A stretch of DNA of 64,000 nucleotides. Origin: Spirochaetia bacterium (GTDB taxonomy: Bacteria > Spirochaetota > Spirochaetia > DSM-16054 > Sediminispirochaetaceae). This document shows, piece by piece, positions 1 to 64,000 of the stretch. The translations under genes and the position numbers were made by a program. The stretch is from contig JAIPFV010000001.1 in assembly GCA_021736475.1 (NCBI GenBank), forward strand, positions 56,991-120,990, in the 5' to 3' direction. Positions within the stretch are counted from its first letter, which is position 1, and every line of letters begins with the position of its first letter. Under the pieces are notes generated by a model that did no database searches, was not told where the DNA came from, and was given only the letters and a program-made list of their open reading frames with translations.

Positions 1-2
1 CC

Positions 3-716
3 TATGACTTTCTCATGCTGAATCGTGAATATAACTGTAAACTGCAGGTAGGCGGCGATGATCAGTGGGGTAATATCGTCAGCGGCGTTGAACTAATACG
101 ACGGATGGATGGAAACGAGGCGCACGGTTTAACATTTCCTCTTATTACCCGGGCGGACGGCAAAAAAATGGGCAAGTCCGAGCGCGGAGCAATTTTTCTT
201 GATCCGGAGTTATGCTCACCCTACGAGTTTTTTCAATATTGGCGTAACGTGAATGATGCTGATGTTGAGCGCTTTTTGAAAATGTTTACCTTCCTGTCGA
301 TGGACGAAATTGCCGAGCTGGCAAAGCTGGAGGGACAGGATATCAATAAAGCCAAGGAGAGACTAGCTTGGGAGCAGACTAAGCTTATACATGGCGAAGC
401 AGAGGCCAATAAATCCCTGGAAGCTTCAAAAGCCGCTTTCTCATCCGGTGGTGTGGCCGCCCGTGATGGAATTCCTTCCTTGGAAGTAGACGCAGCTGAA
501 CTTGAATCCGGTATCAATGTGATGGATCTGTTCTCCCGCACCAGCCTCTGTGCTTCCAAAAGTGAAGCCCGCCGACTGGTAAAGCAGGGAGGGGCCATAG
601 TCAACGAGCGCAAGGTTGAGGATATTGAGGAGAACATTACCGCCGATGAACTTGTGGACAACGAGCTACTTCTACGGGCGGGGAAAAAGCGATATTTTCG
701 AATAACACTAAAGTAA
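3..716 (+). CDS. tyrS: Tyrosyl-tRNA synthetase, C-terminal part (5' end outside window)
   Basis: QVGGDDQWGNI motif, KMGKS (KMSKS-type) loop and C-terminal S4-like domain; frame is open upstream of the listed ATG to the window edge. Confidence 0.95.
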   Translation, partial: YDFLMLNREYNCKLQVGGDDQWGNIVSGVELIRRMDGNEAHGLTFPLITRADGKKMGKSERGAIFLDPELCSPYEFFQYWRNVNDADVERFLKMFTFLSMDEIAELAKLEGQDINKAKERLAWEQTKLIHGEAEANKSLEASKAAFSSGGVAARDGIPSLEVDAAELESGINVMDLFSRTSLCASKSEARRLVKQGGAIVNERKVEDIEENITADELVDNELLLRAGKKRYFRITLK

Positions 717-726
717 GGGAGTGTCT

Positions 727-1722
727 ATGAGACGCAGCTACGCTATCATTTTAACTGCAGCACTGCTGCTGGGCGGTGCAGAAATAAATCTTGCAGCACG
801 GGGGCTGCAGGAAGTAAAAGAGACGGAAGAAATCACAATCGAAGCTGCTGCGCTAAAGGGGCCCTCGGGCTTCGGAATGATAAAAATGTTTGAGGATGAA
901 CCGGAATTGGGTCCCGAGGCAGATACTAATTTCAAGGTACTACCCTCTCCGAAAGCTATGGTCTCCAGAGTTGCCGGAGGCGAGCTCGATTTTGCCGTAT
1001 TTCCGGCTAATATGGCTGCTAAGATGTACACCGCCGGACCCGGTTACAAACTGGGTGCCGTGGTGGGGATGGGGGTTCTCCACCTGCTGAGCCGTGATGC
1101 GGACATTAATGAGTGGAGTGACCTGCAGGACAAAACCGTGCACTCAATTGGCAAAGGGGCTACCCCGGATTACCTGTTTCGGTATTTGCTCTCCCAGCAT
1201 GGACTGGATCCGAATGAGGATGTCCGGATTGATTTTTCCGTCAGCAGCGGGCCCCAGCTGGCCCAGCTTTTGATTTCCGGTAAAATTGATACCGCCATCC
1301 TTCCGGAACCCTTTGTGACTATGGTACGCACCAGGGCCTCGGATGTGCGAAGGGTATTGGATTTTCAGTCATCCTGGCAGCAGATACAGGGCGGTGAAAC
1401 CACTTATCCTATTACGGTAGTGGTGGTGAAACCTCAGTTAGCGGCTGAGCGACCCGAGCTCGTAGAGCGCTTTCTAGAGGCTTACTCCGAATCGATTGAA
1501 TGGGTAAACAGCAATCCCGCGGAAGCCGCCCAGTTGATCGGCAAATACGAGGTTATGCCGGCGGCTTTGGCCGAACCGGCCATCCCTCACTGTAATCTGA
1601 AGTTTATACCCTCTGCTGCTGCACGGCCGATAATGGAAGAGTTTCTACAAGTCCTACTGGATTTTAATCCCGCTTCCGTAGGAGGTCAGCTGCCGGATGA
1701 CGGGTTCTACCTTACCCCATAA
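727..1722 (+). CDS. ABC transporter substrate-binding protein, NitT/TauT (SsuA/ThiY-like) type
   Basis: Signal peptide-like N-terminus, periplasmic binding fold motifs, followed by permease and ATPase; AAGGGAG RBS upstream of ATG 727. Confidence 0.8.
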   Translation: MRRSYAIILTAALLLGGAEINLAARGLQEVKETEEITIEAAALKGPSGFGMIKMFEDEPELGPEADTNFKVLPSPKAMVSRVAGGELDFAVFPANMAAKMYTAGPGYKLGAVVGMGVLHLLSRDADINEWSDLQDKTVHSIGKGATPDYLFRYLLSQHGLDPNEDVRIDFSVSSGPQLAQLLISGKIDTAILPEPFVTMVRTRASDVRRVLDFQSSWQQIQGGETTYPITVVVVKPQLAAERPELVERFLEAYSESIEWVNSNPAEAAQLIGKYEVMPAALAEPAIPHCNLKFIPSAAARPIMEEFLQVLLDFNPASVGGQLPDDGFYLTP

Positions 1723-2506
1723 GGGCTCGCAGAACAGAACTGTTCTGCGCCTTCGTAATTTATTTATCTCCGGTGCCGCGGTCCTAGTTCTACTGGTAAT
1801 CTGGTGGACCGCTGCGGTACTGATGGATGCCGCTATAATCCTTCCTCCTCCGCCGGCAGTAATTCGTGAGCTGCTGGGCTTGCTGCAAAGTAATGACTTC
1901 TGGATCTCCGTGTGGGTAACCCTTCTACGTGGCTTCACAGGGTTTATTATTTCGCTGTCGGTAGGTACGGTTGTCGGCATTGCAGCCGGCATCAGCTTGC
2001 CCCTGCATGCATTATTCAAACCGCTTATTGCTATTATCCGAACCACACCGATTATGTCGGTAATTCTAATCGCTCTGTTGTGGTTTAAAACCGGAACCGT
2101 GCCGGTTTTCTCCTCCTTCCTAATAGCCTTCCCCGTCATTACGCAGAACATAATTGTCGGTATTCGGCAGACCGATCAAAAACTGCTGCAAATGGGACGT
2201 GCCTATGGCTTAGACTCCACCCGCAGGTTGCTTCACATTTCTGTGCCCTCAGTAGTGCCGTACTTAATATCTGGAGCCCAAACAGCATTGGGTTTGACAT
2301 GGAAGGTGGTGGTCGCAGCAGAGGTTTTAAGCCTGCCGAATTGGGGAGTGGGGAGTGAGATGCAGTTATCCCAGATGAGTCTTGAGACCGCCCAGGTATT
2401 TGCCTGGACAGCGGTTGCAATACTGTTGAGTGCGGGCAGCCAGTGGCTTCTGAGTCTTGGAATCCACAGCATGCCGTGGAGCCGTCTGTATGCCGATTCA
2501 GTGTAG
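1697..2506 (+). CDS. ABC transporter permease (NitT/TauT/SsuC-like)
   Basis: Multiple TM segments, permease EAA-like loop (GRAYGLDSTRRLLHISVPSVVPYLISGAQTALGLTWKVVVAAE). Confidence 0.88.
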   Translation: MTGSTLPHKGSQNRTVLRLRNLFISGAAVLVLLVIWWTAAVLMDAAIILPPPPAVIRELLGLLQSNDFWISVWVTLLRGFTGFIISLSVGTVVGIAAGISLPLHALFKPLIAIIRTTPIMSVILIALLWFKTGTVPVFSSFLIAFPVITQNIIVGIRQTDQKLLQMGRAYGLDSTRRLLHISVPSVVPYLISGAQTALGLTWKVVVAAEVLSLPNWGVGSEMQLSQMSLETAQVFAWTAVAILLSAGSQWLLSLGIHSMPWSRLYADSV

Positions 2507-3197
2507 TGGGCTAAGCCTCAGTTTCAAGGATTTAACGGTTTTTGATAATTTCTCTTTGGAAATACCGGACCGCCATGTGACTGCTGTCCTGGGACCTTCC
2601 GGATGCGGAAAAACTACCCTGCTTAATCTTATTTCAGGGCTGTTGAATCCTGCAGTTGGAAATGTAAGCGGAGTCGGTGATGAGCGTATCAGTTATCTCT
2701 TTCAGGAGCCGCGACTGCTTCCTTGGAAGAGCGTGCGGAAGAATATTGAGCTGGTACTGGGGCCGTTTATGCAACCGAAGGAAGCTTCAGAGCGTTGCAG
2801 TAAGTTTTTGGAAATGGTAGGCCTCAGTCGTTTCACCGATTATTATCCCCACGAACTGTCCGGAGGAATGCGGCAAAGGGCAGCAGTGGCCAGAGCTTTT
2901 GCCTATCCCGCCGGTGTAATGCTGATGGATGAACCCTTCCAAGCGTTGGATCTACACCTCAAACTCTCTTTGATCGAACTGTTTGAGAAGCTGTGGAGCC
3001 ACGACCGACGCACCGCCGTATTTGTTACCCACGATATTCAGGAGGCCCTTCTGCTAGGTGATACGATTGTAGTGTTATACGGACCTCCGGCAGAAATACA
3101 GGCCGCCATACCGAACCCCGTGCTCCGTGAGCAGCGTTCCTTAAAGGAGCATGCCACATTAGAGCTGGAACAACAGCTCTATTCTCTGCTTGCCTGA
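2490..3197 (+). CDS. ABC transporter ATP-binding protein (NitT/TauT/SsuB-like)
   Basis: Walker A GPSGCGKTT, signature LSGGMRQR, Walker B VMLMDEP, H-loop VTHD; internal ATG 2490 is the more likely start. Confidence 0.92.
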   Translation: MPIQCSGLSLSFKDLTVFDNFSLEIPDRHVTAVLGPSGCGKTTLLNLISGLLNPAVGNVSGVGDERISYLFQEPRLLPWKSVRKNIELVLGPFMQPKEASERCSKFLEMVGLSRFTDYYPHELSGGMRQRAAVARAFAYPAGVMLMDEPFQALDLHLKLSLIELFEKLWSHDRRTAVFVTHDIQEALLLGDTIVVLYGPPAEIQAAIPNPVLREQRSLKEHATLELEQQLYSLLA

Positions 3198-3235
3198 GCC
3201 TTTATCTATCCTTAAACTTAAAGTAGGAGGTAGGT

Positions 3236-3889
3236 ATGCGACTGCTGGTAGTTTCGGATATTCACGGGAATGGAGATGCTCTTGATAAATGTCGCGATGA
3301 GGCCGCAACGGCGGACATCCTGCTCTGTGTAGGAGATCTTACCCATTTTGGAGGGGTAACCGAGGCGCGCAAGATTTTGGATAAACTGCGAACGCTCCAT
3401 CCGCTAGTGCGTTCAGTAGCAGGCAATTGTGATAATCGAGAAATCGAATCCTATTTGCAAGAGGAAGGGGTGCTCCTAACTTCGAAGACCGAAGAAATTC
3501 AGGGAGCCCGGTTTGTGGGGCTCAGCGGAGCTATGCCGGGACCAATAGATACCCCCTATGAGATATCGGAAGATCAAATTGAAACTTTTCTGGAACAGCT
3601 GCCTGCTGATGCAACTCAGCCGCTTATGTTAGTCTGCCATCAACCGCCCTATAATACCGTGGCCGATCGGGCAATGAAAATGAAACACGTGGGTAGTCAT
3701 CGCCTATCGGAGTGGATAAAAGCACGACAGCCTCTTGTGGTGCTTTCAGGACATATACATGAGTCCTTTGGGCACAAAGTGTATGGCCACAGCCATATCA
3801 TCAATCCAGGTGCCTTAAAAGAGGGCCGCTATGCGATGGTAGACGTTGAGCTGGAAAGAAATGAGGTTTCAGCTGTTTTGAAAGCTTGA
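3236..3889 (+). CDS. Metallophosphoesterase (YfcE/MJ0936-like)
   Basis: VSDIHGN, GDLTHFGG, GNCD, GHIHESFG motifs; strong RBS AGGAGGT. Confidence 0.85.
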   Translation: MRLLVVSDIHGNGDALDKCRDEAATADILLCVGDLTHFGGVTEARKILDKLRTLHPLVRSVAGNCDNREIESYLQEEGVLLTSKTEEIQGARFVGLSGAMPGPIDTPYEISEDQIETFLEQLPADATQPLMLVCHQPPYNTVADRAMKMKHVGSHRLSEWIKARQPLVVLSGHIHESFGHKVYGHSHIINPGALKEGRYAMVDVELERNEVSAVLKA

Positions 3890-3921
3890 GAGGCTCGATT
3901 GATAGCCTTAACAACTGCAAT

Positions 3922-3965
3922 AACCGTGTGCATCATAACCGTAGGCATCATTACCGTGCAGGCAT
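3922..3965. repeat. Imperfect ~15-bp tandem repeat (about 3 units)
   Basis: aaccgtgtgcatcat / aaccgtaggcatcat / taccgtgcaggcat. Confidence 0.6.
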
Positions 3966-3999
3966 AAAAAAAGCGTTGAGCCAAGGGCTCAACGCTTAA
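3965..3999 (-). terminator. Rho-independent terminator downstream of tRNA-Phe
   Basis: Minus strand AAGCGTTGAGCC-CTT-GGCTCAACGCTT followed by a T-run. Confidence 0.88.
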
Positions 4000-4002
4000 C
4001 TG

Positions 4003-4075
4003 TGCCGCCGAACAGAATTGAACTGTTGACACGGGGATTTTCAGTCCCCTGCTCTACCGACTGAGCTACAGCGGC
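4003..4075 (-). tRNA. tRNA-Phe (anticodon GAA)
   Basis: 73-nt cloverleaf: acceptor GCCGCUG/CGGCGGC, anticodon loop CUGAAAA, T-arm AACAG-TTCAATT-CTGTT; followed by terminator. Confidence 0.96.
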
Positions 4076-4150
4076 ACGAACGAGTGTATTTATACCGATT
4101 TATTGAAAAATTGTCAAGGGAGCCCGTGAAAATTGCTGCAAAAATTTTAA

Positions 4151-4290
4151 TGGTTCAAAGCTTGGGGGATGCTTCTTCCCACACTCCGATAAAGAGTATT
4201 TTCTATCTATTGTTTTGTGAAAATCACATTCTTCTAGACTGATGGGGTGTGGTTGTAGCTTAAATTTAAATTCCCACAAGCTTTGAACCA
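4151..4290. repeat. 140-bp element bounded by an 18-bp terminal inverted repeat (1 mismatch)
   Basis: tggttcaaagcttggggg (4151-4168) versus cccacaagctttgaacca (4273-4290); no convincing ORF inside. Confidence 0.65.
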
Positions 4291-4297
4291 CTAATAA

Positions 4298-4326
4298 TTG
4301 TCTAAGTGCTAAGTGATTGATACAAT
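4298..4326 (+). promoter_or_regulatory. sigma70-type promoter TTGTCT-N17-TACAAT, 6 nt from the ATG
   Basis: Hexamers with 17-bp spacer; -10 ends at 4326, ATG at 4333; no SD. Confidence 0.6.
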
Positions 4327-4332
4327 AGAATA

Positions 4333-5607
4333 ATGAAAAACCGCCATGCGATACAAGCCTACAAATTGCAGGCTTTTCAAAAGAAAGAAGATCCCCCTAA
4401 AAAGGGGAAGAAGAAAGACTCGAAGGCCGACCCATCACCGGACAAACAGCAACCTCTGCAGACAAGAAGAAAGCCGAGTCGGGATACCGGAGATACGGCC
4501 GACACGAAGGCCAGTAAAGATTATGCCCCTGTCTCAAACCGAGATTCAGAGGGAAAGTCGCAGAAGGGTGAGATTTATCGAGCCGGTACTGCAGGAATAA
4601 TTGGACGTAATGGATTCCTCAAAACCGGTTTTGGACATAAAAAAGCGGCCAAACTGCTGCTTCTTTTAGGAAAGGAGCAGGCAGCTGTGGTGCTTAAGCA
4701 CCTGTCTCAGGATGAAATTGAGAAGGTGACAGGGGAAATCGCAAAAATAAAAAGAATCGAGCGCCCCGAGGCTGAAAAGATTCTTGAAGAGTTCGGTGAT
4801 ATCGCCGGGGATTTAGCTGCTAATCCACGAGGAGGGGTGGAGACTGCCCGCGAGATGCTGACCAGTTCTTTTGGTGAAGACAAGGCGAATGAAATATTGG
4901 GGAAGGTGCATCCGTATAGTGGAAATCGGCCATTTTCATTTCTGAATGATATGGATTATCAGCAGATTATGCTATTGCTGCGCAAAGAGCCGGTGCATGT
5001 AATGAGTATTGTTCTCTCCTATTTAGTACCGAATAAGGCCTCACAAGTGCTGGAGTCCCTCCCTCCTGAAGTACAGCAGCAGGCAGTGAAACGTATAGCC
5101 CGGATGGGACAAGTATCCCCGGAGGTGCTCTCTTCGGTTGAAGAGAGCCTGCGTGAACGGATCAGGACGCAGGGGAGGGTGATTACTGAGGATATTGACG
5201 GACAAGCGGTTTTAGCAGATATTTTGAAGAATTTACCGCTTCAAGATGAGAATCGGATACTAGACAACTTACATGAAGAAAACAGCAGTTTAGCCGATGA
5301 AATACGGGAGAGGCTGTTTTCCGTCGAGAGTGTACTGGAAATTCCGGATAAACAGTTGCAGGAACTGCTGCACAAGTATCCTGACCGGGATATTGCGACT
5401 ATACTGAAAGGGAAGACTGAGGAGCTTGCAGATAAGATCCTTCGGAATGTTTCACAACGCCGGCAACAGTTCATACGCAGCGAAAGGGAGCAGCTGGGGC
5501 CGATGAAACGTACGGAGGTAGATAGGGTGACCAAAGATTTTATGGCTTTTATTAGAAGTCAGGCAGAGCAGGGCGAGGTTACCCTTGAACGGGACGAACT
5601 GGTATAA
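4333..5607 (+). CDS. FliG-family flagellar motor switch paralog (FliG1-like) with charged N-terminal extension
   Basis: FliG N/M/C domains (AAKLLLLLGKEQAAVVLKHLSQDEIEKV... DIATILKGKTEELADKILRNVSQRR... LGPMKRTEVDRV); first ~95 aa are K/P/D/S-rich. Confidence 0.85.
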   Translation: MKNRHAIQAYKLQAFQKKEDPPKKGKKKDSKADPSPDKQQPLQTRRKPSRDTGDTADTKASKDYAPVSNRDSEGKSQKGEIYRAGTAGIIGRNGFLKTGFGHKKAAKLLLLLGKEQAAVVLKHLSQDEIEKVTGEIAKIKRIERPEAEKILEEFGDIAGDLAANPRGGVETAREMLTSSFGEDKANEILGKVHPYSGNRPFSFLNDMDYQQIMLLLRKEPVHVMSIVLSYLVPNKASQVLESLPPEVQQQAVKRIARMGQVSPEVLSSVEESLRERIRTQGRVITEDIDGQAVLADILKNLPLQDENRILDNLHEENSSLADEIRERLFSVESVLEIPDKQLQELLHKYPDRDIATILKGKTEELADKILRNVSQRRQQFIRSEREQLGPMKRTEVDRVTKDFMAFIRSQAEQGEVTLERDELV

Positions 5608-5628
5608 ATCGGTAGAGGAGGAGAGAGC

Positions 5629-6144
5629 GTGTATTCAACAGGAATAGCATATTTGTTGTGGTTAATATCCGGTTTCGGTGTACTGGGTTTCCATAGATTT
5701 TATTTAGGAAAAATAGGTACTGGGCTGCTGTATATTATTACCGGCGGACTGTTTGGGATTGGATCGGTGTATGATTTTATTACCCTTCCCTTGCAGGTGC
5801 GTGAGGCAAATTTACGAACAGGATGGAGAAATGCCCTGTATGGACAACAGCAGACCATGCGACCGGTAGGTGGGATGTCTTATGGGGATCGTACTGACAA
5901 AGGGCGCCGGCATCCGCTTGAACAGGTCATACTGCAAACTGCGAAGCGCAATAATGGAGTTGCCACCCCCTCTGAAGTAGCGTTAGAAAGTGAACGTAGT
6001 CTGGACGAGGTAAAATCGGCGTTAGAGAAGTTGGTGGAGAAGAACTACGCAGAGCTGCGGGTAAGCAAGAAAAACGGGGGGCTGGTGTACTTTTTCTCGG
6101 AATTTTCAGGTGACGGTTCACATCCCGATCTGGAGGATTTCTAA
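5629..6144 (+). CDS. TM2 domain-containing membrane protein
   Basis: YLLWLISGFGVLGFHRFYLGKIGTGLLYIITGGLFGIGSVYDFITLP TM2 signature; GTG start with GGAGGAG RBS. Confidence 0.85.
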   Translation: MYSTGIAYLLWLISGFGVLGFHRFYLGKIGTGLLYIITGGLFGIGSVYDFITLPLQVREANLRTGWRNALYGQQQTMRPVGGMSYGDRTDKGRRHPLEQVILQTAKRNNGVATPSEVALESERSLDEVKSALEKLVEKNYAELRVSKKNGGLVYFFSEFSGDGSHPDLEDF

Positions 6145-6166
6145 CCAGGCGCAATTCACTGGAGTA

Positions 6167-6195
6167 TTGACATTTCGGCTCCCCATGCCTAATAT
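6167..6195 (+). promoter_or_regulatory. sigma70 promoter TTGACA-N17-TAATAT immediately upstream of alaS
   Basis: Consensus -35, near-consensus -10, 17-bp spacer, 8 nt to ATG 6204. Confidence 0.75.
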
Positions 6196-6203
6196 TCTAA
6201 CCT

Positions 6204-8000
6204 ATGACAGCAGACGAACTTAGACAGAAATATATCGATTTCTTTAAGGAACAAGGACACGCCCAAATCTCCGGTAAATCTCTGGTTCCGGAGAACGATC
6301 CTACAGTACTGTTTACCACGGCCGGTATGCACCCCCTGGTCCCCTATTTACTAGGTCAGGACCATCCGGCGGGCAGCCGTCTGGTAAACTATCAGAAATG
6401 TATCCGCACCGGAGATATAGAATCGGTTGGGGACTTGAGCCACCTTACTTTCTTTGAGATGCTGGGAAACTGGTCATTAGGCGACTACTTCAAAAAGGGC
6501 GCTATCAAAATGAGTTATGAGTTCCTCACCTCCGACAAGTGGTTAGGCCTCCCACCCGAGAAGATATCGGTTACCGTTTTTGAAGGCGATCAAGATGTGC
6601 CTCGCGATGATGAATCAGCGGAGGCCTGGAGATCGGTTGGAATACCGGAGGACCGCATTTATTATCTGCCCCGCGAAGACAATTGGTGGGGTCCCGCCGG
6701 ACAAACCGGTCCCTGTGGTCCCGACTCCGAGATGTTCATAGATACTGGTAAGGCTGCCTGTGGCCCAGATTGTCGGCCGGGTTGCTCCTGCGGAAAATAC
6801 TTTGAAGTGTGGAACGATGTTTTCATGCAGTATAATAAAAAGGCTGATGGAACTTTTCCTCCCCTAGAACGAAAATGCGTAGATACAGGTATGGGGATTG
6901 AACGGACTGTTGCGATTTTGCAGGGCAAGGGTTCGGTATATGATATCGAGGTCTTCACACCGATCATAGAAGGAATCGAGAAAATCAGTGGTGCAAAATA
7001 CCATCAGGATGAGATTACGGATGTTTCTATTCGAATTATTGCGGATCATATTAAAACCTCAGTTTTCATTCTGGGAGATGAGCAGGCGATCACACCATCC
7101 AACCTGGGGCAGGGATACATCCTGCGTAGACTTATTCGACGTGCGGTACGGCACGGGCGTAAGCTGGGCGTAGAGCGGCATTTTTTAGCTGAACTAGCCG
7201 AAATAGTGCTGCAGATGTATCGTGAACCTTATCCAATCCTGGCCGAGCACCACGAAACTATAATACATGAGCTGAACACCGAGGAAGAGCGTTTTTTTAC
7301 GACCCTCAAAAAGGGTGAGCATGAGTTTGAGAAGATGCTACCGGGATTACTGAAAAATCCGAAAAAAATAATACCCGGGCGAATAGCCTTTAAACTATAC
7401 GATACCTTCGGTTTTCCGATTGAAATTACCGAAGAACTGGCTGCTGAGCACGGCCTGACCATCGATCGGGAGGGGTTCGAACAAGCCTTTGAAAAGCATC
7501 AGGAACTATCTAAGAAGGGTGCTGATAAAACTTTTAAGGGTGGACTGGCTGACCAGTCGGACAGAACCACCGCCCTGCACACTGCTACCCACCTACTGCA
7601 CAAAGCTTTGCGGATGGTTCTTGGTGAGCATGTGCAACAGAAGGGTAGTAACATTACTCCGGAGAGGCTGCGCTTCGATTTTGTACATCCGGATAAAATG
7701 ACTCCCGAACAGATTAAAGAGGTTGAAGATATTGTAAATGATGTTATCGAGCAAGATTTGCCGGTGCAGATGAACACAATGACCCTCGAAGAGGCAAAGG
7801 AAGATGGCGCTTTGGCTTTTTTTGACAGCAAGTATGGTGAACAGGTGAAGGTGTATTCGGTTGGTGATTTCTCCAAGGAGGTCTGTGGCGGCCCTCATGT
7901 GCAACATACCTCGCAACTAGGCCGTTTTAAGATCAAAAAGGAACAGTCCTCTTCTGCCGGCGTACGCCGTATTCGTGCGGTCCTAGAGCCCGCGGAATAA
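6204..8000 (+). CDS. alaS: Alanyl-tRNA synthetase, short form lacking the C-terminal (C-Ala) domain
   Basis: Class II motifs, HTATHLLHKALR and CGGPHVQHTSQLG editing motifs; ends at VRRIRAVLEPAE (598 aa). Confidence 0.97.
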   Translation: MTADELRQKYIDFFKEQGHAQISGKSLVPENDPTVLFTTAGMHPLVPYLLGQDHPAGSRLVNYQKCIRTGDIESVGDLSHLTFFEMLGNWSLGDYFKKGAIKMSYEFLTSDKWLGLPPEKISVTVFEGDQDVPRDDESAEAWRSVGIPEDRIYYLPREDNWWGPAGQTGPCGPDSEMFIDTGKAACGPDCRPGCSCGKYFEVWNDVFMQYNKKADGTFPPLERKCVDTGMGIERTVAILQGKGSVYDIEVFTPIIEGIEKISGAKYHQDEITDVSIRIIADHIKTSVFILGDEQAITPSNLGQGYILRRLIRRAVRHGRKLGVERHFLAELAEIVLQMYREPYPILAEHHETIIHELNTEEERFFTTLKKGEHEFEKMLPGLLKNPKKIIPGRIAFKLYDTFGFPIEITEELAAEHGLTIDREGFEQAFEKHQELSKKGADKTFKGGLADQSDRTTALHTATHLLHKALRMVLGEHVQQKGSNITPERLRFDFVHPDKMTPEQIKEVEDIVNDVIEQDLPVQMNTMTLEEAKEDGALAFFDSKYGEQVKVYSVGDFSKEVCGGPHVQHTSQLGRFKIKKEQSSSAGVRRIRAVLEPAE

Positions 8001-8044
8001 CCGCGGAATAACCGGCCGCACAGTACCTCTATCTGTAAAACAAG

Positions 8045-9103
8045 TTAAGGGCTTATGGTACCTAGGGTACCGGGCTGTTGTGGCTGTTGGTTGCGGGGTA
8101 CGGCCAATTGCCCGCAAGCACCGTTTACCCCGCGTCCCCTCCTGAATCTACGGGAAGTGGTAATACCTGCCTCCTCCAGTGTGCGGGTAAAGGCGGCAAC
8201 TTCACTCTGCTGTGGCTCAGTATAGGGCAATCCTTCAACAGGGTTCCAAGGTATAATGTTGACCAGAACTTTAAGAGAGCGAATGAACCTTTGTAGAGCC
8301 CTCAGGTCCTCCTGGCGGTTGTTGATACCGTGAAACAGCACGTATTCGAGGGTGATCCGACGACCTGTCTGTTTTTGGTGATACTGCAGGGCCGATTGAA
8401 GCTCATCAAGGGGTGTCGTTTTTGCCATCGGCATCAGTTTTTCCCGGAGCTGCTGATCGGCGGTAATGAGTGAGAGTGCTAAGCGTACATGCGGCCCTTC
8501 ATCGGCAAGGCGTTTTATTCCGGAGACTATACCACTGGTGGAAATTGTGATTTTACGCATGCCGATATTGTGTCCATCAGGGTGATGCAGCACCTCGATG
8601 GCTTTGCTCACCTCATCCAGATTAAGCAGGGGCTCTCCCATCCCCATAAACACAACGTTAGCTATAGTACCGAATTGCCGTTTTAGGTGCAGCACCTGCT
8701 CGACAATTTCCCCTGCGGAAAGGTTACGAAGCAGGCCCATAGTAGCGGTACGGCAGAAAGTACAGCCCAGGGAACACCCTACCTGGCTAGACACACAGGC
8801 AGTTTTTCGGCCGCTTTCATCTTCAAGTAGAACCGCCTCAACTATCGCACTGTCGTAGAGTTTTATGGTAATCTTTGCGGTACCGTCTTTGTCCTGTTGA
8901 ACAGTTTCGACAGTCGAGCTTGATACACGGCTGTATTCACCGGTTAGCCTCTCGCGGAAGGACGCCGGCAGGTTTAACATCTCTTCAAACTCAGAGACCC
9001 CTTTTTGGTGGATCCACTGAAAAATCTGATCCCCCCGGAAGCGAGGAGAAATATTGAGTTTTTCTACAAGTTCGACAGGCAGCAGTCCGGAGAGAGAATT
9101 CAA
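8045..9103 (-). CDS. rlmN: 23S rRNA (adenine2503-C2)-methyltransferase RlmN
   Basis: Radical SAM CSLGCTFC, GMGEPLLNLDEV, C-terminal conserved Cys; TTG start. Confidence 0.95.
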   Translation of the reverse strand: MNSLSGLLPVELVEKLNISPRFRGDQIFQWIHQKGVSEFEEMLNLPASFRERLTGEYSRVSSSTVETVQQDKDGTAKITIKLYDSAIVEAVLLEDESGRKTACVSSQVGCSLGCTFCRTATMGLLRNLSAGEIVEQVLHLKRQFGTIANVVFMGMGEPLLNLDEVSKAIEVLHHPDGHNIGMRKITISTSGIVSGIKRLADEGPHVRLALSLITADQQLREKLMPMAKTTPLDELQSALQYHQKQTGRRITLEYVLFHGINNRQEDLRALQRFIRSLKVLVNIIPWNPVEGLPYTEPQQSEVAAFTRTLEEAGITTSRRFRRGRGVNGACGQLAVPRNQQPQQPGTLGTISP

Positions 9104-9108
9104 GATGG

Positions 9109-10296
9109 CTATATGTTTCCGCCTTGTTGAAGCCGTTCCAATAGTTTAGCTACATAGGGATTACGAATGCCCAGCTTATGAAACTCATTGAGAATATCAA
9201 TAGCCTTATGCCGTTGGCCTAAAGCCATATAGCATTCTGCAATCTCGGTATAAAGCCGGTGGTTTTTAGGGTCGTTTCGCAATAATCCGTACAAACTGTC
9301 TATGGCATCCTCGTAATTGCCGCGAGCTTTGTTTATCAAGGATAGACCGAGAATTGCATACATATCAAACTCGATATTAAGCGCCGCGTGGTAGTACTCT
9401 TCGGCGTTGTCATAGTCCTCCATACTGCGATATGCATCGCCGGCTCGGGTAAGAATAACTTTGTTATTCGGATCGAGTTTTAAGATTTTGTGCCAGTACT
9501 CCAGTGATTCGGCATGTTTATTCAAACCGCGGTAACAGTCGGCCAAGCCGAACAGGGCATAAAAGTTATTAGGTTCCAGTTCCAAGGCTTGCTGAAAGTA
9601 CTTAAGCCCCTTATCGTAGGTTTTGAGTTTACGGTGACAATTGCCCAAACTGGTCAGTACCCGGATGTCGACATTGTCCTGCTTTACTTCTAGCATCCGT
9701 TCCCAATAGTGCAGGGCATCTTCATACTCTCTGAAGTCGTAATGCAGGTGCCCCAGACCTATCAAAGCATAGGGGTTGTCCGGCTCAATTTCTAACACCT
9801 TCAGATAGATCTCTTTAGAACGGCGAAAATCTTTGACCTTCCGGTAGGCATCTGCCACTCGGGTGAGCACGGTGACGTTGTTATCATCGTGTTGCAGGTA
9901 TTGTTCCCATATTTTTATTGCATCATTATACCTGTTCAGTGCCTTATAGCAGTCGGCTAGTCCAAACAACGCATAATTGTTGCCGGCATGGTTCTCAAGA
10001 CATTTCTGATAATAGCCGATAGCTTTACGGTATTCGTGCTTTTTCCGGGCTGCATCCCCTAATCCGACTAGGGCGTAATTATTTGTGTTGTCAATATCTA
10101 ATATCTGACTGAAGCTCTCTTCCGCTTCTTTTACAAGATTCTCTTTCAGAAGCTGGTATCCCCGCTTTGAAAGCTCGGAAATTTGATTCAGTTCCTCTTC
10201 ATTCAATCCTTCGGGAGTAATCGCGGATTGTTCTTCAGAATCAGAAAATGCTTCAGATTCAGAATGTTCAAAGTGCTCTTTTTCAAAATCACTCAT
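9109..10296 (-). CDS. TPR-repeat protein
   Basis: Series of 34-aa TPR units (YALFGLADCY, AEEYYHAAL etc.). Confidence 0.88.
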   Translation of the reverse strand: MSDFEKEHFEHSESEAFSDSEEQSAITPEGLNEEELNQISELSKRGYQLLKENLVKEAEESFSQILDIDNTNNYALVGLGDAARKKHEYRKAIGYYQKCLENHAGNNYALFGLADCYKALNRYNDAIKIWEQYLQHDDNNVTVLTRVADAYRKVKDFRRSKEIYLKVLEIEPDNPYALIGLGHLHYDFREYEDALHYWERMLEVKQDNVDIRVLTSLGNCHRKLKTYDKGLKYFQQALELEPNNFYALFGLADCYRGLNKHAESLEYWHKILKLDPNNKVILTRAGDAYRSMEDYDNAEEYYHAALNIEFDMYAILGLSLINKARGNYEDAIDSLYGLLRNDPKNHRLYTEIAECYMALGQRHKAIDILNEFHKLGIRNPYVAKLLERLQQGGNI

Positions 10297-10304
10297 ATAT
10301 TAAA

Positions 10305-10640
10305 TCATCCTTTCTCATTGATCCAATACTGCACCAACGCAGCGCATTGTTCAATGAGCTGCTGCTTTTTACCGGGAGCCGGAGCTATCCAGTACATTCG
10401 CAGCGCTTCCAGTATATCGCCTTGCTGTTGATGGTAATCACCGACTCGCTCTAAACCGTCGCTGTATCCAGTTGTGATGAAGATGCGCTTAGCAGTGTCG
10501 ATATCACCTTGATTAAAAAATGCATTCCCCTTACGAATAAGAGCAATTTTTTGTTCCGGTTTAAGTGCCTGCTTGCCGGAAGGGGTTATTTTGAGAAAAC
10601 CTTCTTTCGGCATTTGGTTTAATGCATCTTCTTTATTCAT
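10305..10640 (-). CDS. Small TPR-like / hypothetical protein, operon partner of the TPR protein
   Basis: Helical, NKGNAFFNQGDIDTAKRIFITTGY; 8-bp gap to the TPR gene. Confidence 0.65.
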   Translation of the reverse strand: MNKEDALNQMPKEGFLKITPSGKQALKPEQKIALIRKGNAFFNQGDIDTAKRIFITTGYSDGLERVGDYHQQQGDILEALRMYWIAPAPGKKQQLIEQCAALVQYWINEKG

Positions 10641-10812
10641 TCTCTTGTTTTCAGTTAAAGTGTAATATAATTTAAATGGAATTGAAACACAATAAGGTTT
10701 TTTTACAAATCCATTTCTGAGCTTAATATATCAATTATTACTAAAAAAGTCCATAAATTAGCCTTGCACAACCGTGCTAATAGATGAGTTGGAAAGTGTG
10801 AGGCTGCAGTAT

Positions 10813-11397
10813 TTAGAGGACCCCTTTGGTTGAGGAGGGCTCACTGCGCTCACTCCTGCGGTAGGCGGTCATAAATGCTCGCCCGAGCGCTTTGAACAGG
10901 GCCTCTACCATATGGTGGCTGTTTTCCCCGTAGCGGCAATGGGCATGCAGGTTAATCTGGGCGTTATGGGCCAGCGCATACAAAAACTCGCGAATCAGGG
11001 GAATAGGGAATTGCCCGCAGTACTCTTGCGGATAATCGGCGCTGTAGACTAAATAGGGGCGTCCGCTCACATCTACTATCACCTCGCTTAAAGCCTCGTC
11101 CATGGGGATAAGGCTTTGACCATAACGCTCCACATGTCCATACTGCTGTACGGTTTGTCTGAGTGCATTGCCAAGGGCAATACCTACATCCTCAACCAAG
11201 TGGTGTGCATCGACCTGTACATCACCTTCAGCTTTAATCGTGAGTCCGAAAAAGCCGTGATATGCCATTGATGTGAGAATATGATCGAAGAAGGGCAGCC
11301 CTGTATCTACAAACTGCTGGGGTGCATCGAAATCGAGACTAAGTGTAATAGAAGTCTCACGGGTACTCCGTTCAATATTTATCAATCGGCTGCTCAT
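10813..11397 (-). CDS. hisB: Imidazoleglycerol-phosphate dehydratase
   Basis: GLPFFDHIL, VDAHHLVEDVGIALG, NSHHMVEALFKALGRA motifs. Confidence 0.97.
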   Translation of the reverse strand: MSSRLINIERSTRETSITLSLDFDAPQQFVDTGLPFFDHILTSMAYHGFFGLTIKAEGDVQVDAHHLVEDVGIALGNALRQTVQQYGHVERYGQSLIPMDEALSEVIVDVSGRPYLVYSADYPQEYCGQFPIPLIREFLYALAHNAQINLHAHCRYGENSHHMVEALFKALGRAFMTAYRRSERSEPSSTKGVL

Positions 11398-11412
11398 TTT
11401 TTATCTCCTTGG

Positions 11413-12105
11413 TTATTTATCTGCGTACTTTCGGCCGGATTCAGAACTGCCTGGGACGGTGTTGCCTGTATCCGAGTGCAAAGCAGCTACAAAGCGGTTT
11501 ATGCGCCGATAGTTCAGCTTGTAATAAGAGGGGTTTGAAATCAAATGCACATTGATCTTCTTCAATGTATCTACCACCTCTAAATTGTTGGCCCGCAGGG
11601 TGCTTCCTGTTTCCACTAAGTCGACTATGTATGGGGCTAAGCCTAAAATCGGTGCCAACTCGACCGAACCGTTCAGCTTTATTATTTGTATCGGCACACC
11701 TTGGCTATAAAAATAGTCCCTTGCAAAGCGGGGAAACTTAGTAGCAACCGACACCGTTCGTATCGTATTGGGCTTCCCGTAGCTTTTCCGGGCGGCAAGA
11801 CACATCTCGGTAGAGCCAAAATCAAACTGCATCAGTTGAAAGAAGCGGAGGCCGGTCTCATACAAGACATCCTCTCCGGAGATCCCCAGTCCGGCTATTC
11901 CATGATTCACATAGGTAGGCAGATCTGCGTTCTTTACCAAAAATATCTTTAACAGGCCGCTTTCATCGTGGGCAACTAAGCGGCGCTTTTCAAATTTAAA
12001 GTGAAACCCCTTTTCGGCAAAATATTCCTGCACTTGCTCAAAGAGGCGGCCCTTCGGTAATGCCATAGTAAGCGGGGTTTCGGTGGATTCTAAGTTCAAA
12101 CTCAT
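11413..12105 (-). CDS. hisG: ATP phosphoribosyltransferase, short form catalytic subunit
   Basis: ALPKGRL, GLGISGEDVL, APYIVDLVETGSTLRANNL; ~230 aa, paired with HisZ. Confidence 0.95.
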   Translation of the reverse strand: MSLNLESTETPLTMALPKGRLFEQVQEYFAEKGFHFKFEKRRLVAHDESGLLKIFLVKNADLPTYVNHGIAGLGISGEDVLYETGLRFFQLMQFDFGSTEMCLAARKSYGKPNTIRTVSVATKFPRFARDYFYSQGVPIQIIKLNGSVELAPILGLAPYIVDLVETGSTLRANNLEVVDTLKKINVHLISNPSYYKLNYRRINRFVAALHSDTGNTVPGSSESGRKYADK

Positions 12106-13190
12106 TGTATTGCAATTCCTCCCTTTTCGCGGATCTGCTGAGCGGCGCGAAAAGCCTCGGCAAAGGTTTTCCCCTCTACTTTTACGATATCCTCAGGTAG
12201 GCCGAATCTTTCGGCTACTTGATTTTCAATCTTACGCAGCATCATAGAGAATCCGACCGAGGGGCAGTCGAAACCAAAACGGCTTAGAAGTTTGTCGTAA
12301 CGTCCACCGGAGGCCACCGCGTCATCCAACCCGGCTTGATACACCTGGAAGACAATACCGGTGTAGTAGGGCTGGGTTCCAACTTCGGAGAGATCAATTC
12401 GCACATCCCTTGCGTACCCCAGTTCTTCCATTTGCTCTACCAGCTCCGTTAGATACTGGAGCGATTCCATTTCTTCGTTCTGCAGAATGGCGTCATAGCG
12501 TAAAATCTCTCGGCTAAACTCCTCCCTGTTTCCAATAAAGCTGAACAGGGCGGTAATAACATCTGCCCGGCGAGGGGATGTGTGGGCTTCTATGAGTGAA
12601 TGCAACTTTTGCTGTTCCCGGTTACGAATCGCCTGCACCGCCTCTTTTAGCTCAGTTTCATTCAACTCTTTCAAAGCCAGTGTGAGGAATTGATGAGAAC
12701 CAAGGTGAATGCTGGTAGTGACTCCAATCTCCATAAAGATACTCTCGAGCAGCAGTAGAACCTCCAGATCGGCTTCGCTGCCGGCTTTACCTATTAACTC
12801 CGCACCCGTTTGGAAGAACTCATTTTTAGAAATATCTTCAGCACTCTGATGGCGCAGAATAGTGTCTGCATAGCACACCCTGGTCGGCAGATCTTCTTCC
12901 CGAAGCCATAAGCCCATTTGCTTGGCTAAGAACAGGGTGATATCGGATCGGAGCATGAGCAGATCTCCTTCTCGATCGATCAGTCGGTATACATCCCGGG
13001 CGCTGCTGCGAAGCAGAGGCTCGTAAATATCGTAAAAATCAAAGACTGGTGTCTCCACCGGCAGATATCCCCATTGGGTAAACAGCTGATAGAGTTCTTG
13101 TGTAATCCTGCGGTGGCGATAGGCCTCCTCTAAATGAACTCCCTCCGTTCCCTGAGGCACTTGTAAATATCGTTTGCGTGAATCCGTCAC
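12102..13190 (-). CDS. hisZ: ATP phosphoribosyltransferase regulatory subunit (HisS-like)
   Basis: HisRS-like class II core without tRNA-binding domain; overlaps hisG by 4 bp; GTG start with AAGGAGG RBS. Confidence 0.92.
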   Translation of the reverse strand: MTDSRKRYLQVPQGTEGVHLEEAYRHRRITQELYQLFTQWGYLPVETPVFDFYDIYEPLLRSSARDVYRLIDREGDLLMLRSDITLFLAKQMGLWLREEDLPTRVCYADTILRHQSAEDISKNEFFQTGAELIGKAGSEADLEVLLLLESIFMEIGVTTSIHLGSHQFLTLALKELNETELKEAVQAIRNREQQKLHSLIEAHTSPRRADVITALFSFIGNREEFSREILRYDAILQNEEMESLQYLTELVEQMEELGYARDVRIDLSEVGTQPYYTGIVFQVYQAGLDDAVASGGRYDKLLSRFGFDCPSVGFSMMLRKIENQVAERFGLPEDIVKVEGKTFAEAFRAAQQIREKGGIAIQ

Positions 13191-13349
13191 TGAGACCTCC
13201 TTAGCACCGGTAAATCTTCCCTACTATACCAAAAGCCCGGGCGCGCGGAAAGGGATCCGGCCGTTAACGGAATAAGCTTAACTCCACTTAAAAACAGCAA
13301 TGCCTCCAAACCTTAAAATACATAAAAATTTGCAAAGAAATTGATGCGA

Positions 13350-13389
13350 ATTCTCAATTTGGAAGTCAGAAGACTTCCAAATTGAGAAT
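13350..13389. repeat. Perfect 18-bp stem / 4-nt loop inverted repeat overlapping the rsmD stop codon
   Basis: attctcaatttggaagtc-agaa-gacttccaaattgagaat. Confidence 0.95.
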
Positions 13390-13929
13390 CGCTGACCTAA
13401 AAAAACGAAGGGTAGAACCGCCGTAGGCCCTCACATCACTGACCTCCAGCTGCTCGATATGCTCCGGCCATTGTTCCGGGCTAGGGTGATGAATGAGGCA
13501 GCGACCTTGCGGCGCTAACAGGCCGCTTTGGGCCACCGAGCGAATCAGCTCAATTTTTTGTTCGTATTTGAAGGGGGGATCCAGGTAGATGAGGTCAAAC
13601 TTGGTATCTTGGCGGGATGCCTGCGTGGCAATGTAGCGTTCGGCCGGTTGTATAATCAGCCGGATCGGACTTTCGACAAAGGAAATATTTTTGCGAATAA
13701 CCGGTGTTTTCCGACGGTCTTTTTCTACCAAAACAACCGGCTCCGCTCCACGTGAAGCGGCTTCAATACCCACCACTCCCGAGCCCGTGAAGAGATCCAG
13801 AAATGAAAGTCCTTCAATATTACCTAATATTGAAAACATCGATTCACGCATTCTGTCCATGGCCGGTCGGATAACTCCCGGGGGACATTGAACTCTTCGG
13901 CTGCGGTAGATTCCTCCGGTTATTCTCAT
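13366..13929 (-). CDS. rsmD: 16S rRNA (guanine966-N2)-methyltransferase
   Basis: FLDLFTGSGVVGIEAASRGA, DLIYLDPPF motifs. Confidence 0.95.
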   Translation of the reverse strand: MRITGGIYRSRRVQCPPGVIRPAMDRMRESMFSILGNIEGLSFLDLFTGSGVVGIEAASRGAEPVVLVEKDRRKTPVIRKNISFVESPIRLIIQPAERYIATQASRQDTKFDLIYLDPPFKYEQKIELIRSVAQSGLLAPQGRCLIHHPSPEQWPEHIEQLEVSDVRAYGGSTLRFFRSAILNLEVF

Positions 13930-13976
13930 GCGCTCTCCCTTAATTATCGGTGTGTCTATTTAACGGTGCGTCTGCC

Positions 13977-16043
13977 TCAGCCGCCGGTCAGCGTATCTTC
14001 CGGAAAGGGCGGACAGCATTCGAGGGTTCGCCGTAGTTGCTGGTGGTCCGGCTGCAGCAAGCCCGGATCAGCCTTAATAATCCGAAAGGCATCTTTGCGG
14101 GCCTTATCCAGCAGGGTAAGATCTCCACTTAAATCGGCAAATTTAAGCCGCATAAAACCCGACTGCCGGGTGCCAGTCACTTCTCCCGGCCCGCGGATTT
14201 TGAGATCTTCCTCGGCGATAAAAAAACCGTCACTACTTTCTTTCATCACCAGCAGGCGTTGCTTGCCCTCTTCGGTAAGCTCTTCGGAGTATACCAGAAA
14301 GGCGTAAGATTGCAATGTGCTGCGGCCTACCCGGCCTCGCAGCTGATGCAGCCCGGCCAGACCGAAACGTTCGGCATGCTCAATGACCATACAGGTCGCA
14401 TTTTTGATATCTACCCCAACTTCCACCACGCTGGTTGATACCAGAATATCGATAGTTCCCTCGGAGAAGGCGTGCATCCGTTCCAACTTCTCTTCTTCGC
14501 GTATTTTAGAATGAATAAGCGCTACTTTATAATTGGGAAAGATAGTGGAGCTAAGCTGCTCGGCAGCCCCCTCGGCGGCTTTCAAAGAGCTTTTCTCCGT
14601 ACCCCGAATCAGGGGATACACAAAATAGGCCTGATGTCCGCGTTCCAGTTCGTGGCGAACCGCATTATACACCTTATCGGCATTTGACTGACGGGCGAGG
14701 TGAGTTACAATCTCTTTCCTACCCGGCGGCATTGTGCGAATGGAGGACACATCCAGGTCTCCGAAAAATGTCAATGTTAAGGTGCGGGGAATCGGGGTTG
14801 CGGTCATTAACAGCAGGTCGGGGGCATGGCCCTTTTCCATCAGCTGAGAGCGCTGTTCTACCCCGAATTTGTGCTGTTCATCGATTATGACCAAGCGCAA
14901 GCTTTGAAATACCACCTCCCGGGTAAACAGGGCGTGGGTACCGATAAGCAGATCAACCTCTCCGGTACGAAGGGCATCTAATAGAGGTCGGCGTGCATTT
15001 TTATCCACATTACCGCTAAGAAAGGCAACTCTCACCCCCAGCGGCTCCAGCAGTTCCGCAGCTCTTTCCGCATGTTGCCGGGCCAAAAGTTCGGTTGGAG
15101 CTAAAAAAGCAGCCTGGTACCCGGCTTCGATCACCGGAAGTGCCGCTAAAAATGCGACTAGAGTTTTTCCGGAACCCACATCACCCTGCAGGAGCCTCCC
15201 CATCGGGTGAGCGCTGTCCAGGTCCTGTTTGATCTCTGTGAGGACGCTGCGCTGGTCGGTGGTGAGGGAAAAGGGGAGGTTCTTTAGGCAGCTCCGTTGC
15301 AGCTTTTCCGGGAGAATTTTGGGGCTGCGGCGACTGTCTTTCCGGGCCAGAGAGTGGCGGGCAACCACCAACTGGAAATAGAGCAACTCCTCGTAGGCCA
15401 GACTCTGCCGTGCCTGGGCGGCAGAGTCATGGGAGTCGGGAAAATGGAGCTGGGCAAGCGCCCTTCGCTTTTCCAGGTAACGGTAATGACTGCGGAGGCT
15501 CTCCGGCAGTTCGTTGTCGATATATTTTCCGTAGGTTGTCAGGGCATCTTGCACCGCCTTCCGCAGTACAGACTGATTCAGTTTACCTGAAAGCGGATAC
15601 ACCGGAAGAATCGATCCAAACTTTGTGTGTTCCGATGGATACGGTTCGGCTTCAAAGCTGCTTGACTGCAAGTCACCGTAGCGGTATGAGAATTGTCCGT
15701 ACAGATAAAATTGATGCCCCACTTTCAGAACATGCTGCAAAAAATTGCGGTTAAAACACACCAGTACTCCAGTAGCAGTCTCATCCTTTACATATACCTT
15801 AAGCGTTTTTTTATGTTCCGGACCGAAAAAATCATGAGCCACTACCTCAACTAGTGTGTTGACGGTTGCATCCTGATATCCCTCCTTAAGAGGTACTATG
15901 CGGGAGCGATCTTCATAATCCCGGGGCACATGCAGCAGGAGGTCGGCGACCGACATGATGTCTAGTGTTGCGAGCTGCCCGGCGGTGTGCGGGCCGATGC
16001 CTTTGAGTTTCGTTATAGAATGCTTAATTTCCCCTAACAGCAT
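13977..16043 (-). CDS. recG: ATP-dependent DNA helicase RecG
   Basis: OB wedge domain, GDVGSGKT, DEQHKFGV, LRGRVGRS; likely start ATG 16043 (MLLGEIKHSI) rather than 16124. Confidence 0.95.
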   Translation of the reverse strand: MLLGEIKHSITKLKGIGPHTAGQLATLDIMSVADLLLHVPRDYEDRSRIVPLKEGYQDATVNTLVEVVAHDFFGPEHKKTLKVYVKDETATGVLVCFNRNFLQHVLKVGHQFYLYGQFSYRYGDLQSSSFEAEPYPSEHTKFGSILPVYPLSGKLNQSVLRKAVQDALTTYGKYIDNELPESLRSHYRYLEKRRALAQLHFPDSHDSAAQARQSLAYEELLYFQLVVARHSLARKDSRRSPKILPEKLQRSCLKNLPFSLTTDQRSVLTEIKQDLDSAHPMGRLLQGDVGSGKTLVAFLAALPVIEAGYQAAFLAPTELLARQHAERAAELLEPLGVRVAFLSGNVDKNARRPLLDALRTGEVDLLIGTHALFTREVVFQSLRLVIIDEQHKFGVEQRSQLMEKGHAPDLLLMTATPIPRTLTLTFFGDLDVSSIRTMPPGRKEIVTHLARQSNADKVYNAVRHELERGHQAYFVYPLIRGTEKSSLKAAEGAAEQLSSTIFPNYKVALIHSKIREEEKLERMHAFSEGTIDILVSTSVVEVGVDIKNATCMVIEHAERFGLAGLHQLRGRVGRSTLQSYAFLVYSEELTEEGKQRLLVMKESSDGFFIAEEDLKIRGPGEVTGTRQSGFMRLKFADLSGDLTLLDKARKDAFRIIKADPGLLQPDHQQLRRTLECCPPFPEDTLTGG

Positions 16044-16065
16044 ATGCCCGCAGCCAATGGTCGTA

Positions 16066-16656
16066 TTAGAAAGGCAGGGACTGGAAGAAGCGGGAAAGGT
16101 GAAACACGATATAGTTGCCCGCAATAGAGGCTACCAGCAGACTAGCTCCAGTGATGGCAAGACCGGTCTGCAGAGTGAGGAACCTTCGCTTAAAAAAAGT
16201 GTTGTGAATCCAGTTCAACAGAGGGGTAATCAGTAGATCGATCGTCCGAATGAAGGGATGTACCGTATTAGCGCTCACAAGCGAGGCCACAAAGCGGATG
16301 ACAATGAGGACAATGAACAGAGTCATCAAAAACGATACCGCTGACCATACGGCGCTGAGTATGATTGCCAAAATGATTCCCAGGGAGATTGAACCGTACA
16401 TTGCCAGGCGATTGAGAATATTCATACCGATAACCAGCACCAACAGACCGGCAATTGGAGAGAAATCTACCGTACCGACCTGGAGAAATCGAAACCGTCG
16501 AAAATAGTTAAGATAAGGATCGGTGAGTGAGCGGATTATCTCATACGGTTTACCGTAGGATGATACCCCGCTGAACCAGGTTAGCAATACTCTGACGAAT
16601 ATCAGAATCATGTAGATGCTCAATATTCCGCTTAAAATTTTAGCTATAGTTACCAT
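16066..16656 (-). CDS. YggT family membrane protein
   Basis: SGVSSYGKPYEIIRSLTDPYLNYFRRF signature; start ATG 16656 with GGAAGGAAA RBS. Confidence 0.85.
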   Translation of the reverse strand: MVTIAKILSGILSIYMILIFVRVLLTWFSGVSSYGKPYEIIRSLTDPYLNYFRRFRFLQVGTVDFSPIAGLLVLVIGMNILNRLAMYGSISLGIILAIILSAVWSAVSFLMTLFIVLIVIRFVASLVSANTVHPFIRTIDLLITPLLNWIHNTFFKRRFLTLQTGLAITGASLLVASIAGNYIVFHLSRFFQSLPF

Positions 16657-16697
16657 AACGTTTCCTTCCTTGTGTCTGCTGGACTGGGTCTTCGGGA

Positions 16698-19600
16698 CTA
16701 GGCGGTCCAGATATCCTCTATTGTAGGATACCTGCTCAACTCTTCCAATACATTTTGGGCTGAAGAGAGGGTTATTTGGCTGGATGCCTTGATTACTGTT
16801 TCCCTCTGTCCGTTTGCATTGTTCAGATGGAGGAAAAGCGGGCATGCACCCTTATGGTCAAAAAGATATGAGCGGAGATTGTATAGCCCTTCCTCGGACA
16901 TCGTATTTCGTTCAAGGCGAATGTGAACCTCTCTGGTTTCAGTTTCCTTGAGCTCTTCCGGCTTCAGAATAGTTTCCACGATAAACTTTGGATCGCCCCG
17001 GCTGAGGTCAAGCTTTCCTGAACAGGCTAGAATACTGTCGACTTCAATCACATCCCGGTGCTCTTCCCATTGATCGGAGAAAACAACCAACTCAATGGTC
17101 CCGTTGTAATCTTCGATCTGTAAAAATGCCATTGGACGCCCTTTTTTTGTAAAAATAGAACGGACACTAGTGACGATTCCCAGCAGTGAATATTTTGCGT
17201 TAGGTACAAAGTGATCTGGGCGGCCCAGGTTGATGTTTACAGTCCTTTTCCAAGTTTCGCGATAGGTATCGAGGGGGTGGCCTGAAACATAGAAACCCAA
17301 CAGGGACTTTTCCTGCTGCAGCCTTTCCTGAGTCGGCCATTCATCGAACTCTTCAAAATCAAAGCGCTCCATCTCTTCCTGCTGGGCGCCCTCGAATAAA
17401 GAGGTCTGCCCAAATTGCTCCCGCTCCTTTTTCTTTTGAATAAATTCGAGGGCTTGGTCAAGATTCTCCATCAGAGTTGCCCGTGCATGACCAAGACTGT
17501 CGAAGGCTCCGCACTGAATAAGTGTCTCAATTACCTTGCGGTTGACTGACCGCAGATCTACCTTGCCGAGAAAATCCATGAAATTCTCGTAAATGCCCTC
17601 TGTCTTCCGGGCTCGGAGTATCTCCTCAACTGCCCCTTTGCCTACATTTTTGATTCCTACCAGGCCGTACACAACCCGTCCGTCGCTCACCGAGAAATTG
17701 TGGTCCGATAGGTTAATATCGGGCGGCAGGATTTCTATTCCCATAGCGGCGGTTTCTGTAATATAGATAGACAGTTTATCAGGATTGTTAATTTCGTTGG
17801 TGAGGTTGGCGGCCATAAACTCAGCCGGGTAATTTGCCTTCAGGTACGCGGTATGGTAGGCAATTACCGAATACGCTGCCGCATGACTTTTATTGAAACC
17901 GTACTGTGAAAAGGGTATTAACATCTCAAAGATATCCTCTGCATGCTGTTTACTATGACCCTTTTCAATGGCCCCGTTGATGAAGTCGACCTTCAACTTT
18001 TCCATCTCTTTAAGTTTCTTCTTTCCCATTGCCCGCCGCAGAATATCTGCTTTTCCAAGAGAGAAGCCACCGATAATTTGAGCTACCTGCATTACCTGTT
18101 CCTGGTAGACAATAACTCCGTAGGTTGGTCGTAGAATCTCTTCAAGACTCTTATCGGGATACTGAATTTCCTGCTGTCCGTTTTTGCTGGCCACAAACTG
18201 GGGAATATACTGCATAGGTCCCGGGCGGTACAGGGCGTTCAATGCAATTAAGTCCTCAATTGTCTCCGGCTTGGCCTGGCGTAGGATATTCTGCATGCCG
18301 CTGCTTTCAAACTGGAATATACTGGTGCTTTTTCCTTCTCCTAACAAGTCAAAAGTAGTTTTGTCAGTTTCAGGAACCTTCTCTATATCAAAGTCGATAC
18401 CCCGCCTGCGGATAAGCTTTTCCGTATTTCTGATGAGAGTGAGGGTTTTCAGTCCTAAAAAGTCCATCTTTACCAGGCCGCACTCTTCAAGCTGATCCAT
18501 AGTGTACTGGGTGGAAATTGCCCCGGTGCGAGGCTCAACGTACAGGGGCACATATTCGGTGAGCGGTTCACGGCCGATTACAACTCCGGCAGCATGGGTT
18601 GAGGCGTGACGTGAGAGACCTTCCAAGGTTCGGGCGGTCTGTATAAGCTCGGTGTAAGCACCTCCCTGCTCTTCCACTTCTTTGAGGCGTGGTTCGGCCT
18701 CGAGAGCTTTGTCGATGGTGATTCCCAGATCACCGGGTACCAGTTTGGCTATCCGGTTGGTTTCCACTAAAGGAATATCAAGCACTCGGGCGACATCCCG
18801 CAGTACCGCTTTTGCTTTTAAGGTTCCAAAGGTAATTATTTGACCTACCTTGTCCTTGCCGTATTTTTCGGTAACGTAGTCGATTACTTCTCCCCGGCGT
18901 TCAAAGCAGAAGTCGATATCGAAGTCTGGCATTGAAACCCTTTCCGGGTTGAGAAAGCGCTCGAACAGAAGATTGTATTTGAGTGGTTCTATATTGGTGA
19001 TGCCGAGGGCATATGCGACTATCGAGCCGGCACCTGAACCGCGTCCCGGACCAACGGGTATATCTTTTTTACGTGCAAAATCGATAAAATCCCAGACTAT
19101 CAAAAAGTATCCGGGGAAACCCATAGAGTTAATGATGCCGAGCTCATGCTCGGCCCTCAATCTTAGCTCCTCTGTTACCGCACCGTAGCGCTCTTTTAAG
19201 CCTTCGAGAGTAATATGGTGTAGATATTCCTCGAGAGTGTCAAATTCGGAGGGTATCTCATAATGGGGGAGGATTGGACCGGGTAGGGGGATTTCCAGGT
19301 CACACTTATCGGCCACGGCAACCGTATTATCGAGAGCCTTCGGTATATGGCTGAACAACCTGCGCATTTCTTCTTCGCTCTTCAAATAAAACTGATCCGA
19401 ATCGAATTTGAGACGGTCGCTCTGATCTTTCTTTTTGTTGGTGCCGATACAGATGAGGATATCCTGGGCATTGGCGTCCTCACGCTTGATATAGTGGATG
19501 TCGTTGGTTGCAATCAGGGGTAATCCGGTTTCTTCGGACATACGGATAAGCTCCTGGTTTACCTCGTTTTGTTCTGGAATACCGTGATCCTGCAGTTCGA

Positions 19601-20120
19601 GATAGAAGTTGCCTTCCCCGAAGAGGCCCTGATAATAACGAGCTTTTTCAACTGCTGATTCGTAGTTTCCCTGCAGAATGAGCTGGGGTATTTCTCCGGC
19701 CAGACAGGCGCTTGCCCCTATGAGCCCTTCAGAGTAGCTTTCCAGAAGCTCGTTGTCAATTCGCGGCTTATAGTAAAAACCTTCGGTATAGGCCCGACTC
19801 GAGAGGCGCATCAGGTTTTTGTAGCCCTCTTTGTTACGGGCAATTACCAGCAAGTGGAAATACTTGTTCTTTTGTTCGGACCCCTTTTTATCGAACCGTG
19901 ATCCGGGGGCAATGTAAAATTCGCAGCCAATTATCGGCTTTATGTCATAGGCTTTACAGGTTTTGTAGAACTTCAAAACACCAAACATGTTTCCATGGTC
20001 GGTTATCGCCAATTGCTGCATACCCAATTCGGCTGCAGTTTTTACCATTTTCTCAATGTTGGCGGCTCCGTCCAGTAGTGAGTAGTCGGTGTGGTTATGT
20101 AGATGGACAAAATTGGGCAT
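16698..20120 (-). CDS. dnaE: DNA polymerase III subunit alpha
   Basis: PHP N-terminus (FVHLHNHTDYSLLDG), GPGRGSGAGSIVAY, PDFDIDFC; RBS AAGGAG precedes ATG 20120, so this start is preferred over 20138. Confidence 0.97.
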   Translation of the reverse strand: MPNFVHLHNHTDYSLLDGAANIEKMVKTAAELGMQQLAITDHGNMFGVLKFYKTCKAYDIKPIIGCEFYIAPGSRFDKKGSEQKNKYFHLLVIARNKEGYKNLMRLSSRAYTEGFYYKPRIDNELLESYSEGLIGASACLAGEIPQLILQGNYESAVEKARYYQGLFGEGNFYLELQDHGIPEQNEVNQELIRMSEETGLPLIATNDIHYIKREDANAQDILICIGTNKKKDQSDRLKFDSDQFYLKSEEEMRRLFSHIPKALDNTVAVADKCDLEIPLPGPILPHYEIPSEFDTLEEYLHHITLEGLKERYGAVTEELRLRAEHELGIINSMGFPGYFLIVWDFIDFARKKDIPVGPGRGSGAGSIVAYALGITNIEPLKYNLLFERFLNPERVSMPDFDIDFCFERRGEVIDYVTEKYGKDKVGQIITFGTLKAKAVLRDVARVLDIPLVETNRIAKLVPGDLGITIDKALEAEPRLKEVEEQGGAYTELIQTARTLEGLSRHASTHAAGVVIGREPLTEYVPLYVEPRTGAISTQYTMDQLEECGLVKMDFLGLKTLTLIRNTEKLIRRRGIDFDIEKVPETDKTTFDLLGEGKSTSIFQFESSGMQNILRQAKPETIEDLIALNALYRPGPMQYIPQFVASKNGQQEIQYPDKSLEEILRPTYGVIVYQEQVMQVAQIIGGFSLGKADILRRAMGKKKLKEMEKLKVDFINGAIEKGHSKQHAEDIFEMLIPFSQYGFNKSHAAAYSVIAYHTAYLKANYPAEFMAANLTNEINNPDKLSIYITETAAMGIEILPPDINLSDHNFSVSDGRVVYGLVGIKNVGKGAVEEILRARKTEGIYENFMDFLGKVDLRSVNRKVIETLIQCGAFDSLGHARATLMENLDQALEFIQKKKEREQFGQTSLFEGAQQEEMERFDFEEFDEWPTQERLQQEKSLLGFYVSGHPLDTYRETWKRTVNINLGRPDHFVPNAKYSLLGIVTSVRSIFTKKGRPMAFLQIEDYNGTIELVVFSDQWEEHRDVIEVDSILACSGKLDLSRGDPKFIVETILKPEELKETETREVHIRLERNTMSEEGLYNLRSYLFDHKGACPLFLHLNNANGQRETVIKASSQITLSSAQNVLEELSRYPTIEDIWTA

Positions 20121-20180
20121 GGAAAACTCCTTGTTCAAAATATACCGAAAGGTTGAGTTCCCTGTAAAGCCTTTTAGTCA

Positions 20181-21050
20181 TTAATAGAATAACTCCGAGG
20201 TTGGTTCATGCAGGGCGCTGAGGTACCACTGTAACAACCTAAGAGCCCGTTGTTTTTGGAAAAGAGTCACTTCCCCCGGGAGATCCATCAAAGAGCTGCG
20301 GAATAGACTTCGGGCTTCAGCCCTCATTTTTTCACTCAGGGGTACTTTCTTGCCGCTAATGAGAGTTTCCAGTTCACGGTCGCGGAGTACTGACCTGCCA
20401 AGAAAGGTAAATGCAACCCGGAAATCGGTTATCTCTCCTTTTTCTACAGCCGTAAGCGCACTAAAGGTGAGAGAGGATTTTGGTTTTGTAAACGGATCGC
20501 CAATCCGCTGGTAAAACTGGAGGTTCCAATCGACGAAAGGAATTCGAATTCGGCTGATAAACTCTCCTGTCTCTAAGGCCGGTTCACCGGTTTTAGTAAA
20601 TAAACGCGGAACTTGTACCCAGCGGCTACTGCCGGACTTACGCAGCTCTACCCGTGCATCTAAAATGGTCAACGGACCAAAGGTGTTGAGTCGGCGCGAC
20701 TGATGCCCCAAATTACCGCCCAGAGTACCCATATTGCGAACTGCAGGATGAGCAATATTGTGGAGAGCATGGGTAAAAACTTTCGGTAAAACATGCTGCC
20801 CCACCTTTAATATTCGACTGATAGGGACACATGAACCTATTTCAAAGTAACGTTCTGTACGGCTTATGCGCTGGAGCTCCGGGATTCTACTAATGTGCAG
20901 TACCATATCCGGCAACTCAAACGGCCCGTCTCCCTTCTGCTCTCGGGCAATCGCGGTGGACCCGGCCAATACCAATGCCTCAGGATACTCCTGATAGGTA
21001 CGTAGTAGTTCATTGATCGAAGTCGGCTGAAACACCTTACTATCGCTCAT
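20181..21050 (-). CDS. Xanthine dehydrogenase-family FAD-binding subunit
   Basis: LVLAGSTAIAREQ, HPAVRNMGTLGGNLGHQSR motifs. Confidence 0.88.
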   Translation of the reverse strand: MSDSKVFQPTSINELLRTYQEYPEALVLAGSTAIAREQKGDGPFELPDMVLHISRIPELQRISRTERYFEIGSCVPISRILKVGQHVLPKVFTHALHNIAHPAVRNMGTLGGNLGHQSRRLNTFGPLTILDARVELRKSGSSRWVQVPRLFTKTGEPALETGEFISRIRIPFVDWNLQFYQRIGDPFTKPKSSLTFSALTAVEKGEITDFRVAFTFLGRSVLRDRELETLISGKKVPLSEKMRAEARSLFRSSLMDLPGEVTLFQKQRALRLLQWYLSALHEPTSELFY

Positions 21051-21519
21051 GGAGCCGCCTCCGCCGGTATTCGCCCGCCCGGATAACTCCGCGAGCCAAG
21101 TTATGAAAATTGGTGCAGGGGCAGTAGGTGCCTGAGAATGCTTCCAAAACTTCCTGCTGGTTGGGATCGAGGGTACTCTCTAATATTGATTGGGTTATAA
21201 CAACCTTAGCCGAGAGACAGTAGGTGCAGGGATATGCCTGCTCATCATGAAAACCGGATATGATATCGTTATATTCAAGGGTGTCGATGATCCCTTCATA
21301 GGTTATTATCGACCTTCCCTGTACTGCAAAGCCCGGAAGCAGACAAGAGTAGACCAGCTCACCATCCAATAGAATTGCACAATTGCCGCACTGCCCGTCA
21401 TAGCATGAGGGATGAAGGCTTTGAAGCTGCAGTTCTCTGCGAAGGAAGTCGACCAAGCGGGTTGAGGTTGAGATATCGGCTTCTACAGCCCTTCCATTCA
21501 GGGTCAAGCTGAGTTTCAT
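21040..21519 (-). CDS. Xanthine dehydrogenase-family 2x[2Fe-2S] subunit
   Basis: CYDGQCGNCAILLDGELVYSC plus second cluster CTYC...CPC. Confidence 0.9.
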   Translation of the reverse strand: MKLSLTLNGRAVEADISTSTRLVDFLRRELQLQSLHPSCYDGQCGNCAILLDGELVYSCLLPGFAVQGRSIITYEGIIDTLEYNDIISGFHDEQAYPCTYCLSAKVVITQSILESTLDPNQQEVLEAFSGTYCPCTNFHNLARGVIRAGEYRRRRLHER

Positions 21520-23582
21520 GAAGGCTCCTCCAGATAACTCTGAATTGTTTCCGCGTTGAGGGGAATACGATCAAAATAAACACCCGTAGCTTGGCTCAAA
21601 GCAGTTACAAAGGCTGCCGGCACTAATGATTCGGAGATTTCATTTATTCCTCCGGGGAGACCCTTTGCACGATTTGCAAACACCACCGACACCGGTGGTA
21701 GCCGCAGGTTAGGTGTATCGTGTCCCTCAATCACGTAATCTTGATAGTACCGGGGATTTACCCTTTGTTCTCCCATAGCCCAGGCCAGCGCCTCGTAAAT
21801 ACCTCCCTCTGCAATCGATACTGCGTATTGGGTGTTATATACAAGTCCGCAATCGAAGGCGGCCCACACTCCGCGTACTTCCGGTACGAGGGTCAGCGGG
21901 TCCAGTTGTACTTCTACGACCACCGCACCCCAGGAAAGACTATGAAAAGGTACTCCCGTAAAACTGGAGGCGTCCCAGGTGCTACGTTTAGCGGAGAGAA
22001 TGTTGCGCCGTACTTCGATCGGCAACGGCTTATTAAAACGCTGTTTGCGGATATAATTACAGCAGCGGTCAACTAAACTGGTATACACCGTAACCGGCAT
22101 ACCTAACATCATCGGCCCGGAGTCCGGTAAAGTGTCGGTATCGCCGGAGGCAATTTCCACTGATTCAGGTGAGATCCCCAAGATTTCCCCGGCTCGACGC
22201 TTCCAAATGGTTTTTATAGCTTCCGGTACGGTCATAGTTCCGCACTCAATAGTAAGCTGGTCCTTTTTATCAAGAGTGGCTTCAATACCCCAGTTCTTGT
22301 TAGTGCCGGGTTTATCGGTGAATCCATTACCAGTGAAGCCGGTGGCTATACCTATACCACGTAGAAACCGACGTGAAGCTTTGACGGAGTTACGACGCTT
22401 GCGGATCTGTTCGTAGGCTGAATGTTTACGGTAAAAGTCCGACTGTTCAACAACTGTATCTACGAGTTTTTCTAAGGGCATATTTGGAAGGTGCGCACCG
22501 GTTATGATGTGTTTTTCCTTGGTATGGTTCTTTTTCCAGTCACCGGGGTTGAGCTGCGAGAATTCTGCTAAACGGGAGAAATGGACTTCCGTTGCGAACA
22601 AACTCTGAGAGACACCCAGTCCTCGATAGATATTCATCGGCGGGGCGGATGTCTGAATTGCTTCTGCGGTAATTGATACATTCGGCACCTGGTAATAGCT
22701 GCCCGAAGTGATAACCGCCCTCTGCAGCAGCTCTTTTGTAAAAAGTGGATATGCTCCTACATCAAAGCGCATATGGGTATCATGGGCAATTATTTTACCG
22801 GCTTCATTCAGAATAGAAGTGCTTTTTACATGTACCGGCGCTTTGCGGGTGGTAAACTTTTCAGCTTCTTTGGGGGATAAGAGCAGACGGGCTGCCTTTC
22901 CGGTATTGTGACACACTAGAGAGGCCATTGCGGCTAGAATTGAGGGAAACACCACTTTTTCTCCGTATGCAGGGCTGGGATTGGTCTGCACAACTTTTAT
23001 CTCGCTCTCATCAATACCAAGTACTTCTGCAATTGTAGAGCGCACATGAAACGGCCAGTGAGTTGGTGTATATACTGTAAAACGGCCATCCTGCAATTCG
23101 ACATATGCCCCAATAGGGGCTCTACTTACATGGCTTTCAATTGTGGTGCGGTATTCAGCCTCTACAATTTGAGTTGTTTCTTCAAACTCCTTTGCAGGAT
23201 TGCCCCTGGACAAACGAACAGTATCGACGGTTTGATCTTTAGAGGCTGGCTCAAAGGCAAGCAAAGAAAAATCAGTCTCATAAGAAATTTTTAACCGTCG
23301 CTCCGCTAAGTCAAGCGTTTCCGGATCCTCAGCCGCAATCAGCAGAATCGGCTCTCCCTCATAGGCGATATTTCCGTTACTCAGCAGGGGCATCTCTTCC
23401 TCTACCACCGCAACCCGGTTAATTCCTTCAATATCATTAGCCTCAAAGATGAGGATATCCTCCGGCAAGTCGGTACTTTCTATCGAAGAGACCCTCCCCC
23501 GTGGAATATCTGAACGAACAATCTTCAGATGCAACATTCCGCGGCTGGCAAACTCATCTATAAAGCGGCGGCTATTTTCCAC
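21516..23582 (-). CDS. Xanthine dehydrogenase-family molybdopterin-binding subunit (divergent)
   Basis: VVAVVEEEMPLLSNGNIAYEGEPI-type N-domain and ISESLVPAAFVTAL C-terminal Glu region; GTG 23582 with GAAGGAG RBS is preferred over TTG 23630. Confidence 0.82.
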   Translation of the reverse strand: MENSRRFIDEFASRGMLHLKIVRSDIPRGRVSSIESTDLPEDILIFEANDIEGINRVAVVEEEMPLLSNGNIAYEGEPILLIAAEDPETLDLAERRLKISYETDFSLLAFEPASKDQTVDTVRLSRGNPAKEFEETTQIVEAEYRTTIESHVSRAPIGAYVELQDGRFTVYTPTHWPFHVRSTIAEVLGIDESEIKVVQTNPSPAYGEKVVFPSILAAMASLVCHNTGKAARLLLSPKEAEKFTTRKAPVHVKSTSILNEAGKIIAHDTHMRFDVGAYPLFTKELLQRAVITSGSYYQVPNVSITAEAIQTSAPPMNIYRGLGVSQSLFATEVHFSRLAEFSQLNPGDWKKNHTKEKHIITGAHLPNMPLEKLVDTVVEQSDFYRKHSAYEQIRKRRNSVKASRRFLRGIGIATGFTGNGFTDKPGTNKNWGIEATLDKKDQLTIECGTMTVPEAIKTIWKRRAGEILGISPESVEIASGDTDTLPDSGPMMLGMPVTVYTSLVDRCCNYIRKQRFNKPLPIEVRRNILSAKRSTWDASSFTGVPFHSLSWGAVVVEVQLDPLTLVPEVRGVWAAFDCGLVYNTQYAVSIAEGGIYEALAWAMGEQRVNPRYYQDYVIEGHDTPNLRLPPVSVVFANRAKGLPGGINEISESLVPAAFVTALSQATGVYFDRIPLNAETIQSYLEEPS

Positions 23583-24765
23583 TCTTGCTCCTTCGATAAT
23601 ATTGAGTTCCAATTGAAATGACCGCTTCAATTATGCGTTCTACTTCCACATCAGATAAGTCCGGATAGATAGGAACGCTAAAAGCGGTGCGATACACCCG
23701 CATGGAAACCGGAAAATCTTCAGGGGAAAAACTGTATCGCTTGGCATAGTAACTCATAATATGCAGGGGTATATAATGTACAGAAGTTCCGATACCCTTA
23801 CTCTGTAGTAGTTCAATATACTTATCACGATCAATGGTAAGCTTTTCCGGACGAATTCTCAAGATGAATAAATGCCACGCGTGCTGTTCCGGGGCTGAAG
23901 GCAGCTGTAGAAAATCATATGCAGCCCAGGCTTCTAAATATCGTTTTGCAATACTGCGCCTTCTTTCTAAAAACTCATGGGCTCGCTTTAGCTGTACCCG
24001 ACCAATGGCAGCTGCAACGTCCGGCAAATTGTACTTGTAACCGGCTGCTACCACGTCGTATTTCCAAGACGTACTGCTATCGGTATAGCGCTTCCATACT
24101 TCCCGGTCGATACCGTGCAAACGCATTACTTTGATGCGTTCGGCGATTTCGGAATTTGAGGTGGTAACCATACCACCTTCACCAGTGGTAATGGTTTTTG
24201 TTGCGTAGAAAGAAAACACCCCTACATCACCTATGCAGCCTAAAAATGAATCTCCATAACGTACCGGGAGGGCGTGGGCAGAATCTTCTACCAGAGCAAT
24301 AGAGTTTTCTTGAGCAATCTTTTGCAGAGATTCCATATCGCTGGGATGGCCGCCCATATGTACCGGAAGCAAAGCCGCCACCTTGGAGTTAGCCGCGGCA
24401 TCTGCGACCTGGCGGGGGTCGATGGTGAGACTTGCTTCATCGATATCAACGAACAAGGGATCGGCCTGGAGATAGCGAATAACCTCTGCGGTTGCGGTAA
24501 AGGTGTAGGGAGTGGTAATTACCTTATCCCCGGCCTTCACGCCAACCGCTTCAAGGGCCAGATGCAAGCCGGCGGTAGCGGAGTTTACCGCTAAGGCGTG
24601 GTGAGCTCCGGTCAGTTCGGCGAACTCCTGTTCGAAAGCCTGGGCTTGTCCTGCGGTTGTCAGCCAGCCGCTGCGCAGTACCTGCAGTACCGCCTGCTCT
24701 TCTTCCCGGCCTATGGAGGGGCGGGCAAAGGGGATAAACTTTGGTGCATTAGTAGATTGGTTCAT
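23572..24765 (-). CDS. DegT/DnrJ/EryC1/StrS family sugar aminotransferase
   Basis: PLP fold: ALAVNSATAGLHLAL, EDSAHALPVRYG, FSFYATKTITTGEGGM. Confidence 0.93.
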   Translation of the reverse strand: MNQSTNAPKFIPFARPSIGREEEQAVLQVLRSGWLTTAGQAQAFEQEFAELTGAHHALAVNSATAGLHLALEAVGVKAGDKVITTPYTFTATAEVIRYLQADPLFVDIDEASLTIDPRQVADAAANSKVAALLPVHMGGHPSDMESLQKIAQENSIALVEDSAHALPVRYGDSFLGCIGDVGVFSFYATKTITTGEGGMVTTSNSEIAERIKVMRLHGIDREVWKRYTDSSTSWKYDVVAAGYKYNLPDVAAAIGRVQLKRAHEFLERRRSIAKRYLEAWAAYDFLQLPSAPEQHAWHLFILRIRPEKLTIDRDKYIELLQSKGIGTSVHYIPLHIMSYYAKRYSFSPEDFPVSMRVYRTAFSVPIYPDLSDVEVERIIEAVISIGTQYYRRSKSGK

Positions 24766-26227
24766 TTTGAGCCTTTCGAATAGTGGGAAGGTAGCGTTGT
24801 AGCCTCTCTCTTAGGAGCAGCCGATTCCGATAGTCTCCGGCTGTATCAGGATGAAAAAAGCAAATTGAATGAAGCTCCTCTAACACTGAGTCAATAGTCT
24901 CTGTAAAACGGGGAATTCGTTCCAACCTGTTGATACCGGTATGTTCGGTACTCTCCAGCTGCTCTCCCTCGGACCATAGCCGTTCATTTACCTTTTCTCC
25001 AGGCCGCAACCCGATATAGCGGATCGGAATTTCAACTTCCGGGGTAAAGCCGTAAAAGCGAATCATCTGCTCGGCTAAATCCCGTATCAGCAGTGGTTCT
25101 CCCATATCCAGAATATATACATTGCCGCCTTCTACTACCCCGCCGGCTTTCAGCACAAGTGAAGAAGCCTCGGGAATTGTCATAAAGAATCGGGTTGCCT
25201 CGGGGTGGGTGATGGTAACCGGGCCGCCCTTAAGAATTTGCTTTGTAAACAGCGGGACGATACTCCCTCGAGATCCGAGCACATTGCCGAAGCGGACCAC
25301 GATAAAATCTCCAGCTCCACCATTGTTTCCAAGTACTATCTCCTCGGCTAAGCTTTTTGAGGCTCCATAAATGCTGGTTGGGTTTACTGCCTTGTCGGTT
25401 GAAACCAAAACAAACCTCGGCACATTGTTTGCTCTGGCCGCCTCAACCACATTCTTTGTACCGAACACATTATTTTTTATTGCATCTATCGGATTTTCTT
25501 CCAGCAGGGGCACATGCTTATATGCGGCACAATGAAAAATTACATCCGCCTTAAGCCGTCGTATGATGAAGTTCATATAATGGGCATCCTGCATCTCACC
25601 GATGATCGGGACGATGGTTGCCTTTTCACCCACCCCCTCTTCCTGCAGAATCCGAAGCTCTTTTTCGATCTCATACACACTGTTTTCGCCATGATCGAAA
25701 AGATATAGACGTTCGGCCCCACCGGATAAGAGCTGTCGAGCCAATTCACTGCCAATGCTGCCGCCGGCCCCGGTTATCAGAACCCGACGTCCACGCAGAT
25801 AATCGAGGCTCTCCTTCAGGCAAATTGAAATCTGGTTGCGGCCTAATAGATCCTGAGCGGTAATTTCGCGGGTTTGGATAAGGTGCGCATCTCCGTCAAT
25901 GATTTGTGAGAGCTTAGGAAGAATACGAATACGATTCAGCTTGGTATTTTGAAGAATGGTGTAAATACGGCGAAGCTGTTCGCTGCCGGCAGCTGGAATT
26001 GCGATTAATGCCTCATCTGCCGGTGTATGGGCTAAAATCGATTGTATTGATGAAATCGGCCCGTATACGGGAATCCCATTAATAGTTGTGCCGATTTTCT
26101 CCGGATCGTCATCAATAAAGGCAACCACCTTGCCTAGAATACCCTTTGACTTAATCTCTTCGGCAATTTCGTGGCCTGCAAAACCGGCCCCGATAATGTA
26201 AATATTACTTTGCTTTTCTTGGATCAT
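24749..26227 (-). CDS. Nucleoside-diphosphate-sugar epimerase/dehydratase (CapD/FlaA1/PglF-like)
   Basis: Two Rossmann domains: IGAGFAGHEIAEEI and VLITGAGGSIGSELARQLL; STDKAVNPTSIYGASK. Confidence 0.93.
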   Translation of the reverse strand: MIQEKQSNIYIIGAGFAGHEIAEEIKSKGILGKVVAFIDDDPEKIGTTINGIPVYGPISSIQSILAHTPADEALIAIPAAGSEQLRRIYTILQNTKLNRIRILPKLSQIIDGDAHLIQTREITAQDLLGRNQISICLKESLDYLRGRRVLITGAGGSIGSELARQLLSGGAERLYLFDHGENSVYEIEKELRILQEEGVGEKATIVPIIGEMQDAHYMNFIIRRLKADVIFHCAAYKHVPLLEENPIDAIKNNVFGTKNVVEAARANNVPRFVLVSTDKAVNPTSIYGASKSLAEEIVLGNNGGAGDFIVVRFGNVLGSRGSIVPLFTKQILKGGPVTITHPEATRFFMTIPEASSLVLKAGGVVEGGNVYILDMGEPLLIRDLAEQMIRFYGFTPEVEIPIRYIGLRPGEKVNERLWSEGEQLESTEHTGINRLERIPRFTETIDSVLEELHSICFFHPDTAGDYRNRLLLRERLQRYLPTIRKAQNEPIY

Positions 26228-26762
26228 CTTTACTCTTCTTTTCTAGAAATTCAAACCCAAAATCAATTAAAAACGACTGTTCGTACAATGAAAGTTTAAC
26301 TTTCGCCCGCTTCTTGCGTTTGTTTACCTTCACTATGAGCCCCTCAAGCCCCTTCATCGGACCGTCAAGCACAACTATCCGGTTATTTTCATCAAAAGAG
26401 ACGGTAGATTTGTCTACAATCTCTCCATAACTCAGAAAGTGCAGAAGCAAGCCTTTGTCATCTCCGGTCAGGGGTTCAATATTCTGGTTACTCTTCAAAA
26501 ATCGAATAAAACCGGAGGTACGCTTAAGTGTCCAGTATACCTCTGTGGGTAACTCTTCCGCTTCATAGAACAGATAGCCTGGAAATATCGGAGCCAGCTC
26601 CTCTTTTGTCTTACCCCGCCTTCGTACGGTTAGTTTTCTGCGGGGCCATAAAAAGCGACCCTCCTCAAACCATTCAGGGCAGTCGACCCGAAGTGCATTT
26701 CGGGCTAATGTTAAGTATTTGGGTTCTTCCCGGGTCAATACCTGTATGACAAAATACTTCAT
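26205..26762 (-). CDS. NusG-like specialised antiterminator (LoaP/UpxY-type)
   Basis: NGN domain (FPGYLFYEAEEL... TSGFIRFL) and KOW-like IVVLDGPMKGLEGLIVKVNKRKKRAKV; first gene of a polysaccharide-type operon. Confidence 0.82.
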   Translation of the reverse strand: MKYFVIQVLTREEPKYLTLARNALRVDCPEWFEEGRFLWPRRKLTVRRRGKTKEELAPIFPGYLFYEAEELPTEVYWTLKRTSGFIRFLKSNQNIEPLTGDDKGLLLHFLSYGEIVDKSTVSFDENNRIVVLDGPMKGLEGLIVKVNKRKKRAKVKLSLYEQSFLIDFGFEFLEKKSKDDPRKAK

Positions 26763-26892
26763 AAGGCGAGTACCAGTTTTTTCTGTGTCACTTTTGCGGT
26801 TAAATTATTCACAATTATGAATAGAAAATACCATGGAAATGGGTACACTGCAACCACTTCAGCGGTTCTTCATTAGTTAGATTCTCTTTCCG

Positions 26893-26927
26893 GCTTGTAC
26901 AAGCCATTTACAAACTTGGGGTTTGTT
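26893..26927. promoter_or_regulatory. Two adjacent palindromes in the divergent loaP / 26965 intergenic region
   Basis: GGCTTGTACAAGCC (26893-26906, perfect 14 bp) and ACAAAC-TTGGG-GTTTGT (26911-26927). Confidence 0.5.
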
Positions 26928-26964
26928 CCGATATTGTAATTAATACATCGTTGGGGGGACTTTT

Positions 26965-27456
26965 ATGAAAAAAACGGTCTTAAGTCTTTTGTTCTTGGGA
27001 ATACTCCTGTCATCAGCTTATGCTGAAACAGTTATGCTTTTTTCGGAAGAACCTACAGGAATCGGAAACGAACGTGATTCTATAATATATATTGAGGACG
27101 GGATCATGGACGTGTTTTTCAGCGCCGGCCATATCATTTTCAACGGCGGGTACCAGCAGTTTGAGCCGGAAAGTGCAGCCGCTCAGAGTACATTCGGCGA
27201 TACACCATCTTTTCGTATAGCCAAGTCGGGGGGTGCAGATTATATGCTCCAGGTTCAGCTGGAGTTTACCCAGGATGACCAGGATTCCCTTCCGGTGAAA
27301 GCCCTCTATAGTTTTTACCACCTCAATTCTGAAGAAAAATTGGCCGGTGGCGAAGTTCTGCTTACTGAAGCCGGAGAGCGGGAGGAGATGGAAGAGGAAG
27401 TTTTGATCCGCCGTATGGGAAGACATGTCGGCACCAGGGCAATGGAGGGAATGTAG
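26965..27456 (+). CDS. Hypothetical secreted protein
   Basis: Clear signal peptide MKKTVLSLLFLGILLSSAYA; GGGGGG RBS. Confidence 0.7.
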   Translation: MKKTVLSLLFLGILLSSAYAETVMLFSEEPTGIGNERDSIIYIEDGIMDVFFSAGHIIFNGGYQQFEPESAAAQSTFGDTPSFRIAKSGGADYMLQVQLEFTQDDQDSLPVKALYSFYHLNSEEKLAGGEVLLTEAGEREEMEEEVLIRRMGRHVGTRAMEGM

Positions 27457-27523
27457 TCTGTTCCGGCAGAAAATTCTCAATAAGTCGTGCACAAACCCCG
27501 AGAATGAGATATGGGAGTGTAAT

Positions 27524-29071
27524 ATGACAGATAAACACCGTTTTTATCAAAAAGCGACGCTATTTACATATGCTGTGGCCCTCTTTTTGCTTACTAGTAT
27601 TTCGGGAGGAACCCTATGGGCTCAAGATTCATATTGGGAAGGAAATGTAACCACCGCCCCTTATGGTTTGTTACCTCATAGCGGCATGTACGCCGCCTCT
27701 AATGCGTTCCCGCTGGATACGAAGGTATCCATTACACACCCCTCTGATGCGACTACAATTGAGGTGCGTATTGTTGCGCGTTTAGACCGGGGGCGTGTGT
27801 TTATGCAGGTTTCCCGGGATGCCGCCCAGAAATTGGGAATCAGGGAAGATGAAATCATCACCGTACAAGTTACTCCGGTAGAAAGAGAAGACGATCTAAT
27901 AGAATCCTCCCTTGGCCAAGAGAAGCCCTTTTCAGCTGATCCTGATCTAAACCCTTCAGAGGCAGTCCAAGATGAGAGCCTCGCATTAGTGCAGGAATAT
28001 TTGGCTGAACAGCCGGAGCCAGAACCGGAGCCAGAACCGGAAGAGAGAGTGGCTGTTGTTCAAGAACCCGAGCCGCCGGAGGAAACGGAACAGCAGGACC
28101 AGGATACAGTGAGCATGGCTGAAGAAGAGACTGAAGCGGCACCGGTAGAGGAAGAAGTGATTGAAGAAATTACCCAGGAACCACAGGCGGACACTCTTCC
28201 GGTAAGAGTTCAGCCCAGGTCTAAGCTGACTGTAGTGCTGCCTGAACCCAGCCGTGTACCCGATGAGACAGTATCTCCATCTGAGACCACAGGTCCGCGT
28301 ACCGCAGAGCTTGAACCGCTGTTTATGCAACAGAAAGATAAAAGGTATACTCCTAATGCTCCTGAATTGCCGCAGGACACAGCTGTTGCAGAAGGACCTT
28401 CCTCTTCGCTGGAAGCTGTTTCACCATTATCCACGAAATACACCTCGGAGTTTGAGGTAAGTCATTCTCCGGAGCCACCACCCGCGCTGCTCCCTTCCAC
28501 AGATCTCGCATCAGCTGAAGTTGAAGCTGAACCTGAAGAAGAGGGAGAAGGTGAGCCTCCTCACAGCCCTCTCTTACCTGTAGCCGAGGAGAGTGAGCTT
28601 GCTGAGAGAAGTGTAGAGCCAGAGCCCGAGGAGGAAATTAAGGAATTACCCGAAGATGCCGAGCTGGTTCTGGTTCCTGCTGAAGAGCGACCGCCAGAGG
28701 GGCCGGTAACAGAACCTAAGGAGCAAGTACAGCAGGAAACAGAGACTGCTGAAACTGAAAAGCGTGTCACATCGGCAGCTGAGGAAGTCTCCACGGGTGA
28801 TATCGCAGCGGGTGACATTGCAGTAAAGCGCAGCATTGATAAGGATAGTTATTACCTGCAGGTAGCGGCTTACTCCAAACTCGATTTGGCACAATCTCGC
28901 GGACAAGAGTTGTCCCTTAGATATCCGGTTACCCTCTATATGGAAGAGAGAGCCTCTGCAGCACCGTATAAATTGATGATCGGTCCGCTGAATGAGGATG
29001 AGAGCGGCACCCTGCTGTATACTTTTACCTCACGTGGTTTTCGCGACGCGTTTATTCGAAAGGGTAATTAA
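27524..29071 (+). CDS. RlpA-like protein: DPBB domain, Glu/Pro-rich linker, C-terminal SPOR domain
   Basis: PYGLLPHSGMYAASNAFPLDTKVSI... RLDRGRVFMQVSRDAAQKLGI (DPBB-like); DSYYLQVAAYSKLDLAQSRGQEL... KLMIGPL (SPOR); ATG 27524. Confidence 0.78.
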   Translation: MTDKHRFYQKATLFTYAVALFLLTSISGGTLWAQDSYWEGNVTTAPYGLLPHSGMYAASNAFPLDTKVSITHPSDATTIEVRIVARLDRGRVFMQVSRDAAQKLGIREDEIITVQVTPVEREDDLIESSLGQEKPFSADPDLNPSEAVQDESLALVQEYLAEQPEPEPEPEPEERVAVVQEPEPPEETEQQDQDTVSMAEEETEAAPVEEEVIEEITQEPQADTLPVRVQPRSKLTVVLPEPSRVPDETVSPSETTGPRTAELEPLFMQQKDKRYTPNAPELPQDTAVAEGPSSSLEAVSPLSTKYTSEFEVSHSPEPPPALLPSTDLASAEVEAEPEEEGEGEPPHSPLLPVAEESELAERSVEPEPEEEIKELPEDAELVLVPAEERPPEGPVTEPKEQVQQETETAETEKRVTSAAEEVSTGDIAAGDIAVKRSIDKDSYYLQVAAYSKLDLAQSRGQELSLRYPVTLYMEERASAAPYKLMIGPLNEDESGTLLYTFTSRGFRDAFIRKGN

Positions 29072-29075
29072 GACT

Positions 29076-31160
29076 ATGCCTGAAAGTGAGTATAATGAAG
29101 CTCGGAGTGAGATAGAACGCCTCTCCGAGCTTTTGCATCGTTATCAACGTGAATATTATGTTGAAGGTCGACCAAGTGTTTCTGACCTTGAATACGACCG
29201 GCTCTTTGATCGTTTGGCAGAGCTCGAGTCGAAGTATCCTGAGCTAAAACAGCCCGACTCACCCACCCAACGAGTCGGAACGGAACCCACAGAAACATTT
29301 CCCGAAGTTGAACATACAGTTCCAGTCTTGAGTCTTGATAAAGCCTACAGTTCCAATGAAATAGCCGATTGGATTCAACGTACCACCAAGCGCAGCGGAC
29401 AGGCCCTTAGCTTTGTGGTTGAAGAGAAAATTGACGGGGTAGCCATTGTGCTCTATTACGAGGCCGGCCGTTTGATACGGGCTGTAACCCGCGGAAACGG
29501 TTTTGTGGGAAATGATATCACTGCGAATGTCAAAACCATCCGAACGGTGCCTCTACGTTTACCGGAGGCGATAGATGTTGCTGTACGGGGAGAGATCTAC
29601 TTGCCGAAGGACCGTTTTGAAGAGATAAACCGGAAAATGGAAACTCCCTATGCGAACCCACGGAATTTGGCAGCCGGGAGCCTCCGCCGCATAAAGAGCA
29701 GTGAAGTGGCCCGTATTCCTTTGAATATGTTTGCTTATGAGGGAGCCTTTCCACAACAAGAGTTAAGTCATATCGAGGTTCTGGAAAAGCTGACCGTACT
29801 CCAGTTCCGTGTGAGCAACCGTATTGGAGTGTTTTCAAATCGTCTTGATACTGAAGATCTGGAAGCCCGATATCCGGAGTGGAGTTTTGGAAAATTCGAA
29901 GAGCTTCCGGAGTATATTGAACAGGCAGCCTCTGAACGGGATGCGCTGGAATATGAAATCGACGGTCTGGTGGTAAAAGTAAATGAGTTGCAGGTTCGTG
30001 AGGAATTGGGATATACCGGTCATCATCCGCGCTGGGCTATCGCTTATAAGTTTGAATCTCCCCAGGGAACCACTACCATAAAGACAATTGAAGTGCAGGT
30101 GGGAAGAACCGGTCGGATTACTCCTGTTGCCCGGGTTGAACCGGTGCAGATCGGCGGGTCGACGATTAGCAATGTAACCCTGCACAATCAGGCCTATATC
30201 GAGATGCTTGAGATTGCAGAGGGTGATCAGGTGACCGTTTCTCGCCGCGGGGATGTAATTCCGGCGGTGGAAAAGGTTGTTCAGAAGAATGAAGTGGGCA
30301 ATCCGGTGTGGCACATACCCGAGAAATGTCCCTCCTGTGGTTCCAGGCTGGAAGTGTACGGGGCTCACCATTTCTGCAGAAACAATCAATGCCCCGATCA
30401 GGTACGGGGGCGGCTCCACTTTTTTATTGGCCGGAATCAGATGGATATCGAGAATCTTGGTCCCGAGACTGCTGAACTGTTGATTGAAGAGGGCTTTGTG
30501 CAAGACCTTCCAGATCTGTACCGCTTCGACTTTGAGCGCTTGAAGGGTTATCCGGGCTTTGGTGAGAAGAAAATCGCCGCGATTAAGGCCGGACTTGAGA
30601 AAAGCATGTCTCAACCCTTCCGTGTGGTGTTGCCCTCATTAGGTATTCCCGAAGTGGGCCCAAATGTAACCGAGCTTTTAATCCGGGCAGGCTATACTTC
30701 TATAGATAAGATAATAAGAACCGCAGAACAAGGTGAGTCTGAGAAACTGGTGGATATTAAGGGTATCGGCGAAAAAACGGCCGCCACGATAATCGAGGAG
30801 TTCTCCCGACCTGAAGTCAAACAACGAATTGAGGAATTAAAGAAGGTGGGATTACAATTTGAGACTACTGCTGCAGACAAAACTATTGAGGGTGAGGACT
30901 CAATACCCCCTCTGTTTGAAGGTGAAAACTGGTGTGTGACAGGCAGTTTTGAGCGTTTTAATCCCAGGTCAAAAGCCATGGAATATGTCAAAGCCGGCGG
31001 TGGGCGAACCAGCAGCCAAGTCAGCGGCAGCACAACCCATCTTCTGGCCGGAAGCGGCGGTGGAAGCAAACTGCAGAAAGCACAGCAGCTGGGGGTAGAA
31101 ATTGTAAGCGAAGAGGAGTTCGTGGAGCGACTAAAGGACGAGGGAATACAGATAGCATGA
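29076..31160 (+). CDS. ligA: NAD-dependent DNA ligase LigA
   Basis: EEKIDGVAIVLYY active site, tetracysteine CPSCGSRL...CRNNQCPDQ, HhH and BRCT domains. Confidence 0.97.
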   Translation: MPESEYNEARSEIERLSELLHRYQREYYVEGRPSVSDLEYDRLFDRLAELESKYPELKQPDSPTQRVGTEPTETFPEVEHTVPVLSLDKAYSSNEIADWIQRTTKRSGQALSFVVEEKIDGVAIVLYYEAGRLIRAVTRGNGFVGNDITANVKTIRTVPLRLPEAIDVAVRGEIYLPKDRFEEINRKMETPYANPRNLAAGSLRRIKSSEVARIPLNMFAYEGAFPQQELSHIEVLEKLTVLQFRVSNRIGVFSNRLDTEDLEARYPEWSFGKFEELPEYIEQAASERDALEYEIDGLVVKVNELQVREELGYTGHHPRWAIAYKFESPQGTTTIKTIEVQVGRTGRITPVARVEPVQIGGSTISNVTLHNQAYIEMLEIAEGDQVTVSRRGDVIPAVEKVVQKNEVGNPVWHIPEKCPSCGSRLEVYGAHHFCRNNQCPDQVRGRLHFFIGRNQMDIENLGPETAELLIEEGFVQDLPDLYRFDFERLKGYPGFGEKKIAAIKAGLEKSMSQPFRVVLPSLGIPEVGPNVTELLIRAGYTSIDKIIRTAEQGESEKLVDIKGIGEKTAATIIEEFSRPEVKQRIEELKKVGLQFETTAADKTIEGEDSIPPLFEGENWCVTGSFERFNPRSKAMEYVKAGGGRTSSQVSGSTTHLLAGSGGGSKLQKAQQLGVEIVSEEEFVERLKDEGIQIA

Positions 31161-31906
31161 ATGAACAGTCGATGATTACCGCGCTGCAGTGTTCAGGCTA
31201 TGGAATAATTCCTCCTCAGCAGTTTCATAGTGACTTAGAGAGTGAGTTTTTAGAGTTATGGGAGCGGGTGCGCAGCTATACAATGATAAGCCCGGAACGG
31301 GCCTACGCAATTTATTCAGCTATACACTACTTGGTAAAAGCAGATATTCCGGGAGCCCTTGTGGAATGCGGTGTCTGGAAAGGCGGGGCGACCATGCTAA
31401 TGGCATTGACACTCTTAGAACTGGATGCTGCCGATCGTGAACTCTACCTGTTCGATACTTTCCAAGGAATGACTCCCCCGACCGAAAAAGATACGGTTGC
31501 CTGGTCCGGTCAGCCGGTCCAGGAGAAATGGGCTGAAGATCAGCGGGGTGAAAAAAATAATTTCGGCTGGTGGGCTGTATCCCGTCAAGAGGTGGTGAAG
31601 AATCTGAGCTCCACCGGATATCCCAAAGAATTGATCCTTGCTGTTGAGGGAGATGTAGCCACTACTATTCCTGCCCAGAGTCCCGAAGGGATTGCCCTAT
31701 TACGCTTGGATACAGACTGGTATGAATCTACGCTGCACGAGCTGCAGCATCTGTATCCGCGTCTCCAGCGGGGCGGAGTTTTACTGCTGGACGATTACGG
31801 GCACTTTACCGGAGCACGCAGGGCTGTGGATGAGTATTTTGAGGGCACTCCGATTTTTCTGCACCGTGATGACTATACCGGCCGCTCCATGGTCAAAGGA
31901 CGATAG
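31157..31906 (+). CDS. TylF/MycF-family (macrocin O-methyltransferase-like) protein
   Basis: GALVECGVWKGGATMLMALTL, LFDTFQGMTPPTEKD, LLRLDTDWYEST, LLLDDYGHF. Confidence 0.85.
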   Translation: MNEQSMITALQCSGYGIIPPQQFHSDLESEFLELWERVRSYTMISPERAYAIYSAIHYLVKADIPGALVECGVWKGGATMLMALTLLELDAADRELYLFDTFQGMTPPTEKDTVAWSGQPVQEKWAEDQRGEKNNFGWWAVSRQEVVKNLSSTGYPKELILAVEGDVATTIPAQSPEGIALLRLDTDWYESTLHELQHLYPRLQRGGVLLLDDYGHFTGARRAVDEYFEGTPIFLHRDDYTGRSMVKGR

Positions 31907-31926
31907 CCACAGCTATTATCGGTTTG

Positions 31927-32256
31927 CTAATACCTGTCGTTGCGTAGTGGCCGGATATAACTTTGTGGCGCGACATTTTTCCCACCCACTAGACTTACAA
32001 TCACTCTCTCAATTACCGATTTGTATTGGGGATAACGCAGCCGCAAGTGCTGTACATATGCGAGCTCCTGCTTAATCCTCTCACGCTTCATTTTTCCCAG
32101 TCGGTCTAAAACTATATTCCGATCGGACTCATCCATATACAGCATGCAGATAGCTAAGTTGCGGTCTGTAATTCGCATCAGCCGGTTTTGTGCTTCCGCA
32201 GCAGAAAGGGATTTTAAGATTTTTATGAGTTGTTTATCCGGGGATTCTTTCATCAT
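31927..32256 (-). CDS. Small protein resembling a stand-alone FliG C-terminal domain
   Basis: DRNLAICMLYMDESDRNIVLDRLGKMKRERIKQELAYVQHLRLRYPQYKSVIERVI aligns by eye with FliG_C. Confidence 0.55.
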   Translation of the reverse strand: MMKESPDKQLIKILKSLSAAEAQNRLMRITDRNLAICMLYMDESDRNIVLDRLGKMKRERIKQELAYVQHLRLRYPQYKSVIERVIVSLVGGKNVAPQSYIRPLRNDRY

Positions 32257-33855
32257 TTACCGAATATAATAAAAAGTTATTCCACTTGTATAGTAGCTAA
32301 GTAACTCCTCTTCCGAAATGCCTCCTGCAAATAGATTCAGATGCATTGAACTTCGGGGTATGAGCCAGCTGAATTCTATCCCATACCCAAAATGGTGTAA
32401 CTCAGTACTGGTTTTTGCAGTAAGGGCAACGGCCTTATCCTCGATTTGGAGAAACGCTCCGCCATGCAGTCGGCCCATCCATCTTTCGCCGCTGTTTTCA
32501 TTTACCTGAAATTCAACTGAAGGACTTAAGGAGACCCCCATGAACCTGTCAATGCTCGGGTGCAGAGTAAACTCGAAAATAGGTCTCGAGCCTACTGCTG
32601 TTTCACAAGGAAGCAAAGCTGCAGGCGCATCAGAAATTTCCCTGTCCGGGAGGTAGTTTCCGAAGAGCTCGAAGGCACCTGAAAATCTGGCTCTGTTCCC
32701 GGTTTTGAAGACCCCGCGTTTCAGCTGTGCGGATCCGCTCCACATGGTTGTTCTGTTTTTTTCAATCAGCAAGCCTGTAGAAGTCTGAAATTCCAATGAA
32801 TAGGGCAATCCGGCAACCACACTCAACTGGGCTGGAAATATAACGGGAGAAGCTTCTATTCTACCACCACCACCGAAGGAAAATGAACTCTGCACTATTT
32901 CGGGGCTTACAGTACGGGCGCGGGGAACGCCGATTGCTGCGATAGTTGCCGGGAGACTGGTAGTGAAGAGAGAGATAGGTTCCTCTTGGATTACCCTAAC
33001 TCTTTGCTCATATACAGTTGGTTCCATATTCTCGTGAGCCTTGCCTTGAACGATTATTCGGTAGGTTCCGGGGGGCAGGCGATATCTCTTTTCAAAGGAA
33101 GGCGAGTTCGGCAGCTCGATTAACTCGGTACTAAAGAGTTTATCCTCACTGGTGCGAATAGTAATTTTGATACTTCCCGGTGCACTGACCGATCCTTTGA
33201 TCACTAATTCCCGCTGCGGTAATGGTGGAACAATTTGTATCTTCTTTGGAAAGACGGATAGATCCTCCACGGCAAAGGGCCGTGGCTCCAGTTTAATCTT
33301 TGGCTGCACCCTTTCGGCTTGTTTTACTTGCACCTCCGCTGCTGTAGACTCATACCCGAAGCGGCTGACCCGCAGGGTATAGGTACCCACGGGAAGTTCT
33401 ATTGGAAAGTTTTGAATGTGCACATTGTTAATTGTTACCACAGCATCTTGCGGGCTGATTACCGGAGCAACCATGCCGGTCTGCGGTTCTAGAAAAACCT
33501 GGACAGCCGCAATATTATCGTTTTGGATGTCCAGATAGAAATTGGTTGAATGGTAACGCTGTCGGGTGATGCGAATGTGATATGAACCGTCTGGGAGTGG
33601 GTGAAGAAGGGGGGTGGAGCCAATGGCTTTTCCATTAATAAATAACCTTGCCCCGGCAGGATTTGTAATGAAAAGGACTTTACCCCGTTCTGCAGAAATG
33701 TCCAGCTGAGGCAATTCTTCTGTTCGGGAATATATTCGAAGTTGTGGAGTATCATCAGAGGGTAGTGATGTAGCACAGCTTAGAATTCCTACTACTAATC
33801 CTGTTAATAAAAGGAGGGAAAATAAAGCCTGTAAAGAAAGACGAATGAATCTCAT
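32257..33855 (-). CDS. PEGA-domain lipoprotein/outer surface protein
   Basis: Lipobox-like LVVGILSC; two PEGA units (NPAGARLFINGKAIGSTPLLHPLPDGSYHIRI; PVGTYTLRVSRFGYES). Confidence 0.75.
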   Translation of the reverse strand: MRFIRLSLQALFSLLLLTGLVVGILSCATSLPSDDTPQLRIYSRTEELPQLDISAERGKVLFITNPAGARLFINGKAIGSTPLLHPLPDGSYHIRITRQRYHSTNFYLDIQNDNIAAVQVFLEPQTGMVAPVISPQDAVVTINNVHIQNFPIELPVGTYTLRVSRFGYESTAAEVQVKQAERVQPKIKLEPRPFAVEDLSVFPKKIQIVPPLPQRELVIKGSVSAPGSIKITIRTSEDKLFSTELIELPNSPSFEKRYRLPPGTYRIIVQGKAHENMEPTVYEQRVRVIQEEPISLFTTSLPATIAAIGVPRARTVSPEIVQSSFSFGGGGRIEASPVIFPAQLSVVAGLPYSLEFQTSTGLLIEKNRTTMWSGSAQLKRGVFKTGNRARFSGAFELFGNYLPDREISDAPAALLPCETAVGSRPIFEFTLHPSIDRFMGVSLSPSVEFQVNENSGERWMGRLHGGAFLQIEDKAVALTAKTSTELHHFGYGIEFSWLIPRSSMHLNLFAGGISEEELLSYYTSGITFYYIR

Positions 33856-33880
33856 TGCCTGCCTTAACTCTTTAAACTAA

Positions 33881-33914
33881 AAAGCGGCACAACAGGTAAC
33901 CTGTGGCCGCTTTT
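33881..33914 (-). terminator. Rho-independent terminator downstream of the RRM gene
   Basis: AAAGCGGC...ACAGGT-A-ACCTGT...GCCGCTTT with T-run on the minus strand. Confidence 0.75.
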
Positions 33915-33989
33915 GAAAAAAGTATACCGAATCAATTGAGAATTGTACATGTACCATATGAGGTGTACTTTGATAACACCTTATAAGAC

Positions 33990-34235
33990 TTATCTCTTTT
34001 CTCTTGCCTCGTTAACCTTCATCGCTCTTCCCATAAAATCAGTGCCGTTTAATGCGTCAATCGCACTGTTGGCTTCTCCATCATCGGGCATATCCACAAA
34101 TGCGAAACCCTTTGACCGTTGGGTCATACGATCAATAATAACCCGGACGGAAGAAACGGTGCCATACTCCTGAAATAAGTTTTTCAGGTCATCCTCTGTT
34201 ACGGAATAATTGAGATTTCCGACGTAAATGTTCAT
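33990..34235 (-). CDS. RRM RNA-binding protein (paralog 1)
   Basis: RNP2 MNIYVGNLNY and RNP1 SKGFAFVDM; start ATG 34235 with AGGAG RBS. Confidence 0.93.
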   Translation of the reverse strand: MNIYVGNLNYSVTEDDLKNLFQEYGTVSSVRVIIDRMTQRSKGFAFVDMPDDGEANSAIDALNGTDFMGRAMKVNEAREKR

Positions 34236-34372
34236 ACAAAATGCTCCTAAGAAATAAAAAGTACAAAGAGATGAATTGATAGATAAAAGGTTACCCATGT
34301 TGTAGATACTATCTCAACATATCTTTTGATCGATATTACGGCATTTTAGTTCAAAATGCAATCTTTTTTTTT

Positions 34373-34396
34373 ACAACTATGCCGACAACTATGCCG
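34373..34396. repeat. 12-bp tandem duplication across the stop codon of the NYN gene
   Basis: acaactatgccg x2. Confidence 0.85.
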
Positions 34397-35339
34397 GCTG
34401 CCTTAGATACCAATGGATGCCTTCGTTTTTTGTTTCAACCAGTCCGCGTTTTTCCGCATCAAAAACAAGCTTTTTGAATTTGCTGTACCCGTAACGCTTT
34501 ATGGAAACTTTTTTCTCCTGCAGGTGCTGGCTTGATTTGGCGAAGGATGTCCAATTACTTCCATTCAAAGAGTTAAGCAGGTACTTAAAAATTTCAGGGA
34601 GCTGTTCAGTACTTGTGGTACGGCTGCGGGCGGCGATGGTCAGCAGGTTGCTGTTCTCCGTGCTGTATTCCACATTTGTATGTTCGATTGCGTCTACAAG
34701 AAAAGCCTTCCAGGACTTGTAGCCGATCTTGCTTTCGCTGAAATCCTCGTTGAGCAGTTTCATCTTTACTTTAACCGAGCCGGGGCTTGGCTTTTTCTTC
34801 TGTTTCAACATTAAATTAACCGCTTCAGCAAAGAGCTGAAAAGCCGCTTCCTTAGAGATAGTTTCCGTGGACTCCTCTTCCTGGTCCTCCTCGTAATCCT
34901 TGGTCATGATAGTGCGGTAATCGAAGTACTTATCCGCCTGAGCGAGGAGATCTTCCGAGGCATTTGAGGCGTCACAGATGATCCACACCTCTTTCCCATG
35001 TTTTTTGAGAGTAGTCAGCAGGGGGCGGAAATCGGCATCGCCGGTGATCAGAATGAAGCGCTGCAGATGGGGATACAGAAAGATCATCTCGGTGGCATGG
35101 GTGATCAAGGCCATATCGGCGCTGTTTTTTCTTGATTTCGGAATATGAATAAGCTCAAAATTGTAGTCTGACAGATTACTGGGAAGTTTTTTTAGATGCG
35201 GGCGGGTCCAGTCGCCGAAACAGCTGGCTGAGGATACCTTGTTCTCCTCTTCCAGAAAATCAAACAGGTTGGCAATAAATTTATGGTCATTCTTGGGAGT
35301 GACATTCTCTATGTCCCAGAGAATTGTTGCATTGTCCAT
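34389..35339 (-). CDS. NYN (PIN-like RNase, LabA/DUF88) domain protein with OST-HTH/LOTUS C-terminus
   Basis: ATILWDIENV, NSADMALITHATEMI, FILITGDADFRPLLTTLKKHGKEV (NYN); SPGSVKVKMKLLNEDFSESKIGYKSWKAFLVDAIE (OST-HTH); ATG 35339 after GAAAGGAGAG. Confidence 0.85.
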   Translation of the reverse strand: MDNATILWDIENVTPKNDHKFIANLFDFLEEENKVSSASCFGDWTRPHLKKLPSNLSDYNFELIHIPKSRKNSADMALITHATEMIFLYPHLQRFILITGDADFRPLLTTLKKHGKEVWIICDASNASEDLLAQADKYFDYRTIMTKDYEEDQEEESTETISKEAAFQLFAEAVNLMLKQKKKPSPGSVKVKMKLLNEDFSESKIGYKSWKAFLVDAIEHTNVEYSTENSNLLTIAARSRTTSTEQLPEIFKYLLNSLNGSNWTSFAKSSQHLQEKKVSIKRYGYSKFKKLVFDAEKRGLVETKNEGIHWYLRQPA

Positions 35340-35401
35340 GTTCTCTCCTTTCTTCAAATATATCTCAAAATTCAGCTAAACGCTATGGGATCAGCTTGGT
35401 T

Positions 35402-36175
35402 TCAATTATCTCGCCAGTTCTCCAGCATTGCACGTACCGAGCGACGCATTTCCTGCATAAAGGAAGAACTGAACTTGCGCAGGTATATATGCTGGCCGTG
35501 ATTCTCGGCACCCTCTAAAAAATGTGGACTCGGTGGTAGATTCGCATCATACAGTGTCTTTGCTTCTTCCGGTTGTAGATGCCTGTAGCTGTCCTTTGAG
35601 ATAATCAGGTCTCTGGAAAGACGGGGAGTAAGGGGGCGTTTTTTCTGCTGTTCTGAGGGGTAACCCAGACAGAGCATAGTAATCGGTACTGCATACTTGG
35701 GAAGTTTCAGTAGATCCCGGTGGATCTCATAATTTTCCATAATGTCGCCGATATAACAGGTACCGATTCCCAGGGACTCTGCCGCCAGAACGGCAGTGTG
35801 GGCTGCAATCAGGGCATCGCAACCGGCCAGCAAAAGATCCGCCTCCTGGGGTTTTGCCGAAGGGGCAAGCTTGGAGTTAATCAGCGAATCGACACCGGAG
35901 TAGTAAAAAAAGTCGTATATGCGCTGTGAATCGGCCAAAAAAATCAATACCCAGGGAGCGTCGGCAATAAAAGGCTGATGATCACAGGTTTCGGCCAGTT
36001 TTGCCTTCAATGCTGCCGATTCTACCTCGATGACCGAATAGAGCATTTGGTTGCCGGCAGTCGGGGCGCGCAGCATCGCTTCGATTATACGCTGTTTCTC
36101 GGTATCCGGGATTGGATTCGGAAGATAACTTCTTATCGATTTTCTCTGCAGAATGGTATCAATGCACTCGCTCAT
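35402..36175 (-). CDS. Nitroreductase family protein
   Basis: RKSIRSYLPNPI, APTAGNQMLYSVIEV, GIGTCYIGDIMEN. Confidence 0.9.
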   Translation of the reverse strand: MSECIDTILQRKSIRSYLPNPIPDTEKQRIIEAMLRAPTAGNQMLYSVIEVESAALKAKLAETCDHQPFIADAPWVLIFLADSQRIYDFFYYSGVDSLINSKLAPSAKPQEADLLLAGCDALIAAHTAVLAAESLGIGTCYIGDIMENYEIHRDLLKLPKYAVPITMLCLGYPSEQQKKRPLTPRLSRDLIISKDSYRHLQPEEAKTLYDANLPPSPHFLEGAENHGQHIYLRKFSSSFMQEMRRSVRAMLENWRDN

Positions 36176-36190
36176 TTTCTTCCAGGCCCT

Positions 36191-36230
36191 CTCTATTTCT
36201 CTATTTCTCTATTTCTCTATTTCTCTATTT
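36191..36230. repeat. 8-bp microsatellite (CTCTATTT)5, i.e. (AAATAGAG)5 on the coding strand
   Basis: Five perfect tandem units between the ywbE stop and the nitroreductase RBS. Confidence 0.97.
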
Positions 36231-36425
36231 CTATTTATAGATTTTTTTTATTCTACCCACCACACCCGAGGATAGTCGCACCTTTATACCATGGGGATGG
36301 TATGCCGACTTTGTGAGAATCCGATCGACTACCCCGTCTGTGAGATGTCCCGTTCCCTGGTCCTGCTTTTTCACTACATCGACTTGCTGGCCAGCTTTTA
36401 CATTCTCTCTATAACGTCCGTCCAT
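36231..36425 (-). CDS. YwbE family protein
   Basis: VKAGQQVDVVKKQDQGTGHLTDGVVDRILTKSAYHPHGIKVRL; GGGAGG RBS. Confidence 0.88.
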   Translation of the reverse strand: MDGRYRENVKAGQQVDVVKKQDQGTGHLTDGVVDRILTKSAYHPHGIKVRLSSGVVGRIKKIYK

Positions 36426-36428
36426 CCG

Positions 36429-36779
36429 TCAACCTCCCGCCCGCTTGGCTGAAAAGCCGGCATTTGCAAGAATTGATACAATCGTTTCCACTTTATCTCC
36501 TTGAATAATAATGGATCCGGATTTGACACTTCCTCCGGTCCCGCACTGCTGTTTCAGTTTCGTTGCCCATGCCTGTAGTTCCTCTTCTGAAACAGGCATA
36601 CCGTGGACTACCGAAACTGTTTTACCGCCTCGGCCCTTGCTCTCCCGCTGTACTCTAATTATTCCGTCGTTTTTTATGCCGGGTGGAGTTTTCGCATCTC
36701 CTCGGCTGCTTCTTTTCTTGCCTTTTTTCTGCTTTCGCAGATCTCCTTCATCGGTAGAGTATACAAACTCGTCATCCAT
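36429..36779 (-). CDS. SUI1/eIF1-like translation factor (YciH)
   Basis: IIRVQRESKGRGGKTVSVVHGMP... QCGTGGSVKSGSIIIQGD; ATG 36779. Confidence 0.9.
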   Translation of the reverse strand: MDDEFVYSTDEGDLRKQKKGKKRSSRGDAKTPPGIKNDGIIRVQRESKGRGGKTVSVVHGMPVSEEELQAWATKLKQQCGTGGSVKSGSIIIQGDKVETIVSILANAGFSAKRAGG

Positions 36780-36950
36780 AGTGCTTCCACCTTGTACCGA
36801 AAATTGACTGAACGACAGCATAGCACAGACTTCCGACTGCCGAAAAGCCTAAGTGTGCTTCTTCAACAACAAAAAGTGACTAAAAACAGCATTGCTAAGG
36901 GCAGCAGCTTAATAGTACAATTTGTGCAGTATAAGTGAAGGGAGGTTCAC

Positions 36951-37511
36951 ATGCCCTATTTTCGTAAAATTGTGGGTGAAAGACTGTATCTCTCACCGGT
37001 AAGCGGCGAGGAAGCGGAGAAATATACCCGCTGGATGAACGACCTTGAAACGACTCTGAATCTTACAACCGCCCCCCAGATTATCTCACTTGAAAAAGAG
37101 AAACAGATGCTGGAATTGTTCCAGAAAGAGGGCTATAATTTCGCGGTCGTGCAAAAGGAAAACGATGAACTGACCGGTAATTGCGGATTGATGAATGTGG
37201 ACCTTGTGCAAAGGACCGCCGAATTAGGTCTGTTTATTGGAGAGAAAAAGCATCGCGGTAAAGGATACGGCACTGAAACTGTACAGCTTCTGCTGGATTA
37301 TGCCTTTAATCTTCTTAACCTGCACAGCGTTTATCTGCGGGTCCGTTCGTTTAATGAAGCGGCTTTGCGCTGTTACCCAAAACTAGGTTTTAAGGAAATT
37401 GGTCGCCGGCGCGAATGTGTACTGGTGGGTGGTTCTTACTATGATGAAATCTATATGGACATACTCGATCGAGAATTCGTCGGCAGTATCGCAGTAGAGA
37501 GAATGAGTTAA
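36951..37511 (+). CDS. GNAT family N-acetyltransferase
   Basis: GLFIGEKKHRGKGYGTETVQLLLDYAFNLLNLHSVYLRV. Confidence 0.92.
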   Translation: MPYFRKIVGERLYLSPVSGEEAEKYTRWMNDLETTLNLTTAPQIISLEKEKQMLELFQKEGYNFAVVQKENDELTGNCGLMNVDLVQRTAELGLFIGEKKHRGKGYGTETVQLLLDYAFNLLNLHSVYLRVRSFNEAALRCYPKLGFKEIGRRRECVLVGGSYYDEIYMDILDREFVGSIAVERMS

Positions 37512-37553
37512 GCGAATTTACCGCTTATAAGCCCATCTTTTTTTTCAAGGTGC

Positions 37554-37582
37554 TTGATTAAAGTGGAGAGTTATAGTATATT
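37554..37582 (+). promoter_or_regulatory. Promoter TTGATT-N17-TATATT with predicted ~190-nt 5'UTR for the RRM gene
   Basis: Hexamers with 17-bp spacer; ATG at 37778; ACCCTG/CAGGGT hairpin (37741-37761) abuts the RBS. Confidence 0.5.
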
Positions 37583-37777
37583 AAACGAAGTATATCGGAT
37601 GCGGTATTGTTCTTTAATTTTCGATAGGGTTTCTTCGGGTTGATGATAGCTGATTCTTTTCTGTCTCTTCTCCCATCAAAAAGTAATTTCCTACTGAACG
37701 ATTAAGATCTATTTCTTCCATATACATAAATATTTTTAAGACCCTGTGCAAATATCAGGGTAGAAGGATGCTACACT

Positions 37778-38038
37778 ATGGCTAAGAAAATTTATGTAGG
37801 AAACATGAATTACAACACTACTGAGCAGGAACTTGAAAACCTGTTTGGTCAGTATGGTACTGTTGCAAGTGCCAACATTATCATCGATCGCTACACCGAC
37901 CGTTCCAAGGGTTTCGGCTTTGTAGAAATGGAAGATGAACAAGCTGCTGACGCAGCAATTTCCGCGCTGGACAACTCTGAGTTCGGCGGACGTAACCTGA
38001 AAGTAAACGTGGCCAAAGAGCGCCGCCCACGCTTCTAA
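37778..38038 (+). CDS. RRM RNA-binding protein (paralog 2)
   Basis: KIYVGNMNYN, SKGFGFVEM, LKVNVAKERRPR. Confidence 0.95.
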   Translation: MAKKIYVGNMNYNTTEQELENLFGQYGTVASANIIIDRYTDRSKGFGFVEMEDEQAADAAISALDNSEFGGRNLKVNVAKERRPRF

Positions 38039-38064
38039 GCGAAAACTATATAAAGTTACTAAAT

Positions 38065-38097
38065 GCCGGTTGGATACCCTCCTTCCGGCTTTTTTTT
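38065..38097 (+). terminator. Rho-independent terminator after RRM paralog 2
   Basis: GCCGG...CCGGC followed by TTTTTTTT. Confidence 0.65.
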
Positions 38098-38157
38098 GGC
38101 AATCTTTCAACCACTACCTTCATCTTCCTAGGGCGGAGTGTCGATAATATACTTAAG

Positions 38158-38760
38158 ATGAACATTTCCTTTCATACTAAAGTCATATCTTTCCCTATCC
38201 TCTGTGCACTTTTGTTCTTCAGCCTAGCAATATCCCTGCCGGCGCAGACCACAAAGCAGCCAGAGGAGCCTGTTGACCAGCTTGATGAACGTGCCGAGCC
38301 GCTCCCCGCCGGGTTTAACCGCATCCAGCTGGGAATGGACCTTGCCTCGGTGCAACAGGCCCTGGAGGCGGACGGGAACTTCAGGTACCGCGGCGAGCCG
38401 GATGTCAGCATGCTGCGCTCACGCAGCGACTCGCTTATACAAACCGACGGGGTCGACTTTATTCAGCAGGCCTCCTTTCAGTTTGTCGATAACGCCCTGT
38501 TCACCATTACCCTTATTCTAAACCCCAACCGATTAGGGTACTACACCATGTACAGCACCCTGCAGGAGCGCTATGGCGAGCCGGACCGCCTCTCTCCCGA
38601 TAAGGCGGTGTGGGAAAACGAACAGGTTCAGATGGCCCTGGAGCGGCCGCTGCGCATTAAATATATCTCCATGCCTACCCTGCAGGAACTCCGACGCAGC
38701 AGCAGCCGTGAAAAATCCCTCGAAAAGCTCACCCGCGAGCGATTTCTGGAGCAATTTTGA
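38158..38760 (+). CDS. Hypothetical secreted/periplasmic protein
   Basis: Signal peptide; GFNRIQLGMDLASVQQALEADGNFRY; ATGA overlap with the next gene. Confidence 0.7.
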   Translation: MNISFHTKVISFPILCALLFFSLAISLPAQTTKQPEEPVDQLDERAEPLPAGFNRIQLGMDLASVQQALEADGNFRYRGEPDVSMLRSRSDSLIQTDGVDFIQQASFQFVDNALFTITLILNPNRLGYYTMYSTLQERYGEPDRLSPDKAVWENEQVQMALERPLRIKYISMPTLQELRRSSSREKSLEKLTRERFLEQF

Positions 38761-39188
38761 TGCGTATATTTGTTATAATGATGCTCTTAATGACATTTGG
38801 CTGCAGTGCCGAAGAGGACCTTCCGGCGAATAAGTTACAGGTGGGCGAGGATACGTATACTGTAGAAGTTGCCCGCAGCAATGAAGAACGTCAACGCGGG
38901 CTTATGCACCGGGAGTCCATCGGCGAGTATGAGGGAATGCTGTTTGTCTTTGAACGGGACCAACATCTGAGTTTTTGGATGAAAAATACCTATGTTCCCC
39001 TCTCCATTGCGTATATTTCAAAGAGCGGGGTAATAAAGAGTATTCATCATATGGAACCTGAATCGCTGCGGCCGGTAAAATCGGACTACGCGGTTCGCTT
39101 TGCCCTTGAGTTGCCGCGGGGGGCTTTCCAGCGTTCGGGAGTTGAAGTTGGTGATACTATCGAAGGGCTGGACCGCTTTATCGAATAG
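38760..39188 (+). CDS. DUF192 family lipoprotein
   Basis: EVARSNEERQRGLMHRESIGEYEGMLFVFERDQHLSFWMKNTYVPLSIAYI; lipobox LMTFGC. Confidence 0.88.
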   Translation: MRIFVIMMLLMTFGCSAEEDLPANKLQVGEDTYTVEVARSNEERQRGLMHRESIGEYEGMLFVFERDQHLSFWMKNTYVPLSIAYISKSGVIKSIHHMEPESLRPVKSDYAVRFALELPRGAFQRSGVEVGDTIEGLDRFIE

Positions 39189-39224
39189 CGGTTTTCCGGT
39201 ACACTGTAGGAAAAGGAGCGTCTT

Positions 39225-39530
39225 ATTCCGGATGAACGACCTTTCTTACACGCCTATTTTGATCTTGTAGAACACATCACCCGTATGGAGTTGCGCAATA
39301 CCAGCAAGCAGGTCCTCCTCAACTACATAAATGAATCGCCCCAGCCCAAGCTTATCCTGCGCGCCCGCGAGGCGATCCGCCGATATATTCAGGAGGAGCT
39401 GCCAAGTCTTGAAGAAATCCAGGCCAAAGCCCAAGCGGGGGAGGAACTGAACGAGTATGATCATAAATTGTTAAAAATGGAGTATGAGGCCCGTCGCTTT
39501 GAAGAGCGCTATCACCACCGACCTAAGTAG
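39225..39530 (+). CDS. Small hypothetical protein; probable ATT start at 39225 (ATG 39285 is the first canonical start)
   Basis: AAGGAG at 39213-39218 lies 6 nt upstream of in-frame ATT; upstream translation IPDERPFLHAYFDLVEHITR looks protein-like. Confidence 0.5.
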   Translation: MPDERPFLHAYFDLVEHITRMELRNTSKQVLLNYINESPQPKLILRAREAIRRYIQEELPSLEEIQAKAQAGEELNEYDHKLLKMEYEARRFEERYHHRPK

Positions 39531-39542
39531 TGCCGTAAGAGT

Positions 39543-41165
39543 TTATCGGGCCGGGAGTGTTGCCCGCTCGGTTTTAAACTCACTGGTAAAGTGAAACTCA
39601 ATGTCCGGATTATCTTCGATCACGGTACGCAGCATCCACTGGGTTTCGGCAAAGTAAACCGGCTTCTGTTCGAGGTCATAGGCAATTTTCGATTCCTTAA
39701 AACGGAGAAACTCCTTAAGCTTTTTCGGGTCCTCCGAGGTAATCCAGCAGGCCTGGGCAAAACTCAACGGTTCAAAGCGGCAGGATGCCCCGTATTCGTA
39801 CTCGAGTCGGTAGTTAATTACGTCGAACTGCAGGTCACCCACCGTACCAACGATCTTACGTCGCCCCTTGTCCTGAATAAAGAGCTGGGCGATACCCTCT
39901 TCACTGAGCTGTGCAATTCCCTTGTCCAGCTGTTTGGAGCGCATGGGGTCGGTATTGATAAGCTCTTTAAAGATCTCGGGAGAGAAGTGGGGGACCCCTC
40001 GAAAGGTAAACTCTTCGCCTTCGGTGAGGGTGTCTCCGATTTTCAGGTCTCCCCGGTCATATAAACCCACTACATCTCCCGGATAGGCCTCATCTACCAC
40101 ACTTTTCCGTTGGGCCATAAAGTTATAGGGCGAGGTAAAGCGCAGGTTTTTGCCGAGGCGGACATGACGAAAGGGGCGGTCCTTCATAAAGGTTCCCGAA
40201 CAGACCCGTAGGAAGGCGATTCGGTCGCGATGGCGCGGGTCGAGGTTGGCATGAATCTTAAAGATAAAACCACTAAACTTCTCCTCCTGGGGTTCGACAA
40301 AGCGGGTATCCGTCTCCCGTTTGACCGGAGAAGGGGCAATCTCCAGGAAGGTCTCCAGCAGCTCGCGTACACCGAAGTTGTTGAGGGCGCTGCCGAAAAA
40401 CACCGGCGCTAGCGTTCCTTGGCTGTACTCTTCCTGCGAGAATTGGTCGTAGACCCCTTCGATCAGGTCGACATCCTCCCGCAGCTGCTTGGCACTGCTG
40501 CCAAGCTTCTCATCCAGCACCTTCGACTGCAGATCGTCTACCAGCAGACGATCCGCCTCAACCTGTGTTTTTCCCGATTGGAACAGGTACACGTTTTTTT
40601 CGTGCAGATTATAGACGCCTTTGAAGTTCATTCCCATATCAATCGGCCATGTGAGGGGGCGGACTCGAATGTCGAGTTTCTCCTCCAGTTCATCCATCAG
40701 CTCCATGGGGGGCTTTCCTTCGCGGTCGAGTTTGTTGACAAAAATGATCACCGGAGTATTACGCATACGGCAGACATTCATCAGCTTTTCCGTCTGTTCC
40801 TCAACTCCCTTGGCACAGTCGACTACCAGAATTACGCTGTCCACAGCGGTCAGGGTACGGTAGGTGTCCTCGGCAAAGTCTTTATGCCCTGGGGTATCCA
40901 GAATATTGATCAGTTTCCCCTTGTATTCAAAGGTCATCACCGAGGTGGCTACGGAAATACCGCGCTGCTTCTCGATCTGCATAAAGTCGGAGGTAGCGCT
41001 GCGTTTAATTTTATTGTTTTTTACCGCTCCGGCGGTACGTATTCCACCTCCAAAGAGCAGCAGCTTTTCGGTGAGGGTAGTTTTACCCGCATCCGGGTGG
41101 CTGATGATAGCGAAGGTTTTTCGTTTCTCTATTTCGGTCTGTAATTTTTCTGTGTGTAAGTTCAT
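39543..41165 (-). CDS. prfC: Peptide chain release factor 3
   Basis: [53 protein letters not shown]. Confidence 0.96.
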
Positions 41166-41206
41166 TCAAATTTCTCTTTATAAAAGGTAATTAAACGTAT
41201 TAGGCT

Positions 41207-41455
41207 CTATTCCCTGTTGCCGCTGTCTTCCGTACCGGGAAACAGCTCCAGGTTAGGTTCTTCTTTTGTTGAATCCGGTTCATTGACCAGTATTTCAATC
41301 TTGCGTTCTATCTTCGAAAGGTCTTTTTCAAGGCTTTTGGCAAGCTTAATGCCCTCTTCAAACATCTCGACGGCATCGTCAAGAGGTACCTTTCCGGCCT
41401 TCATCTGTTCATTCAGCTCTTCGAGCTTTTCGAGCCGCTCCTCAAACTTTTTCAC
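41207..41455 (-). CDS. xseB: Exodeoxyribonuclease VII small subunit
   Basis: FEERLEKLEELNEQMKAGKVPLDDAVEMFEEGIKLAKS. Confidence 0.93.
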   Translation of the reverse strand: MKKFEERLEKLEELNEQMKAGKVPLDDAVEMFEEGIKLAKSLEKDLSKIERKIEILVNEPDSTKEEPNLELFPGTEDSGNRE

Positions 41456-42684
41456 GGCGTCTCCTCCTCAATGCGGGTGTATCTGTTCTCTACGGTAGCG
41501 TCCAGTCGACCGTCGTGGAGACGAATATCAATCGGATCTCCGGTGTTACTTTGCTTCACACTTCCTATCAGCACGCCGTTGCGGCGGTCAGTGACTACTG
41601 CGTAGCCCTTCCGTAAAATAGCTAAGGGCGAGTTGCCCTCGATGGAAGACCTCAGCATATCAACTCGATGCCGGGAGCTGGTCAGCATATCCTGTAGGTT
41701 TCTGACCGCCTCCTCCTTGGCATCATCGAGACGCAGCTGGTAGGGTTGCAGTACCTGCCGAAAGCGCTCCTCCAGATTTTCCGGTGTAAACTGTCGAATC
41801 AGGAGCCCGGCGTTTTCCACCCGGTTCTGAATTCGGGTGCTCATTTCTTCCTTTAAGCGATAAACTCTATCGGAAAGCTCTTCGCGGCTTTTACTGACAA
41901 TCTCAGCTGCCGCTGAGGGTGTCGGTGCGCTTACATCGGCCGCATAATCGGTTAGGGCTGTGTCGATTTCATGTCCCACTGCCGAGATAACCGGGATTTC
42001 AGATTCGGCCACCGCCCGAACCACCTCTTCGTCGGAAAAGGGCAACAGATCTTCAAGGGAGCCGCCGCCCCGGCCGGTAATTATGACGTCTCCAAGCTGA
42101 AAACGGTTTGCACGGCGTATTTGGGCGGCAATTTTTGCTCCGGCGCTGTCTCCCTGGACGGGAGCCGGTAGTACCACTACATCCAATCCGGATGAACGTC
42201 GGCCGAGTACCTGCAGTATATCCCGGATAGCCGCTCCGGTGGGAGAGGTAACCACTGCTATTCTGGTGGGGAAAAAGGGCAGCGGCCTTTTTTTCTCTTC
42301 GGCAAACAGTCCCTCTGCGGCGAGTTTACGTTTGCGCTCTTCCAGCATGGCCAGAATATCACCTTCTCCGGCCTTTTCCATGCTGTCGCATATAATCTGG
42401 TAGTTTCCCCGCTTGGCGTACACGCTGATGTTACCGCGAACCACCACTTTCTGACCGTCCGCAGGAGTAAAGGCAACCCGGGCAGAGCGGTACTTAAACA
42501 TTACCGCTTGAATCATTGCATCCCGATCTTTTAAGGTAAAATACCAATGACCGCTTCCGGCGGGCCGAAAGTTTGATATTTCCCCTTCTATCGCGACTGT
42601 TGAAAAGCTTTGTTCAAGAATCTCTTTGATATGGGCGGTGATTTCGGAAACCTGAAATCGGTATTCACCTGGTGGAAACTGCAT
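41452..42684 (-). CDS. xseA: Exodeoxyribonuclease VII large subunit
   Basis: EGEISNFRPAGSGHWYFTLKD, TGAAIRDILQVLGRR, GRGGGSLEDLLPFSDEEVVRAVAESEIPVISAVGHEID. Confidence 0.96.
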   Translation of the reverse strand: MQFPPGEYRFQVSEITAHIKEILEQSFSTVAIEGEISNFRPAGSGHWYFTLKDRDAMIQAVMFKYRSARVAFTPADGQKVVVRGNISVYAKRGNYQIICDSMEKAGEGDILAMLEERKRKLAAEGLFAEEKKRPLPFFPTRIAVVTSPTGAAIRDILQVLGRRSSGLDVVVLPAPVQGDSAGAKIAAQIRRANRFQLGDVIITGRGGGSLEDLLPFSDEEVVRAVAESEIPVISAVGHEIDTALTDYAADVSAPTPSAAAEIVSKSREELSDRVYRLKEEMSTRIQNRVENAGLLIRQFTPENLEERFRQVLQPYQLRLDDAKEEAVRNLQDMLTSSRHRVDMLRSSIEGNSPLAILRKGYAVVTDRRNGVLIGSVKQSNTGDPIDIRLHDGRLDATVENRYTRIEEETP

Positions 42685-42690
42685 TTACCT

Positions 42691-42719
42691 ATCTTACACG
42701 TATTTAATTGCTTTTTCAA
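42691..42719 (-). promoter_or_regulatory. Promoter TTGAAA-N17-TAAGAT, 6 nt from the xseA ATG
   Basis: 17-bp spacer; ATG 42684; only a weak AGG in the 6-nt gap. Confidence 0.5.
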
Positions 42720-42745
42720 TCACTTCAATCGACCCTGCAATGGGG

Positions 42746-43333
42746 CTATGAGTCTATATGATGGCCGAGCTTTTGTCTAATCCATTTGTAGCTCTCATCA
42801 GCCATCTCTCGGAAATCGGTGGGCAACTGCTGACTCAACATTTGTTCAAGTACATCTCTGGCCGCTTCATAGTATTTGAAGTGGATATGCGCCATAGCCA
42901 GTGCATAACCGGTACGGTAGTCTTCGGGATTCAGTTTGTAGGAGGTTTGAAATTTAATATAACTCTCATCCTTTTTGCCGAGCTGATTGTATACCACCCC
43001 TAAATTGCGTTTTATTGAAGAGCTATCGGGCATGAGCTTCTCTGCCTTTTCAAGATATTCGCAAGCTTCCTGGTAATGACCAATTTTAAAATTGGCACAA
43101 CCGCATGCTTCGAGGGCCTGGGGATGTTCCTCTTCAAACTTGAAAAAGAAATCCAAAGCCTTCTTCGCCTCCAGCGCCTGATTGTTCTCGGTAAAGGCAA
43201 CGCCGATACGCCACAGAGCTTCCTGGTTATCCGGCTCATCCGCCAGGATTCTGTTCAGCAGCTCTACCGCTTCCTCATACATTCCGGTTTCGATTAAACT
43301 GTCGACTCTTTCGAAATCATTATCCATACTCAT
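42746..43333 (-). CDS. TPR-repeat protein
   Basis: YEEAVELLNRILADEPDNQEALWRIGVAFTENNQ and further TPR units. Confidence 0.85.
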   Translation of the reverse strand: MSMDNDFERVDSLIETGMYEEAVELLNRILADEPDNQEALWRIGVAFTENNQALEAKKALDFFFKFEEEHPQALEACGCANFKIGHYQEACEYLEKAEKLMPDSSSIKRNLGVVYNQLGKKDESYIKFQTSYKLNPEDYRTGYALAMAHIHFKYYEAARDVLEQMLSQQLPTDFREMADESYKWIRQKLGHHIDS

Positions 43334-43342
43334 TCTGTAATA

Positions 43343-43370
43343 AATATACTAGGGAAGTGCGAAAAATCAA
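43343..43370 (-). promoter_or_regulatory. Promoter TTGATT-N16-TATATT, 9 nt from the TPR gene ATG
   Basis: Hexamer match, no SD before ATG 43333. Confidence 0.42.
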
Positions 43371-43499
43371 AACTCAAGGAATAGTTATTTCAAATTAGTT
43401 TTGCATGCCGCTTCGCTGGAACCGAAACCACGAAAAATAGCCGGCTGTAGGCTCTTCCCTTTTGACGGAGACAGGTTGTATTATCTACATGGAGGGATT

Positions 43500-44003
43500 A
43501 TGAAGAAACAGAAAGTAACCGCAAAGCAGAACAACAGTAAGAGCTGCATTGTCTGCGGCCTTGAAAATGATTTCAGTCTATTCACCCGTTTTTATGAGAT
43601 AGAGGGGAAGGAGTTAGTTGCCCTTGCAAAGGGAAGGGATGAGCATCAGGGCTATCCGGGGAGAATGCACGGGGGGCTAATTTCGGCCTTGCTGGACGAG
43701 ACCATCGGCAGAGCGATTATGATAGAGGACCCCAATGCCTGGGGGGTGACCGTCGAACTGAATGTGCGTTTCAGGCAACCGGTTCCGTTGGGAGAGGAAC
43801 TGAGGGTGGTAGGGCGTATAGATAAACTGGGCAGAAAGATCTTTTCCGGCTCAGGAGAACTCCTGCTGCCGGACGGCACTCCGGCGGCTAAGGCTACCGG
43901 AAAATATGTTCGCCTCAGTATCGACTCAATTGTAGATGATGCAGATGCTTTTGCAGAAGAGTGGTTTCAGGAAAAGCGGGACCAGGAACCGGAGGTTGTG
44001 TAA
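43500..44003 (+). CDS. Hotdog-fold thioesterase (PaaI-like)
   Basis: GYPGRMHGGLISALLDETIGRAI, VELNVRFRQPVPLGEEL; ATG 43500 with GGAGG. Confidence 0.88.
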   Translation: MKKQKVTAKQNNSKSCIVCGLENDFSLFTRFYEIEGKELVALAKGRDEHQGYPGRMHGGLISALLDETIGRAIMIEDPNAWGVTVELNVRFRQPVPLGEELRVVGRIDKLGRKIFSGSGELLLPDGTPAAKATGKYVRLSIDSIVDDADAFAEEWFQEKRDQEPEVV

Positions 44004-44015
44004 GGAGTGTATATT

Positions 44016-45098
44016 ATGAAAAATAGTGTGGGGAAAATAGTAGTTATTAGTCTTTCAGCGGGTTTAATACTGTTTATGATCGGATGTGCAACCGGAATAA
44101 GGGATATGCCGATTGCTTCAATAGAGACAACCCTTAAAGACGATAATGGAAATCGGGTAGAGACACTACTGCCGGACTCATTATATACCCTCGATTTCCG
44201 GGTGAAAGACCAGGCTGGAGAGCAGTATATCAATCCGAATTACCGGGATTTCCGCTTGGATGGGCTGAAGAATATAACCATTGTCCAGCACGCACGTTTT
44301 CGGGTGGAGTTTCGCACGGCAAAAGCTACGTTTCACCCACCGGGGACTGATCTGTATGGTTTCAGCTTGTCCGTAAAGGACAACGCGTTTCCCCATAAAA
44401 TATACACGTATCCCCTTAATTGGGATGAATATTCAAAAATCGATTATAGTGGACAGGACGGTGAGGACGGTAAAGACGGTGAGGACGGCTTCTCCGCTTC
44501 CGGTAGTTCCGCCGATTCAGTGCAGGGAGGCGATGGCGAAGACGGCAGCGACGGTTCCCGTGGGTATGCCGGTAAGGATGTTCGTCTACTTCTGTGTCGC
44601 TATCAGTACACTACCGAAGAGAAACTACTGTGGTACGATCTAGATCGTGAGCGGCTGTACCTTTCGGATATGAAAGAGATGGTTATTGATGCAAGCGGGG
44701 GCGATGGCGGCCGTGGGGGCCGCGGAGGAGACGGTGGCAGCGGCCGAACGTTTGTTGATGAGTCCACTACTGAATATCCTGGTAGTGCCGGTACACCTGG
44801 GGACGGGGGAGACGGCGGTCATGCTGGGTTTGGCGGAGATATAACCTTGATAACCGCTGATCCCAGACTTCTCAGCTATATAAGGGCCAATGTCGAGGGA
44901 GGTCAGGGAGGCCATGGCGGTGCAGCCGGCAAGTCCTATGTGGATGGCGAACTTGAGAAACGCGGACGGGCTGGGCGTGCCGGACGGGATGGCCGAGATG
45001 GTACAGTGAGTACTAACATAATTTCACGTTCCACACTGCGGGAGAAGCTTGAGCAGATCGGAAAGCCTGGGTTTGAGCTTGAGAAAGTCCGCTATTAG
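44016..45098 (+). CDS. Lipoprotein with collagen-like / Gly-rich repeats
   Basis: Lipobox LILFMIGC; GQDGEDGKDGEDG, GGDGGRGGRGGDGGSG, GRAGRAGRDGRDG tracts. Confidence 0.75.
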   Translation: MKNSVGKIVVISLSAGLILFMIGCATGIRDMPIASIETTLKDDNGNRVETLLPDSLYTLDFRVKDQAGEQYINPNYRDFRLDGLKNITIVQHARFRVEFRTAKATFHPPGTDLYGFSLSVKDNAFPHKIYTYPLNWDEYSKIDYSGQDGEDGKDGEDGFSASGSSADSVQGGDGEDGSDGSRGYAGKDVRLLLCRYQYTTEEKLLWYDLDRERLYLSDMKEMVIDASGGDGGRGGRGGDGGSGRTFVDESTTEYPGSAGTPGDGGDGGHAGFGGDITLITADPRLLSYIRANVEGGQGGHGGAAGKSYVDGELEKRGRAGRAGRDGRDGTVSTNIISRSTLREKLEQIGKPGFELEKVRY

Positions 45099-45133
45099 GG
45101 AACACTTCTCATTCAGGCTGCTAAGCTGGGGTA

Positions 45134-46534
45134 TTAACTTGAGGTTGGAGCAGAGGGGCGGGGGAACCGGATAACAAAGACCGGGTGCGGTTCTCGGGTA
45201 ATCTCCAAACTGCCCTGAATCTGCTCGACCAGGGTTTGAATGAGTCGGAAACCAAGGGTCTCTTTAGAAGATATGTCTACCGAGCGGGGGAGTGGATTTC
45301 CGGAGTTTTCAAGCTTGAGAACCAGGAGAGTTCCGTGGTCTTTGCTTTCCATGTGCACTTGGAACCAGCTGCGTTCATCAGGGCGAAAACCGTGTTTTAT
45401 TGCATTGGTGGCAATTTCATTCACTATAAGGCCGATAGTAATTGCGGTATCCGGATCAATTGAAATAGGGTTCAGTTCGGCATATAATTTGACCGGATAA
45501 TCTGAAAAGGTAGCGAAAAGTGAGCTTAACAGTTCTTGGATGTACTGTTGAAGGTCTATTTGGGTGGCATCGGTATTCTGATGGAGCTTCTCATAGAGGG
45601 TGCTGAGGGCTGCTATTTTGCCTTTCAAGTCTGCAAAAACTGCTTTGGCTTCCAGCTTATCTGTTTTCAAATTGATAAGAGAGTTGATCATGTTCAGGCT
45701 GTTCTTTACTCGATGGTGGGTTTCCCGTAGGAGAAACTCCTTTTCTATCACGGTGTTCCGAAGCTTTTCCATCAACTGCTGCTCTTCTGTAATGTCTTTT
45801 GCCACTGACAGAATGTAAGTGTGTCCGTTATGACGATAAGGCAGATCATACCACTCACACAATAAATCGCGGCCGTCTTTTGTACGGTCATAATTGTAGT
45901 TATGTGATTTCTTTTGATTTTCGAGGTTGTCCCGTAAATAACCTTGAAGTTCTGGAATTTTTTTCTCGTTTTTTTGGGAGTAGAGAGTTTGGATGAGGTT
46001 TTCCCCCAGTACTTCCTTACGGCCATAGCCGAACAGCTCGCCGGCGGAATAGTTCCACTCTTGTATGCGGTACTGATCGTCGGATACTACTGCTGCAATA
46101 GGGATACTATTAAAAAAGAAGCGGTATTTTTCTTCACTCGATTTGTGTCTATGTTCGGATTTATATAAACGAAGAGCGGTTACAATAGTGCTAATTAAAA
46201 ATTGGCTGTGAGCCATATCCTGCTGAATTATTCCGTAATGATTAGCCTGCTCGATATCGCTGAGTATAGCTGAATCGTTCCGCTTGGTTACAAACACAAC
46301 TGGGAGGTTATGGGTGGTGAAGAGTTCGGAGGAGAGAGTGAGGCCTCCGGCTTTCTCCTGATGTAATTCCAGCTCGATAAGAGCAAGTTGGAAGGCCGAT
46401 TTCTTTTTTAGTGTGTCCCGACATTCTCCAACCGACAATGCCGACTCTGTCTTGAACCCATATTTGTCTAGATACTCGGAAGTGAGACGAATAAAGGATT
46501 TATCAGAGTGAACAATTAAAATTACCGGTTGCAA
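45134..46534 (-). CDS. Receiver-PAS-histidine kinase (HisKA_2 type)
   Basis: N-terminal receiver-like, PAS (YRIQEWNYSAGELFGYGRKEVLGENLI), HHRVKNSLNMINSLINLK, GLIVNEIATNAIKHGF; TTG start with GGGAG RBS. Confidence 0.85.
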   Translation of the reverse strand: MQPVILIVHSDKSFIRLTSEYLDKYGFKTESALSVGECRDTLKKKSAFQLALIELELHQEKAGGLTLSSELFTTHNLPVVFVTKRNDSAILSDIEQANHYGIIQQDMAHSQFLISTIVTALRLYKSEHRHKSSEEKYRFFFNSIPIAAVVSDDQYRIQEWNYSAGELFGYGRKEVLGENLIQTLYSQKNEKKIPELQGYLRDNLENQKKSHNYNYDRTKDGRDLLCEWYDLPYRHNGHTYILSVAKDITEEQQLMEKLRNTVIEKEFLLRETHHRVKNSLNMINSLINLKTDKLEAKAVFADLKGKIAALSTLYEKLHQNTDATQIDLQQYIQELLSSLFATFSDYPVKLYAELNPISIDPDTAITIGLIVNEIATNAIKHGFRPDERSWFQVHMESKDHGTLLVLKLENSGNPLPRSVDISSKETLGFRLIQTLVEQIQGSLEITREPHPVFVIRFPRPSAPTSS

Positions 46535-46675
46535 TTAGAACTCCCACAAAAGTCATCATTATTATCTAAAATAAATTAATAACTCTAAAAAATCAAATAG
46601 TTGCTAAAAAAAAGCGTTGTAATATCTCATTAATTGCATTATACATCAATATAGAGGGTCAAAAGGGAGAGTTCT

Positions 46676-46921
46676 ATGGGTAAAATTTTGTCTAATGCTT
46701 TGCTACTTGGGGTTATCGGACTGGTAGTAGGTTATTTTTTGTTTGGAAAGGTCGGCAATTCATATATAGGCTTGAAAGCCTTGTTGATGCCGGGTGACTC
46801 GCTTTTATCTCAAATTGGAAATACCCTTCGAGGGGTAGAGACTATACGGCAGAACATTCTGCTCAGTGGCGGTGCCGGGGCTGTGTTAGGAGCAGTAACG
46901 GGGGCACTGCGCTCCCGCTGA
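46676..46921 (+). CDS. Small hypothetical membrane protein
   Basis: Two hydrophobic segments, good RBS AAGGGAGAG. Confidence 0.55.
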   Translation: MGKILSNALLLGVIGLVVGYFLFGKVGNSYIGLKALLMPGDSLLSQIGNTLRGVETIRQNILLSGGAGAVLGAVTGALRSR

Positions 46922-46981
46922 AGCAGTGAGCGCTTTTGAGAAAAGGGCGGCATTGAAAAAGTTTTGTAGAGGAAGAATCTA

Positions 46982-47929
46982 ATGGAAGACGAACTATCTA
47001 CACCTACTATCTTAAAGACTGCAGTGCTTCAGGCATCTCCGGTCCTTTTTGATGGACCTGCAACGCTCACTAAGGCCGTTCAACTAATTGAGCATGCTGC
47101 AGCCTCCGGAGCTAAACTAATAGTGTTTCCCGAATCTTTTATCCCGGCGTATCCCCGGGGTTTGAGCTTTGGGTTTTTGGTCGGCAGTCGGAGCGAAGCC
47201 GGACGGCGTGACTGGCAGCGCTTTTACGAAAATGCCGTGGAAGTGCCGGGTGCAGCCACCGAACTTCTCGGAAAGGCTGCTCGTGAGGCCGGTGCCTATC
47301 TGGTACTAGGGGTGACTGAACGGGACCTCTGCAACCGGACCCTCTACTGTACTACCCTCTACTTTGGTACCGACGGCACCCTGCTGGGAAAGCATCGCAA
47401 ACTAAAACCTACCGGTTCGGAGCGGCTGATCTGGGGCGAAGGGGACGGCTCTACCCTTACAGTAGTAGACACAGCCTATGGCCGGATGGGAGGGCTGATC
47501 TGCTGGGAGAACTACATGCCCCTGGCAAGAGCTGCTATGTATCAACAGGGAGTACGTCTCTACATTGCACCCACCGCCGATTCAAGAGATGCCTGGCAAA
47601 GCACGGTAAGGCATATTGCCCTCGAGGGGCGCTGCTATGTGATAGGTTGTAATCAGTATGTAGAAAAAAGCATGTACCCTACCAATCTGGAACACTACTA
47701 TGAATTGGAGTCTGCGCCGGAGGTTATGTGCCGGGGCGGAAGCTGTGTTGTAGATCCCTATGGCGAGTACCTTGCAGGCCCCCTGTTTGACGAAGAGGGA
47801 ATGCTGCTTGCCGAACTTGATACGGGAGTTCTTACCCGCAGTGCCCTCGATTTTGATCCCATCGGTCATTATAACCGCCCCGATGTCTTTCAGCTGCATG
47901 TGGCGCGGGGGGGGCCGTCGCAGAGCTGA
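46982..47929 (+). CDS. Nitrilase/carbon-nitrogen hydrolase
   Basis: Glu-Lys-Cys triad motifs: VFPESFIPAYPRG, KHRKLKPTGSER, GLICWENYMPLAR. Confidence 0.93.
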   Translation: MEDELSTPTILKTAVLQASPVLFDGPATLTKAVQLIEHAAASGAKLIVFPESFIPAYPRGLSFGFLVGSRSEAGRRDWQRFYENAVEVPGAATELLGKAAREAGAYLVLGVTERDLCNRTLYCTTLYFGTDGTLLGKHRKLKPTGSERLIWGEGDGSTLTVVDTAYGRMGGLICWENYMPLARAAMYQQGVRLYIAPTADSRDAWQSTVRHIALEGRCYVIGCNQYVEKSMYPTNLEHYYELESAPEVMCRGGSCVVDPYGEYLAGPLFDEEGMLLAELDTGVLTRSALDFDPIGHYNRPDVFQLHVARGGPSQS

Positions 47930-48001
47930 TTAAGGCATAGCAGGCCTATCTCAAGGACTTTAACAATCACCTTGCCGCCGATTGCATCCAGCCCCTATTC
48001 C

Positions 48002-49840
48002 ATGAGAAAGTACCCCGTGATTTCAGAAAAAGAGTTATACGGCGAATTAAAAAGATACTTCGGCTTCTCAAAGTTTAAGGCGAACCAGCTGGAGGTTGTG
48101 CAGGCACTCCTGGGCGGTTCCGACGCCTTTGTTTCCATGCCTACCGGCGGCGGCAAGTCGCTCTGTTACCAACTGACGGGGCTTCTGTTGGAGGGTTTGA
48201 CGGTGGTGGTCAGCCCGCTGATCGCCCTCATGCAGGATCAGGTCAGTGCGGCGCAGGAGCTCGGTTTGGCAGCAGCTTTCCTGAACAGCAGCATGAACGA
48301 AAAGGAGATCCGAGGGGTGTACCGCCGGCTGCACGCCGGCGAGATAAAACTTTTGTACATCAGTCCCGAACGATTTTCTTCGGATCAGTTTCGCTTGCGG
48401 CTAAAGGAATTTGACCCTGTGCTGTGTGTGATCGATGAAGCCCACTGCATCAGTGAATGGGGACATGATTTTCGTCCAGACTACCTGGCCTTATCACTGA
48501 TTCGCAGCGAGTTTCCCGGTTGCCTGATTGCTGCCTTCACCGCTACGGCCACCCGGACTGTCCAACAGGATATACAGACCAAGTTGAAGATGAAAAACCC
48601 CTTTGTGGTGCGCGCCAGTTTCGACCGGCCCGAGCTGTTCTACCGGGTGAGTCCCAAGCAGAGCGTGCTGGACCAGATTCTGGCCTTTGTTCAGGACCGT
48701 CCGGGGAAGGCGGGAATCATCTATCGCAGTAAGCGGGCCGATGTGGAGGCTACTAGCGATTTTTTGCGCACACATGGAGTAAACGCGCTGCCCTACCACG
48801 CCGGTCTGCCCGATAAAACCCGGCTTACCCATCAAGAGCGTTTTGTCCGGGATGAGGCGGATGTGATTGTGGCAACTATTGCCTTCGGGATGGGAATTGA
48901 TAAATCTAACGTTCGTTTTGTCGTGCACGGGGATTTGCCCAAAAGCCTGGAAGCCTATTACCAGGAAACCGGCCGGGCCGGCCGAGACGGCTTGTTGTCC
49001 CACTGTCTGCTTCTCTACTCGCCGGGGGATATTCGCACCCAGCGTTACTTTATCGATCAAATTGAAGATGAAGAGGAGGCCGCCCGCGGCCGCCGCAATC
49101 TGGACACCATGCTGCGCTACGCTCAGGCCTCTGAATGCCGCCGCACCCTGTTGCTAGGCCATTTTGACGAGGAACATACCGGGGGCTGCGGCAGGTGTGA
49201 TGTGTGCACCGACGAGGCTAGTACCGAGGATCTATCGGTTGATGCCCAGAAGCTGTTGTCGGCGATTGCCCGTACGGGTGAGCGTTTTGGCGGCGGGCAC
49301 ATTATCGATATAGTAAAGGGCGGGGATACCGAAAAGATCCGCGAGCGGGGCCATGACACACTGCCTACCTTCGGGGTGGGGAAGGGCAAGCCTAAAAAGC
49401 ACTGGCAGCAGGTGCTGAACGACCTGCTGAACCGGGGTGCCCTGCAGCAAAACGGTGGCCGCTATCCAACTCTCAGCATGACCGAGTCCGGCCGGGATAT
49501 TCTGTTCGGCCGAGAGGCCTTTCAGGTGGTGCGCCGGGCGCAGCAGGCAATATTAATCAAAAAGTCCTCCAAGGAGGAGTACGATCTTGAGCTCTTCGAA
49601 CGACTGCGGGAGAAGCGGCTCGAGCTGTCCCGGGAAAAGGGAATTGCCCCGTACATGGTCTTCTCCGATGCGAGTCTGGAAGAGATGGCCCGCGAAATTC
49701 CCCGTGATCGTCCCGCCTTTCTCCAAATCAGCGGTGTGGGTCGAAAGAAAATGAAACAGTACGGAACTTTGTTTTTAGAACTTATCGACGGCTATGCCCG
49801 TGAGAAGGGCTTTACCGAAAGCCGGCCGGATGTGCGGTAA
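48002..49840 (+). CDS. recQ: ATP-dependent DNA helicase RecQ
   Basis: PTGGGKSLCYQL, DEAHCISEWGHDFRPDY, QETGRAGRDG, zinc-binding CGRCDVC, HRDC-like C-terminus. Confidence 0.95.
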   Translation: MRKYPVISEKELYGELKRYFGFSKFKANQLEVVQALLGGSDAFVSMPTGGGKSLCYQLTGLLLEGLTVVVSPLIALMQDQVSAAQELGLAAAFLNSSMNEKEIRGVYRRLHAGEIKLLYISPERFSSDQFRLRLKEFDPVLCVIDEAHCISEWGHDFRPDYLALSLIRSEFPGCLIAAFTATATRTVQQDIQTKLKMKNPFVVRASFDRPELFYRVSPKQSVLDQILAFVQDRPGKAGIIYRSKRADVEATSDFLRTHGVNALPYHAGLPDKTRLTHQERFVRDEADVIVATIAFGMGIDKSNVRFVVHGDLPKSLEAYYQETGRAGRDGLLSHCLLLYSPGDIRTQRYFIDQIEDEEEAARGRRNLDTMLRYAQASECRRTLLLGHFDEEHTGGCGRCDVCTDEASTEDLSVDAQKLLSAIARTGERFGGGHIIDIVKGGDTEKIRERGHDTLPTFGVGKGKPKKHWQQVLNDLLNRGALQQNGGRYPTLSMTESGRDILFGREAFQVVRRAQQAILIKKSSKEEYDLELFERLREKRLELSREKGIAPYMVFSDASLEEMAREIPRDRPAFLQISGVGRKKMKQYGTLFLELIDGYAREKGFTESRPDVR

Positions 49841-49890
49841 CGGCTTACATTAACTCGGTAAGCTTACACTCTGAGCTGTGTAAAAATATC

Positions 49891-49917
49891 TTCCCCGGTA
49901 CTGTGCACACCGGGGAA
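49891..49917 (-). terminator. Terminator-like hairpin between convergent recQ and the DUF3830 gene
   Basis: TTCCCCGGT / ACCGGGGAA 9-bp stem; on the minus strand followed by GATATTTTT. Confidence 0.5.
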
Positions 49918-49936
49918 GGGGAGAATAGGCTTATGT

Positions 49937-50410
49937 TCAGCAGCGGGTGAGGCGGATTCTTTTCTTGCCTTCACTTTGGCAACGGGCGCAGACCGCTGCA
50001 AACTCCTCCAGATTTTCTGTTATAGTTCCAAAACGGTTGCTGGGACGCCAGCCTACCGGAAGCAGCAGTCTACTGTCACGACCATAAAAGATTCCAAAAT
50101 CATATACCGGATTTGGATTTCCCTGCCATTGATAGGGAAAATAGCCATTCCAGATAAGGTCTCCGGGGATTGGGATAACGGTCTGGTTTTCCGGAGGAAT
50201 ATGTAAGCCTTCATCCTTTGGAAAGCGGTTGTGGGGTATCGGAAATGAGATCTCCCGGCCTGTCCACATGGCATGGATACCCAAGTTTTCTACCGGAGTT
50301 TCTAGAAGATTCCAGATGCACTCGGAGGTGCGCGGTGCTTGGTCCCATAGCAGTTCGGCCTTTGCTGACACGCCTTCATCGACGAAACTAATTTCTATTT
50401 TGCGATTCAT
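49937..50410 (-). CDS. DUF3830 (cyclophilin-like fold) protein
   Basis: PIPGDLIWNGYFPYQWQG... YDFGIFYGRDSRLLLPVGWRPSNRFGTI. Confidence 0.75.
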   Translation of the reverse strand: MNRKIEISFVDEGVSAKAELLWDQAPRTSECIWNLLETPVENLGIHAMWTGREISFPIPHNRFPKDEGLHIPPENQTVIPIPGDLIWNGYFPYQWQGNPNPVYDFGIFYGRDSRLLLPVGWRPSNRFGTITENLEEFAAVCARCQSEGKKRIRLTRC

Positions 50411-51465
50411 TTTGCTCCTTCCTCATTTTCATTGGAACCCAGTGGAAAAGAGTCAGGATCCATTGCTTCGAGGCTGAGGATTTTTTCTGGATTCGTTTTA
50501 ACCATGGTACGCACATCAGCAGCGGAAACACCAATATCCAGCATCATGGAGATAAACTGGCGCAGCCCTTCTACTGGGCTGGATAGTGCATAGCGGCCGA
50601 AATCGGTGTCCATTATCATATTTTCCGCACCAAAGGCAGCTACCTGATCTGCAACAATACCGACTCCCTTGTTGACAGGTTTATCCATACCCTCATCTAC
50701 AGAGGAATACTCTTTTTCCACATAATAGTGAGTTAAAGGAATCATCTGAGCAGCAGTATATGCACCTAGTGTCTGTTCGATATATGCCCCTTTCTTTACC
50801 ATATACTCCAACTGCTGCATACTGGCAACTTTAACCACCGAACTGGAGATAACTATCTTTTCGTACCCGTATTTTTCCTTTAAATCACAGAGGCGCATAG
50901 CTTCTTCCGGTGATACATGACCGGTATCCATATATACATCGGGGTGGTCGGCGATCAGGCGGAGAATTTCATCAAGCGCTTCCCCCGGCTCTTCTTCGAG
51001 GGGAATTCTGATGGCACGACTCAATTCTTCTTTTTTGAACTTAGGGTATATATCTGCCAGAGATTTGAATTCACCGTCGATGATTCGTCCTTCCCTAGCT
51101 GCTTGATAATAAGTGGAATGGGTACCAAAGGATATGTATTTGGCTCCACTTCCATAATAGAGGGCAGTTTTGACTGCTCTCGGGTTCATCCCTCCATAGA
51201 CGGTGTTAAGGGCTAATCCACCGTATACGGTGAAATTATCTACATGACGGTTTACGATCCATGTATAGCCGTTGCTCATTTCGAATACATCGACTATAGC
51301 AAAAGCACGCATTCCTGCGGCTCGTGCTTCTATAGCGCATTCGATGGGGTCTTGTCGGCGGGGACTGCTGAATAGGTGCGGCCCCACATGAACATGGAGG
51401 TCAATAGCTCCTTTTAGTAATTCTTGAGAGAGTTCGAGGGATCGGCCCTCTTGTAGTGCATTCAT
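50407..51465 (-). CDS. DUF6282-type amidohydrolase-like (TIM-barrel) protein
   Basis: DLHVHVGPHLFSSPRRQDPIECAIEARAAGMRAFAIVD; DTGHVSPEEAMRL; MDTDFGRYA. Confidence 0.75.
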   Translation of the reverse strand: MNALQEGRSLELSQELLKGAIDLHVHVGPHLFSSPRRQDPIECAIEARAAGMRAFAIVDVFEMSNGYTWIVNRHVDNFTVYGGLALNTVYGGMNPRAVKTALYYGSGAKYISFGTHSTYYQAAREGRIIDGEFKSLADIYPKFKKEELSRAIRIPLEEEPGEALDEILRLIADHPDVYMDTGHVSPEEAMRLCDLKEKYGYEKIVISSSVVKVASMQQLEYMVKKGAYIEQTLGAYTAAQMIPLTHYYVEKEYSSVDEGMDKPVNKGVGIVADQVAAFGAENMIMDTDFGRYALSSPVEGLRQFISMMLDIGVSAADVRTMVKTNPEKILSLEAMDPDSFPLGSNENEEGAK

Positions 51466-51547
51466 AGGTTTCCTCCGGTTTAGTGTAAACTGTACTTTGC
51501 CTAATGGATTTACAAAAATAAAACAATGAAAAATATTTTACAACACA

Positions 51548-51571
51548 ATTGTATAGTTTGTCAAATACAAT
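51548..51571. promoter_or_regulatory. Candidate operator ATTGTAT-N10-ATACAAT in the divergent DUF6282/RpiR region
   Basis: Perfect 7-bp half-sites between divergent genes. Confidence 0.4.
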
Positions 51572-51698
51572 TTTGGTATGGTTATCCACAGAATGGTACG
51601 GAAATTTGCTACTCATGAGTATGGTTTGACAAGCTGGAGATTTTGTAGGAGTATTCAAACCAGCAGAACTGACAAGGTTGATTCAAAGGGTGAAAAGT

Positions 51699-52571
51699 AT
51701 GAAGAATAAAATATCAGAGCAATATGATTCTCTTACCAAACAACAGAAAAAAATTGCCACTTACATTTTAGACAATATGAACGATGTGATTTTTGAAAAT
51801 GTGACCTTCCTGGCTGAACAGACCGGTACCAGTGTTGCCTCGGTAGTAAGGTTCGCTAATGCCCTTGGATATGACGGATTTCCCCAGCTTAAAGAGGATC
51901 TGATAAACTATTATAAAAATCAGATGGACATTGCAGATAGATTTAAACGGACAATCGACAATTTGCCCGAAGGGAGGCCTAGTTTTGCAGCGATTTCCCA
52001 GTCCGAGGTGGATTATCTTCAGAAAGCGGTTAGCACGCTTGACCAAAACGCCTTCGACCAGGTGGTAGATTTAATTTGTGCTGCACAAAAGGTCTATGTC
52101 TTCGGCAATAGTTCAAACGAAAGCCTGGCCAACAACCTATGGTTTCGCCTTGACCGTCTTGGTTTGGAAGTACTACAACTTTCACAGTCTGGTCACTGTC
52201 TTATCGAACGTTTGTTCAAACTTAATGCTGATGATGTGATAGTAGTGTTCGATTTTTTTACCCCTTCCCTGGATACTACCAGAATTCATGAGCTCCATGA
52301 GCGTAATCGTGCGAAAATAATATCCGTCACCGATACCATCAACCCCAGCATGATTAAAAATTCAACGGTGGTACTGCATGCAAAACGAGGCTCCCCTGAA
52401 AACTTTAACTCCCATGTAGTTCCCTCTGCAATTATTAATGCGCTAGTTATTGCAGTGGCTCATGAGCTTGGTCAACCAGCTATTGATAAACTGAAAGAAC
52501 TTTCCAAGTTGCGGGAGGTCTTCTCATATCCTCCACTTGACAACAGTATGCGTCTTGAAAACATTCGGTAA
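51699..52571 (+). CDS. RpiR/MurR-family transcriptional regulator (HTH + SIS)
   Basis: LTKQQKKIATYILDN...TGTSVASVVRFANALGYDGFPQLKEDL; SIS domain. Confidence 0.92.
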   Translation: MKNKISEQYDSLTKQQKKIATYILDNMNDVIFENVTFLAEQTGTSVASVVRFANALGYDGFPQLKEDLINYYKNQMDIADRFKRTIDNLPEGRPSFAAISQSEVDYLQKAVSTLDQNAFDQVVDLICAAQKVYVFGNSSNESLANNLWFRLDRLGLEVLQLSQSGHCLIERLFKLNADDVIVVFDFFTPSLDTTRIHELHERNRAKIISVTDTINPSMIKNSTVVLHAKRGSPENFNSHVVPSAIINALVIAVAHELGQPAIDKLKELSKLREVFSYPPLDNSMRLENIR

Positions 52572-52772
52572 TACTCTCTATAATTTCATAGAGCTAGAGC
52601 GACTTAAATTCCAGCCTCCTATAATAAACTGCCTTCTGCCATAATGTGAAATAAGGTTTCAAAAATACATTTTGTTCATTGACTATTATTACCTCCGATG
52701 CAAAAATACATCTAAATCTGATAAAGCCTGTAGATAATGAAATTTTTGTGAAAAATATTAAGGAGAAAGATA

Positions 52773-53678
52773 ATGGTAAAACCCCGGGAACGTACAAAAA
52801 ATGTATATATGCAGGAGGGGAAACCGCTGGTTGTCAAGGTTCCTCATTTTAATGGAGATTATCTTCCGGAAACTGTAGCTCAGGCGGCGGAGATGCTTGG
52901 TGGAGTAGAAAAATCAATAAAGCCGGGTGACAAGGTAATTCTAAAACCTAATTTTAACTGTAGATTCGCCATGCCCCTGTCCACTCATCTTACTTTTTTA
53001 AGCTCGGTAATAGAGCTGCTGCAGGATCATGGGGCTAAAGTAACCGTAGCTGAGAGTTCCGGTAAAGCCGACGGTCCTACAGAAGAGGTGGTTAGGGACC
53101 TGAAGATTCTTCCTCTTCTTGAACGTTACGGTGTAGCCTTTGTGGATTTTGAAAAAGATCAGTGGCTGGAGATGGAAATACCAGGAAAACATTTTAAGAA
53201 ACTACGGGTTCCGAAATCAATATACGAAGCGGATAAGCGGGTCTATATTGCAAATGCACGGGGTCACAATTCCGCTCGCTTTTCCGCAAGTCAGAAGCTA
53301 AGTGTGGGCTGGATCGATTCTGAATATCGGGGGTTTTTCCACGAGGAGAGGTCACTGGTTGAGTATAAGATACCCGAGCTCAACTTAGGATGGCAGCCGG
53401 ACCTGGTCTTTATTGATGCCCGGCGTACCACTATCTCTCAATCCGGACGCGGTGCATACATATATCCGAATGTGGTGCTTGCCTCGGGAGATATGGTAGC
53501 GATAGATGCGGAGGCGATGAAAATAATAAAGAGCTTTCCCGCGGATAATTTACTTGATATACCCCTGGAAGAGATGGGACAGTTTGCTGCCGCTACTGCC
53601 TACGGATTGGGGTCACTGGATTATACCCTGCTTGAGGCTGAGGGTAATCTAGAGACCCTGCAGAAAAGCAGGTTCTAA
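52773..53678 (+). CDS. DUF362 domain-containing protein
   Basis: KPGDKVILKPNFN, HGAKVTVAESSG, VLASGDMVAIDAEAMKII; AAGGAG RBS. Confidence 0.8.
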   Translation: MVKPRERTKNVYMQEGKPLVVKVPHFNGDYLPETVAQAAEMLGGVEKSIKPGDKVILKPNFNCRFAMPLSTHLTFLSSVIELLQDHGAKVTVAESSGKADGPTEEVVRDLKILPLLERYGVAFVDFEKDQWLEMEIPGKHFKKLRVPKSIYEADKRVYIANARGHNSARFSASQKLSVGWIDSEYRGFFHEERSLVEYKIPELNLGWQPDLVFIDARRTTISQSGRGAYIYPNVVLASGDMVAIDAEAMKIIKSFPADNLLDIPLEEMGQFAAATAYGLGSLDYTLLEAEGNLETLQKSRF

Positions 53679-53764
53679 ACTCTACGGCAGTATATATAGC
53701 ATGTATGTCAGGTGGGGGAGTGGTAAATCAACGTGAGCCGTGCATTTAAAAGGCTGTATATCTC

Positions 53765-53797
53765 CACGAGGAGGAGGGCTGCAGTCCTTCCCTCGTG
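53765..53797. repeat. GC-rich stem-loop in convergent intergenic region
   Basis: cacgagg...cctcgtg with ggagggc/gtccttc inner stem. Confidence 0.5.
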
Positions 53798-53814
53798 AAT
53801 GCAGGGTACGGTTT

Positions 53815-54363
53815 TTAGAAAAGGAAAATTCCGATAAGGCCCCCAGCCACAATGTAATAGACCGGGTAGGCTTTTGTTTTCCAGTACACCAGGGCGATGA
53901 CCGCTCCTAGGGTGAAGGCCGGCAGTTCGAACCAGCCCGTTCCGGGGAAATGTTCCATCAGCAGGACCGAGTTGGACAGGACAAACCAGGCGGCCGCGGC
54001 AATCAAGCCGATGGCCGCCGGGCGGACTCCGCCCAGTACGTTTTGTACCAGAGGATGGTCGGAAAAATTGCGCATAAATCGGGCAATGAGAATAATTATA
54101 ATTAGTGAAGGAGCAACCATCCCGGCGGTAGCGGCAAGCGAGCCCGGAAAAGAGGCGGCTTTAAAGCCCGCATAGGTGGCCATATTGATGCCGATCGGTC
54201 CGGGGGTGGACTGGCTAACCGCCAGCATGTCGATAAACTCGGCCCCTGAGACCCAGCCCCCGGCTACCAGTTCCTCCCGCAGCAGAGGGATAGCCGCTAG
54301 GCCGCCGCCGATAGTAAACAGGCCAATCTTAAAAAATGCGGCAAAAATAGTGAGCAAACTCAT
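53815..54363 (-). CDS. Chromate transporter, half-size (CHR domain)
   Basis: FKIGLFTIGGGLAAIPLLREELV, SQSTPGPIGINMATYAGF. Confidence 0.93.
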   Translation of the reverse strand: MSLLTIFAAFFKIGLFTIGGGLAAIPLLREELVAGGWVSGAEFIDMLAVSQSTPGPIGINMATYAGFKAASFPGSLAATAGMVAPSLIIIILIARFMRNFSDHPLVQNVLGGVRPAAIGLIAAAAWFVLSNSVLLMEHFPGTGWFELPAFTLGAVIALVYWKTKAYPVYYIVAGGLIGIFLF

Positions 54364-54941
54364 TTCTGATCACCTCTTCCATTGTTTTCCGGGTCGACAT
54401 GTTTTCTACGAGCCAAAGCACCTGCGGCAAGGCCGATGAAGGCTCCCGTCAGCAGAACAGGAATAGGCGAGAGCCTGAGTAGCGCTACGCCGATAAATGC
54501 CCCTATGAACAAAACTACCCCCTGCAGCCCGTGGACAGCCTTTTTGATGAGGGAGGCCACCGTAAAGCTCAGCAGCACCGCCACCGCCACCCGGATTCCC
54601 CGCAGCGCCTTTTGAACCACTACTTCATCCTGAAAGCGGGCAAAAAATATGGCTATGATGGTGATTATAATGAGCGAGGGGCCGACCATTCCTGCGGTGG
54701 AGGCCAGCGCACCCCACACTCCCCGCCGCTTGTAGCCGACAAAGGTGGCCGTATTTATCGCGATAATTCCGGGGGTGGCTTGGGCGATAGCGTAGTAATC
54801 GATGAGCTCGGCGTCGCTTAGCCAATCCCGGTCCTCTACCATCTCGCGGCGAAGCATCGGCAGCATTACGTAGCCACCGCCGATGGAAAATAGGCCGATT
54901 TTGAAAAATATGATAAAAAGGTTCAGTAGTTCGCGTAGCAT
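54360..54941 (-). CDS. Chromate transporter, half-size (CHR domain)
   Basis: FKIGLFSIGGGYVMLPMLRREMV, AQATPGIIAINTATFVGY; 4-bp overlap with partner. Confidence 0.93.
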   Translation of the reverse strand: MLRELLNLFIIFFKIGLFSIGGGYVMLPMLRREMVEDRDWLSDAELIDYYAIAQATPGIIAINTATFVGYKRRGVWGALASTAGMVGPSLIIITIIAIFFARFQDEVVVQKALRGIRVAVAVLLSFTVASLIKKAVHGLQGVVLFIGAFIGVALLRLSPIPVLLTGAFIGLAAGALARRKHVDPENNGRGDQK

Positions 54942-55055
54942 TGCTTTTCCATTAGTATTGTTTTTTGGCTGTTCTATGAACGTGCGCCGCGATTGTATGC
55001 GATAAAACCGAGCACTGCAAGCAGTCTTTAGTCAAAAAACATACTACGCTACAAT

Positions 55056-55084
55056 TTGACATATCGGGGCGGTGCGCCTATTAT
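55056..55084 (+). promoter_or_regulatory. sigma70 promoter TTGACA-N17-TATTAT, 6 nt from the ATG
   Basis: Consensus -35, 5/6 -10, 17-bp spacer; ATG 55091. Confidence 0.75.
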
Positions 55085-55090
55085 GGCTCT

Positions 55091-55960
55091 ATGGAATTAC
55101 AAGTTGAACTGCTGAAAATGATACAGCAGATTCGGTTTCCTCTGTTGGATGTGCTGTTTCAGGCAATAACTATGACTGCAGAGGAACTGGTTATTATTGT
55201 AATTGCGGCATGGTTTTTGTGGTGCGGCAACAAGCAGCTTGGGTATCGGGTGGGCTTTGCCTTTTTGGTAAGCACTGTGGTGAACCCCCTGCTTAAAAAC
55301 AGCTTTCGCCTGGAACGGCCGATCGGCATTGAGGGCATCGAGTCTCAACGGGTGCATACTGCGGAAGGGTTTGCCTTTCCCAGCGGGCATACCCAGGCCG
55401 CCGCTGCCCTCTGGACAGGGTTGATGAGCTTTGTCCGTCGCCCCTGGATGTACCGGCTTGGTGGGAGTATGATTGTGCTGGTTGCTCTTTCAAGGATGTA
55501 CTTGGGGGTGCACTGGCCTATGGATGTGCTCGGTGGTGCTGCAGCGGGGATAATTACCGCGCTGTTGATGAACAAGCTCTTCGATCTGGCTTCACGGCGC
55601 AAGAACAAATACCTGCTGCTGTGGGCGGTAATTCCGCTATTCCTAGGGTTGTTTCTGTTTGAAGATAAAAACTATGTGCAGCCCTTTGGGGCCCTGCTCG
55701 GGTTTTGGCTGGGGTATCTTCTTGAGGAGCGGTATATAAAAATTGAAGTTTCAGCTGTGTGGTGGCGGCAGGGACTGAAAATGGCTGTCGGTTTGCTGGG
55801 ATTGATCGGTATTAGAGTAGGCCTGAAGCTGCTGCTCGGAACAGTCTTTCCTGCCGACTTTATGGTTTCTGACCTCATACGGTACTTTTTTATAGGGCTA
55901 TGGCTAACTGCTGGTGCACCCTATGTGTTTAAAAATTGTAACATACAATATAAGAAATAA
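55091..55960 (+). CDS. PAP2-family phosphatase (membrane)
   Basis: KNSFRLERP, FPSGHTQAAAALW, SRMYLGVHWPMDVLGG motifs. Confidence 0.92.
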   Translation: MELQVELLKMIQQIRFPLLDVLFQAITMTAEELVIIVIAAWFLWCGNKQLGYRVGFAFLVSTVVNPLLKNSFRLERPIGIEGIESQRVHTAEGFAFPSGHTQAAAALWTGLMSFVRRPWMYRLGGSMIVLVALSRMYLGVHWPMDVLGGAAAGIITALLMNKLFDLASRRKNKYLLLWAVIPLFLGLFLFEDKNYVQPFGALLGFWLGYLLEERYIKIEVSAVWWRQGLKMAVGLLGLIGIRVGLKLLLGTVFPADFMVSDLIRYFFIGLWLTAGAPYVFKNCNIQYKK

Positions 55961-55972
55961 TAGAAATTGTAT
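55935..55972. promoter_or_regulatory. Candidate operator boxes ATTGTA-ACA-TACAAT plus ATTGTAT
   Basis: 15-bp perfect dyad 55935-55949 and additional half-site 55966-55972, upstream of the GntR gene. Confidence 0.45.
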
Positions 55973-55982
55973 TGCTTAATAG

Positions 55983-56011
55983 TTGACAAATGCATATTTT
56001 GCTTTCATACT
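55983..56011 (+). promoter_or_regulatory. Promoter TTGACA-N17-CATACT, 7 nt from the regulator ATG
   Basis: Consensus -35, 4/6 -10, no SD before ATG 56019. Confidence 0.6.
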
Positions 56012-56018
56012 TTGTGTG

Positions 56019-57122
56019 ATGGAAACACACTCGAATTCGAAACATAAGTATCTTGAAATTGCCGATATCATTCGTAAGGATATTGTAGCCGGGGTGTATG
56101 CGGTCGGGGAAAAAATTCCGCCTATTCGTCGCTTATCTGAGAAGTACGGAGTTAACCCGCAGACAGTTAATAAGGCAACCGCCCATTTAGCCAGTCTTGG
56201 TTATCTACAGCCACGTCAGGGTGCGGGCTCTACAGTGACTGTTCCGTATGAAAAAGCGCCAACCCGTTATATTGGTATGCTGGTCGACCGTTCTCGCAGC
56301 CACTGGCTTACCGACCAGGAGAATCCTGAAAACAGTCACAGCCGAGATATTTACTTCTCTTATTTTATGTTGATGAATAACAACAAGATAAATGCCGATT
56401 TTATAATTTACGATAAGGACTGCGAGACGGTTCCGGAGGAATTTAAGGAAAAGGCTCTCAAGGCATCCGGCTTTTTTGTACAGGGTAGTCTACCTAAGTG
56501 CTATTTTGAGTTTTTAGGACAGCATGAAATTCCCGCAGTTCTAATTAACCGCAATTTGGCAAAGGGCTCTGCGGGAAAATTTGGTTCAGTGCTAATATCA
56601 GAAGAAAAAATACGAGATATGCTCAATTATCTGGTCAGTATGGGCCATACTAAGCTCCTGTTTGCCTTTTCTAAAGAGTTTGAGGAGAATGAGGTCTATT
56701 ATCGACGTTTAGGTGAACTTCAGTCGGCTATCAAAAGCTGGGGCGATTCTCGAATCCAGCTTGAGGTTTTCGCATTCGATGCCCATGAGGGTGAAACTGT
56801 GGTGCAGCTAGAGGCATATCTACAGGATGGGTTTTCGGCCGCCTTTGGGTATAACGACGTTTCTGCTCTTCGGCTCTACTCCCTGCTCAATACAACGGGT
56901 CACTCAATTCCCGAAGATTTTTCAGTGGTTGGTTTTGATGATATTATGGCCAGCAACCTGGCCAACCCTCCACTGACTACGCTGCGGGTAAACCGGGCAT
57001 CCCTAGTTCATGAAGGCTTTTCTATTATGGAAGAATTGATTTCCAGTCGCGCTCCCATTTATCTGGAAAAAACCCTAAAAACTGAATTGATTATTCGCAA
57101 ATCGGTATTTGTAAAAAAATAG
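56019..57122 (+). CDS. GntR-type HTH regulator with LacI-like sugar-sensing C-terminal domain
   Basis: wHTH IRKDIVAGVYAVGEKIPPIRRLSEKYGVNPQTVNKATAHLASLGYLQPRQGAGSTV; periplasmic-binding-like VVGFDDIMASNLANPPLTTLRV. Confidence 0.9.
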   Translation: METHSNSKHKYLEIADIIRKDIVAGVYAVGEKIPPIRRLSEKYGVNPQTVNKATAHLASLGYLQPRQGAGSTVTVPYEKAPTRYIGMLVDRSRSHWLTDQENPENSHSRDIYFSYFMLMNNNKINADFIIYDKDCETVPEEFKEKALKASGFFVQGSLPKCYFEFLGQHEIPAVLINRNLAKGSAGKFGSVLISEEKIRDMLNYLVSMGHTKLLFAFSKEFEENEVYYRRLGELQSAIKSWGDSRIQLEVFAFDAHEGETVVQLEAYLQDGFSAAFGYNDVSALRLYSLLNTTGHSIPEDFSVVGFDDIMASNLANPPLTTLRVNRASLVHEGFSIMEELISSRAPIYLEKTLKTELIIRKSVFVKK

Positions 57123-57195
57123 CAGCTCCCGGATGTATTAAACCAAAACTCAGGTAATCTTCTTCTTAACACGATCAAAAAAAATCGATTATATA

Positions 57196-57323
57196 TTGTA
57201 CGGTACAAAAAGTAAAATTGTATTGTATAAATAACGAAAAAAGAGTTGACATCAATTAGAATTGTGTTACTATAAAAAAGTAACAAGTTAGGGTGTTGGC
57301 ATCAATGCTCTATACAATTTGTA
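57196..57323. promoter_or_regulatory. Regulatory region of sugar ABC operon: palindromes and promoter
   Basis: TTGTACGGTACAA (57196-57208), ATTGTATTGTA (57217-57227), TTGACA...ACTATA promoter (57246-57274), TACAATTTGTA (57313-57323). Confidence 0.5.
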
Positions 57324-57336
57324 GTAAGGAGTGTGC

Positions 57337-58329
57337 ATGAACGCTGGTAGGTCTGATGTACAGGAGCCTAATTTACAAAAAAGTGTTTTGAATAAACGAG
57401 GTTTGAAGAAGTCTGATCTTCATAAGGCAGCAGTTTTCAATCCCGAGGGGCAGCGTTCAATGTGGATTGCTCTGTTTCTCCTACCGACTATGTTGGTGTT
57501 TTTAATGTTTATTTTGTGGCCGATCATCGCCAGTATCTATTACTCCTTCTTCCAGTGGAACGGAATAGGGGAGTGGCCGAGTTATTATGTAGGGCTGCGA
57601 AATTATCAGGATTTGATTGGGGATAGTCACTTCTGGAATGCCTTCAAAAATACGGTGGTCTTTGTAGTACTGAATAATCTGATTAAACTTCCGCTCACTT
57701 TAATAATCGCCTACATGCTGAACAATCCCCGTTTGCGGTTTTCTAATTTGTACCGTACCGGGCTCTTCCTGCCGATGGTCAGTTCAACCGCTATTATAGG
57801 GATAGTAATGACCTTTATATTAAATCCCTGGAACGGCCCTCTGAATAAGATGCTGTTGGAAATTGGAGTACTCGGAAGGCCGGTCGACTGGCTGGGAAAC
57901 ATTAACCTGGCAATGCTTGTGGTTATTCTGGTGGAGGTGTGGCACTACTCCGGACAGTACATCATCTATTGGCTGGCGGGTTTGCAAACCATTCCTAAAG
58001 AGCTATATGAGGCGGCTGAAGTGGATGGGGCGAACTCGGTGCAGACCTTTCTGTTTGTTACCATTCCCGCCCTTAAACCGGTCATCATTATCGTTACCTT
58101 GTTGGGTATTGTAATGTCCCTGCGAGTCTTTGACATTGTAATGGCCATGACCGGCGGCGGACCGGCTTTCTCAACTGATGTGATCGGCACTTTTATCTAT
58201 CGGAATGCCTTCGGCACAGCTTCTCCGCGAATCGGCTACTCTTCGGCGGTGGCGGTGCTCTTCGGAGGACTCATTATGGTTCTTGGAACCCTACAGGGTA
58301 AAATCGTCGGGAGGGGCAACCATGGCTAA
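57337..58329 (+). CDS. Carbohydrate ABC transporter permease (MalF/UgpA-like)
   Basis: EAA loop KELYEAAEVDGANSVQTFLFVTIPALKP; AAGGAG RBS. Confidence 0.93.
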   Translation: MNAGRSDVQEPNLQKSVLNKRGLKKSDLHKAAVFNPEGQRSMWIALFLLPTMLVFLMFILWPIIASIYYSFFQWNGIGEWPSYYVGLRNYQDLIGDSHFWNAFKNTVVFVVLNNLIKLPLTLIIAYMLNNPRLRFSNLYRTGLFLPMVSSTAIIGIVMTFILNPWNGPLNKMLLEIGVLGRPVDWLGNINLAMLVVILVEVWHYSGQYIIYWLAGLQTIPKELYEAAEVDGANSVQTFLFVTIPALKPVIIIVTLLGIVMSLRVFDIVMAMTGGGPAFSTDVIGTFIYRNAFGTASPRIGYSSAVAVLFGGLIMVLGTLQGKIVGRGNHG

Positions 58330-59176
58330 AGCAACGGGAGGGGACTATCTGCGACGTCTGATGCAGCGCGGCTCGCTGCATGCGGTTCTGATACTGTTGT
58401 GCATAATCTGGATATACCCGATTGTGTGGATGGTATCGGCAAGTTTTAAGACAAATGCTCAAATGTGGAACAACAGCGCCGGGCTGATACCCGACCCGCT
58501 GCAGCTGGATAACTACGTACGGGCTTGGACTACTTCCAACTTTTCCATTTACTTTCTGAATACCGTGATATTCGCGGTGAGTGTAGTGGCACTGATTGTT
58601 TTTCTGGGTTCAACCAGCGGTTATGTGCTTGGCCGATTTAAGTTTCCCGGTAAACGACTGATTATGGTGCTGTTCATCGGAACCACAGTGGTACCCCGGG
58701 CAACCACAATAATACCCCTGTTTCAACTTGCGGATATGCTGGGGCTACTCAACAACCGGATCGGCTACACCCTGGCCTATACCAGCAAAACCCTGATAAT
58801 CGCAATCCTGCTGTTTATAGGCTTCTATATCGGGGTTCCCCGGGAGATGGAAGACTCGGGAGCAATTGACGGCTGTAATTTCTGGCAGCAGTTCCGGCAT
58901 ATAATGCTGCCCCTGGCCAAACCGATTATCGGCACCGTAACTATTCTGAACACAATCGGGGCGTGGAAGGCCTTCATGATACCCTTGGTCTTTACCTTCA
59001 GCCGTCCGAATCTGCGCACCCTGGGCGTGGGTATGTACGCCTTTGTCGGCGAGTTTTCCAGTGATTGGGCGGCCATGGCGGCGGCCGCATCGATTTCGAT
59101 TGTACCCATGATGGTGGTATTTCTGCTGTTTCAACGCTACTTCATAGAAGGATTAGCGGGAGCAGTGAAAGGATAG
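58322..59176 (+). CDS. Carbohydrate ABC transporter permease (MalG/UgpE-like)
   Basis: REMEDSGAIDGCNFWQQFRHIMLPLAKPIIGTV; ATG 58322. Confidence 0.93.
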   Translation: MAKATGGDYLRRLMQRGSLHAVLILLCIIWIYPIVWMVSASFKTNAQMWNNSAGLIPDPLQLDNYVRAWTTSNFSIYFLNTVIFAVSVVALIVFLGSTSGYVLGRFKFPGKRLIMVLFIGTTVVPRATTIIPLFQLADMLGLLNNRIGYTLAYTSKTLIIAILLFIGFYIGVPREMEDSGAIDGCNFWQQFRHIMLPLAKPIIGTVTILNTIGAWKAFMIPLVFTFSRPNLRTLGVGMYAFVGEFSSDWAAMAAAASISIVPMMVVFLLFQRYFIEGLAGAVKG

Positions 59177-59251
59177 AAGATGGTCTTGGCTTTGCACAAG
59201 CTTGCTTTGTACTAGCTTTGAACCACTTCACAAAAATTATTAGGAGGAGAA

Positions 59252-60703
59252 ATGATGCGTAAGAAAAGTATCATGCTACTGGTAGCACTTATAGTGCTGA
59301 TGACTCCCGCTCTGTGGGCTGGTGGTGCCCAGGAAGAGGCGGCTGAGGGCGGACAGGAAGGTCCGGTTACTATCACCGTAACTAACTGGTCCCAGGAAAA
59401 CCAAGACTTTTTCGAGGCTGAAGCTGAAAAGTTTGAGGCTGAACATCCGAATATACACGTGAAATTTGAGACCTATGCCCAGGATCAGTACCAGCAGACT
59501 CTGCCCCTTTCTCTAAAAAGCGGCCAGGCTGCCGATCTGTTCTGGCTGTCCCCCGAGATGAGTGCAATGGATTATATTGCTCAAGACTGGATCCAGCCGA
59601 TCGGTGAGTATATGGACCAGGATTTTCTGTCACAGTTTGACCAGCGACTGTTTCAGGAAGGAATTATGAAGCACAACGGCAAGCTTTACACCCTCCCTTT
59701 TGAGAATCGCTTTGTGAAACTGCACGGGCTGTTGTTCTACAATAAAGAGGTATTCGAAATGGCCGGGCTCGATCCTTCCCAGGACATGCCGGAGACTTTT
59801 TCCGAGTTTCGCGAAGTGTGCCGACAGATTACCGAAGCTGGAGATGGAAAATTCTATGGTATCGCATTTCCAGGCGTTGGAAATGGAATGGACCGCCCGC
59901 TGCAGGGCTTCTTTACCACCGCAACCCCCGCTTCCGGAGATATCCGCTACGGTCGGCCCGGTTTTGATTACCGGGATGGTGATTTTAAGTTTGAAAACCG
60001 GAACCACCTAGGTGTATACCGACTCCTGAAAGGGTTGGTCGATGACGGTAGTGTGGCCCCGGGCTGGAGCTCAATGAAAAAGGAAGCGGCCCGCAGTATG
60101 TTCGGTGAGAATCGAGTGGCCTTCTATTTAGATGGAACCTGGATGCCGGGAGTGTGGGAGTCCATGGGCTATGAGGATATCGATTTCGGTATTGCCTATG
60201 TTCCGGCACCCGACAGCGGTCGTCGAGCGTATCGCTACATGAGTCTGGCGAAGGGTTCTGTGTATCTCTCTTCCCAGAGCGAAAACCCGGAAGAAGCGGC
60301 GGAAGTGTACAAATGGCTGCACGGACAAGACTTCCAGAAAGCACACTTTGATGAGAATGGAGTTTTCCCGGGGAACAAAAATGTTGACACCAGTAACGCA
60401 AATTGGTATCAAAAACGGTTTCTTGAAATTGCGGATGAAGTAGTTAAAAACCACCCCGAACCGGTTACCCAGAATCCGGATGCCGGAAAGGTGCAGTGGC
60501 CGTCGGTTTCTCCCGGGATGGGCGAGATATTTAGTGCATCCCTGCTAAAGGGCGAGGACTATTTTGTTCAGCAAGCCCGTGAATGGGACGAAAAGATGGC
60601 TGAACAGCTAAGACGAAACATCGAAAAAGCGAATGCCGAAGGTGCCGATGTACAGATCGATGATTTTATATTTCCCGATTGGGATCCAATGAAGAATTAC
60701 TAA
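59252..60703 (+). CDS. Sugar ABC transporter substrate-binding protein
   Basis: Signal peptide, TVTNWSQENQDFFEAEAEKFEAEHPNIHVKFET; GGAGGAG RBS. Confidence 0.93.
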   Translation: MMRKKSIMLLVALIVLMTPALWAGGAQEEAAEGGQEGPVTITVTNWSQENQDFFEAEAEKFEAEHPNIHVKFETYAQDQYQQTLPLSLKSGQAADLFWLSPEMSAMDYIAQDWIQPIGEYMDQDFLSQFDQRLFQEGIMKHNGKLYTLPFENRFVKLHGLLFYNKEVFEMAGLDPSQDMPETFSEFREVCRQITEAGDGKFYGIAFPGVGNGMDRPLQGFFTTATPASGDIRYGRPGFDYRDGDFKFENRNHLGVYRLLKGLVDDGSVAPGWSSMKKEAARSMFGENRVAFYLDGTWMPGVWESMGYEDIDFGIAYVPAPDSGRRAYRYMSLAKGSVYLSSQSENPEEAAEVYKWLHGQDFQKAHFDENGVFPGNKNVDTSNANWYQKRFLEIADEVVKNHPEPVTQNPDAGKVQWPSVSPGMGEIFSASLLKGEDYFVQQAREWDEKMAEQLRRNIEKANAEGADVQIDDFIFPDWDPMKNY

Positions 60704-60708
60704 AACCA

Positions 60709-60779
60709 GGGGATAAGAGAAACTCTTACCCCCCGGAAAGGACGCGGGGGCCGGCAAGTGTGAGGCTTACAGCCCCCGC
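60709..60779 (+). repeat. Two consecutive stem-loops between the SBP and GH3 genes
   Basis: ggggataagag-aaa-ctcttacccc (60709-60732) and gcgggggc...gcccccgc (60744-60779). Confidence 0.7.
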
Positions 60780-60856
60780 TGCTCTTCAAAGTATACATAT
60801 AAAAATGCAGAACTCCAATGGCACTACCAAGAGATGAAGTGGGAAAGGAGATAAGT

Positions 60857-62644
60857 GTGACTGATGAACAGTTTATAGAGAACATAATCGGACAAATGTC
60901 CGTTGAACAGAAAATTGGCCAATGTGTGGTGGTGGGCATGTCCGGTACAGTTATCACCAACGATCTACGCGAGGCGATCACCAGGTATCAGTGCGGAGGG
61001 GTACGATTGTCTCCCTTCTACCGGATTTTTCGATACTTCAGCGATGATCGGGCAAAGCGGCAGGACCTGGGAGCAGACTATATACCATCGATGCAGAAAA
61101 TAGCAAAATCAGGAGAGCCCCCCTATGCCTCGCCGGAGCAGTTTGTCGAAATGCTCAATGAACTGCGAGGACTGGCGGCTGTACGGACTCCGGGAATTCC
61201 TCTGCATATGGTAGTTGATCAGGAGGGGGATACCAGCAAGGACTACAGTCGCGGGGGCGTGGTGCAGTTTCCATCCAATTTAGGGATTGCCGCATCGGGT
61301 AGCCCGCAGCTTGCCTATGAAGTAGCCCGGGCAACCGGTCTACAGATGAAGGCCGCCGGCTTGGACATGATCCACTCACCGGTGGTAGATGTGAATATAA
61401 ACCCCTTGAACCCGGAGATCGGCCGGCGTTCCTTCGGCGATGATCCGGCGGTAGTTGCCGAGTATGCCCTTGCAATGCTGCAGGGTTTTAAGGAAGCTGG
61501 AGTGGTTGCAGCGGCGAAGCACTTTCCCGGCCGTGGCGACAGTGCTACCGACGCCCATCATGCCTGTCCTAAGCTGGAGGTTGATAACCGGCGGTTTCAT
61601 GAAGTGGAGCTGTATCCGTATAAACGTCTTATTGAGGCCGGAATTGATGCGGTGATGGTAGCCCATTGTATGTATCCCCATCTGGACGGAGATACTATTT
61701 CAACGGTCTCGAGAAGTATAGTAACCGATCTGTTGCGGGAAGAGCTCGGCTTTGAAGGGGTGATAACCACTGACAGTATGACCATGGGCGCCTTGATCGA
61801 CCGTTACGGGGTCGGTGAATCCTGTGCCCGTGCCCTGGCCGCGGGTTCGGATTTAATTCTGATGAAAGCAGAGAATCAGTGGCGGGGGGAGATGTTCTAC
61901 ACCATCCGAAAATGGGTCGACCAGGAAAAAATCCCCTCGGATGAACTGGATAACAAGGTCCGCCGGGTTTTGAGAATGAAACAGAAGTACGGCATGTTCG
62001 CTAGCATGGGAATGGCCGACTCTGAGCTGGCCTCCGAACCATTTAGTGATCCGGTTGTGGTGCAAACCGCAAAAAAAGCCGCCCGCAGTGCTATCCTGGT
62101 ACCAAAGGATGACCTGAATGCAGTGCCTCTGTCCGGCACAGCCTCCCGGGTGCTGCTGATAAACCAGCTAAACACGGTAAAAAGCCCCAATGACCGCTGG
62201 GACCATCCGGCCCTGTTCTCCGAGCTGTTGGAAGCGGAGTGGCCGGCACTTCAGACCTATGAAACCGATTTTGCAGGAAATGAAGAAGATGATCGTGGGG
62301 TACCGGAATTTGTAAAACAGGGCAACTGGGATCTGATTATCTGCACCAACTTCTACGACCGTTCGGCAGCTCCCAACCGGTATGTAAAAGAGCTGATCGA
62401 TGCGGGGTATCCGGTGCTGCTTATCACCAATACCCCCTATCAGATAAAAGAGAGCGGCGGAATGATCCCTGATGCGCCGAGTATTGTGCTGAATATGAAC
62501 CTTTCGCCGGAAGGGCTGCGGGCTACTCGAGATGTACTGTTCGGAAGGGTTCCACCGCAAGGCCGGTGGCCGCTGTCTACCTATAACCCCTTTAAAATCG
62601 AAGAGGCAAATTCTACTCAGCTTTCCGGAGGGGGAGAAAAGTGA
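60857..62644 (+). CDS. Glycoside hydrolase family 3 (NagZ-like)
   Basis: AAKHFPGRGDSATDAHHACP and GVITTDSMTMGAL motifs; GTG 60857 preceded by AAAGGAG is preferred over ATG 60818. Confidence 0.88.
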   Translation: MTDEQFIENIIGQMSVEQKIGQCVVVGMSGTVITNDLREAITRYQCGGVRLSPFYRIFRYFSDDRAKRQDLGADYIPSMQKIAKSGEPPYASPEQFVEMLNELRGLAAVRTPGIPLHMVVDQEGDTSKDYSRGGVVQFPSNLGIAASGSPQLAYEVARATGLQMKAAGLDMIHSPVVDVNINPLNPEIGRRSFGDDPAVVAEYALAMLQGFKEAGVVAAAKHFPGRGDSATDAHHACPKLEVDNRRFHEVELYPYKRLIEAGIDAVMVAHCMYPHLDGDTISTVSRSIVTDLLREELGFEGVITTDSMTMGALIDRYGVGESCARALAAGSDLILMKAENQWRGEMFYTIRKWVDQEKIPSDELDNKVRRVLRMKQKYGMFASMGMADSELASEPFSDPVVVQTAKKAARSAILVPKDDLNAVPLSGTASRVLLINQLNTVKSPNDRWDHPALFSELLEAEWPALQTYETDFAGNEEDDRGVPEFVKQGNWDLIICTNFYDRSAAPNRYVKELIDAGYPVLLITNTPYQIKESGGMIPDAPSIVLNMNLSPEGLRATRDVLFGRVPPQGRWPLSTYNPFKIEEANSTQLSGGGEK

Positions 62645-64000
62645 AACGGATAGATTTCAAAACACCCTACGATTACTCCGCCTCCCGCTTCTCCGGCTAT
62701 ACCAAGGCCCACTACGAGGAGATTTTTTGCGAGCTTATGGCCGCAATTATCGATAACGGATCTCCGGGCTGCGCCCGTCAGCTAATTCCCGGGCCCCGCA
62801 GCCACCACGGACGGCTTGCCGATGAATTGGAGGGGTTTACCCGCTCGTTCATTATGGCGGGCCCGTGGCTGTCCCAGCAGAGTGATACTGTTTTTGAGTT
62901 GGGAGGGCGGCACTACGATGTCCCAGAGTTTTACCGACGGGGAATTGTAAACGGTACTAACCCTCAGCATCCCGAATATTGGGGCGATATTACCGACTAT
63001 GCCCAGCATCTGGTGGAGATGGCCTCTCTATCCTGGGGCTTGTATCAGTCGCGCAGGCACATCTGGGATCAGTTTTCCCCGGCAGAGCAGCAGCAGGTGG
63101 GAGGTTACCTTTTTCAATGCACCCAAGCCGAGTATCATCAAAACAACTGGCTGCTGTTTAATGTGGTTACCAATGGGGTGCTGAAAAAACTGGGGAGGCC
63201 CTACAGTCAGGAACAGATCGACCGGAATATCGCCGCCTGTGAGCACATGTATATCGGTGAAGGGTGGTATCGAGACGGTAATATAAACCGAATCGATTAT
63301 TACAACGCCTGGGCCTTTCATTACTATTATCTAATTTACACAATCTTGGAAGGTGACGAGCATCCCGAACTGGCGGAGACCCACAAGCAGCGGGTACGCG
63401 AGTTTGCACGGATACTGCGCTATTTTATCTCGAGTGATGGAAGTGCGCCCTGTTTCGGCCGCTCGATGATCTATCGCTTTGGCTATCTGGCCCCGCTTGC
63501 CCTGGGCTACTCCCTAGGGGCTTTAGATATAACCGTAGGCGAACTGCGGACCATGTTCAATATGACCCTAAAATTTTTCTTTTCCCGGGAAATTCTTACC
63601 GATCTGGGTCACCTGTCGATGGGTTTTGTTCGACCCGCCGAAGGGGTTCTGGAACACTACAATTGTGGTGGCTCGCCCTACTGGGCAGTCAAGGCGTTAA
63701 ATATACTGATGATCCCGCCGGAGGACCCCTTCTGGTCTGTTCCGGAAGATCCGCTGCCGATTCACAAGAGTAGTTTTTCTGTCCCCCTTAAGAGGGCCGG
63801 GATGCTGCTGCTGGGCGATCAGAACAGCGGACAGATACAGCTGATAAACCACAAGTCGTATCATGACAAAGATGAATACAACGCCAAATATACCAATTTT
63901 TCGTACTCAAGCATTTTTACCTTCGATTCACGGGCGGTATACGGTTCTTTCAACAGCGATTCGAGCCTGCAGTGGTCGGAGGATGGAATTTTCTTTCATC
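62641..64000 (+). CDS. DUF2264 domain-containing protein (truncated by window end; absent from supplied ORF track)
   Basis: GTG 62641 overlaps the GH3 stop; frame reads VKRIDFKTPYDYSASRFSGYTKAHYEEIF... NNWLLFNVVTNGVLKKLG... EGWYRDGNINRIDYYNAWAFHYYYL and stays open to the end. Confidence 0.85.
   Translation, partial: MKRIDFKTPYDYSASRFSGYTKAHYEEIFCELMAAIIDNGSPGCARQLIPGPRSHHGRLADELEGFTRSFIMAGPWLSQQSDTVFELGGRHYDVPEFYRRGIVNGTNPQHPEYWGDITDYAQHLVEMASLSWGLYQSRRHIWDQFSPAEQQQVGGYLFQCTQAEYHQNNWLLFNVVTNGVLKKLGRPYSQEQIDRNIAACEHMYIGEGWYRDGNINRIDYYNAWAFHYYYLIYTILEGDEHPELAETHKQRVREFARILRYFISSDGSAPCFGRSMIYRFGYLAPLALGYSLGALDITVGELRTMFNMTLKFFFSREILTDLGHLSMGFVRPAEGVLEHYNCGGSPYWAVKALNILMIPPEDPFWSVPEDPLPIHKSSFSVPLKRAGMLLLGDQNSGQIQLINHKSYHDKDEYNAKYTNFSYSSIFTFDSRAVYGSFNSDSSLQWSEDGIFFH

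Follow-up and report, generated by a model that had tools for sequence, protein, structure and literature searches.

Organization of the six-gene cluster

The window analysed here is a stretch of 64,000 nucleotides from a Spirochaetia bacterium. Six open reading frames occupy its minus strand between positions 20181 and 26762, in the order LoaP, CapD, DegT, Mo subunit, FeS subunit and FAD subunit (Table 1). Open reading frame positions and profile matches agree, which bears out the six tightly packed genes and the gene families named in the first-pass annotation. The matches to NF033641, PF02719 and PF01041 likewise support its view that a LoaP-type NusG paralog and sugar-nucleotide enzymes stand at the head of one unit. 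With GTG 23582 taken as start of the Mo subunit, successive genes overlap by 23, 17, 11, 4 and 11 bp. The Mo subunit combines the Pfam domains MoCoBD_1/2 with Ald_Xan_dh_C. Because the genes are packed so tightly, the six are likely to be read as one transcript.

Table 1. Features of the cluster and its flanks, in window coordinates. The distance to dnaE is counted from its likely start, ATG 20120.
Feature	Position	Strand	Evidence or remark
Candidate operon promoter, TTGCAG-N17-TATTTT with TTCCATGNTAYTTT	26825..26853	-	Element common to 4 loci
LoaP-type NusG paralog, 185 aa	26205..26762	-	NF033641 antiterm_LoaP, 135.1 bits, cut-off 125
CapD-type NDP-sugar 4,6-dehydratase, 492 aa	24749..26227	-	PF02719, E 8e-109
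DegT/PseC-like PLP aminotransferase, 397 aa	23572..24765	-	PF01041, E 2.5e-116
Moco-binding-subunit homologue, 688 aa, degenerate Moco motifs	21516..23582	-	XDH fold, motif loss
[2Fe-2S] subunit, 159 aa	21040..21519	-	Fer2/Fer2_2
FAD subunit (FAD_binding_5), 289 aa	20181..21050	-	PF00941, E 4.4e-35
dnaE, syntenic neighbour	16698..20120	-	60 nt downstream of FAD gene

Transcription from the candidate operon promoter would give a 5' UTR some 56 nt long. The same promoter-like element is found upstream of the LoaP start at loci L037, L041 and L042, the last two of which are near-identical. It is not among the matches of the consensus promoter scan of the window, and the scan counts lie near the shuffled expectation (17 versus 13.6 for promoters and 14 versus 12.6 for terminators), so that they speak neither for nor against an internal promoter. 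A further promoter-like site (20168-20139, minus strand, 10/12) is located in the gap before dnaE, and dnaE may have its own transcription start.

Like the LoaP of Bacillus velezensis (PMC12691694), the cluster LoaP scores above the NF033641 cut-off and heads a co-directional biosynthetic operon. Unlike the B. velezensis system, the operon is short, and the UNCG leader hairpin bound by LoaP in Bacillus (PMC12691694) is not found by folding or by a UNCG scan in the leader of the window. A UNCG-type hairpin is present in 1 of 34 leaders (L058). The target of the cluster LoaP could lie elsewhere in the genome.

Conservation of the operon in Spirochaetia

We compared the gene neighbourhood across 98 genomes from this class. 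The order LoaP-CapD-DegT-Mo-FeS-FAD, mostly with dnaE downstream of it, recurs at the homologous loci, and the relatives keep these genes together and not at separate loci. Junctions in the relatives are mostly no more than 20 nt apart, with median gaps of -8 nt between LoaP and CapD and of -17, -4, -4 and -17 nt at the following junctions. This recurrence of tight junctions is far beyond chance. CapD orthologs, called at E <1e-150, occur as a single copy in 58 of the 98 genomes from 25 families with 55-77% identity, and one is present even in a genome of 1.14 Mb (G077). In a phylum-wide sample, CapD orthologs at E <1e-140 were found in this class and in no other. Gene order is still kept in G015 and G040, where the Mo subunit is merely about 20% identical. 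Because LoaP is missing at some loci (e.g. L077, L080-L082), we regard CapD-DegT-Mo-FeS-FAD as the core. Adjacency to dnaE is frequent and has been lost in several families. The possibility of a recent fusion of two operons, raised in the first-pass annotation, is rejected because the synteny is class-wide and old.

The flanks show further regularities. On the same strand, dnaE is followed by genes that we named by eye as YggT-like, RecG-like and RsmD-like (13366-20120), and in many relatives the genes behind dnaE encode proteins of similar size (~195, ~690 and ~177 aa). On the plus strand (26965-31160), a divergent block encoding a 163-aa protein, a 548-aa SPOR-like protein and LigA faces the operon; since it does so in many families, the whole neighbourhood is old. 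Individual loci deviate. At L079, an extra 435-aa gene, which by eye resembles an S41-type peptidase, is inserted between CapD and DegT (L079:6276-7583). At L046 (G008:C6:19638-21038), CapD is broken by two TGA and one TAA codons and DegT appears truncated, while CapD of G033, from the same genus, is free of stops.

A probable role of CapD-DegT in flagellin glycosylation

In CapD, residues T277, D278 and K279 (STDK) as well as Y287 and K291 (YxxxK) are at least 93% conserved in 40 orthologs. DegT conserves the motif FYA[TN]K...GEGG and the PLP lysine K190 in about 40 orthologs. The pair resembles PseB/PseC or LegB/LegC, with a 4,6-dehydratase carrying the YxxxK triad, a DegT aminotransferase, and NeuB and Maf encoded in the same genomes. 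CapD differs from PseB by an additional Rossmann domain at its N-terminus, is not encoded beside neuB and scores below the equivalog cut-off (180 versus 408 bits); DegT also stays below the cut-off for PseC (360 versus 424 bits).

Flagellin is present in 58 of 58 genomes with CapD and in 18 of 40 without it (Fisher p 2.5e-11, a value that overstates independence, as the genomes are related). Maf and strong NeuB matches occur in nearly all flagellates and, with the exception of one marginal Maf match, are absent from the non-flagellates of the 98-genome sample (Maf searched as PF01973). The 18 flagellin-positive genomes without the cluster CapD include some incomplete assemblies and six genomes of family f20, in which flagellin is present and NeuB, Maf and CapD were not found. 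G024, which is flagellated and has no cluster, encodes a PseB-PseC-PseI-like run with PseB and PseI above curated cut-offs. Within family f12, the flagellated genus has CapD-DegT, and the non-flagellated genus lacks both genes and keeps the trio of Mo, FeS and FAD subunits; in two of these non-flagellate genomes LoaP is located directly in front of the trio. The small genome G077, which may be Treponema pallidum with the cluster genes around TP0077-TP0081, contains CapD, NeuB, four Maf-type matches and the cluster DegT as its only strong sugar aminotransferase.

From the co-occurrence of CapD-DegT with flagellin, NeuB and Maf, we conclude that CapD-DegT probably feeds nonulosonate glycosylation of flagellin. 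Flagellin glycosylation is reported for Treponema denticola, a member of the same bacterial class. PMC9481697 describes a 450-Da glycan on its FlaB/flagellins that is essential for filament assembly and reports it as novel. Flagellins, Maf and NeuB are likewise encoded in the cluster genomes.

LoaP/UpxY proteins usually regulate polysaccharide operons, and CapD-DegT might instead serve a cell-surface or periplasmic polysaccharide, the flagellin correlation then being an effect of lineage. The relatedness of the genomes leaves room for this reading, and it is also in line with a Wzz/GNVR-like gene that in some lineages immediately precedes LoaP or CapD (L051:4523-5782, L074:3674-5092 and L083:5062-6300). 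The cluster itself, however, contains no glycosyltransferase or polymerase. In f12, it is the flagellated genus that keeps CapD, and the 1.14-Mb genome G077 has retained CapD together with NeuB, the Maf-type proteins and one strong sugar aminotransferase. We consider a polysaccharide role unlikely, at a level that still deserves attention, and favor flagellin as the destination of the CapD-DegT product.

The Mo subunit is predicted to retain the fold and has lost the cofactor motifs

An AlphaFold (AF2) model of the Mo subunit of the window reaches pLDDT 88.8 and pTM 0.90. In Foldseek, xanthine oxidase and aldehyde oxidoreductase structures match this model with TM 0.81-0.86 at 16-19% identity. 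As far as the model goes, the subunit retains the xanthine dehydrogenase (XDH) fold. Among the six MoCoBD proteins of this genome, the window copy is the weakest match, with 139.5 bits versus 228-276 bits. Aligned to the canonical paralogs, it has SPAYGEK in place of GGxFGGK, VPE in place of GQG and, at the SRxT region, GMPVT. At the positions of E1261 and R880 it still has Glu (in GINE) and Arg, respectively.

We extended this comparison to a Mo-subunit tree of 58 clade members and 18 canonical sister XDHs, leaving out can_L109, a mis-picked ORF. The motif columns were set by alignment to canonical paralogs and not by structure superposition, and for the residue numbers we assume bovine numbering. 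At the position of E802, Glu is found in 0 of 58 clade members versus 18 of 18 sisters; at the catalytic position E1261, it is found in 20 of 58 versus 18 of 18. Arg880 is mostly replaced in the clade and the GG of GGxFGGK is gone in most members, whereas all 18 sisters keep both. Residues W176, E284, R515, F516, L520 and P521 are conserved in the clade only. The same motif losses are seen where lineages without CapD carry the trio alone, and canonical paralogs within the same genomes keep the pterin and Mo motifs. The clade sits beside the canonical XDHs with a mean root-to-tip distance of 2.79 versus 1.58. Its support is 0.998 without L087 and 0.25 with L087. This sequence keeps MGQG and KGIGE and looks like an intermediate. 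At L115, the Mo subunit (next to FeS L115:5189-5635) has no Pfam match, yet the gene order is kept.

We searched each of the 98 genomes for MoaC, MoeA and MoaA. All three are present in 27 cluster genomes and all three are missing in 29 of the 58 CapD-cluster genomes, 15 of which are at least 97% complete. The degenerate protein is the sole MoCoBD protein of 24 genomes in which moaC and moeA were not found. The same genes went undetected in 21 genomes with canonical MoCoBD proteins, including that of the window, whose assembly (94% complete) has five canonical paralogs and no match for MoaC, MoeA or MoaA; G001, which belongs to this genus, has all three. Since canonical paralogs thus occur in genomes lacking moa genes too, we treat the missing moa genes, taken alone, as weak evidence for the absence of the molybdenum cofactor (Moco). 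G006, G011, G032, G036, G054, G069, G092 and others are near-complete, contain canonical MoCoBD proteins and yielded no MoaC, MoeA or MoaA; assembly gaps, scavenging or a missed pathway may be the reasons.

The trio shares with molybdenum hydroxylases the MoCoBD fold as well as FeS and FAD subunits with their cofactor motifs, but not the Moco-binding motifs and active-site residues. It could in principle still be a true molybdenum hydroxylase whose active site is unusual and whose Moco is home-made or scavenged, acting on an NDP-sugar, a purine or an aldehyde. Fold and subunit set are those of the xanthine oxidase family, 27 of the cluster genomes carry moaA, moaC and moeA, and some members, that of the window included, keep the Glu at the catalytic position. 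Against this, unrelated residues replace the pterin and Mo motifs across the 58 members while canonical paralogs of the same genomes retain them, and the trio is kept in the 24 genomes in which no Moco pathway was detected. We consider a genuine hydroxylase very improbable. The functional Mo-hydroxylase proposed in the first-pass annotation is not supported, given the loss of Moco-binding and catalytic motifs throughout the clade: the protein is probably not one, and members of the clade are unlikely to hold the molybdenum cofactor.

FeS and FAD subunits are maintained by selection

The [2Fe-2S] subunit of the window contains all eight cluster cysteines. Of 40 aligned subunits, 35 have the full set of cysteines; the set is degraded in L054, L065, L071, L077 and L094, and this loss at few loci weakens the case for a universal redox role. 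In two further FeS subunits (L115:5189-5635 and L116:6051-6650), only the cysteines of the second cluster are left and gene order is kept. Residues T32, G111, G112 and N113 of the FAD motif are conserved. In close pairs, the Mo subunit has a dN/dS of about 0.05-0.20, and the FeS and FAD subunits give similar values. Low values are also obtained for pairs in which no moa genes were found (L078/L079, L080/L081, L083/L084 and L062/L063). Purifying selection acts on all three subunits.

The loss of Moco motifs throughout, the loss of FeS cysteines in L065, L071 and L077 and the frequent proximity of dnaE would all suit a non-catalytic scaffold or regulator, a pseudoenzyme through which redox state might be coupled to the operon or to DnaE. 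The conserved FAD motif and most FeS cysteines suggest redox use instead, and several families have lost the adjacency to dnaE, so that we regard this role as rather improbable.

The trio might also be a Moco-free flavoprotein performing a redox step within the flagellin glycan pathway, for example on an unusual nonulosonate cap. In most loci the trio genes overlap tightly and are conserved together with CapD-DegT, and the flagellin glycan of T. denticola is described as novel (PMC9481697). But the trio is under purifying selection in lineages without flagellin, Maf, strong NeuB and CapD, and we give this alternative a small chance. Its retention in non-flagellates lacking CapD-DegT argues that the role of the trio is separable. 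For the same reason, an oxidative step on a sugar, as suggested in the first-pass annotation, is less likely.

Discussion

The explanation that we favor, with somewhat better than even confidence, is an ancient Spirochaetia operon with two halves under one LoaP-headed transcript. In the first half, CapD and DegT would probably convert a UDP-HexNAc to a UDP-4-amino-4,6-dideoxy sugar. These would be the two opening reactions of a nonulosonic-acid pathway. The later steps, carried out by NeuB synthase and Maf transferases encoded elsewhere, would decorate the periplasmic flagellins. The second half would form a heterotrimer in which the fold, the FAD site and, in most cases, both [2Fe-2S] clusters are preserved and which no longer binds Moco. 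This heterotrimer is most likely a flavin/FeS protein in which the former Mo domain would act as a substrate- or partner-binding body, and its function would not depend on flagella.

In fold, domain families, the set of Mo, FeS and FAD subunits, FAD motif and most FeS cysteines, the trio is like the three-subunit bacterial XDH or PucCDE. It differs from these enzymes in lacking the pterin/Mo-binding motifs and usually the catalytic motifs, in its clade-specific residues W176, E284, R515-F516 and L520-P521, and in persisting in genomes where no Moco pathway was detected. More tentatively, and with less than even confidence, we propose that an XDH-fold complex dropped Moco across the class and that its former Mo domain gained a new activity, centred on flavin or in some other way independent of Moco. 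In the open-licence literature, we found no report on this cluster, on its genes in flagellin glycosylation or on a Moco-free XDH clade in spirochaetes.

The family profile says xanthine dehydrogenase, while the sequence evidence makes it unlikely that Moco is held. Accordingly, we no longer read the locus as a sugar operon with an unexpected Mo-hydroxylase; we see in it an old operon with probable flagellin-glycan genes and a conserved, Moco-free complex of XDH fold. The cluster offers candidate first steps of spirochaete flagellin glycosylation, and the non-flagellate lineages represent a natural experiment that separates the two operon halves. If the proposal is true, a fold normally identified with its metal cofactor would have taken on a second, conserved role throughout a bacterial class, in a Moco-free complex that even a spirochaete with a genome of about 1 Mb has kept.
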